Assembly: GCA_020723505.1 (NCBI GenBank)
Contig: DYIT01000001.1
Span: 72,530 to 136,529 of the forward strand
Reading direction: 5' to 3'
From: Candidatus Kuenenia stuttgartensis
GTDB lineage: Bacteria; Planctomycetota; JAKEIC01; DYIT01
DNA length: 64,000 bases
Part shown: piece by piece, positions 1-64,000 of the stretch
Layout of the letters: each line of letters opens with the position of its first letter
Position numbering within the stretch: the stretch's first letter is position 1
Notes under the pieces: generated by a model
Databases searched by the model: none
Told to the model about the DNA's origin: nothing
The model's input: the letters and a program-made list of their open reading frames with translations, nothing else
Made by a program: the position numbers and the translations under genes

Positions 1-1964
1 AAGCCAGGCTCGCGGCGAAGGTCAACCACCACAATATAGTGCAGGTCTTCGACGCGGGCGCCGAAGGCGAGGTCTACTTCATGGCCATGGAGCTCGTGGA
101 GGGCAGAAACGTAGGCGAAGCCCTGTCCGCGGCCGGCCGCTTCCCGTTCGACGCCGCGGCGGAGACCGTGCGCCAGGCCGCATCCGGGCTGGAAGCGGCG
201 AGGGCGCACAGCCTCATCCACCGGGACATGAAGCCCGACAACCTGATTGCCTCCAGGGAAGGAATCGTCAAGATCATGGACTTCGGCCTGGCCAAGAACA
301 CCGAGGATCCGGTGAACGCGACCCGCGCCGGAGTCCTGATGGGCACGCCTTCTTACATATCACCTGAGCAGGTCCAGGGAAAGGACGCGGATCACAGGAG
401 CGACCTCTACGCGCTCGGCGTATCCCTGTACGAGCTCATCTCCGGGGCGAAGCCGTTCGACGGCGAATCGACGATGATCGTCCTGATGAAGCACGTCAAG
501 GAGCCGGTGCCCGACCTCCGGAAAGCCAGGCCCGACACGCCGCCCGGGCTCGCGGAAATCGCCCGGAAGCTGATGGAAAAGGATCCCGGACGCCGGGTTC
601 AGACGCCTTCTGAACTCGCGGACATGCTGAGACCGTTTGCGGGCGGAAAAGGGGAGGAGAAACTCGCTGGTTTTCTTTTCAGGGAATGCGCGCAGAAATC
701 GGGCGGCCCGGGGAAGCTGGCGACCCTCTTCGCGCGGCCCGGCGCCGGACACGAGCAGGAGCCTCCGAGACAGGCGGAGCCCGGTCCCGGGAAACGCGCC
801 GCCCAGGGCAGATACATCAGCAAGGGAATAATAGAGATCGGGAAGACGGCCGAGGACAGGCGCCGCTTCGAGAAATACGCGAAGCTTGCCAGGGATTTCG
901 AGAAGGCGGCGGACTGGACCAGGGCTTCGGAATTCTGCCGCAAGGCCCTGGGCGCCTGCGGAACCGGCCCGGAATCCGATGAAATGCGTTCCGCTGCCGC
1001 GAGGTTCGAGAAGCTGAGGAAGGGACAGGCGGGTGCGGCTTATACGCGCGCCCGCGCTGCCATGGAGGCGGGCGAGAACGCGAAGGCGGTGAAGCTCATC
1101 GACGCGTATCTTTCGCTGAACGGCGCGGACGCTTCGGCTTCGGCGCTCAGAAAGCAGTCGGAGACCACGCCGGAAGGGTTCAAGTACCTGGGCCTCAACA
1201 GGCAGAGGAACCACGAATACGAGTGCATAAAGGCAGGCTACGCGGTGATTTACATCAACGGAGCCGAAGCCGTTCTCGGGGGCGACGATGGGTCCAAGGA
1301 CGAAAAGCCCGGACACCGCGCAAGGCTCGATTCCTTCTTCATGGGCAAATACCCTGTCACCAACGCCCAGTACGCGCGTTTTCTCGACTCTGCGCAAGGA
1401 TCCGGAAGCCACGCGTTCTGCCACCCCCTTGAGCTGGTCGGTCACAACCATGAACCCCTGTTCCAGAACGACGCCAGGTGGAACAAGCCGAACCATCCAG
1501 TGGTCGGAGTGGACTGGTTCGACGCATGGGCGTTCGCATCCTGGGCAGGGCTCTGTCTGCCCACCGAGGCGATGTGGGAGTTCACGGCCACCGGCGGCGG
1601 CGCATCCCGATACCCCTGGGGTGACGGAGCTCCGGCGCCGGATTCATGCAACTATTTCGAATCCCGCTTGAACGGCACCACTCCCGTGGACCGGTACAGG
1701 ACCGGAGCAGCGCCTTCCGGGGTCATGGACCTGTCCGGCAACGTCTTCGAATGGTGCGTTGACTGGTATCACCGGGGGTTCTACGGCCGCGAGGCGGCGG
1801 TCGCGCCGAATCCCTGCAATACAATCGCCACCGCAAGGAAGTCGCTGAGGGGCGGGGCCTGGACCTCGCCCGCGGAGAACCTCCGTTCGAGGAAAAGGGA
1901 GGCCGACTATCCCACCTCCCGGCAGAACTACATCGGTTTCCGATGCGCGATGGCCTACTACTAG
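1..1964 (+). CDS. Ser/Thr protein kinase fused to FGE/SUMF1-like domain (5' end outside window)
   Basis: The ORF track starts at a GTG at 39, but the same frame is open back to base 3 and reads AARLAAKVNHHNIVQV-like kinase sequence, so the true start lies upstream of the window. The kinase C-lobe is clear: catalytic loop IHRDMKPDN, DFG in MDFGLAK, and the activation-segment end GTPSYISPEQ. A helical, TPR-like stretch follows (about residues 270-380), then an FGE-sulfatase-like domain with YPWGDG, GNVFEWCVDWY, RGGAW and GFRCA. Kinases of this family phosphorylate Ser/Thr on protein substrates; FGE-like modules fused to kinases usually serve as ligand- or protein-binding C-lectin-type folds rather than as sulfatase activators. 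No transmembrane helix is evident, so it is probably cytoplasmic. Its substrate is unknown. Confidence 0.9.
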   Translation, partial: ARLAAKVNHHNIVQVFDAGAEGEVYFMAMELVEGRNVGEALSAAGRFPFDAAAETVRQAASGLEAARAHSLIHRDMKPDNLIASREGIVKIMDFGLAKNTEDPVNATRAGVLMGTPSYISPEQVQGKDADHRSDLYALGVSLYELISGAKPFDGESTMIVLMKHVKEPVPDLRKARPDTPPGLAEIARKLMEKDPGRRVQTPSELADMLRPFAGGKGEEKLAGFLFRECAQKSGGPGKLATLFARPGAGHEQEPPRQAEPGPGKRAAQGRYISKGIIEIGKTAEDRRRFEKYAKLARDFEKAADWTRASEFCRKALGACGTGPESDEMRSAAARFEKLRKGQAGAAYTRARAAMEAGENAKAVKLIDAYLSLNGADASASALRKQSETTPEGFKYLGLNRQRNHEYECIKAGYAVIYINGAEAVLGGDDGSKDEKPGHRARLDSFFMGKYPVTNAQYARFLDSAQGSGSHAFCHPLELVGHNHEPLFQNDARWNKPNHPVVGVDWFDAWAFASWAGLCLPTEAMWEFTATGGGASRYPWGDGAPAPDSCNYFESRLNGTTPVDRYRTGAAPSGVMDLSGNVFEWCVDWYHRGFYGREAAVAPNPCNTIATARKSLRGGAWTSPAENLRSRKREADYPTSRQNYIGFRCAMAYY

Positions 1965-1989
1965 CATTTTCTTGCTTCGCAAGAAAATG
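1965..1989. terminator. Perfect 11-bp hairpin after kinase-FGE gene
   Basis: Immediately after the TAG stop, CATTTTCTTGC and GCAAGAAAATG form a perfect 11-bp stem around a TTC loop. There is no clean U-run after it on the + strand, so it may be an atypical or bidirectional terminator, or a small dispersed palindrome. Its position directly abutting the stop favours a 3'-end role. Confidence 0.5.
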
Positions 1990-2041
1990 ATTCGTCCGCC
2001 GCGACGCACGGCTCTTCGCGACAGTACCGACTGGATTTCTC

Positions 2042-2070
2042 TTGATAACGCCCATAACTCTCTGTAATTT
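2042..2070 (+). promoter_or_regulatory. Sigma70-like promoter for EF-G-like gene
   Basis: TTGATA and TAATTT are separated by 17 bases. This is close to the TTGACA-N17-TATAAT consensus and lies about 42 bases upstream of the start codon at 2112. It is inferred from sequence only. Confidence 0.45.
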
Positions 2071-2111
2071 TAGAGGTTTACGCAAAGCGAACTCGATTGT
2101 GGAGACGATAG

Positions 2112-4154
2112 ATGGAAAAACGTTCGTTAGCGGACATCCGGAACGTCACCCTCGCAGGCCACGGCAACTGCGGGAAAACCACGCTGTCCGAGGCGATGCT
2201 TTTCGCCGCGAAGGCGACCGGGAGAAGGGGAAGCGTGCAGGATGGGACGACGGTCTCGGATTTCACTCCCATAGAAAAAGAGAGGCACAACTCGGTCTCC
2301 GCCTCGGTCATGCACTACGAGTGGAAGAACACGCTCGTGAACCTGATTGACACTCCCGGATACATGGACTTCATGGGCGAGGCCATATCCGGGATTAAGG
2401 CCTCGGACGTGGTGCTGGTCACGATAGCCGCCGCGGCGGGCGTGCAGGTCAACACAAGGGCGACGTGGAAAGCCGCCCAGAACGCGGGGAAATCCCTGGC
2501 CATAGTCGTCACAAAGCTCGACGTCGAAAACGTTTCCTTCGCGCAGGCCTTGGAAGGCATCCAGGCGAACTTCGGCAAGAACTGCGTGGCGGTGTCCGTG
2601 CCGAAGAACGAGGGGCCCTCCATCTCCGCCATCGAGGACGTGTTCGAATCCAAGGGCGGGCTCGACGAGTGGCGCGAAGCCCTGGTCGAGGCCCTGGTGG
2701 AGAGCGACGACGATCTCATGGAGAAGTATCTGGAAGGGCAGTCGCTCGACCCCGCAAAGCTCAGGGCCGCCTTCCGCAAGGGCATGGTGAAGAGGTCCTT
2801 CATTCCGGTGTTCTCGGTGGTTGCGGAGAAGGACATCGGCGTCGAACTGCTCATGAACTACATTGCTAGCGATTTCCCGACCGCGGCGGACGTGGTGTCC
2901 TTCAAGGGCAGGTCGGGGGACGGCCAGCCGGATGAGGATATCGTGCCGTCGGATTCAGGCCCATTCATCGCGCAGGTCTTCAAGACGGTCACGGACGACT
3001 ACGTCGGGAAGCTCAGCTATTTCAGGGTGATATCCGGCCGCGCCGACTCGGAGTCCCAGGTGGTGATGGGGCGCTCGGCCAAGAAGGTGAAGATGCAGAA
3101 CATCTTCCTTATTCAGGGCAAGGAGCAGAAGCCCGTCACCGAGGTGACCGCCGGCAACATCTATTCGGTTTCCAAGGTGGAGGACCTGAACATCTCGGAG
3201 ACCCTGTGCCAGGCGACGAAGCCGTACAGGCTATCAGAGCTTGTGTTCCCCGAGCCGATGGTCTTCCTTGCCGTGTCGCCGAAGGCGAGGCAGGACGAGC
3301 AGCGCATATCCGGCTCCCTGGCAAAGCTTTGCGAGGAGGACCCGACGTTCAAGGTGACGCGGAGCATCGAGACCAGCGAGACGGTTGCCACCGGCATGAG
3401 CCAGCTGCACCTCGACATCAAGTTCAAGACGCTCAAGGCGCGGTTCGGTGTGGAAATCGTCACGAAGCAGCCCAGGATTCCCTACCGCGAGACTATTACG
3501 GCCAAAGCCTCTACTAAGTACAGGCACAAGAAGCAGACCGGCGGAGCCGGGCAGTTCGCGGAGGTCTGGCTGAGGGTCGAGCCGCTGAGGTCGCCCGAGG
3601 GGCGGTACGAGGGGTTCGAGTTCGACTCCGAGGTGTTCGGCGGCGCGATATCCACCTCGTTCATCCCGTCAATCGAGAAGGGCGTAAGGGCCGTGCTCAA
3701 GACGGGCGCGGTGGCCGGGTACGCCATTGACGGGGTGAAAGCCGTGGTCTATGATGGCAAAGAACACCCGGTTGATTCGAAGGACATCGCCTTCCAGATA
3801 GCAGGCAGGGAGGCGTTCAAGCTGGCAGTGAAGGACGCGAAGCCGGTCCTCCTGGAACCCATCATGGACGTGGAAGTTTCAGTGTCGGCGTCCTACATGG
3901 GGGAAGTGACCGGCGACCTGAACACGAGGCGCGGGCGCATCCAGGGCATGAACTCGGAGGGGCAGTGGCAGGTGATTTCCGCCAAGGTGCCCCAGGCCGA
4001 GATAATGGCGTATTCCACGGATTTGAGGTCCATGACCGGCGGCGAGGGGTTCTACACCATGAAGTTCTCGCATTACGACGTGGTCCCATCCAACATCGCC
4101 GCCGAGATTATTGCGAAGAGCGCCCGCAAGGAGGAGGAGTCGGACGCGGACTAG
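2112..4154 (+). CDS. Elongation factor G-like translational GTPase
   Basis: 680 aa, the usual length for EF-G-like proteins. The GTPase domain shows P-loop GHGNCGKTT, G3 DTPGYMDFMGE, and a G4 motif TKLD where most EF-Gs have NKxD. Domain II, the domain III region and domain IV follow, the last with RHKKQTGGAGQFAEVW, which matches the KKQTGG signature of EF-G domain IV. The family binds the ribosome and hydrolyses GTP. This non-canonical EF-G-like branch (FusA2/EF-G II type) is often an accessory factor whose role in translocation is uncertain. The start at 2112 has GGAG seven bases upstream. It stands alone, between a promoter-like sequence and the pil genes, and its stop lies about 90 bases before pilT. 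Confidence 0.9.
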   Translation: MEKRSLADIRNVTLAGHGNCGKTTLSEAMLFAAKATGRRGSVQDGTTVSDFTPIEKERHNSVSASVMHYEWKNTLVNLIDTPGYMDFMGEAISGIKASDVVLVTIAAAAGVQVNTRATWKAAQNAGKSLAIVVTKLDVENVSFAQALEGIQANFGKNCVAVSVPKNEGPSISAIEDVFESKGGLDEWREALVEALVESDDDLMEKYLEGQSLDPAKLRAAFRKGMVKRSFIPVFSVVAEKDIGVELLMNYIASDFPTAADVVSFKGRSGDGQPDEDIVPSDSGPFIAQVFKTVTDDYVGKLSYFRVISGRADSESQVVMGRSAKKVKMQNIFLIQGKEQKPVTEVTAGNIYSVSKVEDLNISETLCQATKPYRLSELVFPEPMVFLAVSPKARQDEQRISGSLAKLCEEDPTFKVTRSIETSETVATGMSQLHLDIKFKTLKARFGVEIVTKQPRIPYRETITAKASTKYRHKKQTGGAGQFAEVWLRVEPLRSPEGRYEGFEFDSEVFGGAISTSFIPSIEKGVRAVLKTGAVAGYAIDGVKAVVYDGKEHPVDSKDIAFQIAGREAFKLAVKDAKPVLLEPIMDVEVSVSASYMGEVTGDLNTRRGRIQGMNSEGQWQVISAKVPQAEIMAYSTDLRSMTGGEGFYTMKFSHYDVVPSNIAAEIIAKSARKEEESDAD

Positions 4155-4245
4155 CCGGATCGCGGCGGCGGTATTCCGGTTCCGCCGCATCCGAAGGCCG
4201 CGCGCCCGCCAGTTGCCGTGGTTCGGTCTTTTGGGGAGGATTGAG

Positions 4246-5313
4246 ATGGTCACCCTCGAGGAGCTGCTGCAGATACTCGTGCAGCGCAACGGATCCGATT
4301 TGCACATAACAGCCGGGTCTCCGCCGAAAATCCGCATCGACGGCAGGCTGGTCAACACGGAGCACGACGTGCTCACGCCCGAGATGTCGCAGAAGCTCGT
4401 GTACAGCATCCTCGACTCCAACCAGATTGCCCGATTCGAGAAGGACCTCGAGCTCGACATGTCGTTCGGCATCGAGGGGCTCGGCAGGTTCAGGACCAAC
4501 GTCTTCCAGCAGCGCGGCGCCATAGGCGGGGCGTTCCGAATCATCCCCTATGACATAAAGAGCATGAAGGAGCTCGGACTCCCTCAGGACGTGTGCGAGA
4601 GCCTGTGCGCTCTTCCAAAGGGGCTGGTCCTGGTGACCGGGTCGACGGGCTCGGGCAAGTCGACCACGCTCGCCAGCATGGTCGACTACATCAACACGGT
4701 CCGTACCGACCACATCGTGACCATAGAGGACCCCATCGAGTTCGTGCACCGCAACAAGAACTGCCTCGTGAACCAGAGGGAGGTCGGCGCCGACACGCAC
4801 ACTTTCCAGGACGCGCTCATCCACGTCTTGAGGCAGGACCCCGACGTGATTCTAATCGGCGAAATGCGCGACGTGACGACCATCGAGACGGCCCTTACGC
4901 TGGCCGAGACCGGGCACCTCACCTTCGCCACGCTGCACACCTCCGACACGGTCCAGACCATGAACCGAATCGTCGACGTGTTCCCGGCCTACCAGCAGCA
5001 GCAAATCAGGACGCAGCTCTCCTTCACGCTGCAGGCCGTGTTCTGCCAGCAGCTAATCCCCCGCGCCAACGGCCGCGGACGCGTCCTGTGCGCGGAAATC
5101 ATGATTGCGAACTCGGCGGTCAGGAGCCTAATCCGCGAGGACAAGGCCCACCAGATCTATTCCGTAATCCAGACCGGAGGCAAGCTCGGCATGAGGACGA
5201 TGAACCAGTCGCTCTTCGACCTCTACCGCGCCGGGCTGGTCAGTTACGACGAGGCCATGTCCAGGACCTCCGACCCCGAGGACCTCAAGAGGACTTTCGC
5301 AAGGTACCAGTAA
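4246..5313 (+). CDS. pilT: Type IV pilus retraction ATPase PilT
   Basis: 355 aa, typical for PilT. The ORF track begins at 4111, inside the upstream gene; ATG 4246 is preferred because GGGGAGG precedes it and the protein then starts MVTLEELLQILVQR, the usual PilT N-terminus. Walker A is GSTGSGKSTT, Walker B ILIGEMRD, and the His box is TGHLTFATLHTSD. PilT is a cytoplasmic hexameric ATPase that powers depolymerisation of type IV pili, giving twitching motility or DNA uptake. It is followed 18 bases later by pilB and then pilC, so the three probably form one transcript. Confidence 0.95.
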   Translation: MVTLEELLQILVQRNGSDLHITAGSPPKIRIDGRLVNTEHDVLTPEMSQKLVYSILDSNQIARFEKDLELDMSFGIEGLGRFRTNVFQQRGAIGGAFRIIPYDIKSMKELGLPQDVCESLCALPKGLVLVTGSTGSGKSTTLASMVDYINTVRTDHIVTIEDPIEFVHRNKNCLVNQREVGADTHTFQDALIHVLRQDPDVILIGEMRDVTTIETALTLAETGHLTFATLHTSDTVQTMNRIVDVFPAYQQQQIRTQLSFTLQAVFCQQLIPRANGRGRVLCAEIMIANSAVRSLIREDKAHQIYSVIQTGGKLGMRTMNQSLFDLYRAGLVSYDEAMSRTSDPEDLKRTFARYQ

Positions 5314-5331
5314 ATCCAGGCGGAGGGCCAG

Positions 5332-7017
5332 GTGCCCAGGAACAGCAAGCTGGACAAGAGGCTGGTTCGAATCCTCGTCCATTGGGGGCTGATGTCCACC
5401 GAAGACGCGGAGAACGCGGCCATAGAGGCGGAGAAGGAGGACAAGCCCCTGAGCCTCTACGTGGTCGAAAAGCAGAAGGTGGACGAGAAGGCCATGATCG
5501 GCGTGGTCTCCAAGGAGGTCGGGGTGCCGCCAATCGACCTCGATTCCATAACCTTCGACGAGTCGCTCACCGAGGTGTTCGACAAGGAAGTTGCGCTCAA
5601 GCACGAGGTGTGCCCGGTCTCCATTCTCGACAACATCATCACCATAGCGGTCGCGGACCCGTTCGACTTCGTCAAGATAGACGACCTCAAGCTGGTCGCG
5701 GCGGGCAGCGAAATCAGGACGGTCATCAGCTCGGAGCGCAAAATCCACCAGGCCGTGGACCGTCTATACAACAAGAGCGCCAAGGCCATGGAGGACCTGC
5801 TCAAGAGATCCGCCGACGGATCGATGGTGCTCAAGGAGGACGAGGAGGACGAGGAGCTCGACCCGGACCTCGTCAGCGCAATCCAGGACGGCGACGAGGA
5901 GTCGCCCGTGGTCAAAATCGTCAACCTGATAATCATGGAAGCCATCAGGGCCAAGGCGTCCGACATACACATAGAGCCGATGGAGAAGCGCCTCCGCATC
6001 CGCTACAGGACGGACGGCGTGCTCCACGAGGTCCAGTCGCCGCCCAAGAAGATGCAGTCCGCGGTCGTCTCGCGCATAAAGGTCATGTCCCAGATGGATA
6101 TCGCTGAGAAGCGCAAGCCGCAGGACGGCAAGATTAAGATGATGGTCGACGGCCGCCACATCGACTTCCGCGTATCCACGCTCCCGCTTGTCCACGGCGA
6201 GAAGACCGTGCTCAGGATTCTCGACAGCTCTAGCCTTATGATTAACCTCGAGGCGCTCGGCTTCGAGCCGAAATGCCTCGTGGACTTCCGCTGGGCCATC
6301 AAGCAGCCATACGGGATGATCCTCGTTACCGGCCCCACGGGAAGCGGCAAGTCCACCACCCTGTACTCCGCCCTCAAGGAAATCATGAGCATAGAGGACA
6401 ACGTCATCACGGTCGAGGAGCCCGTCGAGTACCAGCTCGAGGGCATCAACCAGGTGCCCGTGAACGCGAAGAGGGGCCTCACCTTCGCTGCGGCGCTCAG
6501 GTCCATCCTGCGTCAGGACCCGAATAAAATCATGATAGGCGAGCTCCGCGACCTCGAGACCTCGGAAATCGCCGTGAAGGACGCCTCCTAGGCCATAACC
6601 AGGATGGTAGACATGGGCGTCGAGCCGTTCCTGGTCGCTGCCACGGGCCTCCTCACCACCGCACAGAGGCTCTCGAGGAAGCTCTGCTCGGAGTGCAAGG
6701 CGCCGGCTGAGGTGCCCAAGGAGACACTGCTAAACATGCAGTTCAAGGCCGAGGAAATCGAGAACGCCCACATCTTCAAGGCCGTTGGATGCCCGAGATG
6801 CCGCAAGGGCTACAAGGGCCGCGCGGCCATCGTCGAGTCGCTCAAAATCACCGACGCCGTGAAGAGGATGATCATCCAGGGCAAGACATCCCTCGAAATC
6901 AAGGCCTACGCGGTGGAAAAGGAGGGGATGATTACCCTGAGGCGCGCCGCGATTTTGAGGGCCATGAGAGGCGAGCTCTCGCTTGAGGAGCTGGAAAGAG
7001 TTACAATGGCCGACTGA
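5332..7017 (+). pseudogene. pilB: Type IV pilus assembly ATPase PilB, interrupted by in-frame TAG and missing the His box
   Basis: GTG start at 5332 with GGAGGG just upstream. The protein has a MshEN/T2SSE N-domain (GVPPIDLDSITFDES, then IAVADPFDF), Walker A GPTGSGKSTT and Walker B IMIGELRD. After LETSEIAVKDAS the frame meets TAG at 6589-6591 and then continues in the same frame with AITRMVDMGVEPFLVA, the normal downstream PilB sequence, ending with the tetracysteine zinc site (CSECK and CPRCRKGYKG). Compared with the family, about 15 residues (the TGHLV-STLHTN His box) are absent just before the stop. A point change alone would not explain this; a 45-base deletion plus a nonsense codon would. 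PilB normally powers pilus extension. As read, the gene gives a 419-aa truncated protein and a 137-aa tail (6604-7017). Assembly error is possible. Confidence 0.85.
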
Positions 7018-7075
7018 AATCCCGGCCGGGCCGGCGCTCCCCGCGACGCCGGGGCCGCTTCTTTGGAGATGAAAG

Positions 7076-8314
7076 ATGCCGAAGTTCAGGTACTCGGCCA
7101 AGAACGCCGAGGGAAAGAAGCTGTCCGGAACCGTCATCGCCCAGGACGAGAACGACGCCGTCGGAGAGCTCAGAAAGCAGAGCCTCGTCGTCCTGTCCGT
7201 GAAGCAGGAGTCCGAAGCCAAGGGCAAGGGCTTCCTGGGACTGGGCGGCAAGGCTCCGCGGCCCAGGGTGAGGGGCGACGACCTCGTCGTGTTCACGAGG
7301 CAGCTCGCCACCATGATTAACGCCGGCATCACTCTTCTTGAGGCCCTGGACATCCTGTCCGAGCAGGCCGACGACAAGGGATTCCAGTACGTCCTGTCCA
7401 CGATAGTCGACGACGTGAGGAGCGGCACCGACTTCTCCACCGCGCTCGGCCAGCACCCGAAGGTCTTCAAGCGCATCTACGTTAACATGGTCAAGGCGGG
7501 CGAGGCGTCCGGCCAGCTCGACGAAATCCTCAACAGACTCGCGGGGTACCTGGAAGCTTCCGCCGCCCTGCGCAGGGAGGTTATCGGGGCGATGACCTAC
7601 CCGGTGGTTTCACTGTGCCTCGTTATGGGCATCACCGGTTTCCTGCTCATATACATCGTTCCCAAGTTCGAGGAGATATTCAAGTCGTTCGAGAACCTCG
7701 AGCTGCCCGCCATCACCAAGTTCCTCCTCGGGCTGTCGAAATTCCTGAGCTCGAACGTCCTCTTCATCGTGCTGGGACTGATTGCATTCGCCATCGCGTT
7801 CACCTTCTACAAGAAGACCGACAGGGGCGAGTGGCAAATCGACTGGCTCAAGCTCCAGCTGCCCATCTTCGGGAGCCTCTTCCGGAAGATTGCCATCTCG
7901 CGTTTCGCGAGGACTTTCGCGACCCTGATAAAGAGCGGCGTGCCAATCCTCGGCGCCCTGGAAATCGTGGCGGCCACCGCCGGCAACAGGCTCATCTCCG
8001 ACGCAGTGGACGCCGCCCGCGAAAGCGTCAGGCAGGGCGAGTCCCTCGGAGACCCCCTTGCCGCCAGCAAGATGTTCCCGCCGATGGTCACGCGCATGAT
8101 AAGCATCGGCGAGAAGTCGGGCGCGCTCGAAAGCCTCCTCGAGAAGATTGCCGAGTTCTACGACCAGCAGGTGAAGACGACCATAGAAAGCCTCACGTCC
8201 CTGATTGAGCCCCTCATGCTCGGACTCATGGGCTTCCTGGTCGGCTCAATCGTACTGGCGATTTTCCTGCCCATCCTCAAGCTCCAGAGCCAGCTGTCGT
8301 CCGGGGGGGGGTAA
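7076..8314 (+). CDS. pilC: Type IV pilus inner-membrane platform protein PilC
   Basis: 412 aa with the layout of PilC/GspF: N-terminal MPKFRYSAKNAEGKKLSG, two T2SSF domains, the first containing FTRQLATMINAGITLLEAL and the second FARTFATLIKSGVPILGAL, and hydrophobic segments near residues 170-195, 220-245 and 380-405. PilC is the membrane platform on which PilB and PilT act. The start at 7076 has TTGGAGATG upstream. It follows the damaged pilB by 58 bases and ends 29 bases before a strong intrinsic terminator, so it closes the pilT-pilB-pilC unit. Confidence 0.93.
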   Translation: MPKFRYSAKNAEGKKLSGTVIAQDENDAVGELRKQSLVVLSVKQESEAKGKGFLGLGGKAPRPRVRGDDLVVFTRQLATMINAGITLLEALDILSEQADDKGFQYVLSTIVDDVRSGTDFSTALGQHPKVFKRIYVNMVKAGEASGQLDEILNRLAGYLEASAALRREVIGAMTYPVVSLCLVMGITGFLLIYIVPKFEEIFKSFENLELPAITKFLLGLSKFLSSNVLFIVLGLIAFAIAFTFYKKTDRGEWQIDWLKLQLPIFGSLFRKIAISRFARTFATLIKSGVPILGALEIVAATAGNRLISDAVDAARESVRQGESLGDPLAASKMFPPMVTRMISIGEKSGALESLLEKIAEFYDQQVKTTIESLTSLIEPLMLGLMGFLVGSIVLAIFLPILKLQSQLSSGGG

Positions 8315-8343
8315 CGGGAAGAAACGCGCGGGGAGGACATGAT

Positions 8344-8373
8344 GGGGCGGGCCGGAAAGCCCGCCCCTTTTTT
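8344..8373 (+). terminator. Rho-independent terminator after pilC
   Basis: GGGGCGGGC and GCCCGCCCC form a perfect 9-bp stem with loop CGGAAA, followed directly by TTTTTT. This is a textbook intrinsic terminator. It ends only 18 bases before the GTG start of the histidine kinase, so that gene either depends on read-through or has its promoter inside or upstream of the hairpin. Confidence 0.92.
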
Positions 8374-8391
8374 CACTGTCAAGCAGGGCTC

Positions 8392-10077
<1,686 letters not shown>

Positions 10078-12122
10078 GCCCCGGGGATTCCCGGGCTCCC
10101 GGCGACCCGCCCGGCGGCGCGCACCCGCCCGCCGCCGGTGCGGGCGGTTCCCCGCGGGACCGGCTGGAAACGGCCGCGGAGGGCGCCGGCAAGGCACTCG
10201 GGCCCCTGTGCGCCGCCCTCGCCGTCGCGCTCGCGATATCGCTTTCCGCGACCACGTTCAACTCCACCGACGGGCCCGCGCTGATCCGCTTCGGCATGCT
10301 GGCGCTGGAGCAGGGGCGGTTCGCTAGATTCGGCGACTACGCGGCTCCCTCCGACGCAAACGACCCGCACGCCCTCCACCACCAGTGGCTCCTCGAGCCC
10401 GTCTCCGCCGCTGCCTGGTCCCTGCTCGGAGAGCGCGGCGTATGGCTGCTGCAGGCCGCCGTGCTCCTCTCGGTCATGCTCTTCCTCTTCCTCGCGGCCC
10501 GGGGAAGGACCCCGCTCTGGGTGCCGGCCGCCGCCGCCGCCGCAATGTTGATTGCATTGACGCCCAGAATCCTGCTCAGGGGGGATTTCGCAAGCCTCGC
10601 GTTCCTCGCAGCGGAATTGTACGTGCTCCGCTCAGCCGCAGAGCGGGGGAAATGGACCAGGGCCTGGTGGGTTGTCCCGATTACCCTCCTTTGGATTAAC
10701 TGCCATCCCATGGCCGCCTTCGGAATAGGAATGGCCGTTCTCTGCGCCTGCGAGGAGGCGATAAGGCCGTTCCTGGACCGCAAACCGTTCATGACCTCGC
10801 TCCGCGAAAGGAGGCACCTTTTCGCCGCCGTCGCTCTCGCCGCCGCGTCGACCGCCCTCACGCCCTACGGCCCTGGGCTCGTCCTGGTCTGGGCCGGAGC
10901 AATGGCTCCTTCCGCCGAAGGGGCGGACGTGATGAAGTCCGTTGCCGAGTTCGCGCCGCTTGCAGACTTCTTCGACACAATCTTCCTCCTCGCCTTCAAG
11001 GCGCTCGCCGCATGTGCGGCGGCGATTTTCCTGCTCACGGCCCGAAAGACGAGATTCTGGCCCATGCTCGCATTCGCCGCATGCGCCGCCATGTCCTTCA
11101 TGCATTTCCGGATGATTGGATTCGCTTCAGTGGCCGCCGCGTTCCTGATTGTCTTCTCCGCCCCGAACCTCGCCTCCTCCGCCGCACGCCTGCGGTGGTT
11201 CACCCCGCTGCGACTCAAGATTGCCTCGGCTGCCGCGGCCGCCGCCACGGCGCTGTGCGTCTCCCTGACCGCCTCGGACGCGTTCGGCGGCGGCCTGTTC
11301 CTCAGGAACTTCGACCTCAGGCGCTTCGGCGAGACCCAAGGCAACCTCCATTTCCCGTGGCGCGCCGTCGAGTTCGTAAAGGAAAAGGGTCTCGAGGGGA
11401 ACTGCTTCAACAACTACGACATCGGATCGTTCCTTGCCCTCGCCCTTCCGCATGGGAACAGGATTGTCATCGACACGCAGTTCCTCTACACCAGGGAGTT
11501 CTATTTCGAATACGGGAACGTGATGGAAGCGAAGGCGCCGATCGCGCCCTGGATTGCGAAGTACAGCATAGGATTCGTCATGCTCAAGCCCTCCTCCGGC
11601 GAGATTATGGAGGTATTCCGCCTTCTCTATGCCGATCCGGAATGGCGCCTGGTCTTCATCGACGAGGGGGGCGCCGTGTTCGTCCTGGCAGGCCATCCGA
11701 ACTGGGCGCGGTCGGGCTGCAAGGCCATAGACCTCGACAAGGCTGATCCGGAAAGCCTTGTTTCGCGCGGCAGGGACTCGCGGCCCGAGGACATGGCGGC
11801 CATGGCCGACTTCCTGGTGCGCGCGGGCAGGCCGGAACGGGCCATGGGCCTCTACCTGACGGCCCTGGAGCGCGAGCCGGGACTCGTGACCGCATGGAAC
11901 AACCTGGGCGTGATTCTCATGAACCGCGGCGAAGCCCGGGGGGCGTTCAGGTGCTTCGAAGAGGCCGTGAAGGTCAACGGCCGATACGGGAAGCCGAGGA
12001 AGAACCTCAGGCGCCTCCTCGATTCCGGGATGCTCGCGCCCGGGTCCGAGGAGGCTCGGACGGCTGAAGAACTGGGCCGGTAGAACCGATAACGCGGGGG
12101 ATTGAGCAGTCGAGCATTGGAA

Positions 12123-12173
12123 CAGTTGAACAGGTGAGAACGATCGGCTCGACTGCGGTCCACTGTTCAACTG
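12123..12173. repeat. Inverted repeat in intergenic spacer
   Basis: CAGTTGAACAG (12123-12133) is the exact reverse complement of CTGTTCAACTG (12163-12173), with a 29-base loop. The 260-base spacer 12084-12343 holds no gene. Confidence 0.6.
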
Positions 12174-12199
12174 CTCTACTGTCATATTTCCATCCAAAC

Positions 12200-12274
12200 T
12201 TGCCTGCCGGCACTTCGCAGGTCAAACTGATCCTGTGGGAGGCGAATGTGCCCTGTTGCCTGCCGGCACTTCGC
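12200..12274. repeat. Pair of 19-bp direct repeats
   Basis: TTGCCTGCCGGCACTTCGC occurs at 12200-12218 and again at 12256-12274, 56 bases apart. The function is unknown; it could be part of a dispersed repeat family. Confidence 0.7.
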
Positions 12275-12343
12275 CGATATCATTAGTTCGTTGGAACAGC
12301 CCCGGGAAGCCGGCGGCAGTTTCCGGAATCATCGGAGGATGCC

Positions 12344-13231
12344 GTGATCGATGCGCGCAAGGAAGCGAGCGAGTGGAGGATTGGTCTGGCGCAGGAGGCT
12401 TCGCGCCTTTACGCCGCCCTGGAGGGCGTGGAGATGATTGTCCTGGGGGGCTCCCCGTCCCGGGGCCTGTCGGACGCGTGGTCGGACCTCGACATCGTCG
12501 TCTACTGGGACGCGCGGGAATCGATAAGGCTCGAGCCCCAGCCGCTCGGGCAGGCGGGACTCGAAAGGCGGATGCTCAGGAAGACGAGCGAGGACGGGAC
12601 GTTTCTCGAGTCATACTATCTCGGAGGCCTCAAGCTCGATTTCGGCCATCTCCCGCTCGGCCTCTGGGAACGATGGGTGGGGGACGCCGTGGAAAGATTC
12701 GAGACCGCCGGCTGGCTTCACAAATCGATTGCAGGCTTCCTGGATTCCATCCCGCTGCACAATCCGGGGCTTGCGGAGGAGTGGAAGAGGCGCGCTTCGG
12801 TCTATCCGGACAAGCTCGCGAGGAAAATGGTCGCCGGGAACCTCGGCTTCTTCCAGCGAGGAGTGCTCGATCACCAGGGACTTGAGAGGGGGGACGTGCT
12901 CTATTTCTACGACGGTCTCTGCGTGATGATGAAGAAGATCCTGGGCATTCTCGCGGGCCTGAACCGGATCTACTTCTCCGCGGACGAGCCCAGGTGGATT
13001 GAATACGAGCTCGGACGGATGCGCATCAAGCCGCGTGACGCCTGGGCCCGCATGAAATCCGCGCTCGAGGGCGACAGGACCCGTGCCGCGGGAATCGTCG
13101 AGGACCTCGTGGCCGAGACGCTGGAGCTGATTGCCGCGCACATGCCGGACCTCGACGTCTCGAGGCTGAGAAAACTCTACCCGATGCCGATTACCGCATG
13201 CGAATCCAGGCCGGCGTTTCCTGCGAAATAG
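12344..13231 (+). CDS. Nucleotidyltransferase-fold protein (DUF4037-like)
   Basis: 295 aa from a GTG start with CGGAGG five to six bases upstream. The N-terminal half contains the polymerase-beta-type nucleotidyltransferase signature GGSPSRGLSDAWSDLDIVVYW, in which the Gly-Ser turn and the paired acidic residues (SDLD) would bind metal and nucleotide. The C-terminal half is helical, as in aminoglycoside and DUF4037 nucleotidyltransferases. Such proteins transfer a nucleotidyl group to a small molecule or RNA; the substrate cannot be named. It is flanked by repeat-rich spacers and appears monocistronic. Confidence 0.7.
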   Translation: MIDARKEASEWRIGLAQEASRLYAALEGVEMIVLGGSPSRGLSDAWSDLDIVVYWDARESIRLEPQPLGQAGLERRMLRKTSEDGTFLESYYLGGLKLDFGHLPLGLWERWVGDAVERFETAGWLHKSIAGFLDSIPLHNPGLAEEWKRRASVYPDKLARKMVAGNLGFFQRGVLDHQGLERGDVLYFYDGLCVMMKKILGILAGLNRIYFSADEPRWIEYELGRMRIKPRDAWARMKSALEGDRTRAAGIVEDLVAETLELIAAHMPDLDVSRLRKLYPMPITACESRPAFPAK

Positions 13232-13320
13232 GTGGTTTATTGCCTCCGCTTCGCGCGTTGTCACGGTATAATTCCGCACTTGCCGGCAATGACCGGATTT
13301 GGTTTTTTCGAAGTCAGGCC

Positions 13321-15111
13321 ATGGCCATAGTCCTCCAGGTCAAGGACGCGCTCAAGCGATACGGCGGCGTGAGGCTGCTCGACAATGCCTCCTTCTCCAT
13401 GACCGACTCGCAGAAGGTCGGACTCATCGGCCGCAACGGCTGCGGCAAGACCACCCTGTGCAGGGCAATCATAGGCGAGGATGAGCTCGAAACGGGCGAT
13501 ATTATCAAGGCCCGCGACTTGAGGCTGGGCTACCTGAGGCAGGACAACCCGTTCCTCCCCGGGGAGACGGTCATCGAGTTCCTGCAAAGGGACACCGGAT
13601 CACCTGACTGGCGCTGCGGCGAAATCGCCTGGCAGTTCGAAATCGGCAAGCCGCGGCTCGACGGCCAGGTATCGGCCCTGTCGAGCGGCTGGCAGACGCG
13701 CGTCAAGCTCGCAGCGCTCCTCCTCAGGAACCCGAACCTGCTCGTGCTCGACGAGCCCACCAACTTCCTGGACCTGAGGACCCAAATCCTCCTCGAGCGG
13801 TTCCTCAAGGGATTCCGCGGCGGTTGCCTCATGGTCTCGCATGACAGGGCGTTCCTCAGGAACGTCTGCACCCACACGCTCGAGCTCGAGAACGGCAAGC
13901 TCACCATGTTCCCGGGCGACGTGGACTCATGGATTGCCCACAAGCAGAAGCAGAGGGAGGTCGACGAGAAGACCAATGCCGTGATCGTCGCCCGCCGCCG
14001 CCAGCTCCAGGACTTCATAGACCGCAACAGGGTCCGCGCGGCCACCGCCTCCAGGGCCCAGGCGAAAATCAAGATGCTCGAAAAACTCAAGGTCAAGGAG
14101 CTCGACTCGCCCGAGGATACCGCGCGCATACGCCTCCCGAGCGTCGAGCGGCGCAAGGGATGGGCCCTCTCATGCGAAGACCTCGAAATCGGCTACCCTT
14201 CATTCAAGGTCGCGGGCGGCATATGCTTCGACGTGAACCACGGCTCCCGCGTGGCCGTCGTGGGGGACAACGGCCAGGGGAAGACCACGTTCCTGAGGAC
14301 GATAACAAGGGACATCCCTTCCCTCGGCGGCGGATTCCGCTGGAGCCAGAACGCGAAGTTCGGCTTCTACGCGCAGAACGTGTACGAAAGCCTCAAGGAG
14401 GGCGGCACGGTGCTCGAATACCTGAGCCGCAGGGCCGATCCGCGCACGCCTCCTGCCGTATTCCGGAACCTCGCGGGCTGCTTCCTGTTCTCGGGCGACG
14501 ACGCGGAAAAACAGGTCTCCGTACTGAGCGGCGGCGAACGGGCGCGGCTCTGCCTCGCAGGACTGCTCCTCGGAGGATTCAACGTGCTCGTGCTCGACGA
14601 GCCGGGCAACCACCTGGATGTGGAAACCGTCGATGCGCTCGCCGACGCACTGAACGAGTACGAAGGCACGGTGGTCTTCACGAGCCACGACAGGCATTTC
14701 CTGGAAAGAACCGCCACCACCGTGATCGAGGTCAGGGACGGAAGGGTCGCGCTGTTCCCCGGAGACTACAGGGAATACGTCGATCACGTGCTCCTGGAAA
14801 TCGCCGCGGGCGAAAGGGACCCAAAGGACAGGCCGGCGAGACAACCCGCTCCCCCACACCCGGACAAGGACGTGAGAAAGGAACGCGCAAGAGCACTCCA
14901 CGCCCTCCAGCGGGAACTATCCTCCGCGGAAAAACAGCTCGAAAGGCTCGGCGAACGCAAGGCCGAGCTGAACCGGCAGTTCCTCGCCTCGTCGAACCCC
15001 TCCGAGGCGCAACGACTCCATGCCGAAATCAGCGCGGTTTCCGGAAAAATCACCGCCCTCGAAGAACGCTGGATGACCCTGCACGAAGAACTCAACAAGC
15101 CTTCGGCTTGA
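13321..15111 (+). CDS. ABC-F family ATPase (Uup/YheS-like)
   Basis: 596 aa from ATG 13321; the ORF track start at 13198 overlaps the preceding gene and adds non-family sequence. A TATAAT lies at 13267-13272. Two ABC domains without membrane helices: Walker A GRNGCGKTT and GDNGQGKTT, signatures LSSGWQTR (first, non-canonical) and LSGGERARL, Walker B VLDEPTNFLD and VLDEPGNHLD. The second has Gly where ABC-F proteins nearly always have Thr. An inter-domain linker and a C-terminal coiled coil (about residues 515-590) resemble Uup. ABC-F proteins act on the ribosome or on branched DNA/RNA intermediates rather than in transport. The last codons and stop lie in a 21-bp repeat found again downstream. 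Confidence 0.88.
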   Translation: MAIVLQVKDALKRYGGVRLLDNASFSMTDSQKVGLIGRNGCGKTTLCRAIIGEDELETGDIIKARDLRLGYLRQDNPFLPGETVIEFLQRDTGSPDWRCGEIAWQFEIGKPRLDGQVSALSSGWQTRVKLAALLLRNPNLLVLDEPTNFLDLRTQILLERFLKGFRGGCLMVSHDRAFLRNVCTHTLELENGKLTMFPGDVDSWIAHKQKQREVDEKTNAVIVARRRQLQDFIDRNRVRAATASRAQAKIKMLEKLKVKELDSPEDTARIRLPSVERRKGWALSCEDLEIGYPSFKVAGGICFDVNHGSRVAVVGDNGQGKTTFLRTITRDIPSLGGGFRWSQNAKFGFYAQNVYESLKEGGTVLEYLSRRADPRTPPAVFRNLAGCFLFSGDDAEKQVSVLSGGERARLCLAGLLLGGFNVLVLDEPGNHLDVETVDALADALNEYEGTVVFTSHDRHFLERTATTVIEVRDGRVALFPGDYREYVDHVLLEIAAGERDPKDRPARQPAPPHPDKDVRKERARALHALQRELSSAEKQLERLGERKAELNRQFLASSNPSEAQRLHAEISAVSGKITALEERWMTLHEELNKPSA

Positions 15112-15209
15112 CCAAGCGACTCTTTTCCGGCGGATCAGCCGCTGTTCGGGCCAGTCGGCTTCCATCGGAGGCTCCCGCCGGTTTCGCGCAAGCCTTCGGC
15201 TTGACCAAG
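15096..15209. repeat. Pair of 21-bp direct repeats overlapping the ABC-F stop codon
   Basis: CAAGCCTTCGGCTTGACCAAG occurs at 15096-15116, covering the last codons and TGA of the ABC-F gene, and again at 15189-15209. Each contains a small AAGCC-TTC-GGCTT hairpin. The rest of the spacer 15112-15491 shows no gene. Confidence 0.75.
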
Positions 15210-15456
15210 ACCGCGCTCATGCAACATGCGGCTCCTCGCGCGGTCTGTTTGCCGCGCTCCTTCTAGCCGCGGCGAAGCCATTCCCGCCTACGCCTGGCGC
15301 AATTGGCGCAGGCTTCGAAGGGCTGCGCCACGTCGCGCTGCGCGCTCCTCGCGATGATACTGGAACGTTTTTCCGATGCGAAGCAATGCCGGGCTGGAAA
15401 CTACCGAGGCGGATCCTCGAGTTCCATTGGGATTTGGCTATTGGAGGTTGGAATTT

Positions 15457-15491
15457 CCCGGATAATCCGCGTCCCTCGTGGATTATCCGGG
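15457..15491. repeat. Perfect 12-bp inverted repeat at the mscL 3' end
   Basis: CCCGGATAATCC (15457-15468) and GGATTATCCGGG (15480-15491) are exact reverse complements with an 11-base loop, directly next to the mscL stop codon. It lacks a U-run on the mscL strand, so it is a stem-loop that could protect or end the transcript, or a dispersed palindrome. Confidence 0.65.
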
Positions 15492-15935
15492 CTATGCCCC
15501 GAGCTCGGAAGTGCAGTTCGGGCATTTCACGGCCTTTATCGGTATCGAGGTCGTGCAGAATCTGCATTCCTTCGTCGTGGGCGCGGCCTGCTTTTTCCTG
15601 TGCAGCGTGTTCATGCCCTTCACGAGCATGAACACGGCGAACGCGACGATGATGAAGCTCAGCGTCGCGGTGAGAAACACGCCGTAATTGATGCTCACGG
15701 CCCCCGCGGCCTTGGCGTCCGCAAGCGCCGCGTACGGCCCCGGAGTCTTCCCTTCCTTGAGCACCAGGAAGAAGTTCGTGAAGTCCACGCCGCCGACCAA
15801 AAGCCCGAGCGGCGGCATGATGACGTCCTCCACCAGGCTCTTCACGATTGTCCCGAACGCCCCGCCGATGATGATGCCCGTGGCCATGTCCACGACGTTG
15901 CCGCGTAGCGCGAATTCCTTGAACTCCTTGAGCAT
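15492..15935 (-). CDS. mscL: Large-conductance mechanosensitive channel MscL with C-terminal zinc ribbon
   Basis: 147 aa. The N-terminus [20 protein letters not shown] and the first membrane helix [22 protein letters not shown] are diagnostic of MscL, followed by a periplasmic loop and TM2 ([19 protein letters not shown]). MscL is a homopentamer that opens under membrane tension to release solutes on hypo-osmotic shock. The tail ends in [18 protein letters not shown], a four-cysteine zinc-ribbon-like motif. The start has AGGAG seven bases upstream. It is monocistronic. Confidence 0.95.
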
Positions 15936-16140
15936 GTCTTATCTCCTAATTTATCTGCGGATTTGCCTGATCTGAAGGGGAGAAGAACCACCTCCCTTGA
16001 AAAGCCCGGGATTCGATTAGGTGAATCAGATTGGCGCGAAGCGCCATCAGGTTGATCAGGATCGAAGACTCTGACTGGTCCCGATGCTGCATGTTTAGGG
16101 TTGTAGGGCCGACTGACCGGCCTCCAATCCTGCAAGGGTG
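15936..16140. other. Spacer with small hairpin and GGTGAATCAG words
   Basis: No gene is seen. The spacer holds TGGCGC-GAA-GCGCCA (6-bp stem) flanked by AGGTGAATCAG and CAGGTTGATCAGG. Similar words recur inside the second kinase gene near 21.73-21.83 kb. Confidence 0.4.
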
Positions 16141-17847
16141 CTACTGTTTCACTTCCTCCAGCTTCCCGCCCTTAGAAAGAACGTAGAACCTGTTCGGTTC
16201 GACCTTCTCGAACGTCTGCACGGTGTTCGGCCTGTCCGGCCACCTGACCTCGACCCTGTCTGCGATCCTCGCGGCGCCAATCCCGAATCTGCAGTCGGAA
16301 TCGTCCCTGTGGCTGCCGATTCCAAGGCACCCGTAAACCTCGCGGATCTGCCTGTGATTGCCCGTGACCACCGTCACCCTCGCGCCCAAGGCCTGCCCCT
16401 TGAGCCTTATGTTCAGGAACCCGTTGCCCGACCTCCTGCATTCCAGATTGCGGAAAAGGCCGGTCTCCAGCGGATAGGCCTTCACCTGCTCGGGAGTGAG
16501 CCTCATGTGGTTGCGCGATACCATGATGTCTGTCGCGCCGTCCCTGTCGAAATCCGCGAACGAGATGTTGCTCGCGTTCACCCATCTGAACCCGAGCCGC
16601 GGAGTCCAGTCCTCGAAGGCGCCCGAACCGTCCGGAATCTGGCGGAAAAGCTTGAGCACCTGCTCGTCGGGGTAGTCGCTCGAAGCGACCACAAGGTCCT
16701 GCCAGCCGTCGTTGTCCGCGTCGAGCCAGCCTGCATGCAGATCACCCCAGTTCTCCGCGTTAATCTGCGGCGCGGGCCTCGGGACCAGAAGGAGTTCCCT
16801 CCGGAAGGCGAAACCTGCGTCCTTCCCCTTGTTCACGAGCATCATGGAAGGGTCGTATACGCGGTTGTCCCAGTGCCTGATGGTCGCCTGGTAGCAGTCC
16901 ATGTCCCCGTCGCAGTCATAGTCCGCGACCGCCGCCTCGAACGTGCACGTGTTGCCGTAGGGGCTGTCGGCGCTCCCGAACACGTAGGTCCTGCCGTGGA
17001 TGTCGCAGTCGAAGCCCGTCTCGCGGCCGGCGTCCGTGAAAGTGCCGTCGCCGTTGTTGCGCCACAAGGCGTTCCATTTCCCGGCGTACGTCCCAATCAG
17101 CAGGTCCTGGAACCCGTCGTTGTTCCAGTCGGTGTGGGCCGCGCAGAATACGGGCTTGCGCGACGCACGTTTTCCCGCTTCCGCTTCTCCGAGAAGGCCC
17201 GCCTTCTCCGTGACGTCCTCGAACGTCCCGTCCCCATGCCCGCGGTAGAGAGGGCTGACCATTGCTTCCCAGCCCTGCCACGGCTTCACGAACCAGTTGC
17301 CTACGAACAGGTCCAGGTTGCCGTCGCCGTCGTAGTCGAAGAAACAGGCGGTTATGGTCGTCTGCGGATCAGTCGAAAGGCCCGTGTCCTTCCTGAGGAC
17401 GAAGCCGCCCTTGCCGTCCCCGAGCCAGAGCTCGTTCCTGCGGCCGTGGTCCTTGAAGTCCTTGTTGGCAAGGTCAATCAGGAACGTGGCGAAGAAGTCC
17501 AGGTTCCCGTCGTTGTTCACGTCGCCGACCGCGGTACCGTGGCCCGGAACAGGGGGATTCGCCTTGTCGTCAGGCGTCAGCATGGAGTCGACCTGGATCC
17601 TTGCGAACCGCTTGCCGCCCTCGTTCAGGAATATCTTCCCGCCGTTTATAATGGCGTCCGGCCTTCCGTCGTTGTTCAGGTCCGCAAAGCACACCCCGCC
17701 GTTCCCGTCCTCCTGCTTAATCCCCGCCTGCACTGAGATGTCCTCGAAGAGCTGGTTGGCGGATTTCTGCGTCTCCTCGGCAAAGACGGCAGCAGACAGG
17801 GAAAGACAGGCGACCATGCAGAGCCCCCTGAGGCTGATTCCCGGCAT
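16141..17847 (-). CDS. Secreted FG-GAP/VCBS repeat protein with ASPIC/UnbV domain
   Basis: 568 aa with signal peptide (RGLCMVACLSLSAAVFAEE). Several FG-GAP/VCBS calcium-binding repeats with D-x-D/N-x-DG motifs (for example DLNNDGRPDAI, DVNNDGNLDFF, DYDGDGNLDLF) predict a beta-propeller. The C-terminal about 95 residues match ASPIC/UnbV (RLKGQALGARVTVV, then RVEVRWPDRPNTVQTFEKV). Such proteins are exported and common in PVC bacteria and Acidobacteria; they probably bind surface or extracellular ligands, but no activity is established. The start is supported by AAGGAG seven bases upstream. It stands alone between repeat-rich spacers. Confidence 0.9.
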   Translation of the reverse strand: MPGISLRGLCMVACLSLSAAVFAEETQKSANQLFEDISVQAGIKQEDGNGGVCFADLNNDGRPDAIINGGKIFLNEGGKRFARIQVDSMLTPDDKANPPVPGHGTAVGDVNNDGNLDFFATFLIDLANKDFKDHGRRNELWLGDGKGGFVLRKDTGLSTDPQTTITACFFDYDGDGNLDLFVGNWFVKPWQGWEAMVSPLYRGHGDGTFEDVTEKAGLLGEAEAGKRASRKPVFCAAHTDWNNDGFQDLLIGTYAGKWNALWRNNGDGTFTDAGRETGFDCDIHGRTYVFGSADSPYGNTCTFEAAVADYDCDGDMDCYQATIRHWDNRVYDPSMMLVNKGKDAGFAFRRELLLVPRPAPQINAENWGDLHAGWLDADNDGWQDLVVASSDYPDEQVLKLFRQIPDGSGAFEDWTPRLGFRWVNASNISFADFDRDGATDIMVSRNHMRLTPEQVKAYPLETGLFRNLECRRSGNGFLNIRLKGQALGARVTVVTGNHRQIREVYGCLGIGSHRDDSDCRFGIGAARIADRVEVRWPDRPNTVQTFEKVEPNRFYVLSKGGKLEEVKQ

Positions 17848-18045
17848 TGCTTTCTCCTTAAACCTCGGTATCGACTCCGGCCTGTCCGGATTGCGACGGA
17901 GTCTGCATTATCGAGGCATGCAATGCAAGGTCCGCTGGTCCCAAACAGCGATGAAGAATCGACCGACGGTACATCTAAGGAAACTCAGGGCGCCCGCTGC
18001 CCGAAGATTCCGGACTCTTCACCCCGCTACGGCCTGCAGTCCTGG

Positions 18046-18065
18046 ATTCCGGCTTTCGCCGGAAT
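18046..18065. repeat. Dispersed palindrome, copy 1
   Basis: ATTCCGGC-TTTC-GCCGGAAT, embedded in TGGATTCCGGC...GCCGGAATGACG. Similar copies lie at 19836-19855 and near 28090. The spacer 17848-18248 holds no convincing gene. Confidence 0.8.
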
Positions 18066-18248
18066 GACGATACAACTGGGTTCCCGGCTCTGCCCCATGC
18101 CCCCTGCAAACAGCTGTTGTTTGACCTAGATCTGGGACTTTCGACTTCCGACTTGCATCGGCAGTCCCCAGTCAGTCACAGCTTACGACAAGACACTGAC
18201 TGCTGCTACTGAACACCGTACACTGAACACGATTTCAGTGCCCCCGGT

Positions 18249-19541
18249 CTAGTCCTTCCCAGTCTCGTCTGATCCGCTGCTGCCTGAGGAGAAACGCATG
18301 CTGCCGAACGAGCCCGAACGCGACCATGAGCCGTTCGATCCGAGTTCGAACCGGTCGAGGCTCCTGTATTTGCGGACCTTCTGCTTCGTCTGCTCGTCTA
18401 TGTTGAGCGAATCGTGGATCCTCTTCAGCGCCTCAACCTGGTACCCGGCGATTTCCTGGTCGAGCGCCCTCCTCTCCGCTGCGGTCGCCTTGGCTCCGGC
18501 TCCCCCTCCGATTCGGGACTCGGCCATGCCGGACCTGTGCACGTATTCCCGCACAATCGGCTCGAGGCCCGACGTCTCGCCTTCGGGAATGCCCATCTTC
18601 GACTGCCACTGCTTCTTTATGGACTGCACCGCCTCCTCCTGGTCCTTCACGCCCGTGCAGCTCTGGTCGGGCCACCATGTGTCTTTCGCCGATCCGCTCC
18701 CCTGCGGTTCACCCAGCATAGGGACGCCGGACATCTTCTCGCCCAGCGTCCTGGTCATCTCGTCGTTGAAGCTCTCCACGCATTTCGAGGTCTTCCTGAT
18801 CCGCTCCAGCGCGAATTCACCCTGCGATCCCTTCGCAGCCTCGAGATATGAAGTCATCGCCTCGTCGGACTTCTTGAAAAACGCCTCCTTCTCGGAGTCG
18901 GAAAGGGGCTTGCCCATCTTCTCGAGAATGCCCGCAATCATGCGCCCCTTGAAAGCAGGCGATTCAGTGACATAGCCCGGATCATCGAGCCCGAGCTTGC
19001 CCTGCATCTCGCCGATTTCAGTCATGAGATTGCCCAGAATCTTCATCGCCTCCGCCTGCAATCCCGGGTCCTGCTTCGGCGCCGCGCCCTTCCCGTCCTT
19101 CGGCGGCTCAAGAGCGCCGAAGATGTCCAGCATCTTCACAATCTGCTCCGCCATGGCGTCCCACGTCGCAGGCTGCTTCGGTTTCTTTGCCTCCGCGTCC
19201 GCATCGTCCGAAGCTCGCTTCGGCGCTGCTTTCGCAACAGACGAATCCCCTGGCGCCCCGCTCTCCCCCTCCGGCACAGGCGCCATTCCCCCCGAGGCAG
19301 CCTCGGGATTCGTAGTCCTCTTCCCACGAAGAACCCTCAACTCCTCCTCGGCCGATTCGAGCTTCCTCTCCACGTTCTTCAGGATTTCATCCTTCTCCCT
19401 GAGCTCGCGCTCGAGCTGATTCGCGCGATCCATCCCGGATAGGGTCTCGTCTCCCTTTTCACTCATGATGACAACGATCGCCACCATGAGCAGCGCTGAA
19501 ACCGCCACCCCTGCGAAAACGAAAACCAGTCTGCTATTCAT
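18249..19541 (-). CDS. Membrane-anchored coiled-coil protein of unknown function
   Basis: 430 aa from ATG 19541, chosen over the longer ORF because GGAGG lies seven bases upstream. An uncleaved N-terminal anchor (LVFVFAGVAVSALLMVAIVVIM) is followed by a coiled coil rich in E/K (about residues 30-75), a Pro/Ala/Ser-rich linker, and a helical domain from about residue 120. The C-terminal tail is Ser/Gly-rich. No catalytic motif was recognised. It is similar in layout (anchor, coiled coil, helical domain) to the protein at 27084-27956. It probably faces the periplasm. Isolated gene. Confidence 0.7.
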   Translation of the reverse strand: MNSRLVFVFAGVAVSALLMVAIVVIMSEKGDETLSGMDRANQLERELREKDEILKNVERKLESAEEELRVLRGKRTTNPEAASGGMAPVPEGESGAPGDSSVAKAAPKRASDDADAEAKKPKQPATWDAMAEQIVKMLDIFGALEPPKDGKGAAPKQDPGLQAEAMKILGNLMTEIGEMQGKLGLDDPGYVTESPAFKGRMIAGILEKMGKPLSDSEKEAFFKKSDEAMTSYLEAAKGSQGEFALERIRKTSKCVESFNDEMTRTLGEKMSGVPMLGEPQGSGSAKDTWWPDQSCTGVKDQEEAVQSIKKQWQSKMGIPEGETSGLEPIVREYVHRSGMAESRIGGGAGAKATAAERRALDQEIAGYQVEALKRIHDSLNIDEQTKQKVRKYRSLDRFELGSNGSWSRSGSFGSMRFSSGSSGSDETGKD

Positions 19542-19791
19542 GAAGAGACCTCCACGCGTCAAGTCCTTTGAATTCCCACAGCAATCTTCTGCAAGCGATC
19601 TGAGCCGAGGATATTATGCAATTAATGTACCAAAAGGGCACGCATCGCATCTTATTGAATTCGCTAGAGTTATGGGATCGTGCCGAATCGCCGGGCTGTA
19701 ATTGTTTTGCATTATCATAATATCTTTCAATTCGCTATCGCGCGGCGAGCGGACATTCCCTGTTTGGTTTCGGCTCGGCTGGGTTAGGCAT

Positions 19792-19831
19792 ATTCCACAC
19801 GAAGCGCGGAGCCGCAAGCTTCGTGTGGAAT
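19792..19831. repeat. Inverted repeat ATTCCACACGAAGC / GCTTCGTGTGGAAT
   Basis: Perfect 14-bp arms at 19792-19805 and 19818-19831 with a 12-base loop. A near-identical element is at 24934-24973 (G for A at one arm position), so this is a dispersed family. Confidence 0.8.
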
Positions 19832-19835
19832 CGTC

Positions 19836-19855
19836 ATTCCGGCGAAAGCCGGAAT
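19836..19855. repeat. Dispersed palindrome, copy 2
   Basis: ATTCCGGC-GAAA-GCCGGAAT, the reverse orientation of copy 1, placed four bases after the preceding inverted repeat. The rest of the spacer 19542-20141 contains only a doubtful minus-strand ORF. Confidence 0.8.
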
Positions 19856-20141
19856 TCAGATTGGCAGTGACAACTCGAAACCAGAAATTGCCATTCTCAT
19901 GTCTCACGCGAAACGGCGACGTATCTGCAATTCCGGCACACCGATTGCGCATCAGTATTCTCCCGGCGATTTCCGATTTCATAAGCAACCGGGCATAACA
20001 GACTAAGATAATAGAGGTTAGGGCAATCGCTGAAAGAATCAATGCCGCCCTGCCGCACCCGTTCGTGTGCACCTTCGAATCAATGTGCACATGTTAAAGG
20101 TTAAAACACCCTTTCTTCAATGATATTCATTTAGACAATAT

Positions 20142-21165
20142 ATGCTCAGAAATCCATATTCATCGATATTTATGTTTGTTTTATGCCTCTTCGTGGGATG
20201 CAAAAGGGCTGCTTCTCCATATTTTCGATTATCATGTGAGCGTGATAGTAAAACATTCACTTCAGGTCCGTATAATCAATCACAGCAGATTCTTAATATT
20301 AGACATCCGGATGTTATGGTTAGTATTTATTCATTAGGTGAGCTTGAATTCCTTTCTCGTCATAATAACATAAACACAAGGGTTGCGGCAATTCGAGCGC
20401 TTGGGCTGACGAAAAATAAACTGGGTTATACAACCTATATTGATTTGCTTGAAAGATGGCAGTTCACTTGTAAGGTCGGATGCGGCCATGGCGCTTGGAA
20501 TGGTTGATAAAGAAGAGGTGGTTGATGCATTATTTGAAACTCTGAAGGATTATAATTCATTCGTCCGAAGAGATGCGTCTTATGCCTTGCACAGAATTGC
20601 GAACAGAGGCATAGTGGTTATATATATATCAAGATTGATTTTACAAAAACTGAGTATGAATGATGTTAATGACGCAAAGTCAGCGCTTATTATATCTCAT
20701 GGCAATAGAAGAATATGGTGTGAGTTGAATAGAATAAAAGATAACCTAAAAGCATACGCGGGATTGGATGACCTTCTCAAGCAATCAATCATAAGGCAGG
20801 ATTTCGATGGAATCAAGAAATATATAGATAAAGGAGCAAATGTAAATGTCAATTTCAGCCTGTTGAAATGGACTCCTCTTCATTACTGCATTGCTGAATA
20901 CCGGGGAAGGGGAAGGAAGGAAATACTTATTGAATACTTGTTGGACCACGGGGCACGTATTAATGAATTGGACAGCCTGAATCAAACTCCATTACATATT
21001 GCATTGCGATATCATGAAATATCCTCTGCGGAGAATCTCCTGAGACGTGGAGCTAGATTCGATATTAAAGACAAGGATAGTAAAACACCCAAAGATATGG
21101 CGTATGAAATGAAAAGCAACGCTCCGGATGAAATGAGAGAAATAATGAATATGATGGGTAAATAA
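20142..21165 (+). pseudogene. AT-rich HEAT-repeat/ankyrin-repeat lipoprotein gene, frameshifted
   Basis: Two overlapping ORFs (20142-20507 and 20440-21165) join into one protein if the G at 20451 is removed, changing LLERWQ into LLKDGSSLVRSDAAMALG. The N-terminus is signal-peptide-like and ends in LCLFVGC, a plausible lipobox. HEAT-like repeats follow (TRVAAIRALG, VRSDAAMALG, VRRDASYALHRI), then about three ankyrin repeats (TPLHYCIAEY, TPLHIALRYH, TPKDMAYEM). HEAT and ankyrin repeats mediate protein binding, so an envelope-anchored interaction protein is likely. The region is markedly AT-richer than its neighbours and uses different codons, suggesting recent transfer. The frameshift may be a true mutation or a sequence error. 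Confidence 0.7.
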
Positions 21166-21199
21166 ATCACTGATTGATTCACATGGAATCCACGAAAGA

Positions 21200-24100
21200 T
21201 CATATGCGTATCCGGAGTCTCTGTTCCGTGCGGGACAGCGCAGGGAGCCATGCAAGCCGGCCGCCGTAATAGTGGCTTACGCTGTCCGAGGGAAACGCGG
21301 TTCGGCTGGATGCTCTCGAAAGCAGCGGAGCGCCCGGCCAGCACCCGCCGCGGCAGACCCTGAACGAGGCGTTCTCGTCGCCGGGCGGATTCAGACAGCC
21401 CTCGCGCGCGTTACCCGCCATGCCCCTTGCGCCGAAAGGCGACTCGTCCACTGGGAAGGAACCCACCGGGCTTGGCCGGATGCCGCCCGCATGCGAGGTC
21501 GAATTGTTGCAGAACGTCCCGTCCATGTGGTCGCCCCAGGGATAGATTCTGGAGTCCACGCCCCTGGCCGCCTTCTCCCACTGGACCTCGTGCGGAAGCA
21601 TGAAGAGCCTGCCTGATTCCTTGGTGCGCCAGGACGCGTATGCCGCGAGATCCTCCCATGAAATCCCGAACACCGGCCAGTCGGGATCCCACCAGACCGG
21701 GCTCATCTCCAGCTTCCCCGCCTGCCGCTTCCAATCCTGATTCTCCTGATCCCGCTTCCTTGCTTCGCCTGCATACGCCGGCAAGGGCTTCGCAGGGCTG
21801 GCCGCGGGAGACTGATTCACCTGATTCGAGGCGGAAACCTCCAGGATCCACTTCTCCGTGGGGATGTGGAATCGGCCTTCGGAATCCCTCGGCCAGTAGA
21901 AGCCGGCAGTCGGAACCTTCCTGGGAACGCGTTTCTCCGCCCCGGCAGCTGTGTTCAAGAAATGAAGGTACTCGCTGCACGTGACCGGGAACTTCGAGAT
22001 GAAGAAATCATCAGTCCACCTGTACGCCGCGGGAAGCGAATACGGATTGTTCCTGTCCCCCTGGTATGCGAATCCCCCGCCATGCACCTGCACGAATCCA
22101 CCGGGGATTTCCTCCTCGCGGTACAGCGTGACCGTCAGCCGCTCCTCCGCAAGCCTGCCGATGTTCACGACCGCGCGAATGGGGGCGTACTCGTGCTCAG
22201 TGCAAGGGTGGAGGGTGGAGGTTCGAGGGTCGAGCGAACTCGCTTCTTCAGGCATTTTGCTTCCACTCTTCCACACGTCATCCTTCACCCTCTCCTTATG
22301 CTCCACCCCGGACCCTTTGCCCTTTACCCTGTCTTCCTTGCCGTATGCGACGACGATTAGGTACGACCCCATTGGAAGCCTGAACTTGGGGATGGGGGTC
22401 TTGCCGAGATAGAGGCCGTCGGAGGGCCGGAAGGGCGAGCCGGTGTCGTACAGGCGGTCGAGAACTTGGGGTGGGAGGGTGGAAGGGTGGAAGGGGGGAA
22501 GGGAGGAAGGGGAATCAGGCAATGAAGGCAGTATTGGCAGAAGAATCCTTCCCCGCTCTTCGAACCTGAAGAGCCACACGTCCGCGCCGGCAAGGGGCTG
22601 CGTCTTGCATTCAGTCCCGTGGACCTTGAGGTGCAGCGGCTCCTCCGGATTGGTCCCGGCCGGCTCTTCCGCGATTTTGCTTTTTGCCGCGCGGCGGGAG
22701 CCCATCACTCCGCGGCTGGAAGGGTCCAGGGTCGAGGGGGGAGGGTTCGGCGAGCAGGAGCCTGCGTCTCCTTCCGCAGCCCGCGTACTCCTACCCTCCC
22801 ACCCTTCACCCTTCACCCTTTCCCCTGCCAGCTCGTCCGGAGCGACAAAGCGCCCTTCCGTCAGGCATCGGCAGGGGAAGTGCCTAGTCAAGATTGCCAG
22901 CGTCCCGTCCCCCTTGAGGCGCATGTCGAACGATCCGTCGTTGTATTCCCGGACGAGGTTCTCGCAGAAGAGCATCTCCTTCCTGTTGCCCTTCTCCTCC
23001 TCGAAAAGGAACTGCCGCCAGTACATCTCGGCAAGGGCCGTCCGGGCTTCGGCGTTACCCCTGTCGAATTCGAGCGCCGCCTGCAGCGTTCTTCCTGCCT
23101 TCGAATAGACGCGGACCGATTCGTCCGAAAGATTCTGGAACCGGGCTTCGATGTCCCACAGCTCCTTCTTGCGCTCGACCGGCCAGTGCTGCCTGACCTC
23201 GGCCTGTTTTTCCATGATGCGCAGCTCGAGGTCGTTCAGCTCTTCCCTGATGCGATCGAGCTCCGCGATGAGCGCCCTGCCTTCAGCTATCTTCTCCGAC
23301 GCCTTGCCGCGGTCCCGTTCCCGTTCCCTCTCCCCCTCGAGGAATCTTCCAATCCCCGCATTCAGCTCGCGCACCGACTGGAACCGGTCCTCCTTGCGCC
23401 TCGACATGGCCTTGAGCACCATCGCATCGAGCTCTGCAGGAACCGGATGGGGCGGGAGGTCCTCGGGGGCAGGGTGGAGGGTGGAGGGTGGAGGATTCAC
23501 CGGGAGGGATTCGATTTCTGCCGCCTGCACCTCATGCGGCTCGACCCTCGACCCTTCAACCTTCACCCTTTCGGAGTCTGCGCGGGCCTGCCTGATCTCC
23601 TCCACGCGCCTCGAAGGCGGAACCAGGCATCCGGAAAGCACCTTGTCGATCACGCTCAGGACGCTGCTGCCCTCGAACGGCGCCCTGAGGGTCAGAATCT
23701 GGTACAGGATTGCGCCGAGCGAGTAGACGTCGCTGCGCTCATCAATCTCCTTGAGCTTGCCGTCCGCCTGCTCGGGCGGCATGTAGGACGGACTGCCCAC
23801 GATGTCGCTCTCCCACGTCGCGTCCGTGTCGTCCGCGTCCCATGCTCCGGCAGCCCTTGAGCGCATCCGCGGGGCCTCCATCATCCCCTTCCGGCCTGCA
23901 AGGCCCCAGTCGACCACGAACACCTCGCCGTAGTTCCCGACCATCACGTTGGAGGGCTTCAGGTCCCTGTGGATGATGCCGTGGTCGTGAGCGAACTCGA
24001 TTGCGTTGCAGATGCCCTGGAAGATCCCGAGAAGCCTAGGCATGGTGAACGCGGCGATGGATTCCGCATCCCCGTTCCGGATTGAAAGCAGAATCTGGCC

Positions 24101-24757
24101 GAGGTTCCTTCCCTCGATTTTCGCCATGGTGAAGTATGGCGTGTCCACCCCCTGGTCCTTGAGGATGCCGATGTCGTAGACCGGGACTATGTTGGGGTGG
24201 GGCAGCCTGCCTGCTATGCGGCCTTCGGCGAGAAACGGCTCCGCGTCGCCCCCGGCGTTCTCGGGAAGCATCATCTTCACAGCCACTTCCCTGCCGAAGT
24301 CCGTGTCCACGGCCTCGACCACGCGGCTTATGCCTCCCCTCCCGAGCTCCCCGCGAAACACGTACTTGTCCTTCTGCCCCCGCCTCAGCTTCGTGGTTCC
24401 CGCCTTGGATCTCCGCTGGGACTTGCTCCTCGACTTGAGCTCGGACCTGTCCATGGGTCCGCCCGTCGCGGGCCCGCCGAAGCATGCGAGCACCTCTGAT
24501 CGGATCGAATCCCCAACGGGAAGGGTGGAAGTCGCGGTTCCTGCATTGCCGCCGCTCTTCGCGATAATCTCGGCCGACAGGAGCATGAGCGCCTTGAACG
24601 CCTGCTTGTTGATGCTCCCCTTCTCGACCAGGATCTCGGCAAGCGCCCTGCCTGGGGACGACATCAGAACGTCGATGGATCCCCGCAGGTCCTCAATCGA
24701 TACTAGCCCGAGCTGGCGCCCGAGCATTGCCACGAGCATGTCGGTCTGGGATGACAT
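21200..24757 (-). CDS. Ser/Thr protein kinase fused to FGE/SUMF1-like domain, with in-frame repeat insertions
   Basis: 1185 aa from ATG 24757 (MSSQTDMLVAMLGRQLG); the ORF extends to 25057, but that extension reads through a dispersed inverted repeat, and a TATAAT lies just upstream of 24757. An N-terminal helical domain (1-125) precedes a kinase with ELGRGG, AVKMML, IHRDLKPSN, DWG in place of DFG (VVDWGLA) and MPPEQA. A coiled-coil/TPR-like middle leads to a C-terminal FGE-like domain (about 880-1170: FFISKFPVTCSEY, RIYPWGDH, RGGCW, YYGGRLA). Low-complexity insertions encoding RVKxEG...PPPSTLHP-type sequence lie near residues 395-429, 645-680 and 809-852, with a partial one near 748-763 and another type near 975-1010. 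The first splits the kinase C-lobe loop before PAELDAMVLKAM. All insertions keep the frame open. Confidence 0.88.
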   Translation of the reverse strand: MSSQTDMLVAMLGRQLGLVSIEDLRGSIDVLMSSPGRALAEILVEKGSINKQAFKALMLLSAEIIAKSGGNAGTATSTLPVGDSIRSEVLACFGGPATGGPMDRSELKSRSKSQRRSKAGTTKLRRGQKDKYVFRGELGRGGISRVVEAVDTDFGREVAVKMMLPENAGGDAEPFLAEGRIAGRLPHPNIVPVYDIGILKDQGVDTPYFTMAKIEGRNLGQILLSIRNGDAESIAAFTMPRLLGIFQGICNAIEFAHDHGIIHRDLKPSNVMVGNYGEVFVVDWGLAGRKGMMEAPRMRSRAAGAWDADDTDATWESDIVGSPSYMPPEQADGKLKEIDERSDVYSLGAILYQILTLRAPFEGSSVLSVIDKVLSGCLVPPSRRVEEIRQARADSERVKVEGSRVEPHEVQAAEIESLPVNPPPSTLHPAPEDLPPHPVPAELDAMVLKAMSRRKEDRFQSVRELNAGIGRFLEGERERERDRGKASEKIAEGRALIAELDRIREELNDLELRIMEKQAEVRQHWPVERKKELWDIEARFQNLSDESVRVYSKAGRTLQAALEFDRGNAEARTALAEMYWRQFLFEEEKGNRKEMLFCENLVREYNDGSFDMRLKGDGTLAILTRHFPCRCLTEGRFVAPDELAGERVKGEGWEGRSTRAAEGDAGSCSPNPPPSTLDPSSRGVMGSRRAAKSKIAEEPAGTNPEEPLHLKVHGTECKTQPLAGADVWLFRFEERGRILLPILPSLPDSPSSLPPFHPSTLPPQVLDRLYDTGSPFRPSDGLYLGKTPIPKFRLPMGSYLIVVAYGKEDRVKGKGSGVEHKERVKDDVWKSGSKMPEEASSLDPRTSTLHPCTEHEYAPIRAVVNIGRLAEERLTVTLYREEEIPGGFVQVHGGGFAYQGDRNNPYSLPAAYRWTDDFFISKFPVTCSEYLHFLNTAAGAEKRVPRKVPTAGFYWPRDSEGRFHIPTEKWILEVSASNQVNQSPAASPAKPLPAYAGEARKRDQENQDWKRQAGKLEMSPVWWDPDWPVFGISWEDLAAYASWRTKESGRLFMLPHEVQWEKAARGVDSRIYPWGDHMDGTFCNNSTSHAGGIRPSPVGSFPVDESPFGARGMAGNAREGCLNPPGDENASFRVCRGGCWPGAPLLSRASSRTAFPSDSVSHYYGGRLAWLPALSRTEQRLRIRI
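21725..21835. repeat. CTGATTC-rich in-frame insertion in FGE domain
   Basis: CCTGATTCTCCTGATCC and GACTGATTCACCTGATTC bracket about 100 bases that translate on the minus strand as NQVNQSPAASPAKPLPAYAG... The stretch interrupts the FGE-like domain between two conserved blocks without breaking the frame. It is a different word family from the GGGTGGAGG insertions. Confidence 0.5.
22204..22331. repeat. GGGTGGAGG insertion element, copy A (in gene)
   Basis: The + strand starts GGGTGGAGGGTGGAGG and ends in pyrimidine-rich CTTCACCC/CCCTTTACCCT, giving imperfect complementary ends. Minus-strand translation begins DRVKGKGSGVE and ends RTSTLHP, in frame with the kinase-FGE gene. Confidence 0.7.
22467..22515. 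repeat. GGGTGGAAGGG insertion element, partial copy B (in gene)
   Basis: Only the purine-rich arm is present (GGTGGGAGGGTGGAAGGGTGG). It translates on the minus strand as SLPPFHPSTLPP, again in frame. Confidence 0.6.
22718..22825. repeat. GGGTGGAGG-family insertion element, copy C (in gene)
   Basis: Starts GGAAGGGTCCAGGGTCGAGG and ends CACCCTTCACCCTTTCCCC. Minus-strand translation begins ERVKGEGWEG and ends NPPPSTLDP, in frame with the kinase-FGE gene. Confidence 0.7.
23472..23575. repeat. GGGTGGAGG insertion element, copy D (in kinase C-lobe)
   Basis: Starts AGGGTGGAGGGTGGAGGGTGG and ends CCCTTCAACCTTCACCCTTTC. Minus-strand translation begins ERVKVEGSRVE and ends NPPPSTLHP. It sits between the SRR stretch and PAELDAMVLKAM, which are only a few residues apart in related kinases. 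Confidence 0.75.
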
Positions 24758-24933
24758 CGGGTGGATTATAACAGGCTGGAACAGCCTCTGCATAACCCGG
24801 ACGAACCGGAACCCATCGCTGAAAAGCCATGCGCGGGGCGGGTCGGGCCGGCAACCGGCAGGGGAGTCGTGGGGTCTGGGAAGGACTTGCGAGACGGAAC
24901 TGCCGCGCTTCCCGGTTGCGGTTGTCATGTCGT

Positions 24934-24973
24934 ATCCCACACGAAGCTTGTTGCTTCCCGCTTCGTGTGGGAT
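24934..24973. repeat. Inverted repeat ATCCCACACGAAGC / GCTTCGTGTGGGAT
   Basis: 14-bp arms at 24934-24947 and 24960-24973, the second member of the family at 19792-19831. The spacer 24758-25405 around it has no gene; it also holds a CCCTCACCC/CCCTCTCCCC run near 25017-25040. Confidence 0.8.
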
Positions 24974-25405
24974 TCGTGTACGTGTACGAAAATGTAGACG
25001 GGAACGGCAATACCCCTCACCCTTACCCTCTCCCCAAGGGCTGGTCTTTACCCACAAGTATCAAGTTTGATGCGGGTTTTATGCAACATCAGGCTGCAGC
25101 CGCCTCACGTGTCGAAGACCCGCCGAGCCCACGACCATCTGTTTAGGCGAAGGCGGGTCGGGGCGAAGATCACGGCAGCTGAGTGCCGTTGCCGCAGCAG
25201 GGTGCCCCGGCTCAAGCGATGTCGCTCATCGCAATCCCGCTCATCCCCGTGACTCCGAGGCTGCGCGAGATAGAATAGGCAGCGAAGCGTATGCGGCATG
25301 CAGGGGCCGATGATGATTTCAGAACGCGCCGAAGGAATGCATCCGGAACACGACCCGGGCAATCCCGGACCCGGGAGGGATTCGGTTTCAGGCCCGTCCC
25401 GGTCC

Positions 25406-26560
25406 ATGGAGCGAATAGGGGCCGCCGTCATTGGCGGAGGCGCGGTAGGGTGCGCGATTCTGTATGAGCTCGCGAAAGCCGGATTCCGCGACCTCTTCCT
25501 TTTCGAAAAGCTCCCGCGCCTTGGCGAAGTCCAGTCCGGCAGGAACTCCGGAGTCGTGCATGCGGGCATCTATTACCGGACAGGATCGGCCAAGGCGGCC
25601 CTCTGCGTCGAGGGCAATCCGCTCATGTACGAGTTCTGCCGCGTGAACGGCGTGCCGGTCGAAAACACCGGGAAACTCGTGGTGGCCTCTTCGGAAGACG
25701 AGATCGGGAAGCTCGAGCAGGTCCATGCCCAGGCGGCGGCGAACGGGGTTCCGGGCGTCGAGATGCTGACCAGCGCGCAAATCAGGCGTCTCGAGCCCTG
25801 CGTCGAAGCCCCTGCCGCCCTGTTCTGCCCCACCACCGGCATCGTGGATGCGGCAGGGCTCGTCAAGGCTCTCGCGAGGCTCGCACGAGACCGCGGCGCT
25901 TCCATCCTGACCGGCCGGGAGGTGACTGCGATTTCGCCCCTGGCCGGCGGCTCGTTCGAGGTCACTTGCCGGTGCAACGGCGTCGATGAGACGTTCGAAG
26001 CCGAAATCGTCGTGAACTCCGCCGGGCTCTATTCCGACGAGATCGCCCGGATGGTGAATCCCTCCTTTGGCGCCCGAATCGCCCCGCTGCGAGGCGAATA
26101 TTACAAGTTCAACCGCCTGCGCAGGAAGGAAATCATGCTCAACCGGATGAACGTATATCCTGTTCCCGGAACGGTCGACGTCGGCGGAAGAAAAGTCGGG
26201 GTCGTAGGAGTGCACCTGACGCCCACGTTCGGGTATTCGGAAGGCCGACCATGCGCCCTGGGCGACGTCGTCACGGTGGGGCCCGAGTTCGTATCCGTCG
26301 AGGACAGGAACGACTTCGAGAGCGGCCGCCTCGGCCCCGATCTCTTCCACGCGCGCGCGAAACGCTTCTTCCCCGGGCTCCGCCTGTCCGACCTCGAGAT
26401 CGATTTCGCGGGCATAATGGCGAATCTCGAGTCGGGAACGGACTTCATCATCGAGCGCGACGCGCGGCACCCATGCTGCATCCATCTCGTCGGAATCGAC
26501 TCCCCCGGCCTCACGTCCTCGCTCGCGATTGCAAGGAAGGTCGCAGATATGCTCCGGTGA
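25406..26560 (+). CDS. lhgO: FAD-dependent L-2-hydroxyglutarate oxidase/dehydrogenase family protein
   Basis: 384 aa from ATG 25406, which begins MERIGAAVIGGGAVGCAI just before the dinucleotide-binding GxGxxG, as in the family; the ORF is open upstream to 25298, so a start up to 36 residues earlier is possible. The FAD Rossmann motif is followed by FEKLPRLGEVQSGRNSGVVHAGIYY, the family block in which the histidine lies near the flavin, and by APLRGEYYKF and the C-terminal GIDSPGLTSSLAIARKVA that closes the FAD site. LhgO oxidises L-2-hydroxyglutarate to 2-oxoglutarate and feeds electrons to the membrane quinone pool; related DAO-family enzymes act on other 2-hydroxy acids. Monocistronic. Confidence 0.88.
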   Translation: MERIGAAVIGGGAVGCAILYELAKAGFRDLFLFEKLPRLGEVQSGRNSGVVHAGIYYRTGSAKAALCVEGNPLMYEFCRVNGVPVENTGKLVVASSEDEIGKLEQVHAQAAANGVPGVEMLTSAQIRRLEPCVEAPAALFCPTTGIVDAAGLVKALARLARDRGASILTGREVTAISPLAGGSFEVTCRCNGVDETFEAEIVVNSAGLYSDEIARMVNPSFGARIAPLRGEYYKFNRLRRKEIMLNRMNVYPVPGTVDVGGRKVGVVGVHLTPTFGYSEGRPCALGDVVTVGPEFVSVEDRNDFESGRLGPDLFHARAKRFFPGLRLSDLEIDFAGIMANLESGTDFIIERDARHPCCIHLVGIDSPGLTSSLAIARKVADMLR

Positions 26561-26598
26561 GGAATCAGAGGGGATTGGCCGGAACCTGCGTGATGATT

Positions 26599-26646
26599 TT
26601 TGCTTATGAGCAAATTTTCTTGCGATTTATTTTGCTTTGAAGCAAA
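26599..26646. terminator. Two consecutive AT-rich hairpins downstream of lhgO
   Basis: TTTGCT-TATG-AGCAAA (26599-26614) is followed by TTTTCTT, and TTTGCT-TTGA-AGCAAA follows at 26631-26646. The first could act as a weak intrinsic terminator for the + strand gene ending at 26560. Confidence 0.35.
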
Positions 26647-26788
26647 GATAGATCCTTCCCTGCGCTACTTCCGGGAACGACTCCACATTCCTTGGGCATA
26701 CCAGGCCGTTCTTGACGGCAATCGCGACTTCGAGCAGGAGGGAATCCGCAGCCTTCCGGCTTCGCGGTTCCTGGACGCGCTCGCCTGA
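26630..26788 (+). pseudogene. Possible short coding remnant
   Basis: The frame reads LRYFRERLHIPWAYQAVLDG and then DFEQEGIRSLPASRFLDALA before TGA. Amino-acid composition and third-position G+C look protein-like, but no family is recognised and no start or ribosome-binding site is convincing. It may be the 3' end of a decayed gene. The remainder of the spacer 26561-27083 is repeat-like. Confidence 0.25.
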
Positions 26789-26971
26789 AGGATGTTATTC
26801 TTCCTGAAACGCGCGAATATTGAATCCGGACCGGGACGTCGGCTGTATATAACCCGGACGAGCCGGAACCCCGGTCCGGTTCCGCCCGTCGGGGCATGTT
26901 GAACCCCTATGGCCGGGATTGTTTTTTCGTTGCGAACAAATTCGAGAGAACAACGTAACGTCTTGCATCGT

Positions 26972-27022
26972 TGAAGTTTGGGATTTGGGTTTTCGTTGGG
27001 ATTTGGATTTTGGGATTTGAGA
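26972..27022. repeat. GGGATTTGG minisatellite-like run
   Basis: Repeated words TTTGGGATTTGGGTTTTCG, TTGGGATTTGG and TTTTGGGATTTGAG occur in tandem, unlike the high-G+C surroundings. A shorter version, GGGATTTGGCTATTGGAGGTTGG, lies at 15430-15451. Confidence 0.55.
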
Positions 27023-27083
27023 TTTTCACATATTCTGCGCTTGTCAGTATGCAGTTCTGCGGTCCGTTTTGGAGGCCCGGGCA

Positions 27084-27956
27084 ATGAAGGATTTCCTCAT
27101 CTACGCGAACACGCTGCTTCTCCTGGCGGGGCTGGCTGCCGGAGGGATTCTCTACGTGAAGGGAGGATCGGCGAGGGAGGAAACGATGAAGCCCGCTGCC
27201 GAAATCCAGTCCCAGCCGCCGCGGGATTCCGCGGACCGCATGGACGCCGTCATGCACAGGCTCGACTCGATTGAGACCAGGCTCGGGGAGATAGCGCAAA
27301 TCGCAAAGCCCTCTGGATCGGCCGGCGGCGCAGCGGCTCCCGGGCCGGGATCAGACGGGCCGGGGAAGCCCGAAGGCCAGGACGCGTCCAAGGCTGACCC
27401 CGGCGCCGCGCCGGAAGCCGGCCGGTCCGGGATGAGCCTGCCGAGGGACGAAATAAAGAAGATCGTCAGGGAGGCAATCCGCGACGAGGAGGAGGAGAGG
27501 GCGAGGAAAGCCGAGATCGAAAAAGAAGGCGAGGGCAAGGAGCAGCGCAAGCCCAAGAAGACGATTTCCGAGGTGGCCAAGGAACTCGGCCTGAGCCTTG
27601 AGCAGGAGCAGAAGCTGCAGGACCTCCACCGCGACATGTCGAACGATCTCATGAAGGTCCTTTTCGAAGTGCCGGACGACCAGGGGCTGCCGCAGCTCAG
27701 GGCGCAGCTCAAGGAGGCCGAACACAATCCGGAGGTGAAGCAGCAGCTCGCCGAGAAGCTCGTATACAACTGGACGATATCGCAGACCAAGGTGACCGCG
27801 GTGGTGCTCAAGGCCTACACGAGGGTCGCGTCGTTCCTGAAGCCCGACCAGGTCAAGGCCATAGACAAGTACGACCTCCAGGCCGACAAGCCGGAGTGGC
27901 CCGACATCGAGAAGATGTTCTTCCCCAAGCCCGAGGAGAAGAAGGAGGGGGAATAG
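27084..27956 (+). CDS. Membrane-anchored helical protein, Spy/CpxP-like C-terminal region
   Basis: 290 aa from ATG 27084 with GGAGG eight bases upstream; the ORF track start (TTG 27069) has no such support. The N-terminal anchor (YANTLLLLAGLAAGGILYV) is followed by a Pro/Gly-rich linker and a highly charged helical region (about 130-270), including LGLSLEQEQKLQDLHRDMSND, which recalls the LTxxQ-type helices of periplasmic Spy/CpxP proteins. The function is unknown; it probably acts in the periplasm. The layout parallels that of the protein at 18249-19541. Confidence 0.7.
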   Translation: MKDFLIYANTLLLLAGLAAGGILYVKGGSAREETMKPAAEIQSQPPRDSADRMDAVMHRLDSIETRLGEIAQIAKPSGSAGGAAAPGPGSDGPGKPEGQDASKADPGAAPEAGRSGMSLPRDEIKKIVREAIRDEEEERARKAEIEKEGEGKEQRKPKKTISEVAKELGLSLEQEQKLQDLHRDMSNDLMKVLFEVPDDQGLPQLRAQLKEAEHNPEVKQQLAEKLVYNWTISQTKVTAVVLKAYTRVASFLKPDQVKAIDKYDLQADKPEWPDIEKMFFPKPEEKKEGE

Positions 27957-27991
27957 GCGGACCGTGGGCCGTCAGCGAAGGGGCGAAGAGC

Positions 27992-28019
27992 GAACGTGAA
28001 CCGTAAACCGTTAACAGTA
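27992..28019. repeat. CGTGAACCGTAAACCGTTAAC heptamer-like run
   Basis: GTGAACCGTAAACCGTTAAC is built from seven-base AACCGT(A/T) units. A related run, GTTAACCGTCAACCGTCAGCC, lies at 29772-29792. The spacer 27957-28355 has no gene. Confidence 0.5.
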
Positions 28020-28088
28020 ATAGCCGCCGCAGAGTCGAGGGTCGCAGGTATACCCTAGGCCGTGGGTAAGTAGACACGTTGCGCGCCG

Positions 28089-28113
28089 TCATTCCGGCAA
28101 AAGCCGGAATCCA
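28089..28113. repeat. Dispersed palindrome, copy 3
   Basis: GTCATTCCGGC-AAAA-GCCGGAATCCAGG: the same family as 18046-18065 and 19836-19855, with the loop changed to AAAA. Confidence 0.75.
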
Positions 28114-28355
28114 GGACCACGCGCCATCAAAGACTCTGCGACATGCCCGCCCCGCCTTCGCCGGATAATCCGGAGTCCGCGGAGCGAAGCCCGCCGTAGC
28201 CTCAGCGTTGCTTCAAGGCGAAGGCAGGGCGGGTGTTACTCCGTTCCTTCCCCGGAGATCGAGACGAAGGCGGGTGGACCGGGGCTTGTGTGGGAGGCGG
28301 ATGTTCCGGGCGCCCATCCCTGTACCGCCCGGAACTCCGCCGATAGATAGCTCCC

Positions 28356-29633
28356 CTATTTCCCCTGCTGTCTTTCCCATGAGCAGCCGTCGCCCTTGCA
28401 CGAGGGGCATTTGCCCTTGTTGTCCTTGCAGGCCGGGCAGTCGGCGTCGCCCTTCTTGCCAGTGCCGCCGCAGACGGCGCATGAGCATGAGCCCTTGCAG
28501 GCCCAGCAGCCGTAGCCGCGGTCGTCGATCTTCCACGTGCCGTCGGCCTGTTTCGCGAGCTTGAAGAACCTGCTGTCCGTGCGCTCCTTGCCTGTGCGGT
28601 CAATCCGGGTCTCGGCGCAGCACACGATTGCCGAATCGCCCTCGGCTTTCACTTCCTTCACGTCCTGCTTCAGGCCGTCCTTCTCCTTTATATATCTCGC
28701 GCTTCCCTCCTTGACGGCCTTGTCCAGCGTCTCAGCCGTGGCCTTGACGAAGTAGGAGCTCACCATCTTCTTCACGAGCGCAGTCAGCTCCCTGGCAGCG
28801 GCCGTGTTCCTCAAGTCGCGCTGCTCCTTGATGCTCAGGAAGGTCTTCACCGTGTTCGCAGAAGCCGTCAGATCGGAGTATGCGTCGGCTTTGCGGTCGA
28901 CCTCGAGGAGGAATCCGCCGGCTTCGAACTCGTCCTGGCGCTTCCATCCCTCGCCCTTGCAGGTCATGCACTTGCCCTGCGTCTTCTTGCACTGCCAGCA
29001 GTCTTCCGGCTGCTTCTTGCCCGTGCCTCCGCAGGCCCCGCATTCGGTCTCGCCCGTCTTGCCCGTTCCCTTGCATCCGGGGCAGTCCTTCGCGGCGGTC
29101 TTCCCCGTGCCGCCGCAGTTCTCGCACTTGCCCGTACCGTTGCAGGAGCGGCAGCTCAGGAACCACTTCTGGATTCTCCACTCGCCGCCTTCGTTCGCGA
29201 AAACGCACCTGTGCCTGCGCGTCTCCTCGACCTGCTTCGTCACGGGCTCGCCGCCCTTATCCACGTCCTTCTTCGTCCTCGTCACCGCTTGGGTCCCGTA
29301 GATGACGACCGTCCCGCCCTCGCTGGCCTCCTCCTTCTCGAAGCTTATCTTCCCCTCCTTGTCCAGGTCGCGGGCGAAATCGAACTTCTTGTCCCTCTCC
29401 TTCAGGAAATCGACGTAGGACTGAGTGAAGACCACGGCGTACACGTCCGAGTCCCTCGCGCTGAGGAGGCCCTTGAGCTTCTCGTCGACCCGGCTCTTCA
29501 TGTCGAAGGCGCCGGCCGCGAAGCTCTCGAACGCGGCTTTGGCGGACGACAGGTCCGCCTTGGGGGTATCCTGGCCCAGTGTCGCGCCCGACGCGACCGC
29601 CAGGAAGATGCAAATCAGCATGAAACGCTTCAT
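28356..29633 (-). CDS. Secreted protein with DnaJ-type CXXCXGXG zinc-binding clusters
   Basis: 425 aa from ATG 29633, with GGAGG eight bases upstream. Signal peptide MKRFMLICIFLAVASGATLG. After an alpha/beta region (20-155), residues about 160-240 hold successive CXXC motifs, several as CXXCXGXG (CRSCNGTG, CENCGGTG, CPGCKGTG, CGACGGTG, then CMTCKGEG). A second helical region follows, and the C-terminus carries another set (CWACKG, CAVCGGTG, CPACKD, CPSCKG). This cysteine-rich knuckle is the zinc-binding substrate site of DnaJ/Hsp40, but no J domain is present. An exported protein with two such clusters could act as a periplasmic redox or chaperone-like factor; that is inference. Monocistronic. 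Confidence 0.75.
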   Translation of the reverse strand: MKRFMLICIFLAVASGATLGQDTPKADLSSAKAAFESFAAGAFDMKSRVDEKLKGLLSARDSDVYAVVFTQSYVDFLKERDKKFDFARDLDKEGKISFEKEEASEGGTVVIYGTQAVTRTKKDVDKGGEPVTKQVEETRRHRCVFANEGGEWRIQKWFLSCRSCNGTGKCENCGGTGKTAAKDCPGCKGTGKTGETECGACGGTGKKQPEDCWQCKKTQGKCMTCKGEGWKRQDEFEAGGFLLEVDRKADAYSDLTASANTVKTFLSIKEQRDLRNTAAARELTALVKKMVSSYFVKATAETLDKAVKEGSARYIKEKDGLKQDVKEVKAEGDSAIVCCAETRIDRTGKERTDSRFFKLAKQADGTWKIDDRGYGCWACKGSCSCAVCGGTGKKGDADCPACKDNKGKCPSCKGDGCSWERQQGK

Positions 29634-29732
29634 CGGAATTCCTCCAGAAATCGGAAAACAGGGGGATGTTACGCTTTTCGCCGGGCGAATCAATATGCCG
29701 CATGACACGGACAATCCGGGACTGGTTCCATT

Positions 29733-29812
29733 GAAGGGTGGAGGGTACAGGGTTGAGGGTGGAGGGGGTTCGGTTAACCGTCAACCGTCAGCCGCAGACT
29801 GTACCCTGTAGT
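29733..29812. repeat. GGGTGGAGG element, intergenic copy E
   Basis: GAAGGGTGGAGGGTACAGGG and GGGTTGAGGGTGGAGGGGGTTCGG, followed by AACCGTCAACCGTCAG and CTGTACCCT; AGGGTACAG (29742-29750) and CTGTACCCT (29799-29807) are complementary. Minus-strand translation gives PSTLNPVPSTLQ, like the in-gene copies. Confidence 0.65.
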
Positions 29813-30017
29813 CGCATAAAAAAGCGCACCGATTCATGAAACACTCGATGAATAGCAATGCAGAATCGCGAGAAACCGCACTTGCGGAAAGAACCGCCAA
29901 CCTCACATAAAGTGAAGTTGAGGGATAAAGAAAACCAGAACTTCCGGAGCACTAAGAAAGAGGGACGCGAGGACTAGGATTAACCACCGGACACGCCGAG
30001 GAAACCGGGGAAAAGGA

Positions 30018-30248
30018 TTAACCACCGAAGACACCGATGACACCGAAAATCATGCCAGTTGGGTTGGGCTCTCCTCCTGGGGCACTTCTTCTGAATAAAC
30101 GATGCGTTTGAACTCGAGCACTCGGGAGCCTACGTTGATGAGCAGGCCCAATTCGTGTCTCGTAATTTAAAGGCAGTTGATGATTTCAGCCCTTCGGGTC
30201 TATCTCCATCCCCCCTCCTTCGGCGTCTTCGGTGTCTTCGGTGGTTAA
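30018..30248. mobile_element. Repeat-flanked element enclosing a GxxExxY gene remnant
   Basis: Left arm TTAACCACCGAAGACACCGA (from 30018) and right arm ending GGTGTCTTCGGTGGTTAA (to 30248) are near-perfect inverted repeats made of ACACCGAAG-type units; an extra partial left arm is at 29980. Between them lies a minus-strand coding remnant (separate entry). The rest of the spacer 29634-30327 shows no gene. Whether the unit is mobile is inferred from its structure only. Confidence 0.5.
30077..30187 (-). pseudogene. Remnant of GxxExxY-family protein C-terminus
   Basis: Minus strand reads EIINCL, stop (TAA, 30167-30169), ITRHELGLLINVGSRVLEFKRIVY. This resembles the end of GxxExxY proteins, which typically reads like AEIINYLKATGLELGLLINFG followed by LEFKR. 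Only about 37 codons remain and a Lys codon appears to have become TAA. Family assignment is from memory of the signature and should be checked by profile search. Confidence 0.6.
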
Positions 30249-30327
30249 ATAAATATTTGCCCGCCGAGGCACGATTCTTTATGCAACGTTAGGGTTAATT
30301 CTTTTTCAGCAGTGAACCCTTAGTAAT

Positions 30328-31269
30328 CTACGCGTAAGCCTCTCCCTCGAGCGGCAGCAGGATATTCAGGCAGGCCTTCCTGATAACGAACTCGGCGGGT
30401 TCATCGCTCGAGCAACATCCCGCGAAATCACCGTCGAGGTGCACAGGCACGGAACCGCTGACGGGGCGCACGGACATGCATGCCCCTTGCGCGCTAATCC
30501 TGCCCGGGATTTCCGCGAACCTCCCGGCAAGCGCCAGCACGACGCCCCGCACGAATTCCATCGCAGTTCCGCCCCGCAGCGCGGCGAAATCGAGAAGGCC
30601 GTCGGACGGGTCCGCGGCTTCGGCGAACCTGAATATCCCCCCGTAGTTCGCGGTGTTGGAGGCCATGGCCCAGAAGCAGCCGCCCCTGGGCGGGAGACCG
30701 CCGATGCCGACCTCGAGCTCGGGCATGGGGAGGCCGAAAAGCGCGCGGGCGAGCGGGACCGCGTATGCTGCATAGGATCCCGTGCTCTTCCTCCTCAGCG
30801 CGTATCTCCGCGCAACCTCGGCGTCGAATCCCACCCCCGCGACGCTCAGGAACAGCCTGGCTCCCCACGATCCGGCGTCGATGACGGCCTTCCTTCCGCC
30901 GAAGAGCGCGGATTCCGCAGCCTCCGGGCCCGCGGGGATGCACAGCTCCCTGGCGAGCATGTTGGCCGTGCCGGCCGGGAGGATGCAGAGGGGCACTTGT
31001 GTCCCTGCAAGGCCCTGCGCAACCTCGTTCAGCGTGCCGTCCCCGCCTGCGCAGACCACGGGCGTCGCGGCGGGGTCCGGCGAGCGTTCAGCCCATTCCC
31101 GGGCGGTCGCGGCCGCTTCGCCGGCTCCGGACGTCTCGCGGACGCTGAACGCCGTTCCCCTGCGCTCGAGCGCCGAGGCCAGGCCGGCGGCATGAATCCC
31201 GGCTCTGCCCGATCCCGCGCAGGGGTTGAGCAGAATCAGGACTTCGCTCCATTTCCCGCGTCCGGACAA
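30328..31269 (-). CDS. Diacylglycerol kinase-fold lipid kinase (YegS/BmrU-like)
   Basis: 313 aa, the usual size for YegS/BmrU lipid kinases. The N-terminal catalytic domain has ILLNPCAGSGRA, nucleotide-binding GGDGTLNEV and ILPAGTANMLARELCIP; the C-terminal beta domain ends with DGDFAG-like sequence (PVHLDGDFAGCC). These enzymes phosphorylate diacylglycerol or related lipids at the inner face of the membrane. The start is TTG and overlaps the upstream EamA gene by 34 bases, suggesting coupling; a downstream start is possible. It is the last gene of a minus-strand group with the two EamA genes. Confidence 0.88.
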   Translation of the reverse strand: MSGRGKWSEVLILLNPCAGSGRAGIHAAGLASALERRGTAFSVRETSGAGEAAATAREWAERSPDPAATPVVCAGGDGTLNEVAQGLAGTQVPLCILPAGTANMLARELCIPAGPEAAESALFGGRKAVIDAGSWGARLFLSVAGVGFDAEVARRYALRRKSTGSYAAYAVPLARALFGLPMPELEVGIGGLPPRGGCFWAMASNTANYGGIFRFAEAADPSDGLLDFAALRGGTAMEFVRGVVLALAGRFAEIPGRISAQGACMSVRPVSGSVPVHLDGDFAGCCSSDEPAEFVIRKACLNILLPLEGEAYA

Positions 31270-31718
31270 TCAGCACCCCCGGTCTCCGCCCCGGCAGCCC
31301 TCTTCGCCGGGAGGTTGATGAGGTACACGGATCCAAGAGCCAAGGCTATCCCAATCGCCTGGCGAATGCCGGGCCTCTCGCCCAGGAAGATTGCCCCCAG
31401 CACGACCGTGACCACGGGATAGAGGGCGGTGGCCGCTGCCGCTGGCCCGATGCAGGTCTTCTCCGCGAGCCTGAGGAAGGTCAGCACGCCGAGGTAGCCG
31501 AATATGCCCGCCCCGAACGCGCACAACGCCCCGACGGGATGGAAGTCCCGGTCCGCGAAGGGCAGGATCACAGCGCCCATCGCCACCGCGCCGGCGGCCT
31601 CGAACACGAACACCGCCTGCGGGCTCGCCTTGGCCAGGGCGAGCTTCGGCAGGAACGACCACAGCCCCCACGCGGCAATCGCCCCGAACGAGAACACGAG
31701 CCAGACATGCTCTTCCAT
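31236..31718 (-). CDS. Half-size EamA/DMT-family transporter subunit (second of pair)
   Basis: 160 aa, about five membrane helices: a single EamA domain instead of the usual two. It contains WGLWSFLPKLALAKASPQ, ALYPVVTVVLGAIFLGE and a C-terminal helix GIALALGSVYLINLP. The protein is closely similar in pattern to its upstream neighbour (WGLWAFLPKLA, AVYPVVPVVLGFLILKE), so the pair is a tandem duplication and may form an antiparallel heterodimer as in other small DMT pairs. EamA transporters move metabolites or drugs across the inner membrane; the substrate is unknown. Gap to the upstream gene is 13 bases. Confidence 0.8.
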   Translation of the reverse strand: MEEHVWLVFSFGAIAAWGLWSFLPKLALAKASPQAVFVFEAAGAVAMGAVILPFADRDFHPVGALCAFGAGIFGYLGVLTFLRLAEKTCIGPAAAATALYPVVTVVLGAIFLGERPGIRQAIGIALALGSVYLINLPAKRAAGAETGGADCPDAGNGAKS

Positions 31719-31731
31719 CGAATCGGATCCC

Positions 31732-32136
31732 TCAGCCCGAGAGCAGCACGACGGCCGCCAATGCCATCGCGATGCCCGCGTAGTTCGCCGCGGAGAGCTT
31801 TTCCTTGAGAATCAGGAACCCGAGGACCACCGGGACCACGGGATAGACCGCCGTCAGCGTGGCGACGATTGACGCGTCGTGCTTCGATACGGCGAACACG
31901 TACAGGAGGAACCCGGTCGTTCCAACCGCTCCCGCTGCAAGCCCGTACCCCGCGCTCCTGCCGGGCTCGAGCTTCGGCCTGTACACGAGAATCACACCTG
32001 CCGCCACGACGATTATCGCGCAGACCTCGTAGATGAACACGTCCAGCGGGCGCAGGTAGTCGGTGGCGAGCTTGGGCAGGAACGCCCACAGCCCCCAGAA
32101 CGCGATGCACAGGGCTATGCAGAGGTGCTTGTTCAT
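31732..32136 (-). CDS. Half-size EamA/DMT-family transporter subunit (first of pair)
   Basis: 134 aa with about five hydrophobic helices. FWGLWAFLPKLATDYLRPLDVFIYE and AVYPVVPVVLGFLILKEKLS are typical EamA blocks. It has a charged cytoplasmic loop KLEPGRSAGYG between helices 2 and 3. See the paralogue at 31236-31718. It lies downstream of the Wzt-like ATPase gene on the same strand (55-base gap), though the two EamA genes may have their own promoter. Confidence 0.8.
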   Translation of the reverse strand: MNKHLCIALCIAFWGLWAFLPKLATDYLRPLDVFIYEVCAIIVVAAGVILVYRPKLEPGRSAGYGLAAGAVGTTGFLLYVFAVSKHDASIVATLTAVYPVVPVVLGFLILKEKLSAANYAGIAMALAAVVLLSG

Positions 32137-32191
32137 CTTGCTTCGGGCCGGAGGTTACCACGAAGAGCCGCCCGACGCCATACGGCGCCGC

Positions 32192-32950
32192 TCATAGCCC
32201 GGGCTTCCATTGCCCCGCGAGGAGGGCAAGGTACTTCTCGACCGCGGATTCCGGGGGGCCCTCGAAAGCCACGCGGCCGCACTCGAGCAGAATCGCCCTC
32301 TGGCACATGGCTTTGACGAGGTCCATGGAGTGGGTCACCAGTATTATGCTCACCCCGTTCTTCCGGAACGCGTCTATCTTCTCCCTGCACTTCTTCTGGA
32401 ATGCCTCGTCGCCTACCGCGATTATCTCGTCCGTGAGGAGGACGTCCGGGTCGACATGGACCGCGATTGAGAACCCCAGACGGACGTACATCCCGGAGGA
32501 GTAGTTCTTCACCGGCGTGTCGATGAAGCTGCCGAGCTCGGAGAACTCCACGATGCTTCCGCATTTCGCCTTCATCTCCTTCCTGGACAAACCCATAAGC
32601 GCGCCCTGGAGGAAGATGTTCTCGATGCCCGTCAGCTCGGGGTCGAATCCCGCGCCCAGTTCGATTAGAGGGCTCACTTTTCCAGTCGTCCTCAAATTGC
32701 CCTCGGTCGGGCGGAAAACCCCGGCGCAGATTCTGAGAAGCGTGCTCTTGCCCGACCCGTTCCTGCCGATGACGCCGACCGTCTCGCCCCGCCCGAGCGA
32801 AAAAGACACGCCCCGCAGGGCCCAGAAGTCCTCGTACGAGATTTTGCGCTTGAAGAGGCGCACGACCGCTTCCTTGAGCGTCATTATCTTCTCGTGGTAG
32901 ATGCGGAACCGCATGCCTACGGAATCCGAGACGAGGATTGAATCCGTCAT
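32192..32950 (-). CDS. Polysaccharide ABC exporter ATPase (Wzt/KpsT/TagH-like)
   Basis: 252 aa. Walker A GRNGSGKSTLL, Q-loop region IELGAGFDPELTGIENIFLQG (family-specific), signature NYSSGMYVRLGFS and Walker B VLLTDEIIAVGDEAF, followed by the H-loop LVTHSMD. These are diagnostic of ATPases for O-antigen, capsule or teichoic acid export. It lacks the C-terminal carbohydrate-binding domain of long Wzt proteins. It should pair with the ABC-2 permease at 39903-40673 to flip lipid-linked or finished glycan through the inner membrane. The gap to the next upstream gene (33083) is 132 bases. Confidence 0.92.
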   Translation of the reverse strand: MTDSILVSDSVGMRFRIYHEKIMTLKEAVVRLFKRKISYEDFWALRGVSFSLGRGETVGVIGRNGSGKSTLLRICAGVFRPTEGNLRTTGKVSPLIELGAGFDPELTGIENIFLQGALMGLSRKEMKAKCGSIVEFSELGSFIDTPVKNYSSGMYVRLGFSIAVHVDPDVLLTDEIIAVGDEAFQKKCREKIDAFRKNGVSIILVTHSMDLVKAMCQRAILLECGRVAFEGPPESAVEKYLALLAGQWKPGL

Positions 32951-33082
32951 GTCAGAGCCTGCAAACCATCTTCCTGCCGGGACGGGAGGATTGCGGAAGA
33001 TTGAACGTCTTCATTCTCCACTCCGGTCCGAAGACGGTATTCTATTCGGAGTCCGGATGATTGCAATCGGACGCTGGATTCG

Positions 33083-35260
33083 TCAGGTCCGCGATGCGAG
33101 GATTCGAGTATAGAACTCGAGGGTCCGCTCGGCGGATCCTTCCGGGGAGAATTCCGAACCGACTCTCGCCATGCCCGCGCGCCCCATGGAAATCCTTTTT
33201 TCGGAGTCCGCCGCCAGATCGAGCATGGCTGAAGCCAGGCCCATCGCGTCTCCGGGCTGCACGAGAATGCCGTCAACGCCGTGCCTTACGATTTCGGGGA
33301 TGCCCCCCGCGGTCGTCCCAACGACCGCTTTGCCCCATGCCATGGCTTCGAGGTAGATGAGCCCGAAGGACTCGTATCTGGACGGGGCCACGAACATGTC
33401 GCAGCCTGCGTAATACGCCTGCAGGAGACCTGCGGGAACTCTGCCCTTGATTACGACCCTGTCTCCCCCGGCCTCCTTCAGGGACTCCGCGACGCGGCGG
33501 CTTTGGTCCGAAAAATCATTCGAACCGATTATGACGAATATGGCGCCGGGATGATTCCCCAGCACGACCGGTACAGCCTTGGCCAGAGTATCCGCCCCCT
33601 TGCGCGGCTCGAGCCTCCCGACGAAGAGGATGAGGGGATTCCCCCTCTCGATGACGGGTTCCGGAGGCATCGAGGGCCTGCGATGCCCCAGCGGAATCAC
33701 CTCGCAGCCCACTCCGAACGAGAGCCCGTATTTCTCCGACATCGTCTTGCGGATATCCCGGCTTATGAAGATATGCCCGGCGGAAAGCCTGGAGAGCGCG
33801 TATTCGCTCGCGAAGGCCGCCGAAGTGTCGGGGTTGCGCTCCCATCCCTCGATCTCCGCGACCACCTTCATGGGCGTCTCGTATCTCGTGACAACGGGAA
33901 ACCTGGAGAACCTCGCCGTGACCAGCCCCTCCCAGTCCCATATCGGCGTCTCCACCACATCGGGCGGGGAAGAGCTCATGTCCAATCTAATCTTCTTGAA
34001 GACCGCCAGGGAATACAGATAGTTCCGGTGCGTGATTGGCAGACGCCGGTCTTCTTCGAGCTCCGGAACGGCCTGGGACGAGACGAAATGGACGTGCACT
34101 CCGTCCGAATTGATGCATTCCGGCCCGGTACCTTCGGTGAAGACATGGACTTCGTTCCCCAGCGCCCGCAATCCCGCCGATATCGTCCTGGTATAAATCC
34201 CGATGCCCCCGGGGTGCTCGGACGAGTATTCCCGGCTCAGCATGGCTATCCTCAGCGGCTTCGACGCCGTTTCCGGGCGTCGTCCGGGCCCCTTGGGGAA
34301 TCTGAGGAATGCCGGAGGAGGCTCCATCGGATTGCCCCACAGCTTTCTTTGCCTGAACAGCCCGTCCATGTATCCCCGAAGAATACCCCTCCGCCACATC
34401 CTCCGGTAGGACTTGAGGATATCACTGTCAATCTTCCCGGATTTGAACTGGTTCTTGAATTCCCTGCGCCAGATCCACGCCGCCTTGAAGCTGCCAATCA
34501 GGCGGGACGGAAAGCTCCGGATGCCGGCGGAGTTCTTAAGGGCGAAGTAGACCGTATTCTTCACGACCGGGAAGAAATTCATGCCCGATGCGGATTTGCG
34601 CAGATGGCTGTCGGCGAACTCGTGATGGACCACCGCAGCGTTGTTGTGATGGATCTCGAATCCAAGCCTTGCCGCCCGGAAACAGACGTCGCTTTCATCA
34701 TGGTAGTATTCGATGTATTCGTCGAACCCGCCGCATGAGACCAGGAGGCCGCGGCGGAAGGAGGCGTTCGTCCCCATCATTATCCTGCATCGTCCGTCGC
34801 GCACCGGTTCGAAGGCCGGGCATGTCTCCTGGATGATTTGCGGCGTGCCCCAGACATCTATTGCACCGCTCTTGAACTGGATTTTGGCCCCTCCCGGACC
34901 GTATACGAGGCCGCCGACCGCCCCCGCAGACGGATTCCTGTACGATTCGCCGAGCCTCTCGAGCCATTCCGGTTCCGGGATGGCGTCGTCGTCTATGAAC
35001 GCCACGACATCGCCCGCCGCCGCCCGGATTCCAAGGTTCCGCGATATGGAAATGTTCACGAACGGATTCCTGGCAACCTTAATCCGGTCCGAATAGGCAT
35101 CGAGCAGGGAATCGGTCGAGTCCGTGCACGGACCCGGCACGACTACGACCTCGAAATCCCTGAAGGTCTGTTTCTGCAGGGATTCAAGGCATTTTGAAAG
35201 CAGCTCCGCCCTGTTGTATGTGACAATCACGACGGAAAACGACAACCCGCTGTCAGTCAT
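33083..35260 (-). CDS. Two-domain glycosyltransferase: GT2 (N-terminal) + GT4 (C-terminal)
   Basis: 725 aa from ATG 35260 (GGAG seven bases upstream), overlapping the stop of the upstream gene by eight bases. The GT2 domain (1-300) has FSVVIVTYNRAELLSKCLES, DDDAIPEP (metal-binding acidic triad) and GTNASFRRG. The GT4 domain (about 345-720) has SSEHPGGIGIYTRTIS, ILFVGRLEPRKGADTLAKAV and YESFGLIYLEAMAWGKAVVG (EX7E catalytic motif). Each domain transfers a sugar from a nucleotide-sugar onto a growing glycan; fusion suggests two successive additions. Part of a minus-strand run with the genes at 35253 and 36320. Confidence 0.9.
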   Translation of the reverse strand: MTDSGLSFSVVIVTYNRAELLSKCLESLQKQTFRDFEVVVVPGPCTDSTDSLLDAYSDRIKVARNPFVNISISRNLGIRAAAGDVVAFIDDDAIPEPEWLERLGESYRNPSAGAVGGLVYGPGGAKIQFKSGAIDVWGTPQIIQETCPAFEPVRDGRCRIMMGTNASFRRGLLVSCGGFDEYIEYYHDESDVCFRAARLGFEIHHNNAAVVHHEFADSHLRKSASGMNFFPVVKNTVYFALKNSAGIRSFPSRLIGSFKAAWIWRREFKNQFKSGKIDSDILKSYRRMWRRGILRGYMDGLFRQRKLWGNPMEPPPAFLRFPKGPGRRPETASKPLRIAMLSREYSSEHPGGIGIYTRTISAGLRALGNEVHVFTEGTGPECINSDGVHVHFVSSQAVPELEEDRRLPITHRNYLYSLAVFKKIRLDMSSSPPDVVETPIWDWEGLVTARFSRFPVVTRYETPMKVVAEIEGWERNPDTSAAFASEYALSRLSAGHIFISRDIRKTMSEKYGLSFGVGCEVIPLGHRRPSMPPEPVIERGNPLILFVGRLEPRKGADTLAKAVPVVLGNHPGAIFVIIGSNDFSDQSRRVAESLKEAGGDRVVIKGRVPAGLLQAYYAGCDMFVAPSRYESFGLIYLEAMAWGKAVVGTTAGGIPEIVRHGVDGILVQPGDAMGLASAMLDLAADSEKRISMGRAGMARVGSEFSPEGSAERTLEFYTRILASRT

Positions 35261-36323
35261 ACCCAAGCTCCGCCAGGAGATCCCTTATGCGAAGAAGGTT
35301 TCGGGGATATCCGAATTGTTCCACCCATTCCCTCTGCCGGCTCCTTATCCTTGACGCGAGGTCCGCATCCTCAATCAGCACCCTGCACAGCGCCGCCGCC
35401 TTTACCGCATCCCTAGTCAGAAGCTTCACCCCCGCCGGCCCCATTGTCGTCTCAACCGCTCCAGCCTTGTATGCTACCGTGAGGATGTCCGAGAGCATGC
35501 TCTCCACGAGCGGAAGGCAGAATCCTTCGTGCTCGCTCATGCAGAGGTAGATGTCCGCCGAGCGGTAGTAGGCCATCAGATCACCGCCGCTGACTTTCCC
35601 GGCGAATGTCACGGCCCGTCCGGAACTCCTCGAGGCGATTCTCGAAAGAAGGCTTCCGAAGTACTCCGGGTAGTCGTGGTGATTGCCGACTATGAAAAGC
35701 CTGGAATTGCCGTTGAACAGACGATTATAGGCATCGAACGCATCAAGCAGCAGATGAATGGCTTTGTTGGGCACCACCCGCCCGACGAACAGGAAATTGT
35801 CCGTCTTCCCTCTCCGGTTACCCGCCATCAGGGCCTCGTTGCAGGGCTGGCGGAGCCATTCCGCGAAGTCGAGAAACAACGGCATGACTTCCACATTCGC
35901 GCACCCCATCCCGCGGAGAGGAAGGGCGTTGAACTCCGAATCGCACCAGAACGCCTCATATCCCCTCGCAATCCTCTTCAACTGCCTGAGGCCCTCGATG
36001 CAGAAAAGCTCATGGGTCTTCATCCCCGAGAAATAGAGCGGCGGCGTCACGTTGTGGAATTTCATGACCTTCTTGCAGGGCTTCCTCGACAGGCCGTCCG
36101 CCCATTCCGAATTCCCGGCGAAATGAAGGACGGCAAGCATGCCCCCGCCCATCGCGGGCATGCTCGTAGTCGCTTGCGACGGAAGCATGTCGAAATTCGT
36201 ATACCTGTAAGCGATGCTCGTCTCGTGTCCGAGGTCCCGGAAGGCCCTGTCCATCATGAGCAAATCCCCGGTGACGGCATCCCCCTGGACAAGGGCGTTT
36301 GTGAATTGGACGATATGAGTCAA
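35253..36323 (-). CDS. GT4-family glycosyltransferase
   Basis: 356 aa. N-terminal THIVQFTNALVQGDAVTGDLL is typical of GT-B enzymes, and the C-terminal domain has FLFVGRVVPNKAIHLLLDAF and SEHEGFCLPLVESMLSDILTV (EX7E). It uses a TTG start whose TTGA overlaps the stop of the upstream methyltransferase gene by four bases, and its own end overlaps the next gene, so the three genes are translationally coupled. Sugar donor and acceptor cannot be named. Confidence 0.88.
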   Translation of the reverse strand: MTHIVQFTNALVQGDAVTGDLLMMDRAFRDLGHETSIAYRYTNFDMLPSQATTSMPAMGGGMLAVLHFAGNSEWADGLSRKPCKKVMKFHNVTPPLYFSGMKTHELFCIEGLRQLKRIARGYEAFWCDSEFNALPLRGMGCANVEVMPLFLDFAEWLRQPCNEALMAGNRRGKTDNFLFVGRVVPNKAIHLLLDAFDAYNRLFNGNSRLFIVGNHHDYPEYFGSLLSRIASRSSGRAVTFAGKVSGGDLMAYYRSADIYLCMSEHEGFCLPLVESMLSDILTVAYKAGAVETTMGPAGVKLLTRDAVKAAALCRVLIEDADLASRIRSRQREWVEQFGYPRNLLRIRDLLAELGYD

Positions 36324-37615
36324 GGTTTCGAAGCCCTAATCTTGAACTCCATGCACTCGCCGTTCTTAACGCTCCTGTAGACCGTTTCAATCCCCTCGAA
36401 TCCGGCTCCGGACAGAAGACCCGCCATGCTTTCGGGCGTGTGCAGCGACCGGTGAAGATTCACTTCATAGTCCTGACCGCCGAAAGCGACCTTGTCGAGC
36501 GTTTCCAACGTGATTTTCCCGGACGTGTAAGCACCAATCATGGCTTCGAAATCGGGACACACGAGCTCAATCCCCCCCCCGGATTCAAGCAGCCTGAACC
36601 AGTACGGAAGGATTTCCCGCGCGAGCTCATTCCTCGAGAAGTGCTCCGCCGTATGGGATGAACGTATGCTCCGGACCGTGCCCTTATCGAACGGGAGGAA
36701 ACGCGCGTCGGTTATGATATCCACCCCTTCCAGCCGCCTTATGTCCACCGTCAGCTCATCCGCTACGTCCTCGGGCGACGGGCCTGAACCGATGTTCAGC
36801 CTGAATCCCGAGGTTTGCCCCGCGAGAACCCTCCTCGCCTTTTCGGTGGCCAGCGCCGGCTTTGGAGAGGCGGCTCCGTCCAACCGCGTCATCCTCGCCT
36901 GGATGCCGGCGAGATCCTTGATTTCCGAGAAAAGCTCGTTTCGCGTATTGTGAAGGAAAACCCACTGCGCCCGCATCTGCTCTTCGACGAAAGCCCTCGC
37001 ATCCCCGGCTTCCTTCCTCGATAAGGCTGCCGTTTCCCCAATCGAACTGATTGCCCCGCCCAGCCGTTTCTCCGCTCCAGCCGACTCCGAAACCATCCTG
37101 TCCAGCCCGGTCTTCACTTCGGCCGTCTCCCTGGCAATTTCATCCAGCGCCCCCCTCATAAGCCGGGCCTCCTCCGCCCACTCCATTCCCGCCGGCCGCG
37201 ATGTAAGCTCTGCGCCCATCTGATGGACGATGCTGGCGACGTCCCGGAGGTGCAGAATCGTGAGCTCGCAGAGGTTCTTCGAATGCAGGTTGAAATGCAC
37301 CTGGCGGTGGATGAAAAAACGCATCAGCTTGTTGAGTACTCGTTTCAGGAACCTGAATTTGACTCCAAGAGGTACGTACATGACGTCCCAGCAGCCGTTC
37401 ACAACCGCGGCCATCTCGTCGATCCGCCTGTCCGACAGGGCGAGCGGCGCGTGCCGGGCCGCCACGAAATCCGCCGGAGCGCAATCCTTGGCCTTCCCCG
37501 CGTCCTCGAGATGTCTCCTTATCCTCGTCAGGATTCCGGCCACTTCGGAGCCGCATCCATCCGTCTCGAAGAAGGAATCCGTCTTCCCGAAACCGCTTGC
37601 GTCCGGATCATCCAT
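36320..37615 (-). CDS. SAM-dependent methyltransferase with N-terminal coiled coil
   Basis: 431 aa. The first about 270 residues are helical (basic stretch FRFLKRVLNKLMRFF, then a coiled coil of alternating E/K/R residues). The C-terminal about 155 residues form a class I methyltransferase: LNIGSGPSPEDVADELTVDI (SAM-binding loop and acidic end), ITDARFLPFDKGTV and SSHTAEHFSRNEL. Proteins like this lie in O-antigen clusters and methylate sugars or cap chains; the coiled coil may act as a ruler or membrane platform as in WbdD-type chain terminators. That comparison is inference. First gene of the leftward run. Confidence 0.75.
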   Translation of the reverse strand: MDDPDASGFGKTDSFFETDGCGSEVAGILTRIRRHLEDAGKAKDCAPADFVAARHAPLALSDRRIDEMAAVVNGCWDVMYVPLGVKFRFLKRVLNKLMRFFIHRQVHFNLHSKNLCELTILHLRDVASIVHQMGAELTSRPAGMEWAEEARLMRGALDEIARETAEVKTGLDRMVSESAGAEKRLGGAISSIGETAALSRKEAGDARAFVEEQMRAQWVFLHNTRNELFSEIKDLAGIQARMTRLDGAASPKPALATEKARRVLAGQTSGFRLNIGSGPSPEDVADELTVDIRRLEGVDIITDARFLPFDKGTVRSIRSSHTAEHFSRNELAREILPYWFRLLESGGGIELVCPDFEAMIGAYTSGKITLETLDKVAFGGQDYEVNLHRSLHTPESMAGLLSGAGFEGIETVYRSVKNGECMEFKIRASKP

Positions 37616-37782
37616 TCATCCCATCCTCGATTCTTCCGACATGCCTTGCGTCTTTCCGCTCAAAGGACACGATCAGCATATTACATCCATCACCCTGTTT
37701 TTTCCAGCGGCGGGCCCGATGCCGTTGAAATCGCCCCCTCACGCCGTTATATTTCTGCTCATGAGGGCCGACGCAGTCGGGC

Positions 37783-38625
37783 ATGAAGCTCTGGCTTGCC
37801 GGGGTCCGGTTTTTTCTGGGCTCGCGCATGCTGGCTATACAGGTCGTCCCCGACAAGGAAATGAGGAAACGCCCGGAACGGCCGCTTAACCGTCTCTGCG
37901 ACATCAGCGACTGGCGGGCGGGGAGGCCTCTCTCCCTCGTCATGCAGGCTCTCGGCGAGGGAGTCTACATCCACAGGAAATCATGGGAATACGCCATGTG
38001 CCTCATAGGCCTTGAAACACTCGGCGTCGTCAGGCCTGAGGCGAGGGCCGTTGCCGTCGGCGCCGGCTCGGAGAGGCCCCTGTTCCATTATGCGAATAGA
38101 ATCTCGGAGATGGTCGCGACCGATCTCTATGCGACCCCCGGCAGGGAGGGGGATCCCCGCATGCTGACGAATCCCGAGGTGTTCGCGCCGTTCGACTACA
38201 GGAAGGACAGGCTGAAGGTCCTGCGGATGGACGCGACCGGACTCGATTTCCCCGATGCGTCCTTCGATTTCGGATTCTGCCTCTCGTCAATCGAGCACTT
38301 CGGATCGAGGGAGAAATCGGCACGTGCGATGCAGGAGATGCATCGCGTCCTGAAACCCGGAGGGGTCGTCTGCATCTCCACGGAACTCATCCTGAACGGC
38401 GCCAACCACGCGGAATACTTCTCCACCGAAGAACTGGACAGGACAATACTCCGGTCCGCGGCCTTCAAGCTCGCGGGAGGAGGGCCGGATCTGTCGATTT
38501 CACGATCACTGCTGCTGAATCCGATAGATCTCGACGATGAGACGGATTTGCACGTGAGTCCGCACATCGTCCTGAAACAGGGGAACGTCGTCTGGACATC
38601 GGTAATCCTTTTTCTGAGGAAGTGA
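37783..38625 (+). CDS. Class I SAM-dependent methyltransferase
   Basis: 280 aa. SAM-binding glycine loop VAVGAGSERPLFHYAN, an acidic residue after EMVATDLY, LRMDATGLDFPDASFDFGFCLSSIEHF (motif II/III of Methyltransf_11) and MHRVLKPGGVVCIST. Likely methylates a sugar or lipid intermediate of the surface glycan. Transcribed divergently from the methyltransferase at 36320-37615; the 167-base gap should hold both promoters. No strong ribosome-binding site, but the ATG at 37783 fits the family N-terminus. Confidence 0.83.
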   Translation: MKLWLAGVRFFLGSRMLAIQVVPDKEMRKRPERPLNRLCDISDWRAGRPLSLVMQALGEGVYIHRKSWEYAMCLIGLETLGVVRPEARAVAVGAGSERPLFHYANRISEMVATDLYATPGREGDPRMLTNPEVFAPFDYRKDRLKVLRMDATGLDFPDASFDFGFCLSSIEHFGSREKSARAMQEMHRVLKPGGVVCISTELILNGANHAEYFSTEELDRTILRSAAFKLAGGGPDLSISRSLLLNPIDLDDETDLHVSPHIVLKQGNVVWTSVILFLRK

Positions 38626-38650
38626 TGCCGGGTTCAGCCGGCTTCGCGAC

Positions 38651-39865
38651 ATGAATATAATACAGCTGGTTCACGACATCTCCTCGGTCAACAGCGGGTC
38701 CTCGGTCTTCTACAGGAAAATCTCGGAATACGCCCCCGCTTTCGGACACCGCTGCTGGTCTTTCGATCTCAGCGGCCGGCTCGTCCCCCCTCCGGGCGAG
38801 CCCGCAAGGCCCGTCTTCGCGAACCCCTTCAGCAGATTCAGGGAAAAAGCCTTCCCGAGGCTTCCGCTCTCGAGTCCGTACTTCTCCGCCCTGATGAACC
38901 TAATCCCCTTGTGCCCGTCCGGGCAGATTGGACGCCGTTTCTACTTCCTGATAAGGAGGATCGAACCCGCCATAAGGGATATCGTCCGCCGGCTCCCGGA
39001 TGCCGTGATCCACGTCTCGCCGAATCCCTTCGACGCGATGATTGGGCTCGGCTTCAAAATCGCCAGGTCCATGGAGCTCCCCCTGGTCGTGACACCCCTT
39101 ATCCACCCGCCTTTCCGTCCCCTCCTTCCTGGCAGAAAAGCGATGTGTCCGAACTGCCTCAGGGCTTTGAAAGCATCCAGTCTGGCTATCGCGCTCTCGG
39201 ATTCGGAAAAACGGGTCCTGACGGGCGCCGGCGTTCCCGAGGGCAAGGTGCATGTCACTCAGATGGGTATCGACCTTCTCGCGGATTCCCGCGACGGCCG
39301 TCCTGCCGCGCCGGCGGGCGATGACGGCTGTTTCCGCGTCTGTCACATAGGAATGCTGTCGCGCGAGAAGGGCGCGCCCGATCTCATCAGGGCCCTCATC
39401 CCGCTCTGGGAAACCGGCCTCGGAATAAAGGTGGATTTCATCGGGCCGAGAAAACCCGGGTTCGACCTCTTCAGGCTTCTTCTGAAACGGAAGCACCTGC
39501 GATTCTGCGAGTTCCACGGGAAGGTGGACGACCGCCTCAAATGGGAGATCCTGGACCGATGCGACGCTCTGGTACTCCCCAGCATCGTCGACGCGTTCGG
39601 AATCGTCTTCCTGGAAGCCTGGTCGCTCGGAAAACCCGTTATCGGTTACAGATGGGGCGGAGTGCCCGGAGTGATTGACCACGGCGTCGACGGTTTTCTC
39701 GTCAATCCCCGCGATATCCGCGATCTCACCCTTCGCATCGACCAGCTCCGGGCCGATCCCGGTCTCCGGAAACGGATGGGAGAAGCAGGAAAGGCAAAAG
39801 CCCTCCTCTCCGGATGGTCGGGCATCGCCGGAAATATCTTCAGGGCGATTGCATCCGCCGTCTGA
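38651..39865 (+). CDS. GT4-family glycosyltransferase
   Basis: 404 aa. N-terminal MNIIQLVHDISSVNSGSSVFYRKIS; C-terminal HIGMLSREKGAPDLIRALIPL and SIVDAFGIVFLEAWSLGKPVIG with the EX7E motif. A cysteine pair in the middle (CPNCLRALK) recalls the cysteines of GT4 enzymes in O-antigen loci. It follows the methyltransferase by 25 bases on the + strand, so the two are cotranscribed. The sugar is unknown. Confidence 0.9.
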   Translation: MNIIQLVHDISSVNSGSSVFYRKISEYAPAFGHRCWSFDLSGRLVPPPGEPARPVFANPFSRFREKAFPRLPLSSPYFSALMNLIPLCPSGQIGRRFYFLIRRIEPAIRDIVRRLPDAVIHVSPNPFDAMIGLGFKIARSMELPLVVTPLIHPPFRPLLPGRKAMCPNCLRALKASSLAIALSDSEKRVLTGAGVPEGKVHVTQMGIDLLADSRDGRPAAPAGDDGCFRVCHIGMLSREKGAPDLIRALIPLWETGLGIKVDFIGPRKPGFDLFRLLLKRKHLRFCEFHGKVDDRLKWEILDRCDALVLPSIVDAFGIVFLEAWSLGKPVIGYRWGGVPGVIDHGVDGFLVNPRDIRDLTLRIDQLRADPGLRKRMGEAGKAKALLSGWSGIAGNIFRAIASAV

Positions 39866-39902
39866 CTCCCGTTCATCCGTTCCCGCGATACGGACAGGCC
39901 TG

Positions 39903-40673
39903 TCAGAGCCTGTATATCATCTTCTCGTCGAGCGACCTGAACACGGCCAGGCCTGCGGCCAGCGACAGGATTGCGCAGGAGAGGAAAATCCCGAAATGGG
40001 TGGGGGAAGGAATCGTGCCCTCGTAGATTGGCAGGCGGAAGGACTCGACCATGTAGACCATGGGGTTGAACCTGAGGATGGACCTCAAGCCTTCCGGTCC
40101 GAAGGCCTTGCCGTTGATTGACAAGGGGTAGACAATCGGCGTGAGGTAGAACAGCATGGACATGCCGACTTCCGTTATGTGCTGAGTATCCCGGAAAAGG
40201 ACGTTGAATGCGCTCACGGTCATCCCGATGCCGAGCGTGAAAACGAACAGGACCGTGATTGAAACCGGCAGGAAAAGCAAGGCCGGAGTCGCCCTCCCGC
40301 CGAGGAGGAGGAAAAGCACCGACATGGGAACGAGGGCGAACAGGAAATTCACCAGCCCGGAAGTCACGACGGCCGCGGGGAAAATCGTCTTTGGCACGTA
40401 GATCTTCCTAATCAGCCCTCCGCTGGACACGACAGAGTTCGTGGACTGCACCACGCCCTGGGAAAAGAAGTTCCAGGGCAGCAATACTGAGAGCACGAAT
40501 ACTGGATAGTTCACTATGCTCTCGAACTTGAACAGGTGGGAGAAGACCATCGTCAGGACTACCAGCATCAGGAGCGGGTTCAGGAGCGTCCATACGAACC
40601 CGAGCATGGAGTTCTTGTAGCGGACCTTGAGGTCCCTGGCTACCAGATGCTGCAGGAGGTACAACCTCTTCAT
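39903..40673 (-). CDS. Polysaccharide ABC exporter permease (Wzm/TagG/KpsM-like, ABC-2)
   Basis: 256 aa with six membrane segments. It starts MKRLYLLQHLVARDLKVRYKNSMLGFVWTLLNPL, the ABC-2 signature in which the basic amphipathic helix precedes TM1, and has AFNVLFRDTQHITEVGMSMLFYLTPIVYP, typical of O-antigen permeases. Partner of the ATPase at 32192-32950, from which it is separated by five other genes and two strand changes, an unusual arrangement for genes that are normally adjacent. The 164-base spacer upstream (40674-40837) has a TATAAT at 40704-40709 for the + strand gene. Confidence 0.93.
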   Translation of the reverse strand: MKRLYLLQHLVARDLKVRYKNSMLGFVWTLLNPLLMLVVLTMVFSHLFKFESIVNYPVFVLSVLLPWNFFSQGVVQSTNSVVSSGGLIRKIYVPKTIFPAAVVTSGLVNFLFALVPMSVLFLLLGGRATPALLFLPVSITVLFVFTLGIGMTVSAFNVLFRDTQHITEVGMSMLFYLTPIVYPLSINGKAFGPEGLRSILRFNPMVYMVESFRLPIYEGTIPSPTHFGIFLSCAILSLAAGLAVFRSLDEKMIYRL

Positions 40674-40837
40674 GGCTGATTCTTCAAATCATCGGCGAAT
40701 GATATAATTCCTCGGAGTTTTTGTCACTCATGGATTCCCGCAGGCATGCGCTGACGGATTGCCGTCGCGCATGCGAAGAGGTATCAGCCATGCCTGGGAT
40801 GGAAGAGGGGGCGAAACCGCCTGCCGCCCGTTGACCG

Positions 40838-41764
40838 ATGGGGAACTCTCCGGACATTTCAGTGGTGCTTCTGACATTCGACGGCGTGAATCAGGGTCTC
40901 GCGAAGACGATTGAGGCGCTTTTCGAGCAGAAAGCGTCCGGCCCTTTCGAAGTCATAGCAATCGACTCGGGGTCGATCGACGGAACTCTGGAAATGCTGC
41001 GCGCCCGGAGCGAGATTCGTCTCCACTGCATCAATCACGGGGATTTCGGGCACGGACGGACAAGGCAGATGGGTTTCGATCTCTCCAGGGGTCGGGCCGT
41101 CGTCTTTCTTTGTCAGGATGCGCTGCCGCTTTCGAACCGATGGCTTGACGCCCTGATTGGCAAGCTCTACTCGAAAAGCGACCTCATGGCGGTCTGTTCC
41201 CGGGTAGTCCCCAAAGACGGGGCGTCTCCCCTGATGCGAACAACCGTAATGTCTGAATGGTCGTCTTCGGAGGTGGACGCGGAAGTCCGAATCCCGTCTC
41301 CCCGCGTCCTCGCCCTTGGAAGTCCGGGAGAGGTGAGGCGCCTCCTCCGCCTGCATAACATAAGCGCCGCCTACAGGCGGGAAGCCCTTGAAGCCTTCCG
41401 TTTCGAGGACGTCGAAATGGGCGAGGATGTGCTAATCGCCCGCGAAATACTCTCCGCGGGTTTCGCGATTGGCTTCTCTGCGGGTTCGGTCGTCGCCCAC
41501 TCCCACGAATACACTCTTTCCGCGGCATTCCGAAGGAATGTGATGGATGGGAGGTTCAACAGGAACCATCTGAATCTCGACACGGTAATCACTGCCCCTG
41601 AAGTACTCGTGAGAGCCGCCATCCTCGTTCTGAAGGATGCGGCTTCTCTGTTTCGTGACCGGCGGATTTCGCTTCCAAGAAAGACCGCCGGACTCTGCCG
41701 AAGCCCCGCCCTTCGCCTGTCCGAAATGATCGGGCAATACATTGGGAACTCACCAGGCATATGA
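40838..41764 (+). CDS. GT2-family glycosyltransferase (rhamnosyltransferase-like)
   Basis: 308 aa. ISVVLLTFDGVNQGLAKTIEAL, IDSGSIDGTLE, DFGHGRTRQMGFDLSRGRAVVFLCQDALP (acidic motif QDA) and NISAAYRREALEAFRFEDVEMGEDVLI. This block pattern is typical of GT2 enzymes that add deoxyhexoses such as rhamnose. The stop overlaps the next gene's start (ATGA). A downstream hydrophobic stretch is lacking, so it is probably peripheral at the inner membrane. Confidence 0.88.
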   Translation: MGNSPDISVVLLTFDGVNQGLAKTIEALFEQKASGPFEVIAIDSGSIDGTLEMLRARSEIRLHCINHGDFGHGRTRQMGFDLSRGRAVVFLCQDALPLSNRWLDALIGKLYSKSDLMAVCSRVVPKDGASPLMRTTVMSEWSSSEVDAEVRIPSPRVLALGSPGEVRRLLRLHNISAAYRREALEAFRFEDVEMGEDVLIAREILSAGFAIGFSAGSVVAHSHEYTLSAAFRRNVMDGRFNRNHLNLDTVITAPEVLVRAAILVLKDAASLFRDRRISLPRKTAGLCRSPALRLSEMIGQYIGNSPGI

Positions 41765-43110
41765 AGATTCTGTACCTCATCCACCAGTATTGGCCCGAGT
41801 ACCAGTCCGGTTCGGAGAATTACACCCATTACCTCGCGGAAGCCCTCTCGGCAATCGGATTCGAAGTCACCGTGGTGGCGGCAGACCCGGCGTCACAGAA
41901 TGATTACTCCATCGCGAGTTCGCTGGAAGGGCGGGTTCGAGTGCTGAAGGTGCGCAAGAACTCTTTCATGGACAGGAACCCGCTCACGAACTTCACGGAC
42001 CCGGCATTCACAAGGGCCTTCCTGGGAATAATGGAAGAAGTGCGCCCCGACGTCCTTCACGTCCAGCACCTGATGTTCGCATCTGCGGACATCCCTGCTC
42101 ATGTCAAGCGCATGTTTCGAATACCTGTTATATTCACATTGCATGACTTCTGGCTGGAGTGCTGCCGCACAATCCGGCTTGATTCCGAGGGAAAGGTCTG
42201 CGCAGGCGCTGATCGCCGACGCTGCATGAAATGTGTCCGTGATGACATGTCCTCGGAAAACCCGACGGCTGCAGCCATGTTATCCAGACTTGTCATGCTG
42301 AAATCCAGGCTGTCAACCGCCGAATTAGCCGGAGTCGTCCTCAGGAAACTCTCCCGATCGATACGGCGGGCCTGCTCATCGTCGCCCGACTGGGAATGCA
42401 GGGACCGCGGGATGAGGGCTCTCGCAAACGAGGTGGACCTGTTCATCTCGCCGTCCCGTTTCCTGCTGAAATCCTTCATCCGCTGGGGCATTCAGGAAAA
42501 CCGGATTGTATTCTCGGCGAACGGACTCCCAATCCATCCTGGCGTTGCCGCAAGCGGGCCGCGGGAGGACAACGGCATCCTCAGGATTGCCTTCACGTCC
42601 GTCGTCAAGCCTGAGAAGGGCCTGCTCGTAGCGATTGAAGCATTCGATATCCTGCATAGGAAAGGCGTTTCCGGAGCCAGACTGGTGATATACGGGGATG
42701 TCCCGCACGGATCCGGATTCGGCAGGATTGTCAGGGCAAAGGCATCCGGGCTGCCGAACGTCGAATTCGGCGGGGCATTCGACAACAGGGACATCGCCTT
42801 GGCGCTGTCGGGAATCCATTTCATGCTTCTCCCGTCCCTGTGGTTCGAGAATGCGCCGCTTGTAATCGAGGAGGCTTTCCAGCAAAAAGTCCCATGCATC
42901 GTGTCGAACCTGGGGGGGATGGCCGAAAGAGTGGAAGACATGGTCAGCGGAATCCACTTCGAGGCGGGGAACGCCGCGAGCCTGGCTGGACGGATTGAAA
43001 ATCTGCTGGATAATCCCACCCTCCGGAGAAGGCTCGTTGATGGGATTCCAAGGGTGAAGGCAATCGATGAGAACGCCAGAGAACTCAGGGAGATATACAT
43101 GTCCTTCTGA
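41761..43110 (+). CDS. GT4-family glycosyltransferase
   Basis: 449 aa. N-terminal MKILYLIHQYWPEYQSGSEN with the glycine/serine acceptor loop, a cysteine cluster in the middle (CCRTIRLDSEGKVCAGADR, then CMKC) common in this GT4 subgroup, and C-terminal FTSVVKPEKGLLVAIEAFDI and SLWFENAPLVIEEAFQQKVP. ATG overlaps the TGA of the upstream GT2 gene. It is the second gene of a + strand run that continues to galE. Confidence 0.9.
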   Translation: MKILYLIHQYWPEYQSGSENYTHYLAEALSAIGFEVTVVAADPASQNDYSIASSLEGRVRVLKVRKNSFMDRNPLTNFTDPAFTRAFLGIMEEVRPDVLHVQHLMFASADIPAHVKRMFRIPVIFTLHDFWLECCRTIRLDSEGKVCAGADRRRCMKCVRDDMSSENPTAAAMLSRLVMLKSRLSTAELAGVVLRKLSRSIRRACSSSPDWECRDRGMRALANEVDLFISPSRFLLKSFIRWGIQENRIVFSANGLPIHPGVAASGPREDNGILRIAFTSVVKPEKGLLVAIEAFDILHRKGVSGARLVIYGDVPHGSGFGRIVRAKASGLPNVEFGGAFDNRDIALALSGIHFMLLPSLWFENAPLVIEEAFQQKVPCIVSNLGGMAERVEDMVSGIHFEAGNAASLAGRIENLLDNPTLRRRLVDGIPRVKAIDENARELREIYMSF

Positions 43111-43247
43111 ATCGGCGAATCGACGCGCATACGCGGCCTGGACCGCGGTCGAGCCGCCTTGATAAGGCTCCTCCTGGATGATAGGATCACCGAACCCTCT
43201 GTGGAATCCGAAAGCCATTAGCAGCTCAAAAAGGATGCGGAAGACCG

Positions 43248-44765
43248 ATGAACGGCGAGCTTGAAGCTTCTGACGGTCCATTCCAGGCCAATGAGGAGGC
43301 CGAATCCGCGGAGGAGCGCGAAGGGAAGGACGCCTCTGACGGAGGAGGCAGGATTCGGGAACTCGAAAACTGCCTGATTGATTGCCGCAAGAACCTGTCC
43401 ATGAGACAAAGCGAAGCAGAGGCCCTCAGATGCCTGGCAGAGAAATACAGGGACGACCTGCTCTTTTCGAACGAGAATCTGAGAAGATCTGTCGACGAGA
43501 TGGTTTCGATTCGCGAAAAGCAGGCCGGCATCAGGAGCGAATTGGAACGGAAAACATACGAGCTCGAAAACATCAAGCGTACAATCAGCTTCCGCGCAGT
43601 GCACAGGATTAGAAAGACATGGCTCTTCGGGCTATACATGCGCATGAAGGGAATCGACCGCGAATCCGGGCATCCCGTCGAGCCGGAATCCTCCACCTGC
43701 CAGTCCGGCGATTTTGCCCGGCACCCGCCGGAATCGCCGCAAAGGAGGGATTGGGGAAGCTTTTCCGAGGAAGAATGCGCCTGGATCGACAAGACGCGCC
43801 GCAATCCCGCGCCCCTGTCCGTCAACAATCCGCATTGGCTTGGAATCAGAAGCTCCGCTTCGCAGCTTTTCAGGGAGTTGTTCTTTCTCGAAGACAATCT
43901 CGACGAAGAGCGGGGCATGCATTACGCCAGATTATTCGCAGAAGCACGGCCGGCCTCGCTCGCAATCCAAGGGTTTCCTCTGACCTATGTGCATCTGGTT
44001 GACGGCCTCCGAAAAGCCGCTCCGGCAATGCCGCTCTACATCATATGGCATGGGAGTTTCGTCCAGTCCCAGGAGGACTACAACTGGAAAGGATATCGGA
44101 TATCGATTGATCTCTGCCGGAGCGGCGTCGTCAGGAGAATCGGATTCGTGAAGAAAGGCATGGCCGAGGTCCACATCGCGAAAGGAATCCCATCGGGATT
44201 CGTGATGAACTGCGTCCGCAGAATTCCGGAAAAGCCGTCTTCTCCCCTCGCCGGTGGTCCGCATCTCGGGCTCTGGAGCCCGCTGGATTTCTGGAGGAAG
44301 CCTCCGTATGCGATGCTCGCGGCCGCGGGCACGATAGAGAATTCCGTTGTACATGCGTCTAGCTTCAGCCCAAGGGCCTTGGAGTTTGCCGGATTGATGG
44401 GCGTCAGGCTCGCTGATATCTCGGAAAAGCCGATTTCGCAGGAAGACATGCCTGGAATCCTTTCCGGAATGCACCTGAACCTGTACGTCACGCTGAGCGA
44501 GTGCGCACCCATGCTCCCCCTCGAGAGCCTGTCCGTCGGTGCGCCATGCCTCATCGGGCCGGTGTCCCATCTGTTCGAGGACGACGCGTACCTTTCTTCC
44601 ATGCTCGTGGTCGACAGGCCTGACGAGTCCTGGCGAATAAGGGCATGGGCCCTTCGCGCCCTCGAGGAAAGGGACTCGATTGTGGAAGCCTACAGGAAAT
44701 ACGCCCCGGGGTACAACATGCGGGCGGACAGGTCTCTCCGCGATTTCATCGAAATGGATGCTTAA
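43248..44765 (+). CDS. Coiled-coil protein with GT-B-like glycosyltransferase domain
   Basis: 505 aa. Residues 1-110 are acidic and coiled-coil (IRELENCLIDCRKNLSMRQS). A GT-B-like C-terminal half (from about 190) has PLYIIWHGSFVQSQEDYNWKG, LGLWSPLDFWRKPPYAML and LNLYVTLSECAPMLPLESLSVGAPCLIG; SECAPMLPLESL occupies the place of the EX7E motif. The family was not recognised with certainty. Located between GT4 genes, so a role in glycan assembly is likely. GGAAGA precedes the ATG at 43248. Confidence 0.65.
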   Translation: MNGELEASDGPFQANEEAESAEEREGKDASDGGGRIRELENCLIDCRKNLSMRQSEAEALRCLAEKYRDDLLFSNENLRRSVDEMVSIREKQAGIRSELERKTYELENIKRTISFRAVHRIRKTWLFGLYMRMKGIDRESGHPVEPESSTCQSGDFARHPPESPQRRDWGSFSEEECAWIDKTRRNPAPLSVNNPHWLGIRSSASQLFRELFFLEDNLDEERGMHYARLFAEARPASLAIQGFPLTYVHLVDGLRKAAPAMPLYIIWHGSFVQSQEDYNWKGYRISIDLCRSGVVRRIGFVKKGMAEVHIAKGIPSGFVMNCVRRIPEKPSSPLAGGPHLGLWSPLDFWRKPPYAMLAAAGTIENSVVHASSFSPRALEFAGLMGVRLADISEKPISQEDMPGILSGMHLNLYVTLSECAPMLPLESLSVGAPCLIGPVSHLFEDDAYLSSMLVVDRPDESWRIRAWALRALEERDSIVEAYRKYAPGYNMRADRSLRDFIEMDA

Positions 44766-44768
44766 TCA

Positions 44769-46907
44769 ATGTCGAAGATTTGTTTCGTCTCGTATGAATT
44801 GCATCCTTCGACATGGGGCGGATGCGGGGTTCTGCTGTACAACGCCGCACATATTCTGCTGAAGGGAAATCATGAGGTTATCTTCCTCCTTGACGTGCCG
44901 CAGCGGGAATTCGAGAACTTCACGAAGAAGGACATATACTCGTTTCCCAATCACCAGAACTGCCGGGCCTACCTCGTGGACAGGTTGTGCGAAGACATGC
45001 AGCCAGGGGAGACCGACTTCTCCGGATGGAGCCTGTGGAAATCATACAGGTTCTTCCATGCATGCAGGAAAGTCTGCCAGGTTGAATCGCCGGACGTCGT
45101 CGAGTTCTTCGACTATTGCGGCCCCGCCTATTACGCCCTCAATGCAAAGGTCGCCGGCCTCTGTTTCCGAAAGCAGCACATAGCGGTCAGACTCCACAAT
45201 TCCAGGGAGATGATTGATGCGTTCGAGCCGACAAAACCGTTGAACTACGAGAATTACCTCATGTACGCCCTTGAGCACTTCTCTCTGAGGCTTGCCGAAA
45301 GCACGCTGTTCCCTTCGGAATCATATCTGAATCATTCTTACCTGCCGCTCTACGAGGATTGGTTCGGCGCCAAAGAGCCCTCACAGTCCCCAATCGTGGA
45401 TGCGCCCTCCCCGGGAAGGACGGGCGACACGAAGGACGTCGTCCTGTTCTATGGAAGGCTGTTCGCGTTCAAGGGAGCCGATGCCTTCGTGGACGCCGCC
45501 GTCATTTATCTCGACAATCCGGCAAACCCCAGGCTGGAATTCCACCTGGTCGGATACGATTCAAATGAGACGCCCGTGCCCGCGCCCGACTACAGGTCTT
45601 ACCTCGGCATGAAGATACCCGGCCCCCACAGGGCCCGATTCCATTTCCCCGGACATCTAAGCTGGAGGCAGCTTGGGGACCTCCTGCCCAGGGTGAGGTT
45701 CGCCGTGTTCCCCTCGCTCCTCGAATCCTTCTGCTATGCGGCTCATGAGCTGTACTCCGCGGGGATTCCGATTGTAGTCTCGGATATCCCGGGCTTCAGG
45801 GATTTCTTCAGGAATCTTGACAACGCCGTCGTATTTGACGGCTCAGTCATGGACCTCGCCCGGGCAATGCAGGTCCTTGCCTCCGATGAAGCGCTGAGAT
45901 GCAGGATTACCAGGCCCTATCCCTCGGCGAACAATCCCCTGGGCGGCTTCTATGGCATGGATTCGCGCCGAAGCTGGATAAAGACCGGAACCGGGAACGG
46001 GAAGAAACCGGCCTTGCTGGTGTGTCTGATTGATGACGGCCAGGGCGACATCAATGCGACCGTGGATTCCGTCATCGGTTCCGGGATGAGCCGCATCGAA
46101 CTGGTCGTGCTCCGTTCGCAGGGCCCCGGAACCGGCGACAGGCCAGCCGCCTGGTTCCTGGGCGGTATGTACCGCACGGAGTCGGCCTCCGGGAATCCGG
46201 TCAATCCGACGGAAATCCTTACCGAGGACGCCCTTCTCGTCCTCCTTGCAGGCGACAGGCTGTCCCCGGGTTTCCTTGATTCCGCAGCCGGCATCCTGGC
46301 CGGACAGGATCAGATATCCTTCGTCGGTTCCTGGAAGAAAGTCAGGACCGGAGATGCCTTTCAAATCGATACTTTCCCCCTGGATGCGATGCTCGAGGTC
46401 GTGCCGTTCATTTCGTATCCGCCCTTGTCACGTTGCGTCATGAAAACCGTGAAGGGAAAACTCCTCTTGGATTTGTTTGCCAGACAGGCCGGTATCTACG
46501 GGGAGCTGGATTACCTCTGGCGACTGGAAACTGACCGGGCTTGCGGGATGGTGGTTCCCGAACCCCTGGTCGAGCAGAGGCGGTGGAACGCCGGTCAAAT
46601 CGACCTCAAGACAATAAGTTATCTCCTGCTCAGGAATGGCTCTCATTGGAGGAAGGACAGGCTTGGGAAGCTTCTGCTCGTATGTGAGGGGCTCGGAGGG
46701 AAAAGCCTGGAGCCTGTCATAAGAAGAAAGGCTTCCAGCCTGCCGCAATCCGAAACAGGCGGGAATGACCGCCCGCCATGGGGAAAACCCGGATTCAATG
46801 ACGTGTCGAGGCTTGCCGAGGAAATACTCAACGGAAGGGAACTCGCCAGGCTTTCCCTGAGGAAGCTGCGACTGAAAATCCTGAGGCGCCTCGGAATCGG
46901 TAAGTGA
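44769..46907 (+). CDS. GT4-family glycosyltransferase with extra C-terminal GT2-like domain
   Basis: 712 aa. The GT4 domain (1-390): MSKICFVSYELHPSTWGGCGVLLYN, VVLFYGRLFAFKGADAFVDA, FPSLLESFCYAAHELYSAGIPIVVSD. Residues about 415-600 look like a degraded GT2 fold (PALLVCLIDDGQGDINATVDSV), lacking a clear DxD. The C-terminal tail is basic. It starts three bases after the previous stop and ends nine bases before the next gene, so it is in the same operon. Confidence 0.82.
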   Translation: MSKICFVSYELHPSTWGGCGVLLYNAAHILLKGNHEVIFLLDVPQREFENFTKKDIYSFPNHQNCRAYLVDRLCEDMQPGETDFSGWSLWKSYRFFHACRKVCQVESPDVVEFFDYCGPAYYALNAKVAGLCFRKQHIAVRLHNSREMIDAFEPTKPLNYENYLMYALEHFSLRLAESTLFPSESYLNHSYLPLYEDWFGAKEPSQSPIVDAPSPGRTGDTKDVVLFYGRLFAFKGADAFVDAAVIYLDNPANPRLEFHLVGYDSNETPVPAPDYRSYLGMKIPGPHRARFHFPGHLSWRQLGDLLPRVRFAVFPSLLESFCYAAHELYSAGIPIVVSDIPGFRDFFRNLDNAVVFDGSVMDLARAMQVLASDEALRCRITRPYPSANNPLGGFYGMDSRRSWIKTGTGNGKKPALLVCLIDDGQGDINATVDSVIGSGMSRIELVVLRSQGPGTGDRPAAWFLGGMYRTESASGNPVNPTEILTEDALLVLLAGDRLSPGFLDSAAGILAGQDQISFVGSWKKVRTGDAFQIDTFPLDAMLEVVPFISYPPLSRCVMKTVKGKLLLDLFARQAGIYGELDYLWRLETDRACGMVVPEPLVEQRRWNAGQIDLKTISYLLLRNGSHWRKDRLGKLLLVCEGLGGKSLEPVIRRKASSLPQSETGGNDRPPWGKPGFNDVSRLAEEILNGRELARLSLRKLRLKILRRLGIGK

Positions 46908-46916
46908 AGGAGCTTC

Positions 46917-47621
46917 ATGGCGAAACGAAGATACCCGCTGGAATTCATCCGGGAGGTTCCGGATTGGCTCGACAGCGCCAAACCGTTGCCCTCGTGCGAA
47001 GAGCTTGCGAGGGCATCGGGAATAATCGCGGGATTCCTGCATCGCGGGGTGAATCCGCCCTATATGCTCGACATAATCAGAGGATTCAGACTGATTCGTA
47101 ACGCGAGGCGTTACGCAGGAGTAGGCACGGCCGGCAAAGGCAACATCGCCTATGCGTCGCATCTGCTCGCGGAGAACGCCAAAATCTACGACATCGACGA
47201 TAAAAGAGACCCGGAGATGACAATCAAGGCCAGGAAGATGTTGAAAGCAAATCAGGAACTTATAACCATAATCGGCCAATCGGATGACCCTGCGACCATA
47301 CGGGAACTGACCGTCGCGCTCGGAGAGGAAAAACTGGACGCCGTATTCATCGATGCCGACCATGCGGCTGATTCAGTGCTGGGGGATTATGCAGCCTATT
47401 CCCCTATGGTCAGGGATGGCGGGGTCGTCATGATTCACGACGTATACTGGCGAGGCGACGATGCGGCATTCGGGTCGAGCATCGCGATGGAGCAAATCGA
47501 CCGTCTGAGGCCGGTCTACGTCGTTTTCGCCGACCATCCCATACACCGTTTCCTCCCCTGGCTGACAAAAAGCGATTGCGTATGGGGAGGGATTGGAATA
47601 TCACGGATTCAGAAGGATTAA
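46917..47621 (+). CDS. Class I methyltransferase (Methyltransf_24-like)
   Basis: 234 aa, ATG with AAGGAG upstream. SAM-site YAGVGTAGKGNIAYASHLLAENAKIYDIDDKRD, then EEKLDAVFIDADHAADSVLGDYAAYSPMVRDGGVVMIHDVYW, a pattern shared by methyltransferases of the cephalosporin-hydroxylase/CmcI and Methyltransf_24 group. Probably O-methylates a sugar. It is separated from galE by one base. Confidence 0.82.
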   Translation: MAKRRYPLEFIREVPDWLDSAKPLPSCEELARASGIIAGFLHRGVNPPYMLDIIRGFRLIRNARRYAGVGTAGKGNIAYASHLLAENAKIYDIDDKRDPEMTIKARKMLKANQELITIIGQSDDPATIRELTVALGEEKLDAVFIDADHAADSVLGDYAAYSPMVRDGGVVMIHDVYWRGDDAAFGSSIAMEQIDRLRPVYVVFADHPIHRFLPWLTKSDCVWGGIGISRIQKD

Positions 47622-47622
47622 C

Positions 47623-48597
47623 ATGATTCTGCTTGCGGGCGGGGCGGGGTACATAGGAAGCCACACGGCGCTGTACCTCGCGGAAAAAGGCGTGCCGTTC
47701 GCCGTGTACGACAACCTGTCCAGGGGCCACCGCGAATCCGCCCTCGGATGGGAGATTATCGAGGGCGACATCGGGGACGCCCAGAGGCTCGCCGCGCTCA
47801 TGCGCGACCTCAAGGTGGACGCCGTAATCCACTTCTGCGCATACGCCCTGGTCGGCGAGTCCATGCGCTTCCCCGGCATGTACTACGAGAACAACGTCGC
47901 GAACGGGATTTCCCTGCTTCGCGCCATGGTCGAAGCGAAGGTGCAGAACCTCGTCTTCTCCTCCTCTTGCGCGGTCTACGGCGAGCCTTCCGCCGAGTTC
48001 ATCGGCGAGAGCCTCCCCCACAATCCGGTCAACCCGTACGGCGAAACCAAGAGGATATTCGAGAACATGCTCGACTGGTTCGACCGCGCCTACGGGCTCC
48101 GGTCGGTAAGACTCCGTTACTTCAACGCCGCGGGAGCCGACGAGAAGGCGAGAATAGGCGAGAGCCACGATCCCGAAACCCACCTGATTCCTCTCGTGCT
48201 GAAAGCCGCCTCGGGCGAGAGGAAATCCGTGAGCATCTTCGGAACCGACTACCCCACGCCCGACGGCACCTGCATCCGCGACTACGTCCACGTGACCGAC
48301 CTCGCGCAGGCCCACCTGGCCGCATGCGAATACCTGCGTGAAGGCGGGCGGACCGCCGCATTCAACCTGGGCTACGGCAGAGGATACTCCGTCAGGGAGA
48401 TCATCGACGCATGCAGGAAGGTTTCCGGCAGGGAGTTTGCAGTGGAAGAGGCGCCTCGCAGGCCCGGCGACCCCCCGCGGCTCGTGGCGGACAACCGCAG
48501 CATAAGGACGGCGCTTCCCGATCTCGAATTCAGGTTCGACGATTTGGGAAAGATCATCGGCACCGCCTGGGAATGGGAGAAGAACAGGCGGTTCTGA
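47623..48597 (+). CDS. galE: UDP-glucose 4-epimerase
   Basis: 324 aa from ATG 47623 (the ORF track start at 47593 lies inside the preceding gene). NAD-binding MILLAGGAGYIGSHTALYL, SSSCAVYGEPS with the catalytic Ser, NPYGETKRIFENML with the YxxxK pair, and GTCIRDYVHVTDLAQAH typical of GalE. Interconverts UDP-glucose and UDP-galactose in the cytoplasm, supplying donors for the adjacent glycosyltransferases. Last gene of the + strand run from 40838. Confidence 0.94.
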   Translation: MILLAGGAGYIGSHTALYLAEKGVPFAVYDNLSRGHRESALGWEIIEGDIGDAQRLAALMRDLKVDAVIHFCAYALVGESMRFPGMYYENNVANGISLLRAMVEAKVQNLVFSSSCAVYGEPSAEFIGESLPHNPVNPYGETKRIFENMLDWFDRAYGLRSVRLRYFNAAGADEKARIGESHDPETHLIPLVLKAASGERKSVSIFGTDYPTPDGTCIRDYVHVTDLAQAHLAACEYLREGGRTAAFNLGYGRGYSVREIIDACRKVSGREFAVEEAPRRPGDPPRLVADNRSIRTALPDLEFRFDDLGKIIGTAWEWEKNRRF

Positions 48598-48684
48598 ATC
48601 CAGAGCGCCTTCCGCGAGTAAGCTTTTGTCCTGGAGCCTTGATGGAATCCTTCGGCGCAGTCGGCTTCTTCAGCGTCGTCAGTT

Positions 48685-49839
48685 TCATTGAGGACATCCG
48701 CCTTGTGAAGGGCTGACGACCGGCCGGTCTGCTTCAGCGTATCTGGTCAGCATCCCCGGAACGGTCGGGGAAAAGGCGTAGCATCGCCTGCAGTTGGCGT
48801 TCGAAAGCGGCTCTTTTCCGGCAAGTTGCGAACGGAGGGATTTGTAGGCGGGTCCGTTCCAGATTTCCCCGAACGGCATGTCCCGCAGATTGCCCATCAC
48901 CTCCTCTGACACGCAGCACGGCTTGACGTTGCCGTTGAATTCGATGAATACCGTGCTCCACGGCGCCACGCACGTTTCCGGAAATCCCCAGTGATGCTCT
49001 TGGAGGATTCTGTCGGCAGCGGAGACCTCTTTCAAAGTCGGGAAGAATCTTCGCATTTCGGCGGCACCCTCAGTGTCGAAGAAATCAGGCGCCACGAGCC
49101 GGATCCCCAGCTTCCGCGCCAGTACGCGCGCCCTCCAGAGGACCTGGTTTCCCTCTTCGGGCTTGGAGCACAGGGAATACCGTTCAAGCCCCTCCTTGAG
49201 AACGACGAGATGTTGCATGTGAACCGTCTCGGCGCAGTATTCCGCGGCCAGGTCGAGAATTCCCCCGATCTCCCCTGCGCTCACTGTCGAGAGGACGGTG
49301 ACGAATTCGAGCGCCATACTGATCCCCGAATCCCCGTCATTCCGCCTCCTGATTACGGCCAAAGCGTCCTTGAGCCGGTCCATGGACGCGCCGCCCCTCA
49401 GCCTCCGGTAGGCGTCCGCCGCGGCCGCGTCGACCGACAACCTCAATATCCCCTCGTGTCTCGCAAAAAAATCGATTGTGCGGTAGTCAAGGTTCTGTCC
49501 GTTCGTCACAAGGAGAGGATGCAGCTTGTATCGCCCAACTGCCCGGAGCACGTCGTGCCACGCGTCCATCAGGAGGGAATCACCAAGACCGTTTAGGGCG
49601 GCCAGGACCGCCGTGGGGAATAACTCCCGTTCAACGGTTCTGAACAGATCCATGCCCATGTCTGCGCCTCCCGTGCCCATCCCGGCTGATGTCCGGGGAC
49701 ACATGAAGCACCTGAAATTGCAGCGCCGGGTCAACTCCAGGAAGACCTGGCCTGGAAGCGTCCGGCAGCTCGTTTCTCCCGCGGCCGCTTCCAGGCTGTT
49801 GGCCCGCATGTTTTCTATCTGCTTCTGGCTTTTCTCCAT
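48685..49839 (-). CDS. Radical SAM protein with SPASM-like C-terminus
   Basis: 384 aa. Radical SAM 4Fe-4S motif RRCNFRCFMCPRT near residue 40; C-terminal cysteines CVAPWSTVFIEFNGNVKPCC and CRRCYAF form a SPASM-like auxiliary-cluster region. AAGGGG lies just upstream of the ATG at 49839. Such enzymes in glycan loci often modify sugars or peptides by radical chemistry (dehydrogenation, epimerisation, methylthiolation); the substrate is unknown. Transcribed opposite to galE and divergently from the methyltransferase at 50060. Confidence 0.88.
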   Translation of the reverse strand: MEKSQKQIENMRANSLEAAAGETSCRTLPGQVFLELTRRCNFRCFMCPRTSAGMGTGGADMGMDLFRTVERELFPTAVLAALNGLGDSLLMDAWHDVLRAVGRYKLHPLLVTNGQNLDYRTIDFFARHEGILRLSVDAAAADAYRRLRGGASMDRLKDALAVIRRRNDGDSGISMALEFVTVLSTVSAGEIGGILDLAAEYCAETVHMQHLVVLKEGLERYSLCSKPEEGNQVLWRARVLARKLGIRLVAPDFFDTEGAAEMRRFFPTLKEVSAADRILQEHHWGFPETCVAPWSTVFIEFNGNVKPCCVSEEVMGNLRDMPFGEIWNGPAYKSLRSQLAGKEPLSNANCRRCYAFSPTVPGMLTRYAEADRPVVSPSQGGCPQ

Positions 49840-49924
49840 GCCCCTTCCCGTCTCGTCCCGGCACCCGACGGACTGATATTTCCCCTGCCGGACGAACCGG
49901 ACTGTTCATATCCTCGGTCCGTCA

Positions 49925-49952
49925 TTGAATCCTCACTGATATCGTTTATCAT
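49925..49952 (+). promoter_or_regulatory. Possible sigma70 promoter upstream of methyltransferase gene 50060
   Basis: TTGAAT and TATCAT separated by 16 bases, about 108 bases before the ATG at 50060, in the divergent spacer 49840-50059. Sequence match only. Confidence 0.3.
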
Positions 49953-50059
49953 AACTCATTGCCGTGCCTTTACGACGGGATCCGGCATCTTTGCGGATTC
50001 AAACCGCCCCGCGAGGATAACTAACGCTACCGGCTTTACGGCATTTCCGGATTGGTACC

Positions 50060-51280
50060 ATGAGCGAAGGCGTTACGGTCAACGACATCAACGTGGGGGA
50101 GATTTCCTGGAGAATCGTTCCAGGCCAGGAATTCCTGCCCTCTTCCAACTTCCTCTCGGGAATCGAGCTGCTCGTGGCCACTTTCGCGAGGGAAAACACC
50201 TGCAGGCTCGTCCTGAAAGTCGTCAGAATCAATGACGGTATTAAGGAAGAGATTCGCACCGTCGAAAGACCAGCCTCCGCGTTCAAGGACAACTGTTGGC
50301 ACCTGTTCGATTTCAAGCCCATCCCGGATTCCGCAGGGACGACCATTTATTTCTATTTAGAGTCCCCCGACTCGAACGAAGGTGACGCGCTGACGGTCTG
50401 GGCAAACTCATCAGTCGCCCCTCCAGGCTGCAGGATGCACATGAACCACCTGCCGGTGCCGGGGAGCCTATGTTTCAAGCCCCTGTACACTCCGCTCGTC
50501 GACGCCGCTTTCAAGGAGGAGTGGGAACGGTGGGCGGGGAGCGCGCAGACCGCCTTTGCGATGGTGGACGGAAGCCGCACGGAAGAGGATTTGAGGCAGC
50601 GCGGCGGAATGGTGGCTTCCGTTCTGAAAGACGCTCTTGCAATCGATTCCTCCCACGAGGTACTTGAAATCGGCTGCGGCGTGGGAAGGATCAGCCGCGA
50701 ACTCGCTCCTCATTCAGGCCGCTTCACGTGCGTCGACATATCGGAGGGCATGCTGCGCTTCGCAAGCCGGAGAATGGAGCACCTGAGAAACGTCTCCTTC
50801 CACTCGCTGAGCGAGAAACCACTCGACGAATTCCCCGCGTTCTGCATGGACAGGATTCTGAGCCATCTCGTCTTCTTCCACCTCCCCAGGGAGCAGGTTT
50901 TCTCGTATCTGAAGCAGGTCGCCCGCCTTCTCGCGCCCGGGGGCGCCTGCTATTTCGACACCTGGAATCTCGCCTATCCGTCCACGTTCCAAAGGTGGCT
51001 TGCCGAGGTCGACATGTACAGGGGCAAAGAAAAACCGAAATCCTACAACCGCTTCTGCACCCGGCAGGAAATCGACATCCTGGTCAAGATGTCAGGCCTC
51101 AGATCCGTCTGCGTCGTCGAGTCCGCCCTTCTCATGTACATCGTTGAACGCGCCGGAACGCCTTCCGAGGCCTCCTTCCGGGCTCCAGCCCCCAGGACGC
51201 TTAAACGCATGGAAGAAGTCGCTTTGTTTTACATCGGTTCGGATGGCTCCGGAAAGTCCTCAAATGCAGAAGGATCCTAG
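50060..51280 (+). CDS. Class I methyltransferase with N-terminal beta domain
   Basis: 406 aa. Residues 1-130 look like a beta-sandwich accessory domain (QEFLPSSNFLSGIELLVATF, then CWHLFDFKPIPDSAGTTIYFYLES), a type seen next to glycosyltransferase domains. The methyltransferase has EIGCGVGRISRELAPHSGRFTCVDIS, HLVFFHLPREQVFSYLKQV and LLAPGGACYFDTW. Probably methylates a sugar residue of the glycan. The 3' end overlaps the next gene. Confidence 0.82.
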   Translation: MSEGVTVNDINVGEISWRIVPGQEFLPSSNFLSGIELLVATFARENTCRLVLKVVRINDGIKEEIRTVERPASAFKDNCWHLFDFKPIPDSAGTTIYFYLESPDSNEGDALTVWANSSVAPPGCRMHMNHLPVPGSLCFKPLYTPLVDAAFKEEWERWAGSAQTAFAMVDGSRTEEDLRQRGGMVASVLKDALAIDSSHEVLEIGCGVGRISRELAPHSGRFTCVDISEGMLRFASRRMEHLRNVSFHSLSEKPLDEFPAFCMDRILSHLVFFHLPREQVFSYLKQVARLLAPGGACYFDTWNLAYPSTFQRWLAEVDMYRGKEKPKSYNRFCTRQEIDILVKMSGLRSVCVVESALLMYIVERAGTPSEASFRAPAPRTLKRMEEVALFYIGSDGSGKSSNAEGS

Positions 51281-54200
51281 AACCGGATTCATTTTCCTGG
51301 AATCCCCCCCGGCAGGCCCGGCACTGGTGGTGGCTCCGCACCCGGACGACGAGACGCTCGGCGTCGGCGGGATTATCGCCATGCACCGGGCCAGAGGAGA
51401 CCGGGTGGACGTGCTCCTTCTCACAAACGGCAGTTCGGGGGACCCTGGTCGGGGGGACACAAGGTTGAAGGAATTCCAGCGGGCGGTCTCCGTGCTGGGC
51501 GTAAGCGGCTGGGAACACGTGGGACTTCCCGACGGCGGGCTCGAATCGGCCGCTGACTTGGACTCGGTGATTTCATCCAGAATAGAAACTCTCAAGCCTG
51601 CCGTCTTGTACTGCCCCTCCCCGTTCGATCAGCACGCCGATAACGCCACGACCGGAAAAGCCTGCTCCGTTGCCGCAAGGCTTTTCGCGGAGCCCCCCGT
51701 CCTCGCCTTCTATGAGGTCGGATCCCCAATCCTGGCCACTCATATAGTCGATGTCACCTCCGTGGAGAAGACGAAGGTTCTGGCGATGGGCTCATACGAG
51801 AGCCGGTCGGCGGTTTTCGATTGCATCGCAGCCATCCGGGGCAGGGACAGTTTCAGGTCTTTCGGAACCCCCCCAGGCTGCCGCTTCGCAGAAGCCCTCT
51901 GTCTGGAGAAGATCTCCTCACCGCCCAGGCCGCCCGAGCACGAGGATTCAATCTCTGCAATCGAGCAGCCCGGATTGACCGCGACCGATGTATCCAGATT
52001 GTCGGTCATCGTCAGGTCGTACAAAAGGCCCTTTCTTCTGGCGGAAGCGCTTCTGAGCATCGCCTCGCAGGACGCGGGCGGGATGGAAGTGGTGCTCGTC
52101 AACGCGGGCTGCGACGACCTGGGGCCTGTAATCAGGCGATTTGACGGGGTGCTGAACGTGAAAGTCGTGGATCCCGGCCGGGAATTGTCCAGGCCGGCTG
52201 CGCTCAACGCCGGCATCCGCGCATCCTCCCGCGAATTCATCACATACCTGGACGACGACGACATCCACATGCCCGGCCATGCGCGGAGAATCGTGTCGGC
52301 GCTCGTCGCCGAGCCCGGCGAAATCGTCTATACGGGTGCGCTCGTTTCCGAGGCTGGATCATCCTCTGCCTGCAGGAAGATGGCCCTTCCATGGAATCCG
52401 TCGCTCCTCCTGTTCGGGAACTACATCCCGCTAATCTGCCTGGGGCACGCAAAGTCCGTGTGGATGGATGCAGGTGGGTTCGACGAGACCCTCTCGCGTT
52501 TCGAGGACTGGGACTTTCTCCTCAGGCTGTCCAGGAAGCACACCTTCCGCCTGCTGCCCCATGTGACCGCGGAGTATCGCTTACGGCCTGAGTCGCGGAA
52601 CGAAGGCGCAGAAGATTTCGAAAAAGTCTTCCAGCGCCACCGGGCGGAAATCACCCCTGCGGACTGCAGAGCCGCAATGGATATCATGAACCTAGAAATC
52701 CGCCGACTGGGCGAGGTGAACGAGCGGATTTCAAGGAGGACTTCAAGGCTGGAAGAGGAAGCAGCCGCGCTGGAAAAAACCCTCAATCGCCAGTCGGCGG
52801 ACTTGCGCTGCCCGGACGAAATAAAGAAAACGGCGTTGGCTCTTTCCAGGGAAATCTATGTCAAGCGCGCTGAAAACATGAGGATGCAGAAAAGAATGGA
52901 AAGCGCACTCAGGAAGGCTTCCTCTTCCTCCATGTCGGTTGTTTCCCATTCCTCCGCAGGCGCCGCCGGGCCCCGGAAAGACCTGCTGGCGCTCAGGATG
53001 TCTTCCACTTCCGGCTGGAGGAGGACCCTCCTCGCCGGCATCTGGGTCCTGCTCCACCAGGGGCCGGGGATATTCGGCAGGAAGCTCGTCAAATATGTCC
53101 TCGGACGCAGGGAGCCGTCGCCCGGGCTGGACGGGTATCACTGGTGGTTCATGGAGAATTACGCGAAAGCATACGACCCGGACCGCGCCGTCTCGGATGC
53201 GGCCGCCCTGGAATCCGCTCCAATCCTGAGCCTCATCATGCCCGTGTACAAGCCCGACATGCGCCTGCTGCGCGAGGCTGTCGATTCCGTGCTGGCGCAA
53301 TCGTACCCGAAATGGGAGCTTTGCATCGCCGACGACGGATCCGGGATTCCTGAACTATCCGCATATCTCGAAGGCCAGGCGGACCGCGACCCGCGCATAC
53401 GGGTCACAGCCCTTCCCCGCAACATGGGCATAGCGCAGGCGACCAACGCCGCTTTCGGCCTCGCCTCAGGCGGCTTTGCCGGATTCATGGACCAGGACGA
53501 CCTGCTTCCTCCCTGGGCGCTGCTGGACGTAGCCCGGATGATTGGGCGGAATCCGGGGGCCGATATCTGTTATACCGACGAGGACAAGGTCGACTCCAAG
53601 GGCATCCACTCCGAACCATATCTCAAGCCCGACTGGTCGCCCGACCTCCTCCTGTCGCACAATTACATGTGCCACCTAATCTTCTACAGGCACTCCCTCC
53701 TGAAATCCGTCGGCGGGCTCAGACCGGGATTCGACGGAGCTCAGGACTATGACCTTGTACTCCGTATGACCGAGAAGTCGGACAGAATAGTCCATGTTCC
53801 GCGCATCTGCTACCACTGGAGGAAGACCAGCGGATCGACGGCGGTGCGATATTCGAACAAGCCCGACGCCGAAAATGCGACACTGAAAGCCCTGTCCGAA
53901 ACCATGGACCGCAGGGGAGTCCGGGCAGAAGTGTCCAAAGGAATCTTCGCAGGTTCGTTCAGAGTCAGGAGGATTCTGGAGAATAAACCTCTCGTTTCCG
54001 TCCTCATTCCATCCCGCGACTCGCCCGACCTAATCCGGCACTGCACGCAGTCAATATGGTCGAAGACCTCCTACGACAACTACGAGATCCTGGTCGCGGA
54101 CAACGGATCCTCGGACCAGGACACCTTGGACTACCTGGCCGAAATGAGCCAGGCCGGCCGCATCAGAGTGATGCACTGCCCGGGACTCTTCAACTTCCCG

Positions 54201-54788
54201 GAGCTCAACAACCGCGCCGCCGAACAGGCCAGGGGCGAGGTGCTCATCCTCCTCAACAACGACATCGAAGTCGTTTCGCCGGGCTGGATTGAAGCCATGC
54301 TCGAGCACGGCCAGAGACCCGAGGTCGGCGCCGTGGGCGCGAAGCTCCTGTACCCCGACGGGTCCATCCAGCATGCGGGAGTCGTCACCGGGCTCGGCGG
54401 CGTCGCGGGCCATTCGCATAAATACTACCCGAAATACTCCCGCGGCTATTGCGGGCACATCGACCTCGTCAGGAACTACTCGGCCGTCACCGCGGCCTGC
54501 ATGATGGTCAGGAAATCCGTGTACCGGAAGCTCGGCGGCATGGACGCGAAAGCTCTTCCAAGGGCTTTCAACGACGTGGACTTCTGCCTCAGAATCCGCA
54601 AGGAGGGGTATCTGATTGTCTACACGCCCTATGCGGTCCTCTATCACCTGGAGTCGGTTTCCCGCGGATTCATGATTGAAGGGTTCGAGATAGACGCCAT
54701 CAAGAAGAAATGGGGGGACAGCCTCCTCCACGACCCCTACTACAACCCGAACCTCACCCTTGACAGGGAAGACTTTAGCCTGAGGTGA
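51264..54788 (+). CDS. PIG-L deacetylase fused to three GT2 glycosyltransferase domains
   Basis: 1174 aa from ATG 51264, overlapping the previous gene by 17 bases; the ORF track start (51000) reads non-family sequence, and ATG 51243 is an alternative. Domain order: PIG-L/LmbE deacetylase (1-215) with zinc motif PHPDDETLG and QHADNATTG; GT2-1 (about 240-450) LSVIVRSYKRPFLLAEALLS; a coiled coil (470-550); GT2-2 (about 650-880) LSLIMPVYKPDMRLLREAVD with CYTDEDKVD; GT2-3 (about 905-1150) VSVLIPSRDSPDLIRHCTQS with LLNNDIEVVSPGW and a metal-binding-like NDVDFCLR. The deacetylase would remove N-acetyl groups from amino sugars and the GT2 modules would add sugars. Confidence 0.9.
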   Translation: MQKDPRTGFIFLESPPAGPALVVAPHPDDETLGVGGIIAMHRARGDRVDVLLLTNGSSGDPGRGDTRLKEFQRAVSVLGVSGWEHVGLPDGGLESAADLDSVISSRIETLKPAVLYCPSPFDQHADNATTGKACSVAARLFAEPPVLAFYEVGSPILATHIVDVTSVEKTKVLAMGSYESRSAVFDCIAAIRGRDSFRSFGTPPGCRFAEALCLEKISSPPRPPEHEDSISAIEQPGLTATDVSRLSVIVRSYKRPFLLAEALLSIASQDAGGMEVVLVNAGCDDLGPVIRRFDGVLNVKVVDPGRELSRPAALNAGIRASSREFITYLDDDDIHMPGHARRIVSALVAEPGEIVYTGALVSEAGSSSACRKMALPWNPSLLLFGNYIPLICLGHAKSVWMDAGGFDETLSRFEDWDFLLRLSRKHTFRLLPHVTAEYRLRPESRNEGAEDFEKVFQRHRAEITPADCRAAMDIMNLEIRRLGEVNERISRRTSRLEEEAAALEKTLNRQSADLRCPDEIKKTALALSREIYVKRAENMRMQKRMESALRKASSSSMSVVSHSSAGAAGPRKDLLALRMSSTSGWRRTLLAGIWVLLHQGPGIFGRKLVKYVLGRREPSPGLDGYHWWFMENYAKAYDPDRAVSDAAALESAPILSLIMPVYKPDMRLLREAVDSVLAQSYPKWELCIADDGSGIPELSAYLEGQADRDPRIRVTALPRNMGIAQATNAAFGLASGGFAGFMDQDDLLPPWALLDVARMIGRNPGADICYTDEDKVDSKGIHSEPYLKPDWSPDLLLSHNYMCHLIFYRHSLLKSVGGLRPGFDGAQDYDLVLRMTEKSDRIVHVPRICYHWRKTSGSTAVRYSNKPDAENATLKALSETMDRRGVRAEVSKGIFAGSFRVRRILENKPLVSVLIPSRDSPDLIRHCTQSIWSKTSYDNYEILVADNGSSDQDTLDYLAEMSQAGRIRVMHCPGLFNFPELNNRAAEQARGEVLILLNNDIEVVSPGWIEAMLEHGQRPEVGAVGAKLLYPDGSIQHAGVVTGLGGVAGHSHKYYPKYSRGYCGHIDLVRNYSAVTAACMMVRKSVYRKLGGMDAKALPRAFNDVDFCLRIRKEGYLIVYTPYAVLYHLESVSRGFMIEGFEIDAIKKKWGDSLLHDPYYNPNLTLDREDFSLR

Positions 54789-54792
54789 CGCG

Positions 54793-55740
54793 ATGGCTGG
54801 ATACTCTCTGGAAGAAGAAGCCACCGAAAACAACTTCGACGAGAAATGCTATCTTGACGCCAATCCTGATGTCGCTGCGGCGGTCCTTGACGGGAGGCTG
54901 TCATCCGCGAAGCAGCATTTCGACCGGTTTGGCATTAGCGAAAAACGCAGGATTCGGATTCCAGGGCGCATTTCAGAGGCCAAAAAGACGAAAATGGCCA
55001 GAATCCGCTCCCTGCTCAGGGCAGACCTCCCTCACTTGAAAAATGACGACTGCTTCGATTTTCTTCCCGACGACCAGCGAGATCGTTCCATACCGGGCCC
55101 TGCCCATATCCCTTCGTCGCATCACTACGATGACCGCATTATAAATCTTATAGGGAAATACGGAGAAGGCTTGGTTCTGGACTGCGGCGCGGGCAGACGC
55201 CCCGTGTATTTCGACAACGTAGTCAACCTGGACATGTTCCGCTACGATACGACCGACGTCGTCGGGCTTGCGGAGGTCCTTCCATTCAAAGACAGTTCAT
55301 TCGAAGCTGTCATCTCCTATTGTCTGCTCGAACATGTGAAGAATCCGTTCGTCTGCGCAGACGAAATCGCGCGAGTTCTGAAGCCCGGGGGCGAACTGCA
55401 GTGCAGCGTCCCGTTCCTTCAGCCGGTCCATGATTTCCCCGCCCATTACTATAACATGACGGCGCAGGGCCTAGCGAACCTCTTCGAGCGGTCGCTGGTC
55501 ATAGACGGCATCGAGGTTGTGGAATCCGGACTGCCAATCTGGACCCTTACCTGGTTCCTTCGGAGCTGGTCCAAGGGTCTTGAGGGTGCTGCGAAGGAGA
55601 AGTTCCTGTGCATGAAGGTGTCAGATCTAATCGGGGACCCGATAGGATATCTCGACAGCGAGTTCGTCAGGGGACTTTCTCGCGAGAAGAACTTCGAACT
55701 TGCCGCAGGATGCGTCCTGCACGCCCGAAAGCCTGGTTGA
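54793..55740 (+). CDS. Class I methyltransferase with NPDVA-type N-terminal motif
   Basis: 315 aa, four bases after the giant GT gene. N-terminal FDEKCYLDANPDVAAAVLDG with AKQHFDRFG matches the short repeat-like domain (YLxxNPDVAxAV...HYxxxG) found in glycosyltransferases and calcium-binding surface proteins. The methyltransferase has LVLDCGAGRRPVYFDNVVNLDM, AEVLPFKDSSFEAVISYCLLEHV and IARVLKPGGELQCSVPF. Likely sugar O-methyltransferase in the same transcript. Confidence 0.85.
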   Translation: MAGYSLEEEATENNFDEKCYLDANPDVAAAVLDGRLSSAKQHFDRFGISEKRRIRIPGRISEAKKTKMARIRSLLRADLPHLKNDDCFDFLPDDQRDRSIPGPAHIPSSHHYDDRIINLIGKYGEGLVLDCGAGRRPVYFDNVVNLDMFRYDTTDVVGLAEVLPFKDSSFEAVISYCLLEHVKNPFVCADEIARVLKPGGELQCSVPFLQPVHDFPAHYYNMTAQGLANLFERSLVIDGIEVVESGLPIWTLTWFLRSWSKGLEGAAKEKFLCMKVSDLIGDPIGYLDSEFVRGLSREKNFELAAGCVLHARKPG

Positions 55741-55759
55741 GACCGTCCAATCCGGGCTC

Positions 55760-56836
55760 TCACCTCTTCCGCATCACCACCAAATCCTGGTTGTTGCCGA
55801 TGTATCCGGGAATAATCCTCAATATGTCGAAGTACGCCGACCATCTTTTCCTGACGTAATCGGTCCCGTGGAAGGTGGAGCGGTAATAGCCGCTCTCGCC
55901 GATTACCCCGTCGAGCGCATTGTCGGAGCCAAGGTCCAGGAAGCCGCCCGAATCATCCAGAAGCCGGAGCGCGTCCGCAACCGGGGTGCGGCAGGCGGCG
56001 AAAGGCCCGTTGATGCTGACCAGAACCGCCGCGCCGGGCGCGGCGATGCGGGCGAGCTCGGCAAGCCATTCGAACTGCTCGCGCTCCTTGAGATGAGTGA
56101 ATATGGAAATCCCGGCTATCAGGTCGAAGCTCCCTGCGCCGAGTCGCGTTGGAGGATGGAGGGGAATCGCATCGAACTCGCCGAATCTCAGATGGCTCCG
56201 GCACCACCTTATGCTCTCCGCGTCTATGTCCACCCCGGTAATCGCCGGACCCCTTGTCCTGCTGAAATACCTCGTCACCCGGCCGCAGCCGCAACCCCAG
56301 TCGAGGATCCTCCTGAAATCGCCCAGACCCGCCTGGAACGCGTCTTGAACAGCCTGCCCCAGCTTCACGAAGGATGAGTATCCCTCGAGGCGGAAAGAGA
56401 TCTCAAAATCGCTCCCATGCACCCTCTTCCTGTTGCCCGGCGGCGGGAGGGGGAACTCCTCGCGGGTCGGGAAATAATAATCGTGATCATCCCTGAATGG
56501 CCTGCTGGTTTTAAGATTGGTGTACGATATCCTAATAAATCCGTCCGGGGGACACGTCCTCTCCGGGAACCTGCTCCTGCAGACGAATCCGAATCCCTGC
56601 CTCATGCCCGGAAGGTAGTTGAATATGGCGTCGATGTCCGGCCGAGGCGTCGGCCAGGCGACTTCCTCGAAATCGCGCCCGTTGAAGGCGAAGCCTGCGC
56701 CCGCGTGCCCCGCGGGCGGAGGAATGGCCCATCCCGAAACCTCGATGCGCCCCGGCGACAGCTCAATCCGGTCCATGCACCAGAAAGCCTCGCCGGCGGC
56801 TTCATGCAGCATTTCCTCGTTCATCGTTCCATCCAT
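55760..56836 (-). CDS. Class I methyltransferase with N-terminal beta domain
   Basis: 358 aa from ATG 56836, chosen because GAAGG lies about seven bases upstream; the ORF extends to 56923. Residues 1-110 appear beta-rich (RIELSPGRIEVSGWAIPPPA). The methyltransferase has RRILDWGCGCGRVTRYFSRT, ITGVDIDAESIRWCRSHL and DLIAGISIFTHLKEREQFEWL. It converges with the + strand methyltransferase gene, stopping 19 bases away. Probably acts on the same glycan. Confidence 0.83.
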   Translation of the reverse strand: MDGTMNEEMLHEAAGEAFWCMDRIELSPGRIEVSGWAIPPPAGHAGAGFAFNGRDFEEVAWPTPRPDIDAIFNYLPGMRQGFGFVCRSRFPERTCPPDGFIRISYTNLKTSRPFRDDHDYYFPTREEFPLPPPGNRKRVHGSDFEISFRLEGYSSFVKLGQAVQDAFQAGLGDFRRILDWGCGCGRVTRYFSRTRGPAITGVDIDAESIRWCRSHLRFGEFDAIPLHPPTRLGAGSFDLIAGISIFTHLKEREQFEWLAELARIAAPGAAVLVSINGPFAACRTPVADALRLLDDSGGFLDLGSDNALDGVIGESGYYRSTFHGTDYVRKRWSAYFDILRIIPGYIGNNQDLVVMRKR

Positions 56837-56987
56837 TGCCATCCTTCTTACAGTGCCTGCCCAAGCCCCCCGGGTCGAAGTCCGGAAATCATCACCCCGG
56901 GGCATGGCCCATTCCTCCCCCACCCTATACGTCCCCGCCGCGGAGCGGAAAACAGCTTTGACCCTCGCATAACCACCCGGGTCAAAG

Positions 56988-57833
56988 CTAGTAGTCCCAC
57001 TTCGACGCCTTGCGGTAGATGAGTATCGACAGCGCCCAGAGCGCCATCGCCAGAAGACAGAACGCCCCGCTCATGCCAATCCAGCTGAATCCGCTGTAGG
57101 CCCCGATTGCCACCCTCGCCACGATCGCCACAGCGACGCCCAATATGAGTATCGCGTAGACCGATACGAGGAAGTTCACGATTCCCGCGAGCCCGACGGG
57201 ACGGAAGATGAGCGACCACATCACGCCGGAAGCGGTCGTGAACAGCGTCGCGGACGCGAACAGGGCGTAGTGCTTCGGTATCTCCAGCGGACCCACGCCG
57301 CCCAGCCGCGAGCCGAGCATGAAGAAGGGCAGCATGGCGAGGACCGGCATGAAAGCCCTCAGGAACGCCGAGATTGTCTTGCCTCCGACCACTTCCGACG
57401 GAGTGAGCGCGGTCGAGGCCAGCAGGTCCATCGTCCCTTCCCTCTTCTCCCTCGAGAAGGACCCGCACGATATCCACGGCGCCGCGAGCAGGATGTACGC
57501 CGTCGCCACGACCGTGAGCGCGAAGAATACGCCGGTTCCAGCCGCGCTCCCTCCGGACTCGAGCTCGACGAACCGCGCCTTCATCCCGTAGACCGCCGCG
57601 AAAATCAGCCCGGCCGCCAGGACGAGCACGGAACTGGCCAGGTAAGGGAGGGGCGATCTGGCGAGATGCGTCTTGAGCTCGAGCCTAAGCACCGGGCTCG
57701 CCACCGACGCCATGCAGACGCGGAATGGGAACAGGACCAGTCCGGCCGCCGCCGGGACCGGACCCGCGGCGCCTCTGACCGACCCGGCGGCAGGCGCTCC
57801 CCGAATCCCGTTTCCGTTCGCCTCGGTATTCAT
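56988..57833 (-). CDS. ABC-2 type transporter permease
   Basis: 281 aa with about six membrane segments (for example YLASSVLVLAAGLIFAAVYGM, GTGVFFALTVVATAYILLAAPW) and the cytoplasmic block CGSFSREKREGTMDLLASTALTPSEVVGGK, characteristic of ABC-2/GldF-like permeases. The proline/alanine-rich N-terminus is cytoplasmic. Its ATG overlaps the stop of the ATPase gene by four bases. It would form the membrane channel of the transporter with the degenerate ATPase. Confidence 0.87.
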   Translation of the reverse strand: MNTEANGNGIRGAPAAGSVRGAAGPVPAAAGLVLFPFRVCMASVASPVLRLELKTHLARSPLPYLASSVLVLAAGLIFAAVYGMKARFVELESGGSAAGTGVFFALTVVATAYILLAAPWISCGSFSREKREGTMDLLASTALTPSEVVGGKTISAFLRAFMPVLAMLPFFMLGSRLGGVGPLEIPKHYALFASATLFTTASGVMWSLIFRPVGLAGIVNFLVSVYAILILGVAVAIVARVAIGAYSGFSWIGMSGAFCLLAMALWALSILIYRKASKWDY

Positions 57834-58903
57834 TCCATCCCCTTTCCGGATTGTTGCGGCCCGGTCACGGGTGAATCACCCGGAGGGAGGCCCGCCGCCT
57901 CCGCGCCTGCGTCCGGCGCGGGCGCGTCTCCTCCGGCCGGAGGAAACGCGGATTCCGGATTCCGAGACGCGTGCGCCTCCGCGCCCGAAGGGGATGCCGC
58001 CGGTCCGGCCTCCGCCTGGCCAGCCTCGGCGCCAGCAGGCGCGGCTTCAGGCCTGCCGGGATCGCGCCAGACTCCCTTCACCGCGAAAGCGGCGTCGGCC
58101 TTGTGGAGCCTCTGGGACGCGGTCTCCGCCGCTGCCGCGGGCGGCTCGAAGACGCCGCCCTCCGCCGGGTTGAGAATCTCCGGCGCCGGAGGCCTCGGCC
58201 CTTCGCGCTGATCAGGCGCAGGGGGCCATCCCCGCTCCTTTATCCTCGCAAGCACCTCTCCGCACTCCCCGAATTCCGCGAACCTGCCCTTGTGAAGCAC
58301 GGCCGCCTCGTCCGCGATGCCGTCGAGGGCCGTAGGGTCGAGGCAGGTGAATAGAATCGCCTTCCCCATGGACCTGAGCTCGCCGACTATGGCCCCGAAC
58401 TGGTCCGGACCTTCGATTCCGAACGCGGCCATGGGCTCGTCCAGAATAAGGAGCGCGGGATTGTGCATGAGAATCCTGCCGAACGCGAGCCTGAGAAGCT
58501 CGTACTCGCCCAAATCGGAGGTCATCCTGTCGCGCGAGTCCCACAGATCGACGAGCTTCAGCACCCCCTCCGTCACGCCGGGCCTGCTTCGGCGCGGCAC
58601 CCGGAACGCGGCGCCGAAGAACTCCATGAATTCCATCACCGTCGTGCGCTTGACTGCCCCGAAACGCCTGGGCATGTACCCGATTTTCAGCCTCGTTCCC
58701 GGCTCGGATACCGGCATGGAGTCGACCAGCACCCTGCCGGACGTAATCGGCGACAGGCCTGCCAGAACGCGCAGAAGCGTCGTCTTCGAAATCGGATGCG
58801 TCCCGGCAACGCCGAGAATCCTCCCGGGAGAGAGGGTGAAGCCTATCCCGTCCAGGAGCCTCACCGATCCCAAATCCTTCCTCAGTCCGGTTACTTCGAG
58901 CAC
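57830..58903 (-). CDS. ABC transporter ATP-binding protein with degenerate motifs and Pro/Ala-rich tail
   Basis: 357 aa. The fold and Walker B (LLILDEPMAAF) are those of ABC ATPases of the GldA/CcmA type, but Walker A reads GTHPISKTT (Ser instead of the Gly before Lys), the signature is SDLGEYELLRLAFGRIL instead of LSGGQ, and the switch His is absent (ILFTCLDPTA). Residues about 235-357 are a low-complexity proline/alanine/glycine tail. Such changes usually reduce or abolish hydrolysis, so this subunit may be regulatory or need a second ATPase. Four bases separate it from the upstream membrane-protein gene. Confidence 0.85.
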   Translation of the reverse strand: MLEVTGLRKDLGSVRLLDGIGFTLSPGRILGVAGTHPISKTTLLRVLAGLSPITSGRVLVDSMPVSEPGTRLKIGYMPRRFGAVKRTTVMEFMEFFGAAFRVPRRSRPGVTEGVLKLVDLWDSRDRMTSDLGEYELLRLAFGRILMHNPALLILDEPMAAFGIEGPDQFGAIVGELRSMGKAILFTCLDPTALDGIADEAAVLHKGRFAEFGECGEVLARIKERGWPPAPDQREGPRPPAPEILNPAEGGVFEPPAAAAETASQRLHKADAAFAVKGVWRDPGRPEAAPAGAEAGQAEAGPAASPSGAEAHASRNPESAFPPAGGDAPAPDAGAEAAGLPPGDSPVTGPQQSGKGME

Positions 58904-58907
58904 CGCG

Positions 58908-61355
58908 TCATCTCCCAGTCCCGGCCCGAACCGCCGTGAAATCGACCTTCAATGGTCTCACGAGATCCCCGGGTTCCATCCCTTCGAACAGGAATCGGAC
59001 CTCGCCGGTCTCCGTGTCCATGACCCCGTCCGGCAGCCGGCTGCGGCCCCCGGGGGAATGCAGGATCCATTCGTCCCGCGAAAAGTCGAAAATGCTCGTC
59101 GAAATCCTCTGCCCGCCTCTCGAGTCGATTCCCTGTTCCACGGGGTCAATCCTGTCGAAAAGAGCCGGGTTCAGCGGGAAGAACACGGACTGTATCACAC
59201 CGCAGGGCTTGAGTATCCTCGCGCCGCCCGGCTCGATTTCGAACTCCCCGGCGCCGTCGCCGCCCTTCGCCGACTTGAAGCTCGTCTCGGTCATGACGCC
59301 CGGGAAAAGGACCGCCTCGGAGACGAACACGGCCCGCGCAGAGCAAAGAAGAAGCGACCAGGATCCTGCCGTCTCGGGCTCCGGACTGAGCCCTCCGCCA
59401 ATCCCGCGCCTCCCGATCCTCCCCGCCAGCAGGACCGCGGCCGATAGGCCCCCGCCCTGCCCGTCGAGCGAAAAGCCGGTTCCCGAGAACCGCGAGAATT
59501 CGGCTATCCTGTCGTTCCACGGCTTGTAGACGCCGAGCTTGGAATCCGCGAAACTGTAATCCTCCGCGCCGGGCTTGCCCTTGAGCAGCGCCCCGGCGAA
59601 GAAATCGGGCGGGCCCGCCCTGAACGGCTTCCTGAGACTCGCGCGGACCGTCTTCCTGGACAGCGCGGGAAGATCGCCTATGGGCCCGAAGAAGTCGCCG
59701 TAGACCACGCATGCCCCGGAAATGCCGTCGCCGGTCCTGTTCTCCACCACGCCCCGCGCGACCAGGCCGTTCTCGTCATAGGAAAGCTCGAGGTCCGCAT
59801 CGAGGATTCCGCCCTCTTCGAACACCGGCCTCCAGAGCTGGAGCGGTATCCCGGCATCCAGACGGGTCCTCATGCCTGCGCCCGCGCCGGTCCCGCCGTC
59901 AGCGGCGCGGATTTCCCCTTTCCCCCTCTCCTCCCGATCCCCGAAACCGATGAGCCTCAATCCCTCCCCGGACCCGCCGATGTCGATTTCCACCGACCGG
60001 GAAGACCCTATGCACAGCCGCTCGCAGCCGGTCGCGCAGGACCCGCCCGATTCGGTGATGATGATTGATGCGCTCGTCGCGAATACCCCTGCAGGCAGGA
60101 TTAACGCGTCCAGCATCGCGGCAAGCCCAGGGCCGGCGCACAGGACGGCGACCGGAAGCCACAGGTTCGCGTGCCTTCCCCGCCTCAAGACCGCCGGCAC
60201 CACGCACGCCGCGAGCACTACCGAGCAGCATACCGCGAAGACGAGTACGCCCGCGGGCGTCTTCCGGACGTCGCCCTCGACCACGGCGTCCATGACCATC
60301 GCGGCAGCCTTGCGGCGCATCGCCGCGCCGGGACTGTCGAGGCAAAGGTCCACGAACCGCCTCTTGCCTCTCCATTCGGCGAACATCGGGAGCGAGAGAT
60401 CAGCGGCGCAGAAGAAGACCGCACCCATGCCGATGCTCCTCCTGACCAGGAACGGCATGCCGGAAGCCTCCTGAACCACCCTCAATCCGCCGTCCCCGCC
60501 GCCCGCGTCGATTCTCGCGAGGAATGCCCTGCCCGAAGGCATGTCCAGCGGCCCCTTCCCCCCGGCCGAAAGGTCGGCGACGCTGTCGGCCGGTCCGGCG
60601 TTCCTCCCCAGCAGCTCGCGGAACACCTGCGACGACAGCTTCCCCAGCCCGCCCGCGGGATGCACAAGCCCCGTCCCGCCCCGGCGAATCCAGTCGAGGA
60701 TGGCCGCCCTCTTCTCCTTCCTGAGCGAGTCCGCCTTGAAATCCCCGAACATGATTGCGTCCACGCACTCGTATCCCTCGGCCGAATCGGGCAGGAGGCT
60801 CCCGTCGCTTTCGAACAGCCGGAACGTCCCGGCGAACGGCCGGTGTCCCGCGAGGAAAGTCCTGCTGCCGCCCTCCTCGTCCACGACGAGGACGACCATG
60901 TCCTCCCCGGACGCCCATCTGGATTCGAACTGCCGCGTGTACACCGGATCCGCGGCCCCTTCCGGGGTCACGTCGATCCTCACCCTGTGCGCCCAAGCGG
61001 GGAACGCCGGATACAGGCAGGTCACTTTCCTGGAAGCGCAGGCGAGGTCGAGCGGCCGCCTGAACAGCGGGACGAAGACGTAATCCAAATCGCAGGCCAG
61101 TATTTCCGCGGTTCCCTTGAAATCGGTCTTCCCGCGGTTCTCCATCATGAGGAATATCGCCGCGCAGGACCCCCTGCGCAGCAGCATCTGCACGGCCCCG
61201 CCGGTTTCCGTGCCGCATAGCACGCGCGTCTCGAAAACGATTTCGTCTGCCGCCTTGCCGGACGCGGCGCATTCGGCCGCGATGAAAGCGGAAAGCAGGC
61301 AGACCGCGCAAATCGCCGGAAAAACTGCGTCGGTATTCCGGGGCCGGCATTTCAT
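58908..61355 (-). CDS. Large exported membrane protein, GATase/BatA-like layout
   Basis: About 815 aa from ATG 61355 (ATG 61364 is an alternative; the ORF is open to 61448). Signal peptide or anchor FPAICAVCLLSAFIAAECAA, an extracytoplasmic domain (40-390) with CVDAIMFGDFKADSL and AILDWIRRGGTGLVHPAGGLG, resembling glutamine-amidotransferase-like domains of BatA/GldG-type proteins, two membrane segments near 395-460 (LVFAVCCSVVLAACVVPAVL), and a beta-rich C-terminal domain. No catalytic triad was identified. First gene of the operon with the ABC ATPase and permease, so probably an exporter-associated periplasmic component. Confidence 0.7.
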   Translation of the reverse strand: MKCRPRNTDAVFPAICAVCLLSAFIAAECAASGKAADEIVFETRVLCGTETGGAVQMLLRRGSCAAIFLMMENRGKTDFKGTAEILACDLDYVFVPLFRRPLDLACASRKVTCLYPAFPAWAHRVRIDVTPEGAADPVYTRQFESRWASGEDMVVLVVDEEGGSRTFLAGHRPFAGTFRLFESDGSLLPDSAEGYECVDAIMFGDFKADSLRKEKRAAILDWIRRGGTGLVHPAGGLGKLSSQVFRELLGRNAGPADSVADLSAGGKGPLDMPSGRAFLARIDAGGGDGGLRVVQEASGMPFLVRRSIGMGAVFFCAADLSLPMFAEWRGKRRFVDLCLDSPGAAMRRKAAAMVMDAVVEGDVRKTPAGVLVFAVCCSVVLAACVVPAVLRRGRHANLWLPVAVLCAGPGLAAMLDALILPAGVFATSASIIITESGGSCATGCERLCIGSSRSVEIDIGGSGEGLRLIGFGDREERGKGEIRAADGGTGAGAGMRTRLDAGIPLQLWRPVFEEGGILDADLELSYDENGLVARGVVENRTGDGISGACVVYGDFFGPIGDLPALSRKTVRASLRKPFRAGPPDFFAGALLKGKPGAEDYSFADSKLGVYKPWNDRIAEFSRFSGTGFSLDGQGGGLSAAVLLAGRIGRRGIGGGLSPEPETAGSWSLLLCSARAVFVSEAVLFPGVMTETSFKSAKGGDGAGEFEIEPGGARILKPCGVIQSVFFPLNPALFDRIDPVEQGIDSRGGQRISTSIFDFSRDEWILHSPGGRSRLPDGVMDTETGEVRFLFEGMEPGDLVRPLKVDFTAVRAGTGR

Positions 61356-61575
61356 TGATTGCATCCTTGTTTCGCCCGTAAATAGCTCTGAAGACGGGCG
61401 AATCATATCAAATTGAAGCATGGCGATTAAATGCATCCTCGTAACCATTTGGGTCTTGGTCCCTTACACGCTTCTTGAAAAGGTCGATTCCGCCGGTAGC
61501 TTAATCCGGGTTTTTGCGGCGGAATCAAATAAGACTTGCCCGGAAGGCGCATAACTGCAAGAATTCAAGCCCGGC

Positions 61576-62037
61576 ATGGGAGACGGAAACCAAAAGACCG
61601 GAACAATACCATCGAGGCGCGACCCCGCGGTCGCGGCGGCGCTCGCATGGGCGGTGCCGGGAGCGGGACACTTCTACGCCGGCAAGCGCGGGAAGGCCGC
61701 GCTCTTCTTCGCTCTCATCTCCGGGACCTTCTTTTTCGGCCTCCTGATTTCGGGTTTCAAGTGCGTGTCGTACACGCAGCAGCCCTACTGGTTCATCGGA
61801 CAGGTTTTCGCCGGGATTGCGAGCCTGGCAACGGCTTTCATCGACCCTGCCCGCGACAGCCTCGAAATTTCCGAGGAACTCGACGTCGGCACGCTCTTTA
61901 CGACAGTTGCGGGCCTTCTCAACCTTCTGGTCGTATTGAACGCGATAGCCGAAGCCAGGAAGCCAGCCCAGCCCGCCGAGCCTGCCGGGACCGGCGCAGG
62001 ACGCGGCCAGAAATCCGGAAAGGCGGACGGGAAATGA
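61576..62037 (+). CDS. Small membrane protein, TM2/DUF6677-like
   Basis: 153 aa with four hydrophobic segments. AWAVPGAGHFYAGKRGKAALFFALISG is the core seen in TM2-type and DUF6677 proteins of Planctomycetota and Acidobacteria. The C-terminal tail is Pro/Ala/Lys-rich. Its function is unknown. The TGA overlaps the next gene's ATG. It diverges from the 58908-61355 operon across a 220-base spacer. Confidence 0.7.
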   Translation: MGDGNQKTGTIPSRRDPAVAAALAWAVPGAGHFYAGKRGKAALFFALISGTFFFGLLISGFKCVSYTQQPYWFIGQVFAGIASLATAFIDPARDSLEISEELDVGTLFTTVAGLLNLLVVLNAIAEARKPAQPAEPAGTGAGRGQKSGKADGK

Positions 62038-62342
62038 CCGGACTCCTGTATTTCCTGCCGATTTCGCTCGTAATCGCCCTCGTGCTGAGCGCATTGAAGA
62101 AGGACAGCCCCAGGGATATCCTGCTTCATGGCCTCAAGGTCTTCCTGCTCCTCGCTGCCGGAACAGCCGCCTTTTCCGCCCTGCTCTTCGTATGCGCGAG
62201 GACCCAAGCCATGCTTTTCGGGTTCATGGGCGTGATTCTCGCCACGCTGGGGTTCTTCACGCTGAAGGGGGCGGCGGAATGGGTCGCATCCCTCGTCAGG
62301 GGCGAGAAACCGCCCGAAGAGAAGCAGCAGGAAGAAGACTGA
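62034..62342 (+). CDS. Small membrane protein of unknown function
   Basis: 102 aa, start ATG 62034 within the overlap ATGA (GGACGGG upstream); the longer ORF from 61536 is an out-of-gene extension. Three hydrophobic helices (LLYFLPISLVIALVLSAL, VFLLLAAGTAAFSALLFVC, AMLFGFMGVILATLGFF) and a charged C-terminus ending in GEKPPEEKQQEED. Together with its upstream neighbour it forms a two-gene unit. Confidence 0.7.
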   Translation: MTGLLYFLPISLVIALVLSALKKDSPRDILLHGLKVFLLLAAGTAAFSALLFVCARTQAMLFGFMGVILATLGFFTLKGAAEWVASLVRGEKPPEEKQQEED

Positions 62343-62460
62343 CTGTGGGAGCCGCCGGAGAACACTTGCACAAGTCAGTAAGAAGTCTGTGGGAGCCGCC
62401 GGAGAACACTTGCACAAGTCAGTAAAAAGTCTGTGGGAGCCGCCGGAGAACACTTGCACA
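62343..62460. repeat. 44-bp tandem repeat, 2.7 copies
   Basis: Unit CTGTGGGAGCCGCCGGAGAA plus CACTTGCACAAGTCAGTAA(G/A)AAGT, starting at 62343, 62387 and 62431; the third copy stops after CTTGCACA. ACTTG-CA-CAAGT is a small palindrome in each unit. Copies one and two differ by only one base. Confidence 0.9.
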
Positions 62461-62561
62461 GCAAGGCGGCGATTACCATGACCCATCCCGGCAAATTCCG
62501 ACCGTCGGCTTTCTCTTTTGATTGTTTTCCATGCCGCGTTCTTGATATCGTATTTTTCGCC

Positions 62562-64000
62562 TCACGGTCCACGGTCCGCCGATTCCATGCTTCCCTGCTT
62601 TAAGACCATGAACGGCCCGATGGCCAGATGCCTGAGACCTGACGCGAAGAAAGTCCTGATCGCGTCCTCGGGCGTGCAGACAATCGGCTCGCCTCTGAGG
62701 TTGAAGGAAGTGTTGAGAACGGCGGGGATTCCGGTCAGCCTCTCGAAAGCCGCGATGATTCCGAAAAGGCCGGGATTGTCCTCCTTTCCGACCACCTGAG
62801 GCCTCGCCGTGCCGTCCACGTGCACGGTCTGAGAAAGCCTCTTTCTCCAGGATTCCGCGACATGGAAGCTCAGGGTCATCCATGGGCACGGATGCGACGA
62901 TTGGAGGATTTCCCGCGCATGGCCCGAAAGCAGCGCAGGACAGAAGGGCCTCCACGCCTCGCGGAACTTGATGGTCCTGTTAATCAGGTCCGCGGTGCCC
63001 GGAAGTCCCGGATGGGCGAGTATGCTCCTGTTCCCGAGCGCCCTGGGTCCCCATTCCATGGCCCCTTCGAACCGCGCCACCGGATCGCCTGCGGCGAGCA
63101 GGGCGGCGGTTTCCGATGCCAGGTCCGCGGGTCTCCGGAAAGGGATTCCCAGCGTCGCCAGCATGGCGGAGATGCGCGCTTCGCCGAACGAGGGCCCGAG
63201 GAACGCAGTTTCCATGGGGGCAACCCTGCCGCCTTCCCGGAACGCGGCGCTGACCGCCGCCCCGAGCGACCCCCCGGCGTCGTTGGCCGCCGGCTGCACG
63301 AAAACCCTCTTCACTCCCGGAACTTGAAGCAGCCTGCCGTTCGCCCGGACGTTCAGGGCGAGGCCGCCTGCAAGGCAGAGGTTTCCCCCGGTTTCGCGCA
63401 GCGCCGGCCCCAGATCCCCGGTCACGATGGACTCTATCGTCTCCTCGACGAATTTCTGCACTGCCGCCGCGATGTGGATGTACGGCTCAGAAAGCCCGTC
63501 CCCGGTCCTCGGCGGGCCGAATTTCTCCCTGAAGAGCCTGGAATAGTACTTCGCGCCGTCCCGGTATCTCGAAGGCCCGAAGACGTCCGCGGGGCTCACA
63601 CGGAAATCCCTGCCCTTCCCGGCGACTATCGGACTCAGGTCGGCGCGGGCAGGATCCCCATAGGGCGCCATGCCCATGAGCTTGTACTCGCCGTCGTTCG
63701 CTCCCAGGCCGAGATACTCGGTGAAAGCCGTATAGACCGTCCCCAGGGACTGCGGGAGGAAATAGCGCTTCAGGACCCTGATGCCGCTTTCCGATCCGAG
63801 CCCGAGGAGCATCGAGTCGAATTCCCCCATCGCGTCCATGCTGAGAACCGCCGCCTGCTCCATGCCGGAGACGTGGAACGCCGACGCGGCATGCGAAAGG
63901 TGGTGGGGAACGAAGCGTATCAGCGGACCGCCCTCCATGAACCCGAGCTCGGAGAGCATGGTCTCGATGCTCTTCATCTCCTTCTTCCACCTGCTTCCGG
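62562..64000 (-). CDS. NodU/CmcH-type carbamoyltransferase (5' end outside window)
   Basis: The ORF start at 63977 is internal: the frame continues to the window edge with SRWKKEMKSIETM, so about 100 N-terminal residues are missing. The Kae1-like domain has VPHHLSHAASAFHVSGMEQAAVLSMDA and LGTVYTAFTEYLGLGANDGEYKLMGMAPYG; the C-terminal domain has EWGPRALGNRSILAHPG and TIKFREAWRPFCPALL. Members transfer a carbamoyl group from carbamoyl phosphate to a hydroxyl of a sugar or antibiotic, via carbamoyl adenylate. The nearby glycan locus suggests a sugar carbamoylation role, though the 5 kb gap makes this tentative. Confidence 0.92.
   Translation of the reverse strand, partial: GSRWKKEMKSIETMLSELGFMEGGPLIRFVPHHLSHAASAFHVSGMEQAAVLSMDAMGEFDSMLLGLGSESGIRVLKRYFLPQSLGTVYTAFTEYLGLGANDGEYKLMGMAPYGDPARADLSPIVAGKGRDFRVSPADVFGPSRYRDGAKYYSRLFREKFGPPRTGDGLSEPYIHIAAAVQKFVEETIESIVTGDLGPALRETGGNLCLAGGLALNVRANGRLLQVPGVKRVFVQPAANDAGGSLGAAVSAAFREGGRVAPMETAFLGPSFGEARISAMLATLGIPFRRPADLASETAALLAAGDPVARFEGAMEWGPRALGNRSILAHPGLPGTADLINRTIKFREAWRPFCPALLSGHAREILQSSHPCPWMTLSFHVAESWRKRLSQTVHVDGTARPQVVGKEDNPGLFGIIAAFERLTGIPAVLNTSFNLRGEPIVCTPEDAIRTFFASGLRHLAIGPFMVLKQGSMESADRGP

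Follow-up and report, generated by a model that had tools for sequence, protein, structure and literature searches.

The pilB gene of this Candidatus Kuenenia stuttgartensis draft genome, as assembled, lacks the core of its HIS box and carries an in-frame TAG close by, and with moderate confidence we regard this lesion as an artefact of the assembly or consensus, the gene itself being intact. The gene lies in the 64,000-nucleotide stretch of DNA analysed here (the window), where the following features were recognised:

4246..5313, plus strand: pilT, the retraction ATPase, intact, with TGHLTFATLHTSD (TIGR01420, 483 bits vs a cut-off of 319)
5332..6591, plus strand: 5' part of pilB with MshEN, Walker A and the Walker B/catalytic Glu region, ending at the TAG (Pfam T2SSE 3-232 and MshEN; TIGR02538 is the best NCBIfam match)
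6579..6580, plus strand: deletion junction, 45 bases (15 codons) missing (alignment with the G001 orthologue, L029, and 42 orthologues)
6589..6591, plus strand: in-frame TAG, at a position usually occupied by Ser in orthologues (translation, orthologue alignment)
6592..7017, plus strand: 3' part of pilB in the same frame, with the C-terminal tetracysteine region, CSEC...CPRC (Pfam T2SSE 251-370, 1.5e-22)
6610..6633, plus strand: 24-base exact repeat common to this gene and the pilB/gspE paralogue on contig C51 (sequence match)
7076..8314, plus strand: pilC/gspF-type inner-membrane protein, intact (two T2SSF domains)
8392..10077, plus strand: PilS-like sensor histidine kinase (6TM_PilS, PAS, HisKA, HATPase_c)

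The gene is readily recognised as a PilB-type extension ATPase of type IVa pili (TIGR02538; PF00437 with MshEN): it has a T2SSE fold with an MshEN N-domain, and its translation contains, in the domain order of that family, a Walker A motif (GPTGSGKST), a catalytic Glu after Walker B (IMIGELRD) and the tetracysteine region. Its place between pilT and pilC, both intact as originally predicted, is that of type IVa loci, and many of the compared genomes likewise have pilT and pilB as neighbours. Unlike PilB, however, the window gene has no HIS-box core and is interrupted by a TAG, and the truncated ORF scores only 453 bits, below the TIGR02538 cut-off of 675.65. Elsewhere in the window, positions 21203-25060 (minus strand) encode a protein with a protein-kinase domain and an FGE-sulfatase domain, which the ORF at 39-1964 (plus strand) resembles by eye.

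Translated in a single frame, positions 5332-7017 run through GELRDLETSEIAVKDAS, the TAG and AITRMVDMGVEPFL with no change of frame; past the stop the frame stays open and continues normally to 7017, the tetracysteine region lying in frame downstream of the interruption. The sister-genome comparison that had been proposed was made with G001, the sole other genome compared from the same class as this one, whose orthologue shares 71% protein identity with the window pilB and keeps the HIS box. In the DNA alignment of the two genes, one 45-base block is absent from the window gene and homology is continuous on both sides. The 15 missing residues, AALTGHLVLSTLHTN, form the core of the HIS box (TGH..LSTLHTN), which is present in 42/42 aligned Planctomycetota-type orthologues and absent from the assembled pilB, where 11 conserved columns of the alignment (AATGHVTLHTN) are lacking. 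The original prediction of a 45-base deletion and a nonsense change, with 15 residues missing and a TAG at the same spot, is thus borne out by the translation and by comparison with relatives.

The arrangement is unique in the material compared. Across 113 genomes of the phylum, some 120 orthologous matches (E below 1e-155) include two with an internal stop, the window pilB and G057, and since G057 is alone in this among the other matches the window lesion is beyond chance. None of the other matches shares the combination of a TAG and a missing HIS box, and the motif is kept in all loci read, including two public Planctomycetota metagenome-assembled genomes. In the G057 orthologue (L088, G057:C179:1000-6000, minus strand), the TAG lies before Walker A (SRL*ILSN) and the HIS box is intact.

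Outside the lesion, the gene shows no decay. In an alignment of 43 sequences, with a conserved column defined by at least 97%, the window pilB agrees at 82 of the 83 conserved columns that precede the lesion and at 21 of the 22 that follow it, the sole further loss being the deleted block itself. Its 3' part stands nearly as close to the outgroups as the intact G001 copy does (identity 0.513 vs 0.528), and the substitutions between the window gene and G001 are still constrained, with pN/pS values of 0.145/0.484 for the 5' portion of the gene and 0.298/0.522 for the 3' portion. Taken together, the undecayed columns, the outgroup identity and this constraint show that any release of pilB from selection is at most very recent. 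Since the rest of the gene has not decayed, the most likely cause is an error of assembly or else a mutation of very recent date, in keeping with the earlier view that the flanks are well conserved and the lesion is either recent or erroneous. Furthermore, the deletion and the TAG lie together inside a 12-base span of an otherwise undecayed 1.7 kb gene, which suggests a single event or a faulty junction.

Two observations speak for an artefact of assembly: (i), the 24-base exact match to the C51 paralogue begins only 19 bases past the TAG and is the longest stretch that pilB shares with the C51 region; and (ii), elsewhere in this draft, on contig C4, another pilB-type gene passes inside VRDLETAEIAVEAALTGH from a GC content of 0.60 to one above 0.70 and into non-PilB sequence. 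The C4 break falls within the motif RDLETAEIAV, and VRDLETAEIAV corresponds to the codons just before the deletion in the window pilB. Because of this misjoin at the same motif and the paralogue repeat beside the lesion, we consider an artefact likelier than a real mutation. The setting resembles that of the frameshifts, stops and misjoins found at conserved motifs in metagenome-assembled genomes, with a lesion beside a paralogue repeat and a further misjoin at the same motif in a draft genome. The draft consists of 207 contigs, is 89% complete with 4.4% contamination, and carries runs of 10 or 100 Ns in several of its contigs. As for C4 itself (L061, G000:C4:6000-18000), the C-terminal half of a pilB-type gene runs on in frame into unrelated sequence at about 6100-6330, with GC going from about 0.60 to 0.70-0.76, and the contig looks chimeric; the genome bin probably holds foreign sequence. 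Pfam gave no support to the idea that the foreign part encodes a sigma factor.

We propose that, in assembly, 45 bases were probably dropped and one base miscalled where contigs were joined, beside sequence common to pilB and its paralogues. The two lesions, the undecayed remainder of the gene, the adjoining paralogue repeat and the misjoin at the same motif elsewhere in the draft can all be read directly; that this particular junction was the assembler's doing is what we infer from them. In the organism, pilB would then be an ordinary gene in a pilT-pilB-pilC-pilS series, with PilB acting as the extension ATPase. Several points nevertheless speak against an artefact. Both flanks clearly belong to one gene and one lineage, with no Ns in the window, and the event would have to be a local deletion, unlike the misjoins of two organisms known from metagenome-assembled genomes; the C4 misjoin, which joins unrelated sequence, also differs in type. 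A short-read graph assembler normally needs junction-spanning reads to write a junction. Finally, internal stops are found in 0 of 51 ABC-ATPase domains and 0 of 16 other T2SSE matches in the genome, and the error rate is therefore low in general.

The rival reading, to which we give appreciable though lesser weight, is that a real loss-of-function mutation arose very recently in the sampled strain, by a short deletion and a second change or by one complex event. The sequence is continuous across the lesion, without Ns, in a 140 kb contig, and stops are otherwise rare in the assembly. The product would be a 419-residue PilB without the HIS box and the C-terminal part, and hence also without the tetracysteine region. 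Such a truncated PilB would very probably be inactive, HIS-box mutations in PilT-like ATPases being known to disrupt ATPase activity and in vivo function (PMC5424180). In that case the strain would either lose pilus extension or depend for it on another of its PilB/GspE proteins.

The search for a second pilB, which the original prediction had called for, did find candidate stand-ins beside PilC-type proteins: contig C3 encodes a PilB-type ATPase of 575 aa, a PilT-PilB ORF (whose 750 bits exceed the TIGR02538 cut-off) and a PilC, C51 encodes GspE and GspF, and C73 encodes GspD, GspE and GspF. Further matches lie on C186, C79 and C99. For an intact second copy of the same pilB allele, the search of the genome returned only lower-identity paralogues. 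The C3 ORF (L058, G000:C3, 1875-4679, plus strand) is a 935-codon frame that encodes all of PilT (aa 10-348) followed, with no intervening stop, by all of PilB (aa 376-932), and the corresponding cluster of G001 (L105) has a separate PilT; the frame may represent a true fusion of the two motors, for retraction and for extension, or the loss of a stop codon.

While a real mutation is plausible, the gene shows no sign of decay apart from the two clustered lesions, and the ends of the deletion share only about one base relative to G001. In the assembled flanks, no direct repeat sits at the junction that would account for slippage; with almost no repeat at the deletion ends, no ready slippage mechanism is visible. 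Neither is there a structured element at the junction, where folding of the single strand is no stronger than in shuffled sequence (z 0.87).

That the TAG is read through, by pyrrolysine or a suppressor tRNA, so that a HIS-box-less PilB works as a regulatory or dominant subunit, we regard as very unlikely, and a full-length, non-hydrolysing regulatory motor subunit made in this way as more improbable still. The frame does remain open before and after the TAG, and its downstream part is conserved, but this conservation is equally expected from a young lesion, the arrangement is shared by no orthologue, and mutations of the HIS box disrupt PilT-like ATPases (PMC5424180). Moreover, TAG terminates 13 of the 43 ORFs called in the window, the broken pilB included, and is therefore an ordinary stop here. 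No pyrrolysine system was found that could be the means, the only PylS match in the genome (89% complete) reaching 22 bits vs a cut-off of 178.15.

Whether artefact or mutation, the lesion is an ordinary one, and it more likely lies in the assembly than in the organism. A claim that this lineage has lost pilus extension should not rest on this locus. More generally, draft assemblies of metagenomes can be vulnerable at conserved ATPase motifs that recur in many pilB/gspE paralogues.

Follow-up and report, generated by a model that had tools for sequence, protein, structure and literature searches.

Palindromic repeats that are translated as part of a protein were once called unique to Rickettsia; REPs of some species were later added to them. 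Rickettsia palindromic elements (RPEs; Ogata 2000, 2002) are about 150 bp long and form ten families in Rickettsia (reviewed in PMC10969869). GTAG/CGTC REPs, whose intragenic copies were described in 2013, are mostly intergenic but also occur in frame in genes of several phyla, and reportedly lean to replication and repair genes (UvrABCD, DnaE, RecBCD; PMC3733652). Degenerate heptads form the P6b stem of the Nostoc tRNA-Leu intron (Class I, TDNGATT; Class II, NNTGAGT; PMC4476775), and the G-rich GGGNATC heptads of Xanthomonas and Nostoc occur as single arrays that are under-represented in coding regions (PMC4692102). PARCELs are 25-residue tandem repeats in open reading frames (ORFs) without assigned function, some of them membrane-targeted (PMC2996958), and worm mitochondria harbor coding palindromes of a different kind (PMC6649704). 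The open-access literature searched, a scope outside which most subscription papers lie, contained no description of a heptad-armed element such as the one reported here.

The window analysed here is a 64,000-nucleotide stretch of a Candidatus Kuenenia stuttgartensis contig. Its ORF for a kinase–FGE protein (Table 1) is a genuine gene: the product, starting with MSSQTDM, has Pfam matches to Pkinase (residues 133–371) and FGE-sulfatase (888–1169). The ORF contains three full elements, each consisting of two inward-facing (AGGGTNN)3–4 arms, together with one half-element and one CTGATTC-type insert. A preliminary description, made from the sequence alone, had claimed repeat elements in this ORF (three full copies and one partial, with a fifth in intergenic DNA), a frame open over 1185 codons, an insertion splitting a short loop of the kinase C-lobe and a CTGATTC-rich word family interrupting the FGE domain. 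All four claims held, the C-lobe insertion being element 3, which lies between two helices. The description also called the element ends imperfectly complementary and suggested that the RNA may fold into hairpins; the AGGGT core alone pairs between the arms, and the computed hairpins are strong (MFE −39 to −82; −58.8 for element 3, folded with 12-nt flanks).

Table 1. Kinase–FGE host gene, its repeat elements and an intergenic copy, in window coordinates.
Feature	Coordinates	Strand	Arms	Protein	Remarks
Host gene, Ser/Thr kinase–coiled coil–FGE-sulfatase domain protein	21200..24757	(-)		1185 aa	Pfam
Element 1	22205..22330		22205-22230 + 22305-22330	residues 810-851	between two strands
Element 2	22721..22826		22721-22746 + 22801-22826	residues 645-680
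Element 3	23471..23569		23471-23496 + 23544-23569	residues 397-430	kinase C-lobe loop
Partial copy	22469..22511			residues 750-763	one-sided GGGTGGAA array, period 8
CTGATTC-class insert in FGE domain	about 21735..21835			residues about 975-1007	peptide NQVNQ...DQENQ
Intergenic copy	29735..29812		29735-29767		single clear heptad arm

AlphaFold modelled the window protein with a mean pLDDT of 73.6, and the stretches with pLDDT below 50 at residues 404–434, 645–704 and 812–852 coincide with elements 3, 2 and 1, respectively, and each is flanked by confident helices or strands, namely helices 381–402 and 441–450 for element 3. Residues 982–988, within the CTGATTC-class insert of the FGE domain, also fall below 50. 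The model thus predicts that the inserts sit in low-confidence loops of the host protein, which favors the preliminary interpretation of segments inserted in frame.

The AGGGTNN repeats are not due to chance. Dinucleotide shuffles predict 3.8 matches to the arm word in the window, which contains 20, and the genome has 100, against 4 for a reversed control pattern; a stricter three-unit pattern gives 45 matches in this genome and 1 across 39 other genomes of the phylum, and a paired (two-arm) pattern gives 16, with 0 in the control. Two further repeat classes are dispersed as well (47 and 78 genome matches, 0 in controls), the CTGATTC word giving 78 against 0. Many contig ends of this assembly (C21, C57, C86, C88, C108, C110) fall within or beside a heptad element, which is therefore probably under-counted.

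Several other repeats were observed. Intergenic single heptad arrays (L095–L121), several with the conserved flank GAGTTCCGCCGCTC...GGCAANCNGGNAAGTATTGACC, apparently represent a composite repeat. In the window, inverted CACCGAAGA nonamer arms (30018–30047 and 30219–30248; 93% complementary, 171 nt apart, intergenic) have the same architecture as the heptad elements, with a different word and unit length. At 26971–27026, 27995–28020 and 29776–29794, short heptad arrays of other words (TTTGGGA, CGTAAAC, AACCGTC) lie near or between genes, and a tandem repeat with a 44-bp unit (2.7 copies, 98% matches) occupies 62343–62460.

Protein searches revealed about 20 kinase–FGE paralogues in the 4.95-Mb, 207-contig assembly. 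On alignment, the insert blocks appear as clean gaps both in the basal paralogue L085 and in L094, a relative placed in a different family of the phylum, again favoring the preliminary interpretation. The site before the kinase C-lobe helices carries AGGGTNN in L087 and L108, AGTGTNN in L089a, CTGATTC in L084, L088 and L091, and GAGATTC in L090, and is empty in others; the sites of elements 1 and 2 hold AGGGTNN in some paralogues and AGTGTNN in others, with that of element 2 empty in L094, L085, L089a and L102. Repeat classes therefore replace one another at one loop site among paralogues. They are scattered over the core tree of the paralogues (inner support values are low), with element-free forms outermost, and AGTGT units adjoin AGGGT units in mixed arrays of L087 and L089b. 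Nearly all in-gene copies of this genome lie within the kinase–FGE family; because they are crowded in one paralogous family, many are related by descent and do not represent independent arrivals. The single further in-gene copy is located in an unrelated kinase–TPR gene, between the HRDIKPANIL and DFG motifs, at a site that forms a short turn in PknB. Two kinase–FGE paralogues (L102:2220–4367 and L115:4027–5070) are without the middle of the protein (query residues about 200–788 and 542–939, respectively), possibly as a result of recombination between repeats or of assembly.

To look beyond this genome, one genome per species was scanned for three heptads facing three heptads. At least 119 stretches were found, in Chloroflexi, Elusimicrobia, Methylomirabilota, Gemmatimonadota, Planctomycetota, Omnitrophota, Cyanobacteria, Bacteroidota, Desulfobacterota, Proteobacteria and candidate phyla. 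Matches in so many phyla rule out a lineage-specific element, a correction to the preliminary description. Whole-genome overlapping matches reach 115 in one Elusimicrobia and 59 in one Chloroflexi genome, with 0 for the reversed control. An artefact of metagenome assembly can also be rejected, as the element is present in the cultured Zavarzinella formosa, Oscillochloris sp. ZM17-4 and Wenzhouxiangella limi.

Sixteen of 84 elements are embedded in ORFs that extend for 50 codons or more on either side, and all 16 read RVExxG...PxPxTLxP or close variants; two of the loci (L147 and L182) look like one MnmA gene seen twice, leaving about 15 distinct genes. According to Pfam, these encode UvrC, UvrA, DnaE (twice), MutS, RecJ, GatB, BipA, MnmA, QueA and AtpG, the remainder being a radical SAM protein, an epimerase, an aspartyl protease and one unknown. 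PDB homologues of MutS, GatB (two inserts), AtpG, MnmA, BipA and QueA are without the inserts, and in the epimerase, protease and radical SAM hosts the insert lies outside the Pfam domain. Replication or repair genes make up 6 of the 15 hosts, several of them from one genome, so that any leaning to such genes is a lead rather than a test. Of the 24 copies in the Chloroflexi genome, 7 are in ORFs, two of which are short and perhaps spurious. Among Doudnabacteria relatives, a loop of UvrC holds nothing in several genomes; in others it contains heptads or inserts of other kinds. Other inserts at the UvrC loops (L330–L347; ASEAKQS, TPRNDN, NPPLARGGG) resemble translations of further common palindromic repeats. 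The search in other proteins has thus located copies in about 20 paralogues, an unrelated kinase–TPR gene and foreign housekeeping genes. The preliminary interpretation would have been refuted by finding these segments at identical sites of this gene in distant species. No such case was seen: where distant species have the element, they have it in other genes.

That the in-gene copies share one reading frame, as first described, was confirmed as an observation, but the shared frame is built in by heptad arithmetic and palindromy. Because 7 = 1 mod 3, each unit moves the frame by one, and a heptad array encodes one and the same 7-residue peptide whichever frame is read; because the element is palindromic, the peptide is also identical in both orientations. 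An ideal element accordingly reads RVEGGGW...PPSTLHP in 6/6 frames, and heptad length and palindrome together give RVExxGx...PxPSTLxP in all six. A common frame thus does not count as independent evidence of design: selection need supply only a total length divisible by three and the absence of a stop at the NN positions. The frames of the elements are no more open than those of dinucleotide shuffles, which leaves tuning for openness in all frames unsupported. The NN bases of paired arms match no better within than between elements (p about 0.65–0.97, three genomes). The arms are therefore not recent copies of each other, with only the 5-base core pairing, and maintenance of the hairpin by base-pair compensation is likewise unsupported; what holds the AGGGT core constant is not explained by our analysis. 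Ten non-ORF copies flanked by long ORFs on one and the same strand included no split gene. Seven of them separate clearly distinct genes, for example those for an IF-2 and an RbfA protein or for two antiporter-type complex I subunits; the other three, without Pfam matches, are undecidable. Out-of-frame insertion was thus not seen in any of these ten flanking gene pairs, with the reservation of the three undecidable ones.

The elements are likely to be translated palindromic repeats, that is, coding palindromes; dispersal, in-frame position in loops, clean absence from homologues and an ORF open throughout are shown, whereas translation and mode of spread are inferred, without proteomics. In each, inward-facing arms of 3–5 degenerate heptads (AGGGTNN versus NNACCCT) enclose a variable 30–90-nt center. 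Whatever its frame and orientation, a copy adds one and the same short segment, hydrophilic and rich in proline, and whether the gene survives depends only on copy length and a few stop-prone NN positions. Copies may arrive as hairpins in flexible loops, out-of-frame arrivals would be purged by selection, and the arms may later undergo turnover one unit at a time, which would preserve the 5-base core but not the NN pair. Arrival through REP-like copying of hairpin DNA, rather than through growth on the spot, is an inference and the weakest step. No near-identical filled/empty DNA pair was found, so that neither a target-site duplication nor a single insertion event has been seen; the centers differ among copies, unlike those of a classic mobile element. 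A bolder reading, which we put forward only tentatively and regard as less likely than not, would be a pan-bacterial, hitherto unnamed family of coding palindromes with heptad arms. By their unit length and symmetry these would be insensitive to frame and orientation; they would spread through genomes and be swapped class for class at fixed loop sites, thereby furnishing both essential and paralogous genes across many phyla with new protein segments.

The strongest of the alternatives is that the segments are low-complexity linkers grown in place by 7-base slippage, with nothing ever inserted. Tandem heptads in the arms, variable unit numbers and the mixed AGTGT/AGGGT arrays are all compatible with this, and many paralogue copies share their sites by descent. 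However, slippage yields direct repeats, yet every full element has an inverted second arm with the same core word; moreover, that word turns up again between genes and within unrelated ones, and the element is present in many phyla. We therefore regard slippage as unlikely. Less probable still is a contingency switch, in which adding or losing a single heptad would change the frame and thereby toggle kinase or repair genes. The unit arithmetic (7 = 1 mod 3) would allow it, and the foreign hosts include mutS, uvrA, uvrC, dnaE and recJ, reminiscent of intragenic REPs (PMC3733652). Against it, the degenerate units, in which NN varies, lower slippage, all in-gene copies in the ORF test are in frame, and 0/10 tested copies split a gene (three undecidable). 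A DNA or RNA signal (G-quadruplex, terminator or protein-binding array) that is translated only incidentally is similarly improbable. Each arm has four GGG tracts, with 4–5 units preferred as in the Xanthomonas and Nostoc G-quadruplex heptads (PMC4692102), and many intergenic copies lie close downstream of genes; but the same sites are also occupied by AGTGTNN and CTGATTC repeats, which have no GGG tracts; a G-quadruplex is thereby excluded as a general rule. Ribosome skipping has been proposed for yeast mitochondrial byp elements; that ribosomes here skip the hairpin, leaving the segment out of the protein, can be dismissed almost entirely, since despite the strong hairpins the in-gene copies are in frame and stop-free throughout the insert, neither of which skipping would require.

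With coding palindromes as the preferred reading, the parallel to RPEs drawn in the preliminary description is supported, with the addition that in-frame intragenic palindromes outside Rickettsia, the REPs, have been known since 2013 (PMC3733652). Like RPEs, the heptad elements are palindromes in frame within unrelated genes, absent from homologues and encoding a common peptide. By contrast, they have arms of degenerate 7-base units, no conserved center and hosts in many free-living phyla; their lengths range over 69–152 nt and only the heptad core is common, failing the RPE standard of about 150 bp with whole-length conservation within a family, and we therefore do not file them as RPEs. With intragenic REPs they share short palindromes, in-frame copies and replication or repair hosts among the foreign genes. 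However, a REP has a single 5–13-bp stem and a GTAG/CGTC tag, whereas heptad arms are 26–35 nt long and periodic, with a mismatched NN every 7 nt; no such tag was found at the element ends inspected, by eye only. Y1_Tnp is present in 5/5 element-bearing genomes but also in 5/14 control genomes, an observation of presence and not of linkage. GGGNATC repeats are likewise G-rich 7-base tandem units, dispersed and with four units preferred, but are not known to have an inverted second arm or in-frame insertions (PMC4692102). PARCELs resemble the elements in being dyad-symmetric DNA that encodes a peptide repeat and is punctate across phyla, but are not inserts in housekeeping genes.

In construction, the heptad elements match the STRR-type repeats and the Nostoc P6b stem: inverted arms of 7-base tandem units with fixed and free positions (5 and 2 in Class II), and classes that replace each other at one site. 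The P6b stem, however, sits in an intron and not in protein-coding sequence. Several repeat classes compete within a single genome for shared loop sites in one gene family, and strain comparison makes two questions testable: how palindromes gain entry to genes, and whether the extra segments have any effect. What is likely to be new here, with the mode of spread unproven, is a coding palindrome built of degenerate heptads like cyanobacterial repeats and working like RPEs and intragenic REPs. Thus, a differently built element does in many phyla what these systems do, and does so in essential repair and translation genes.
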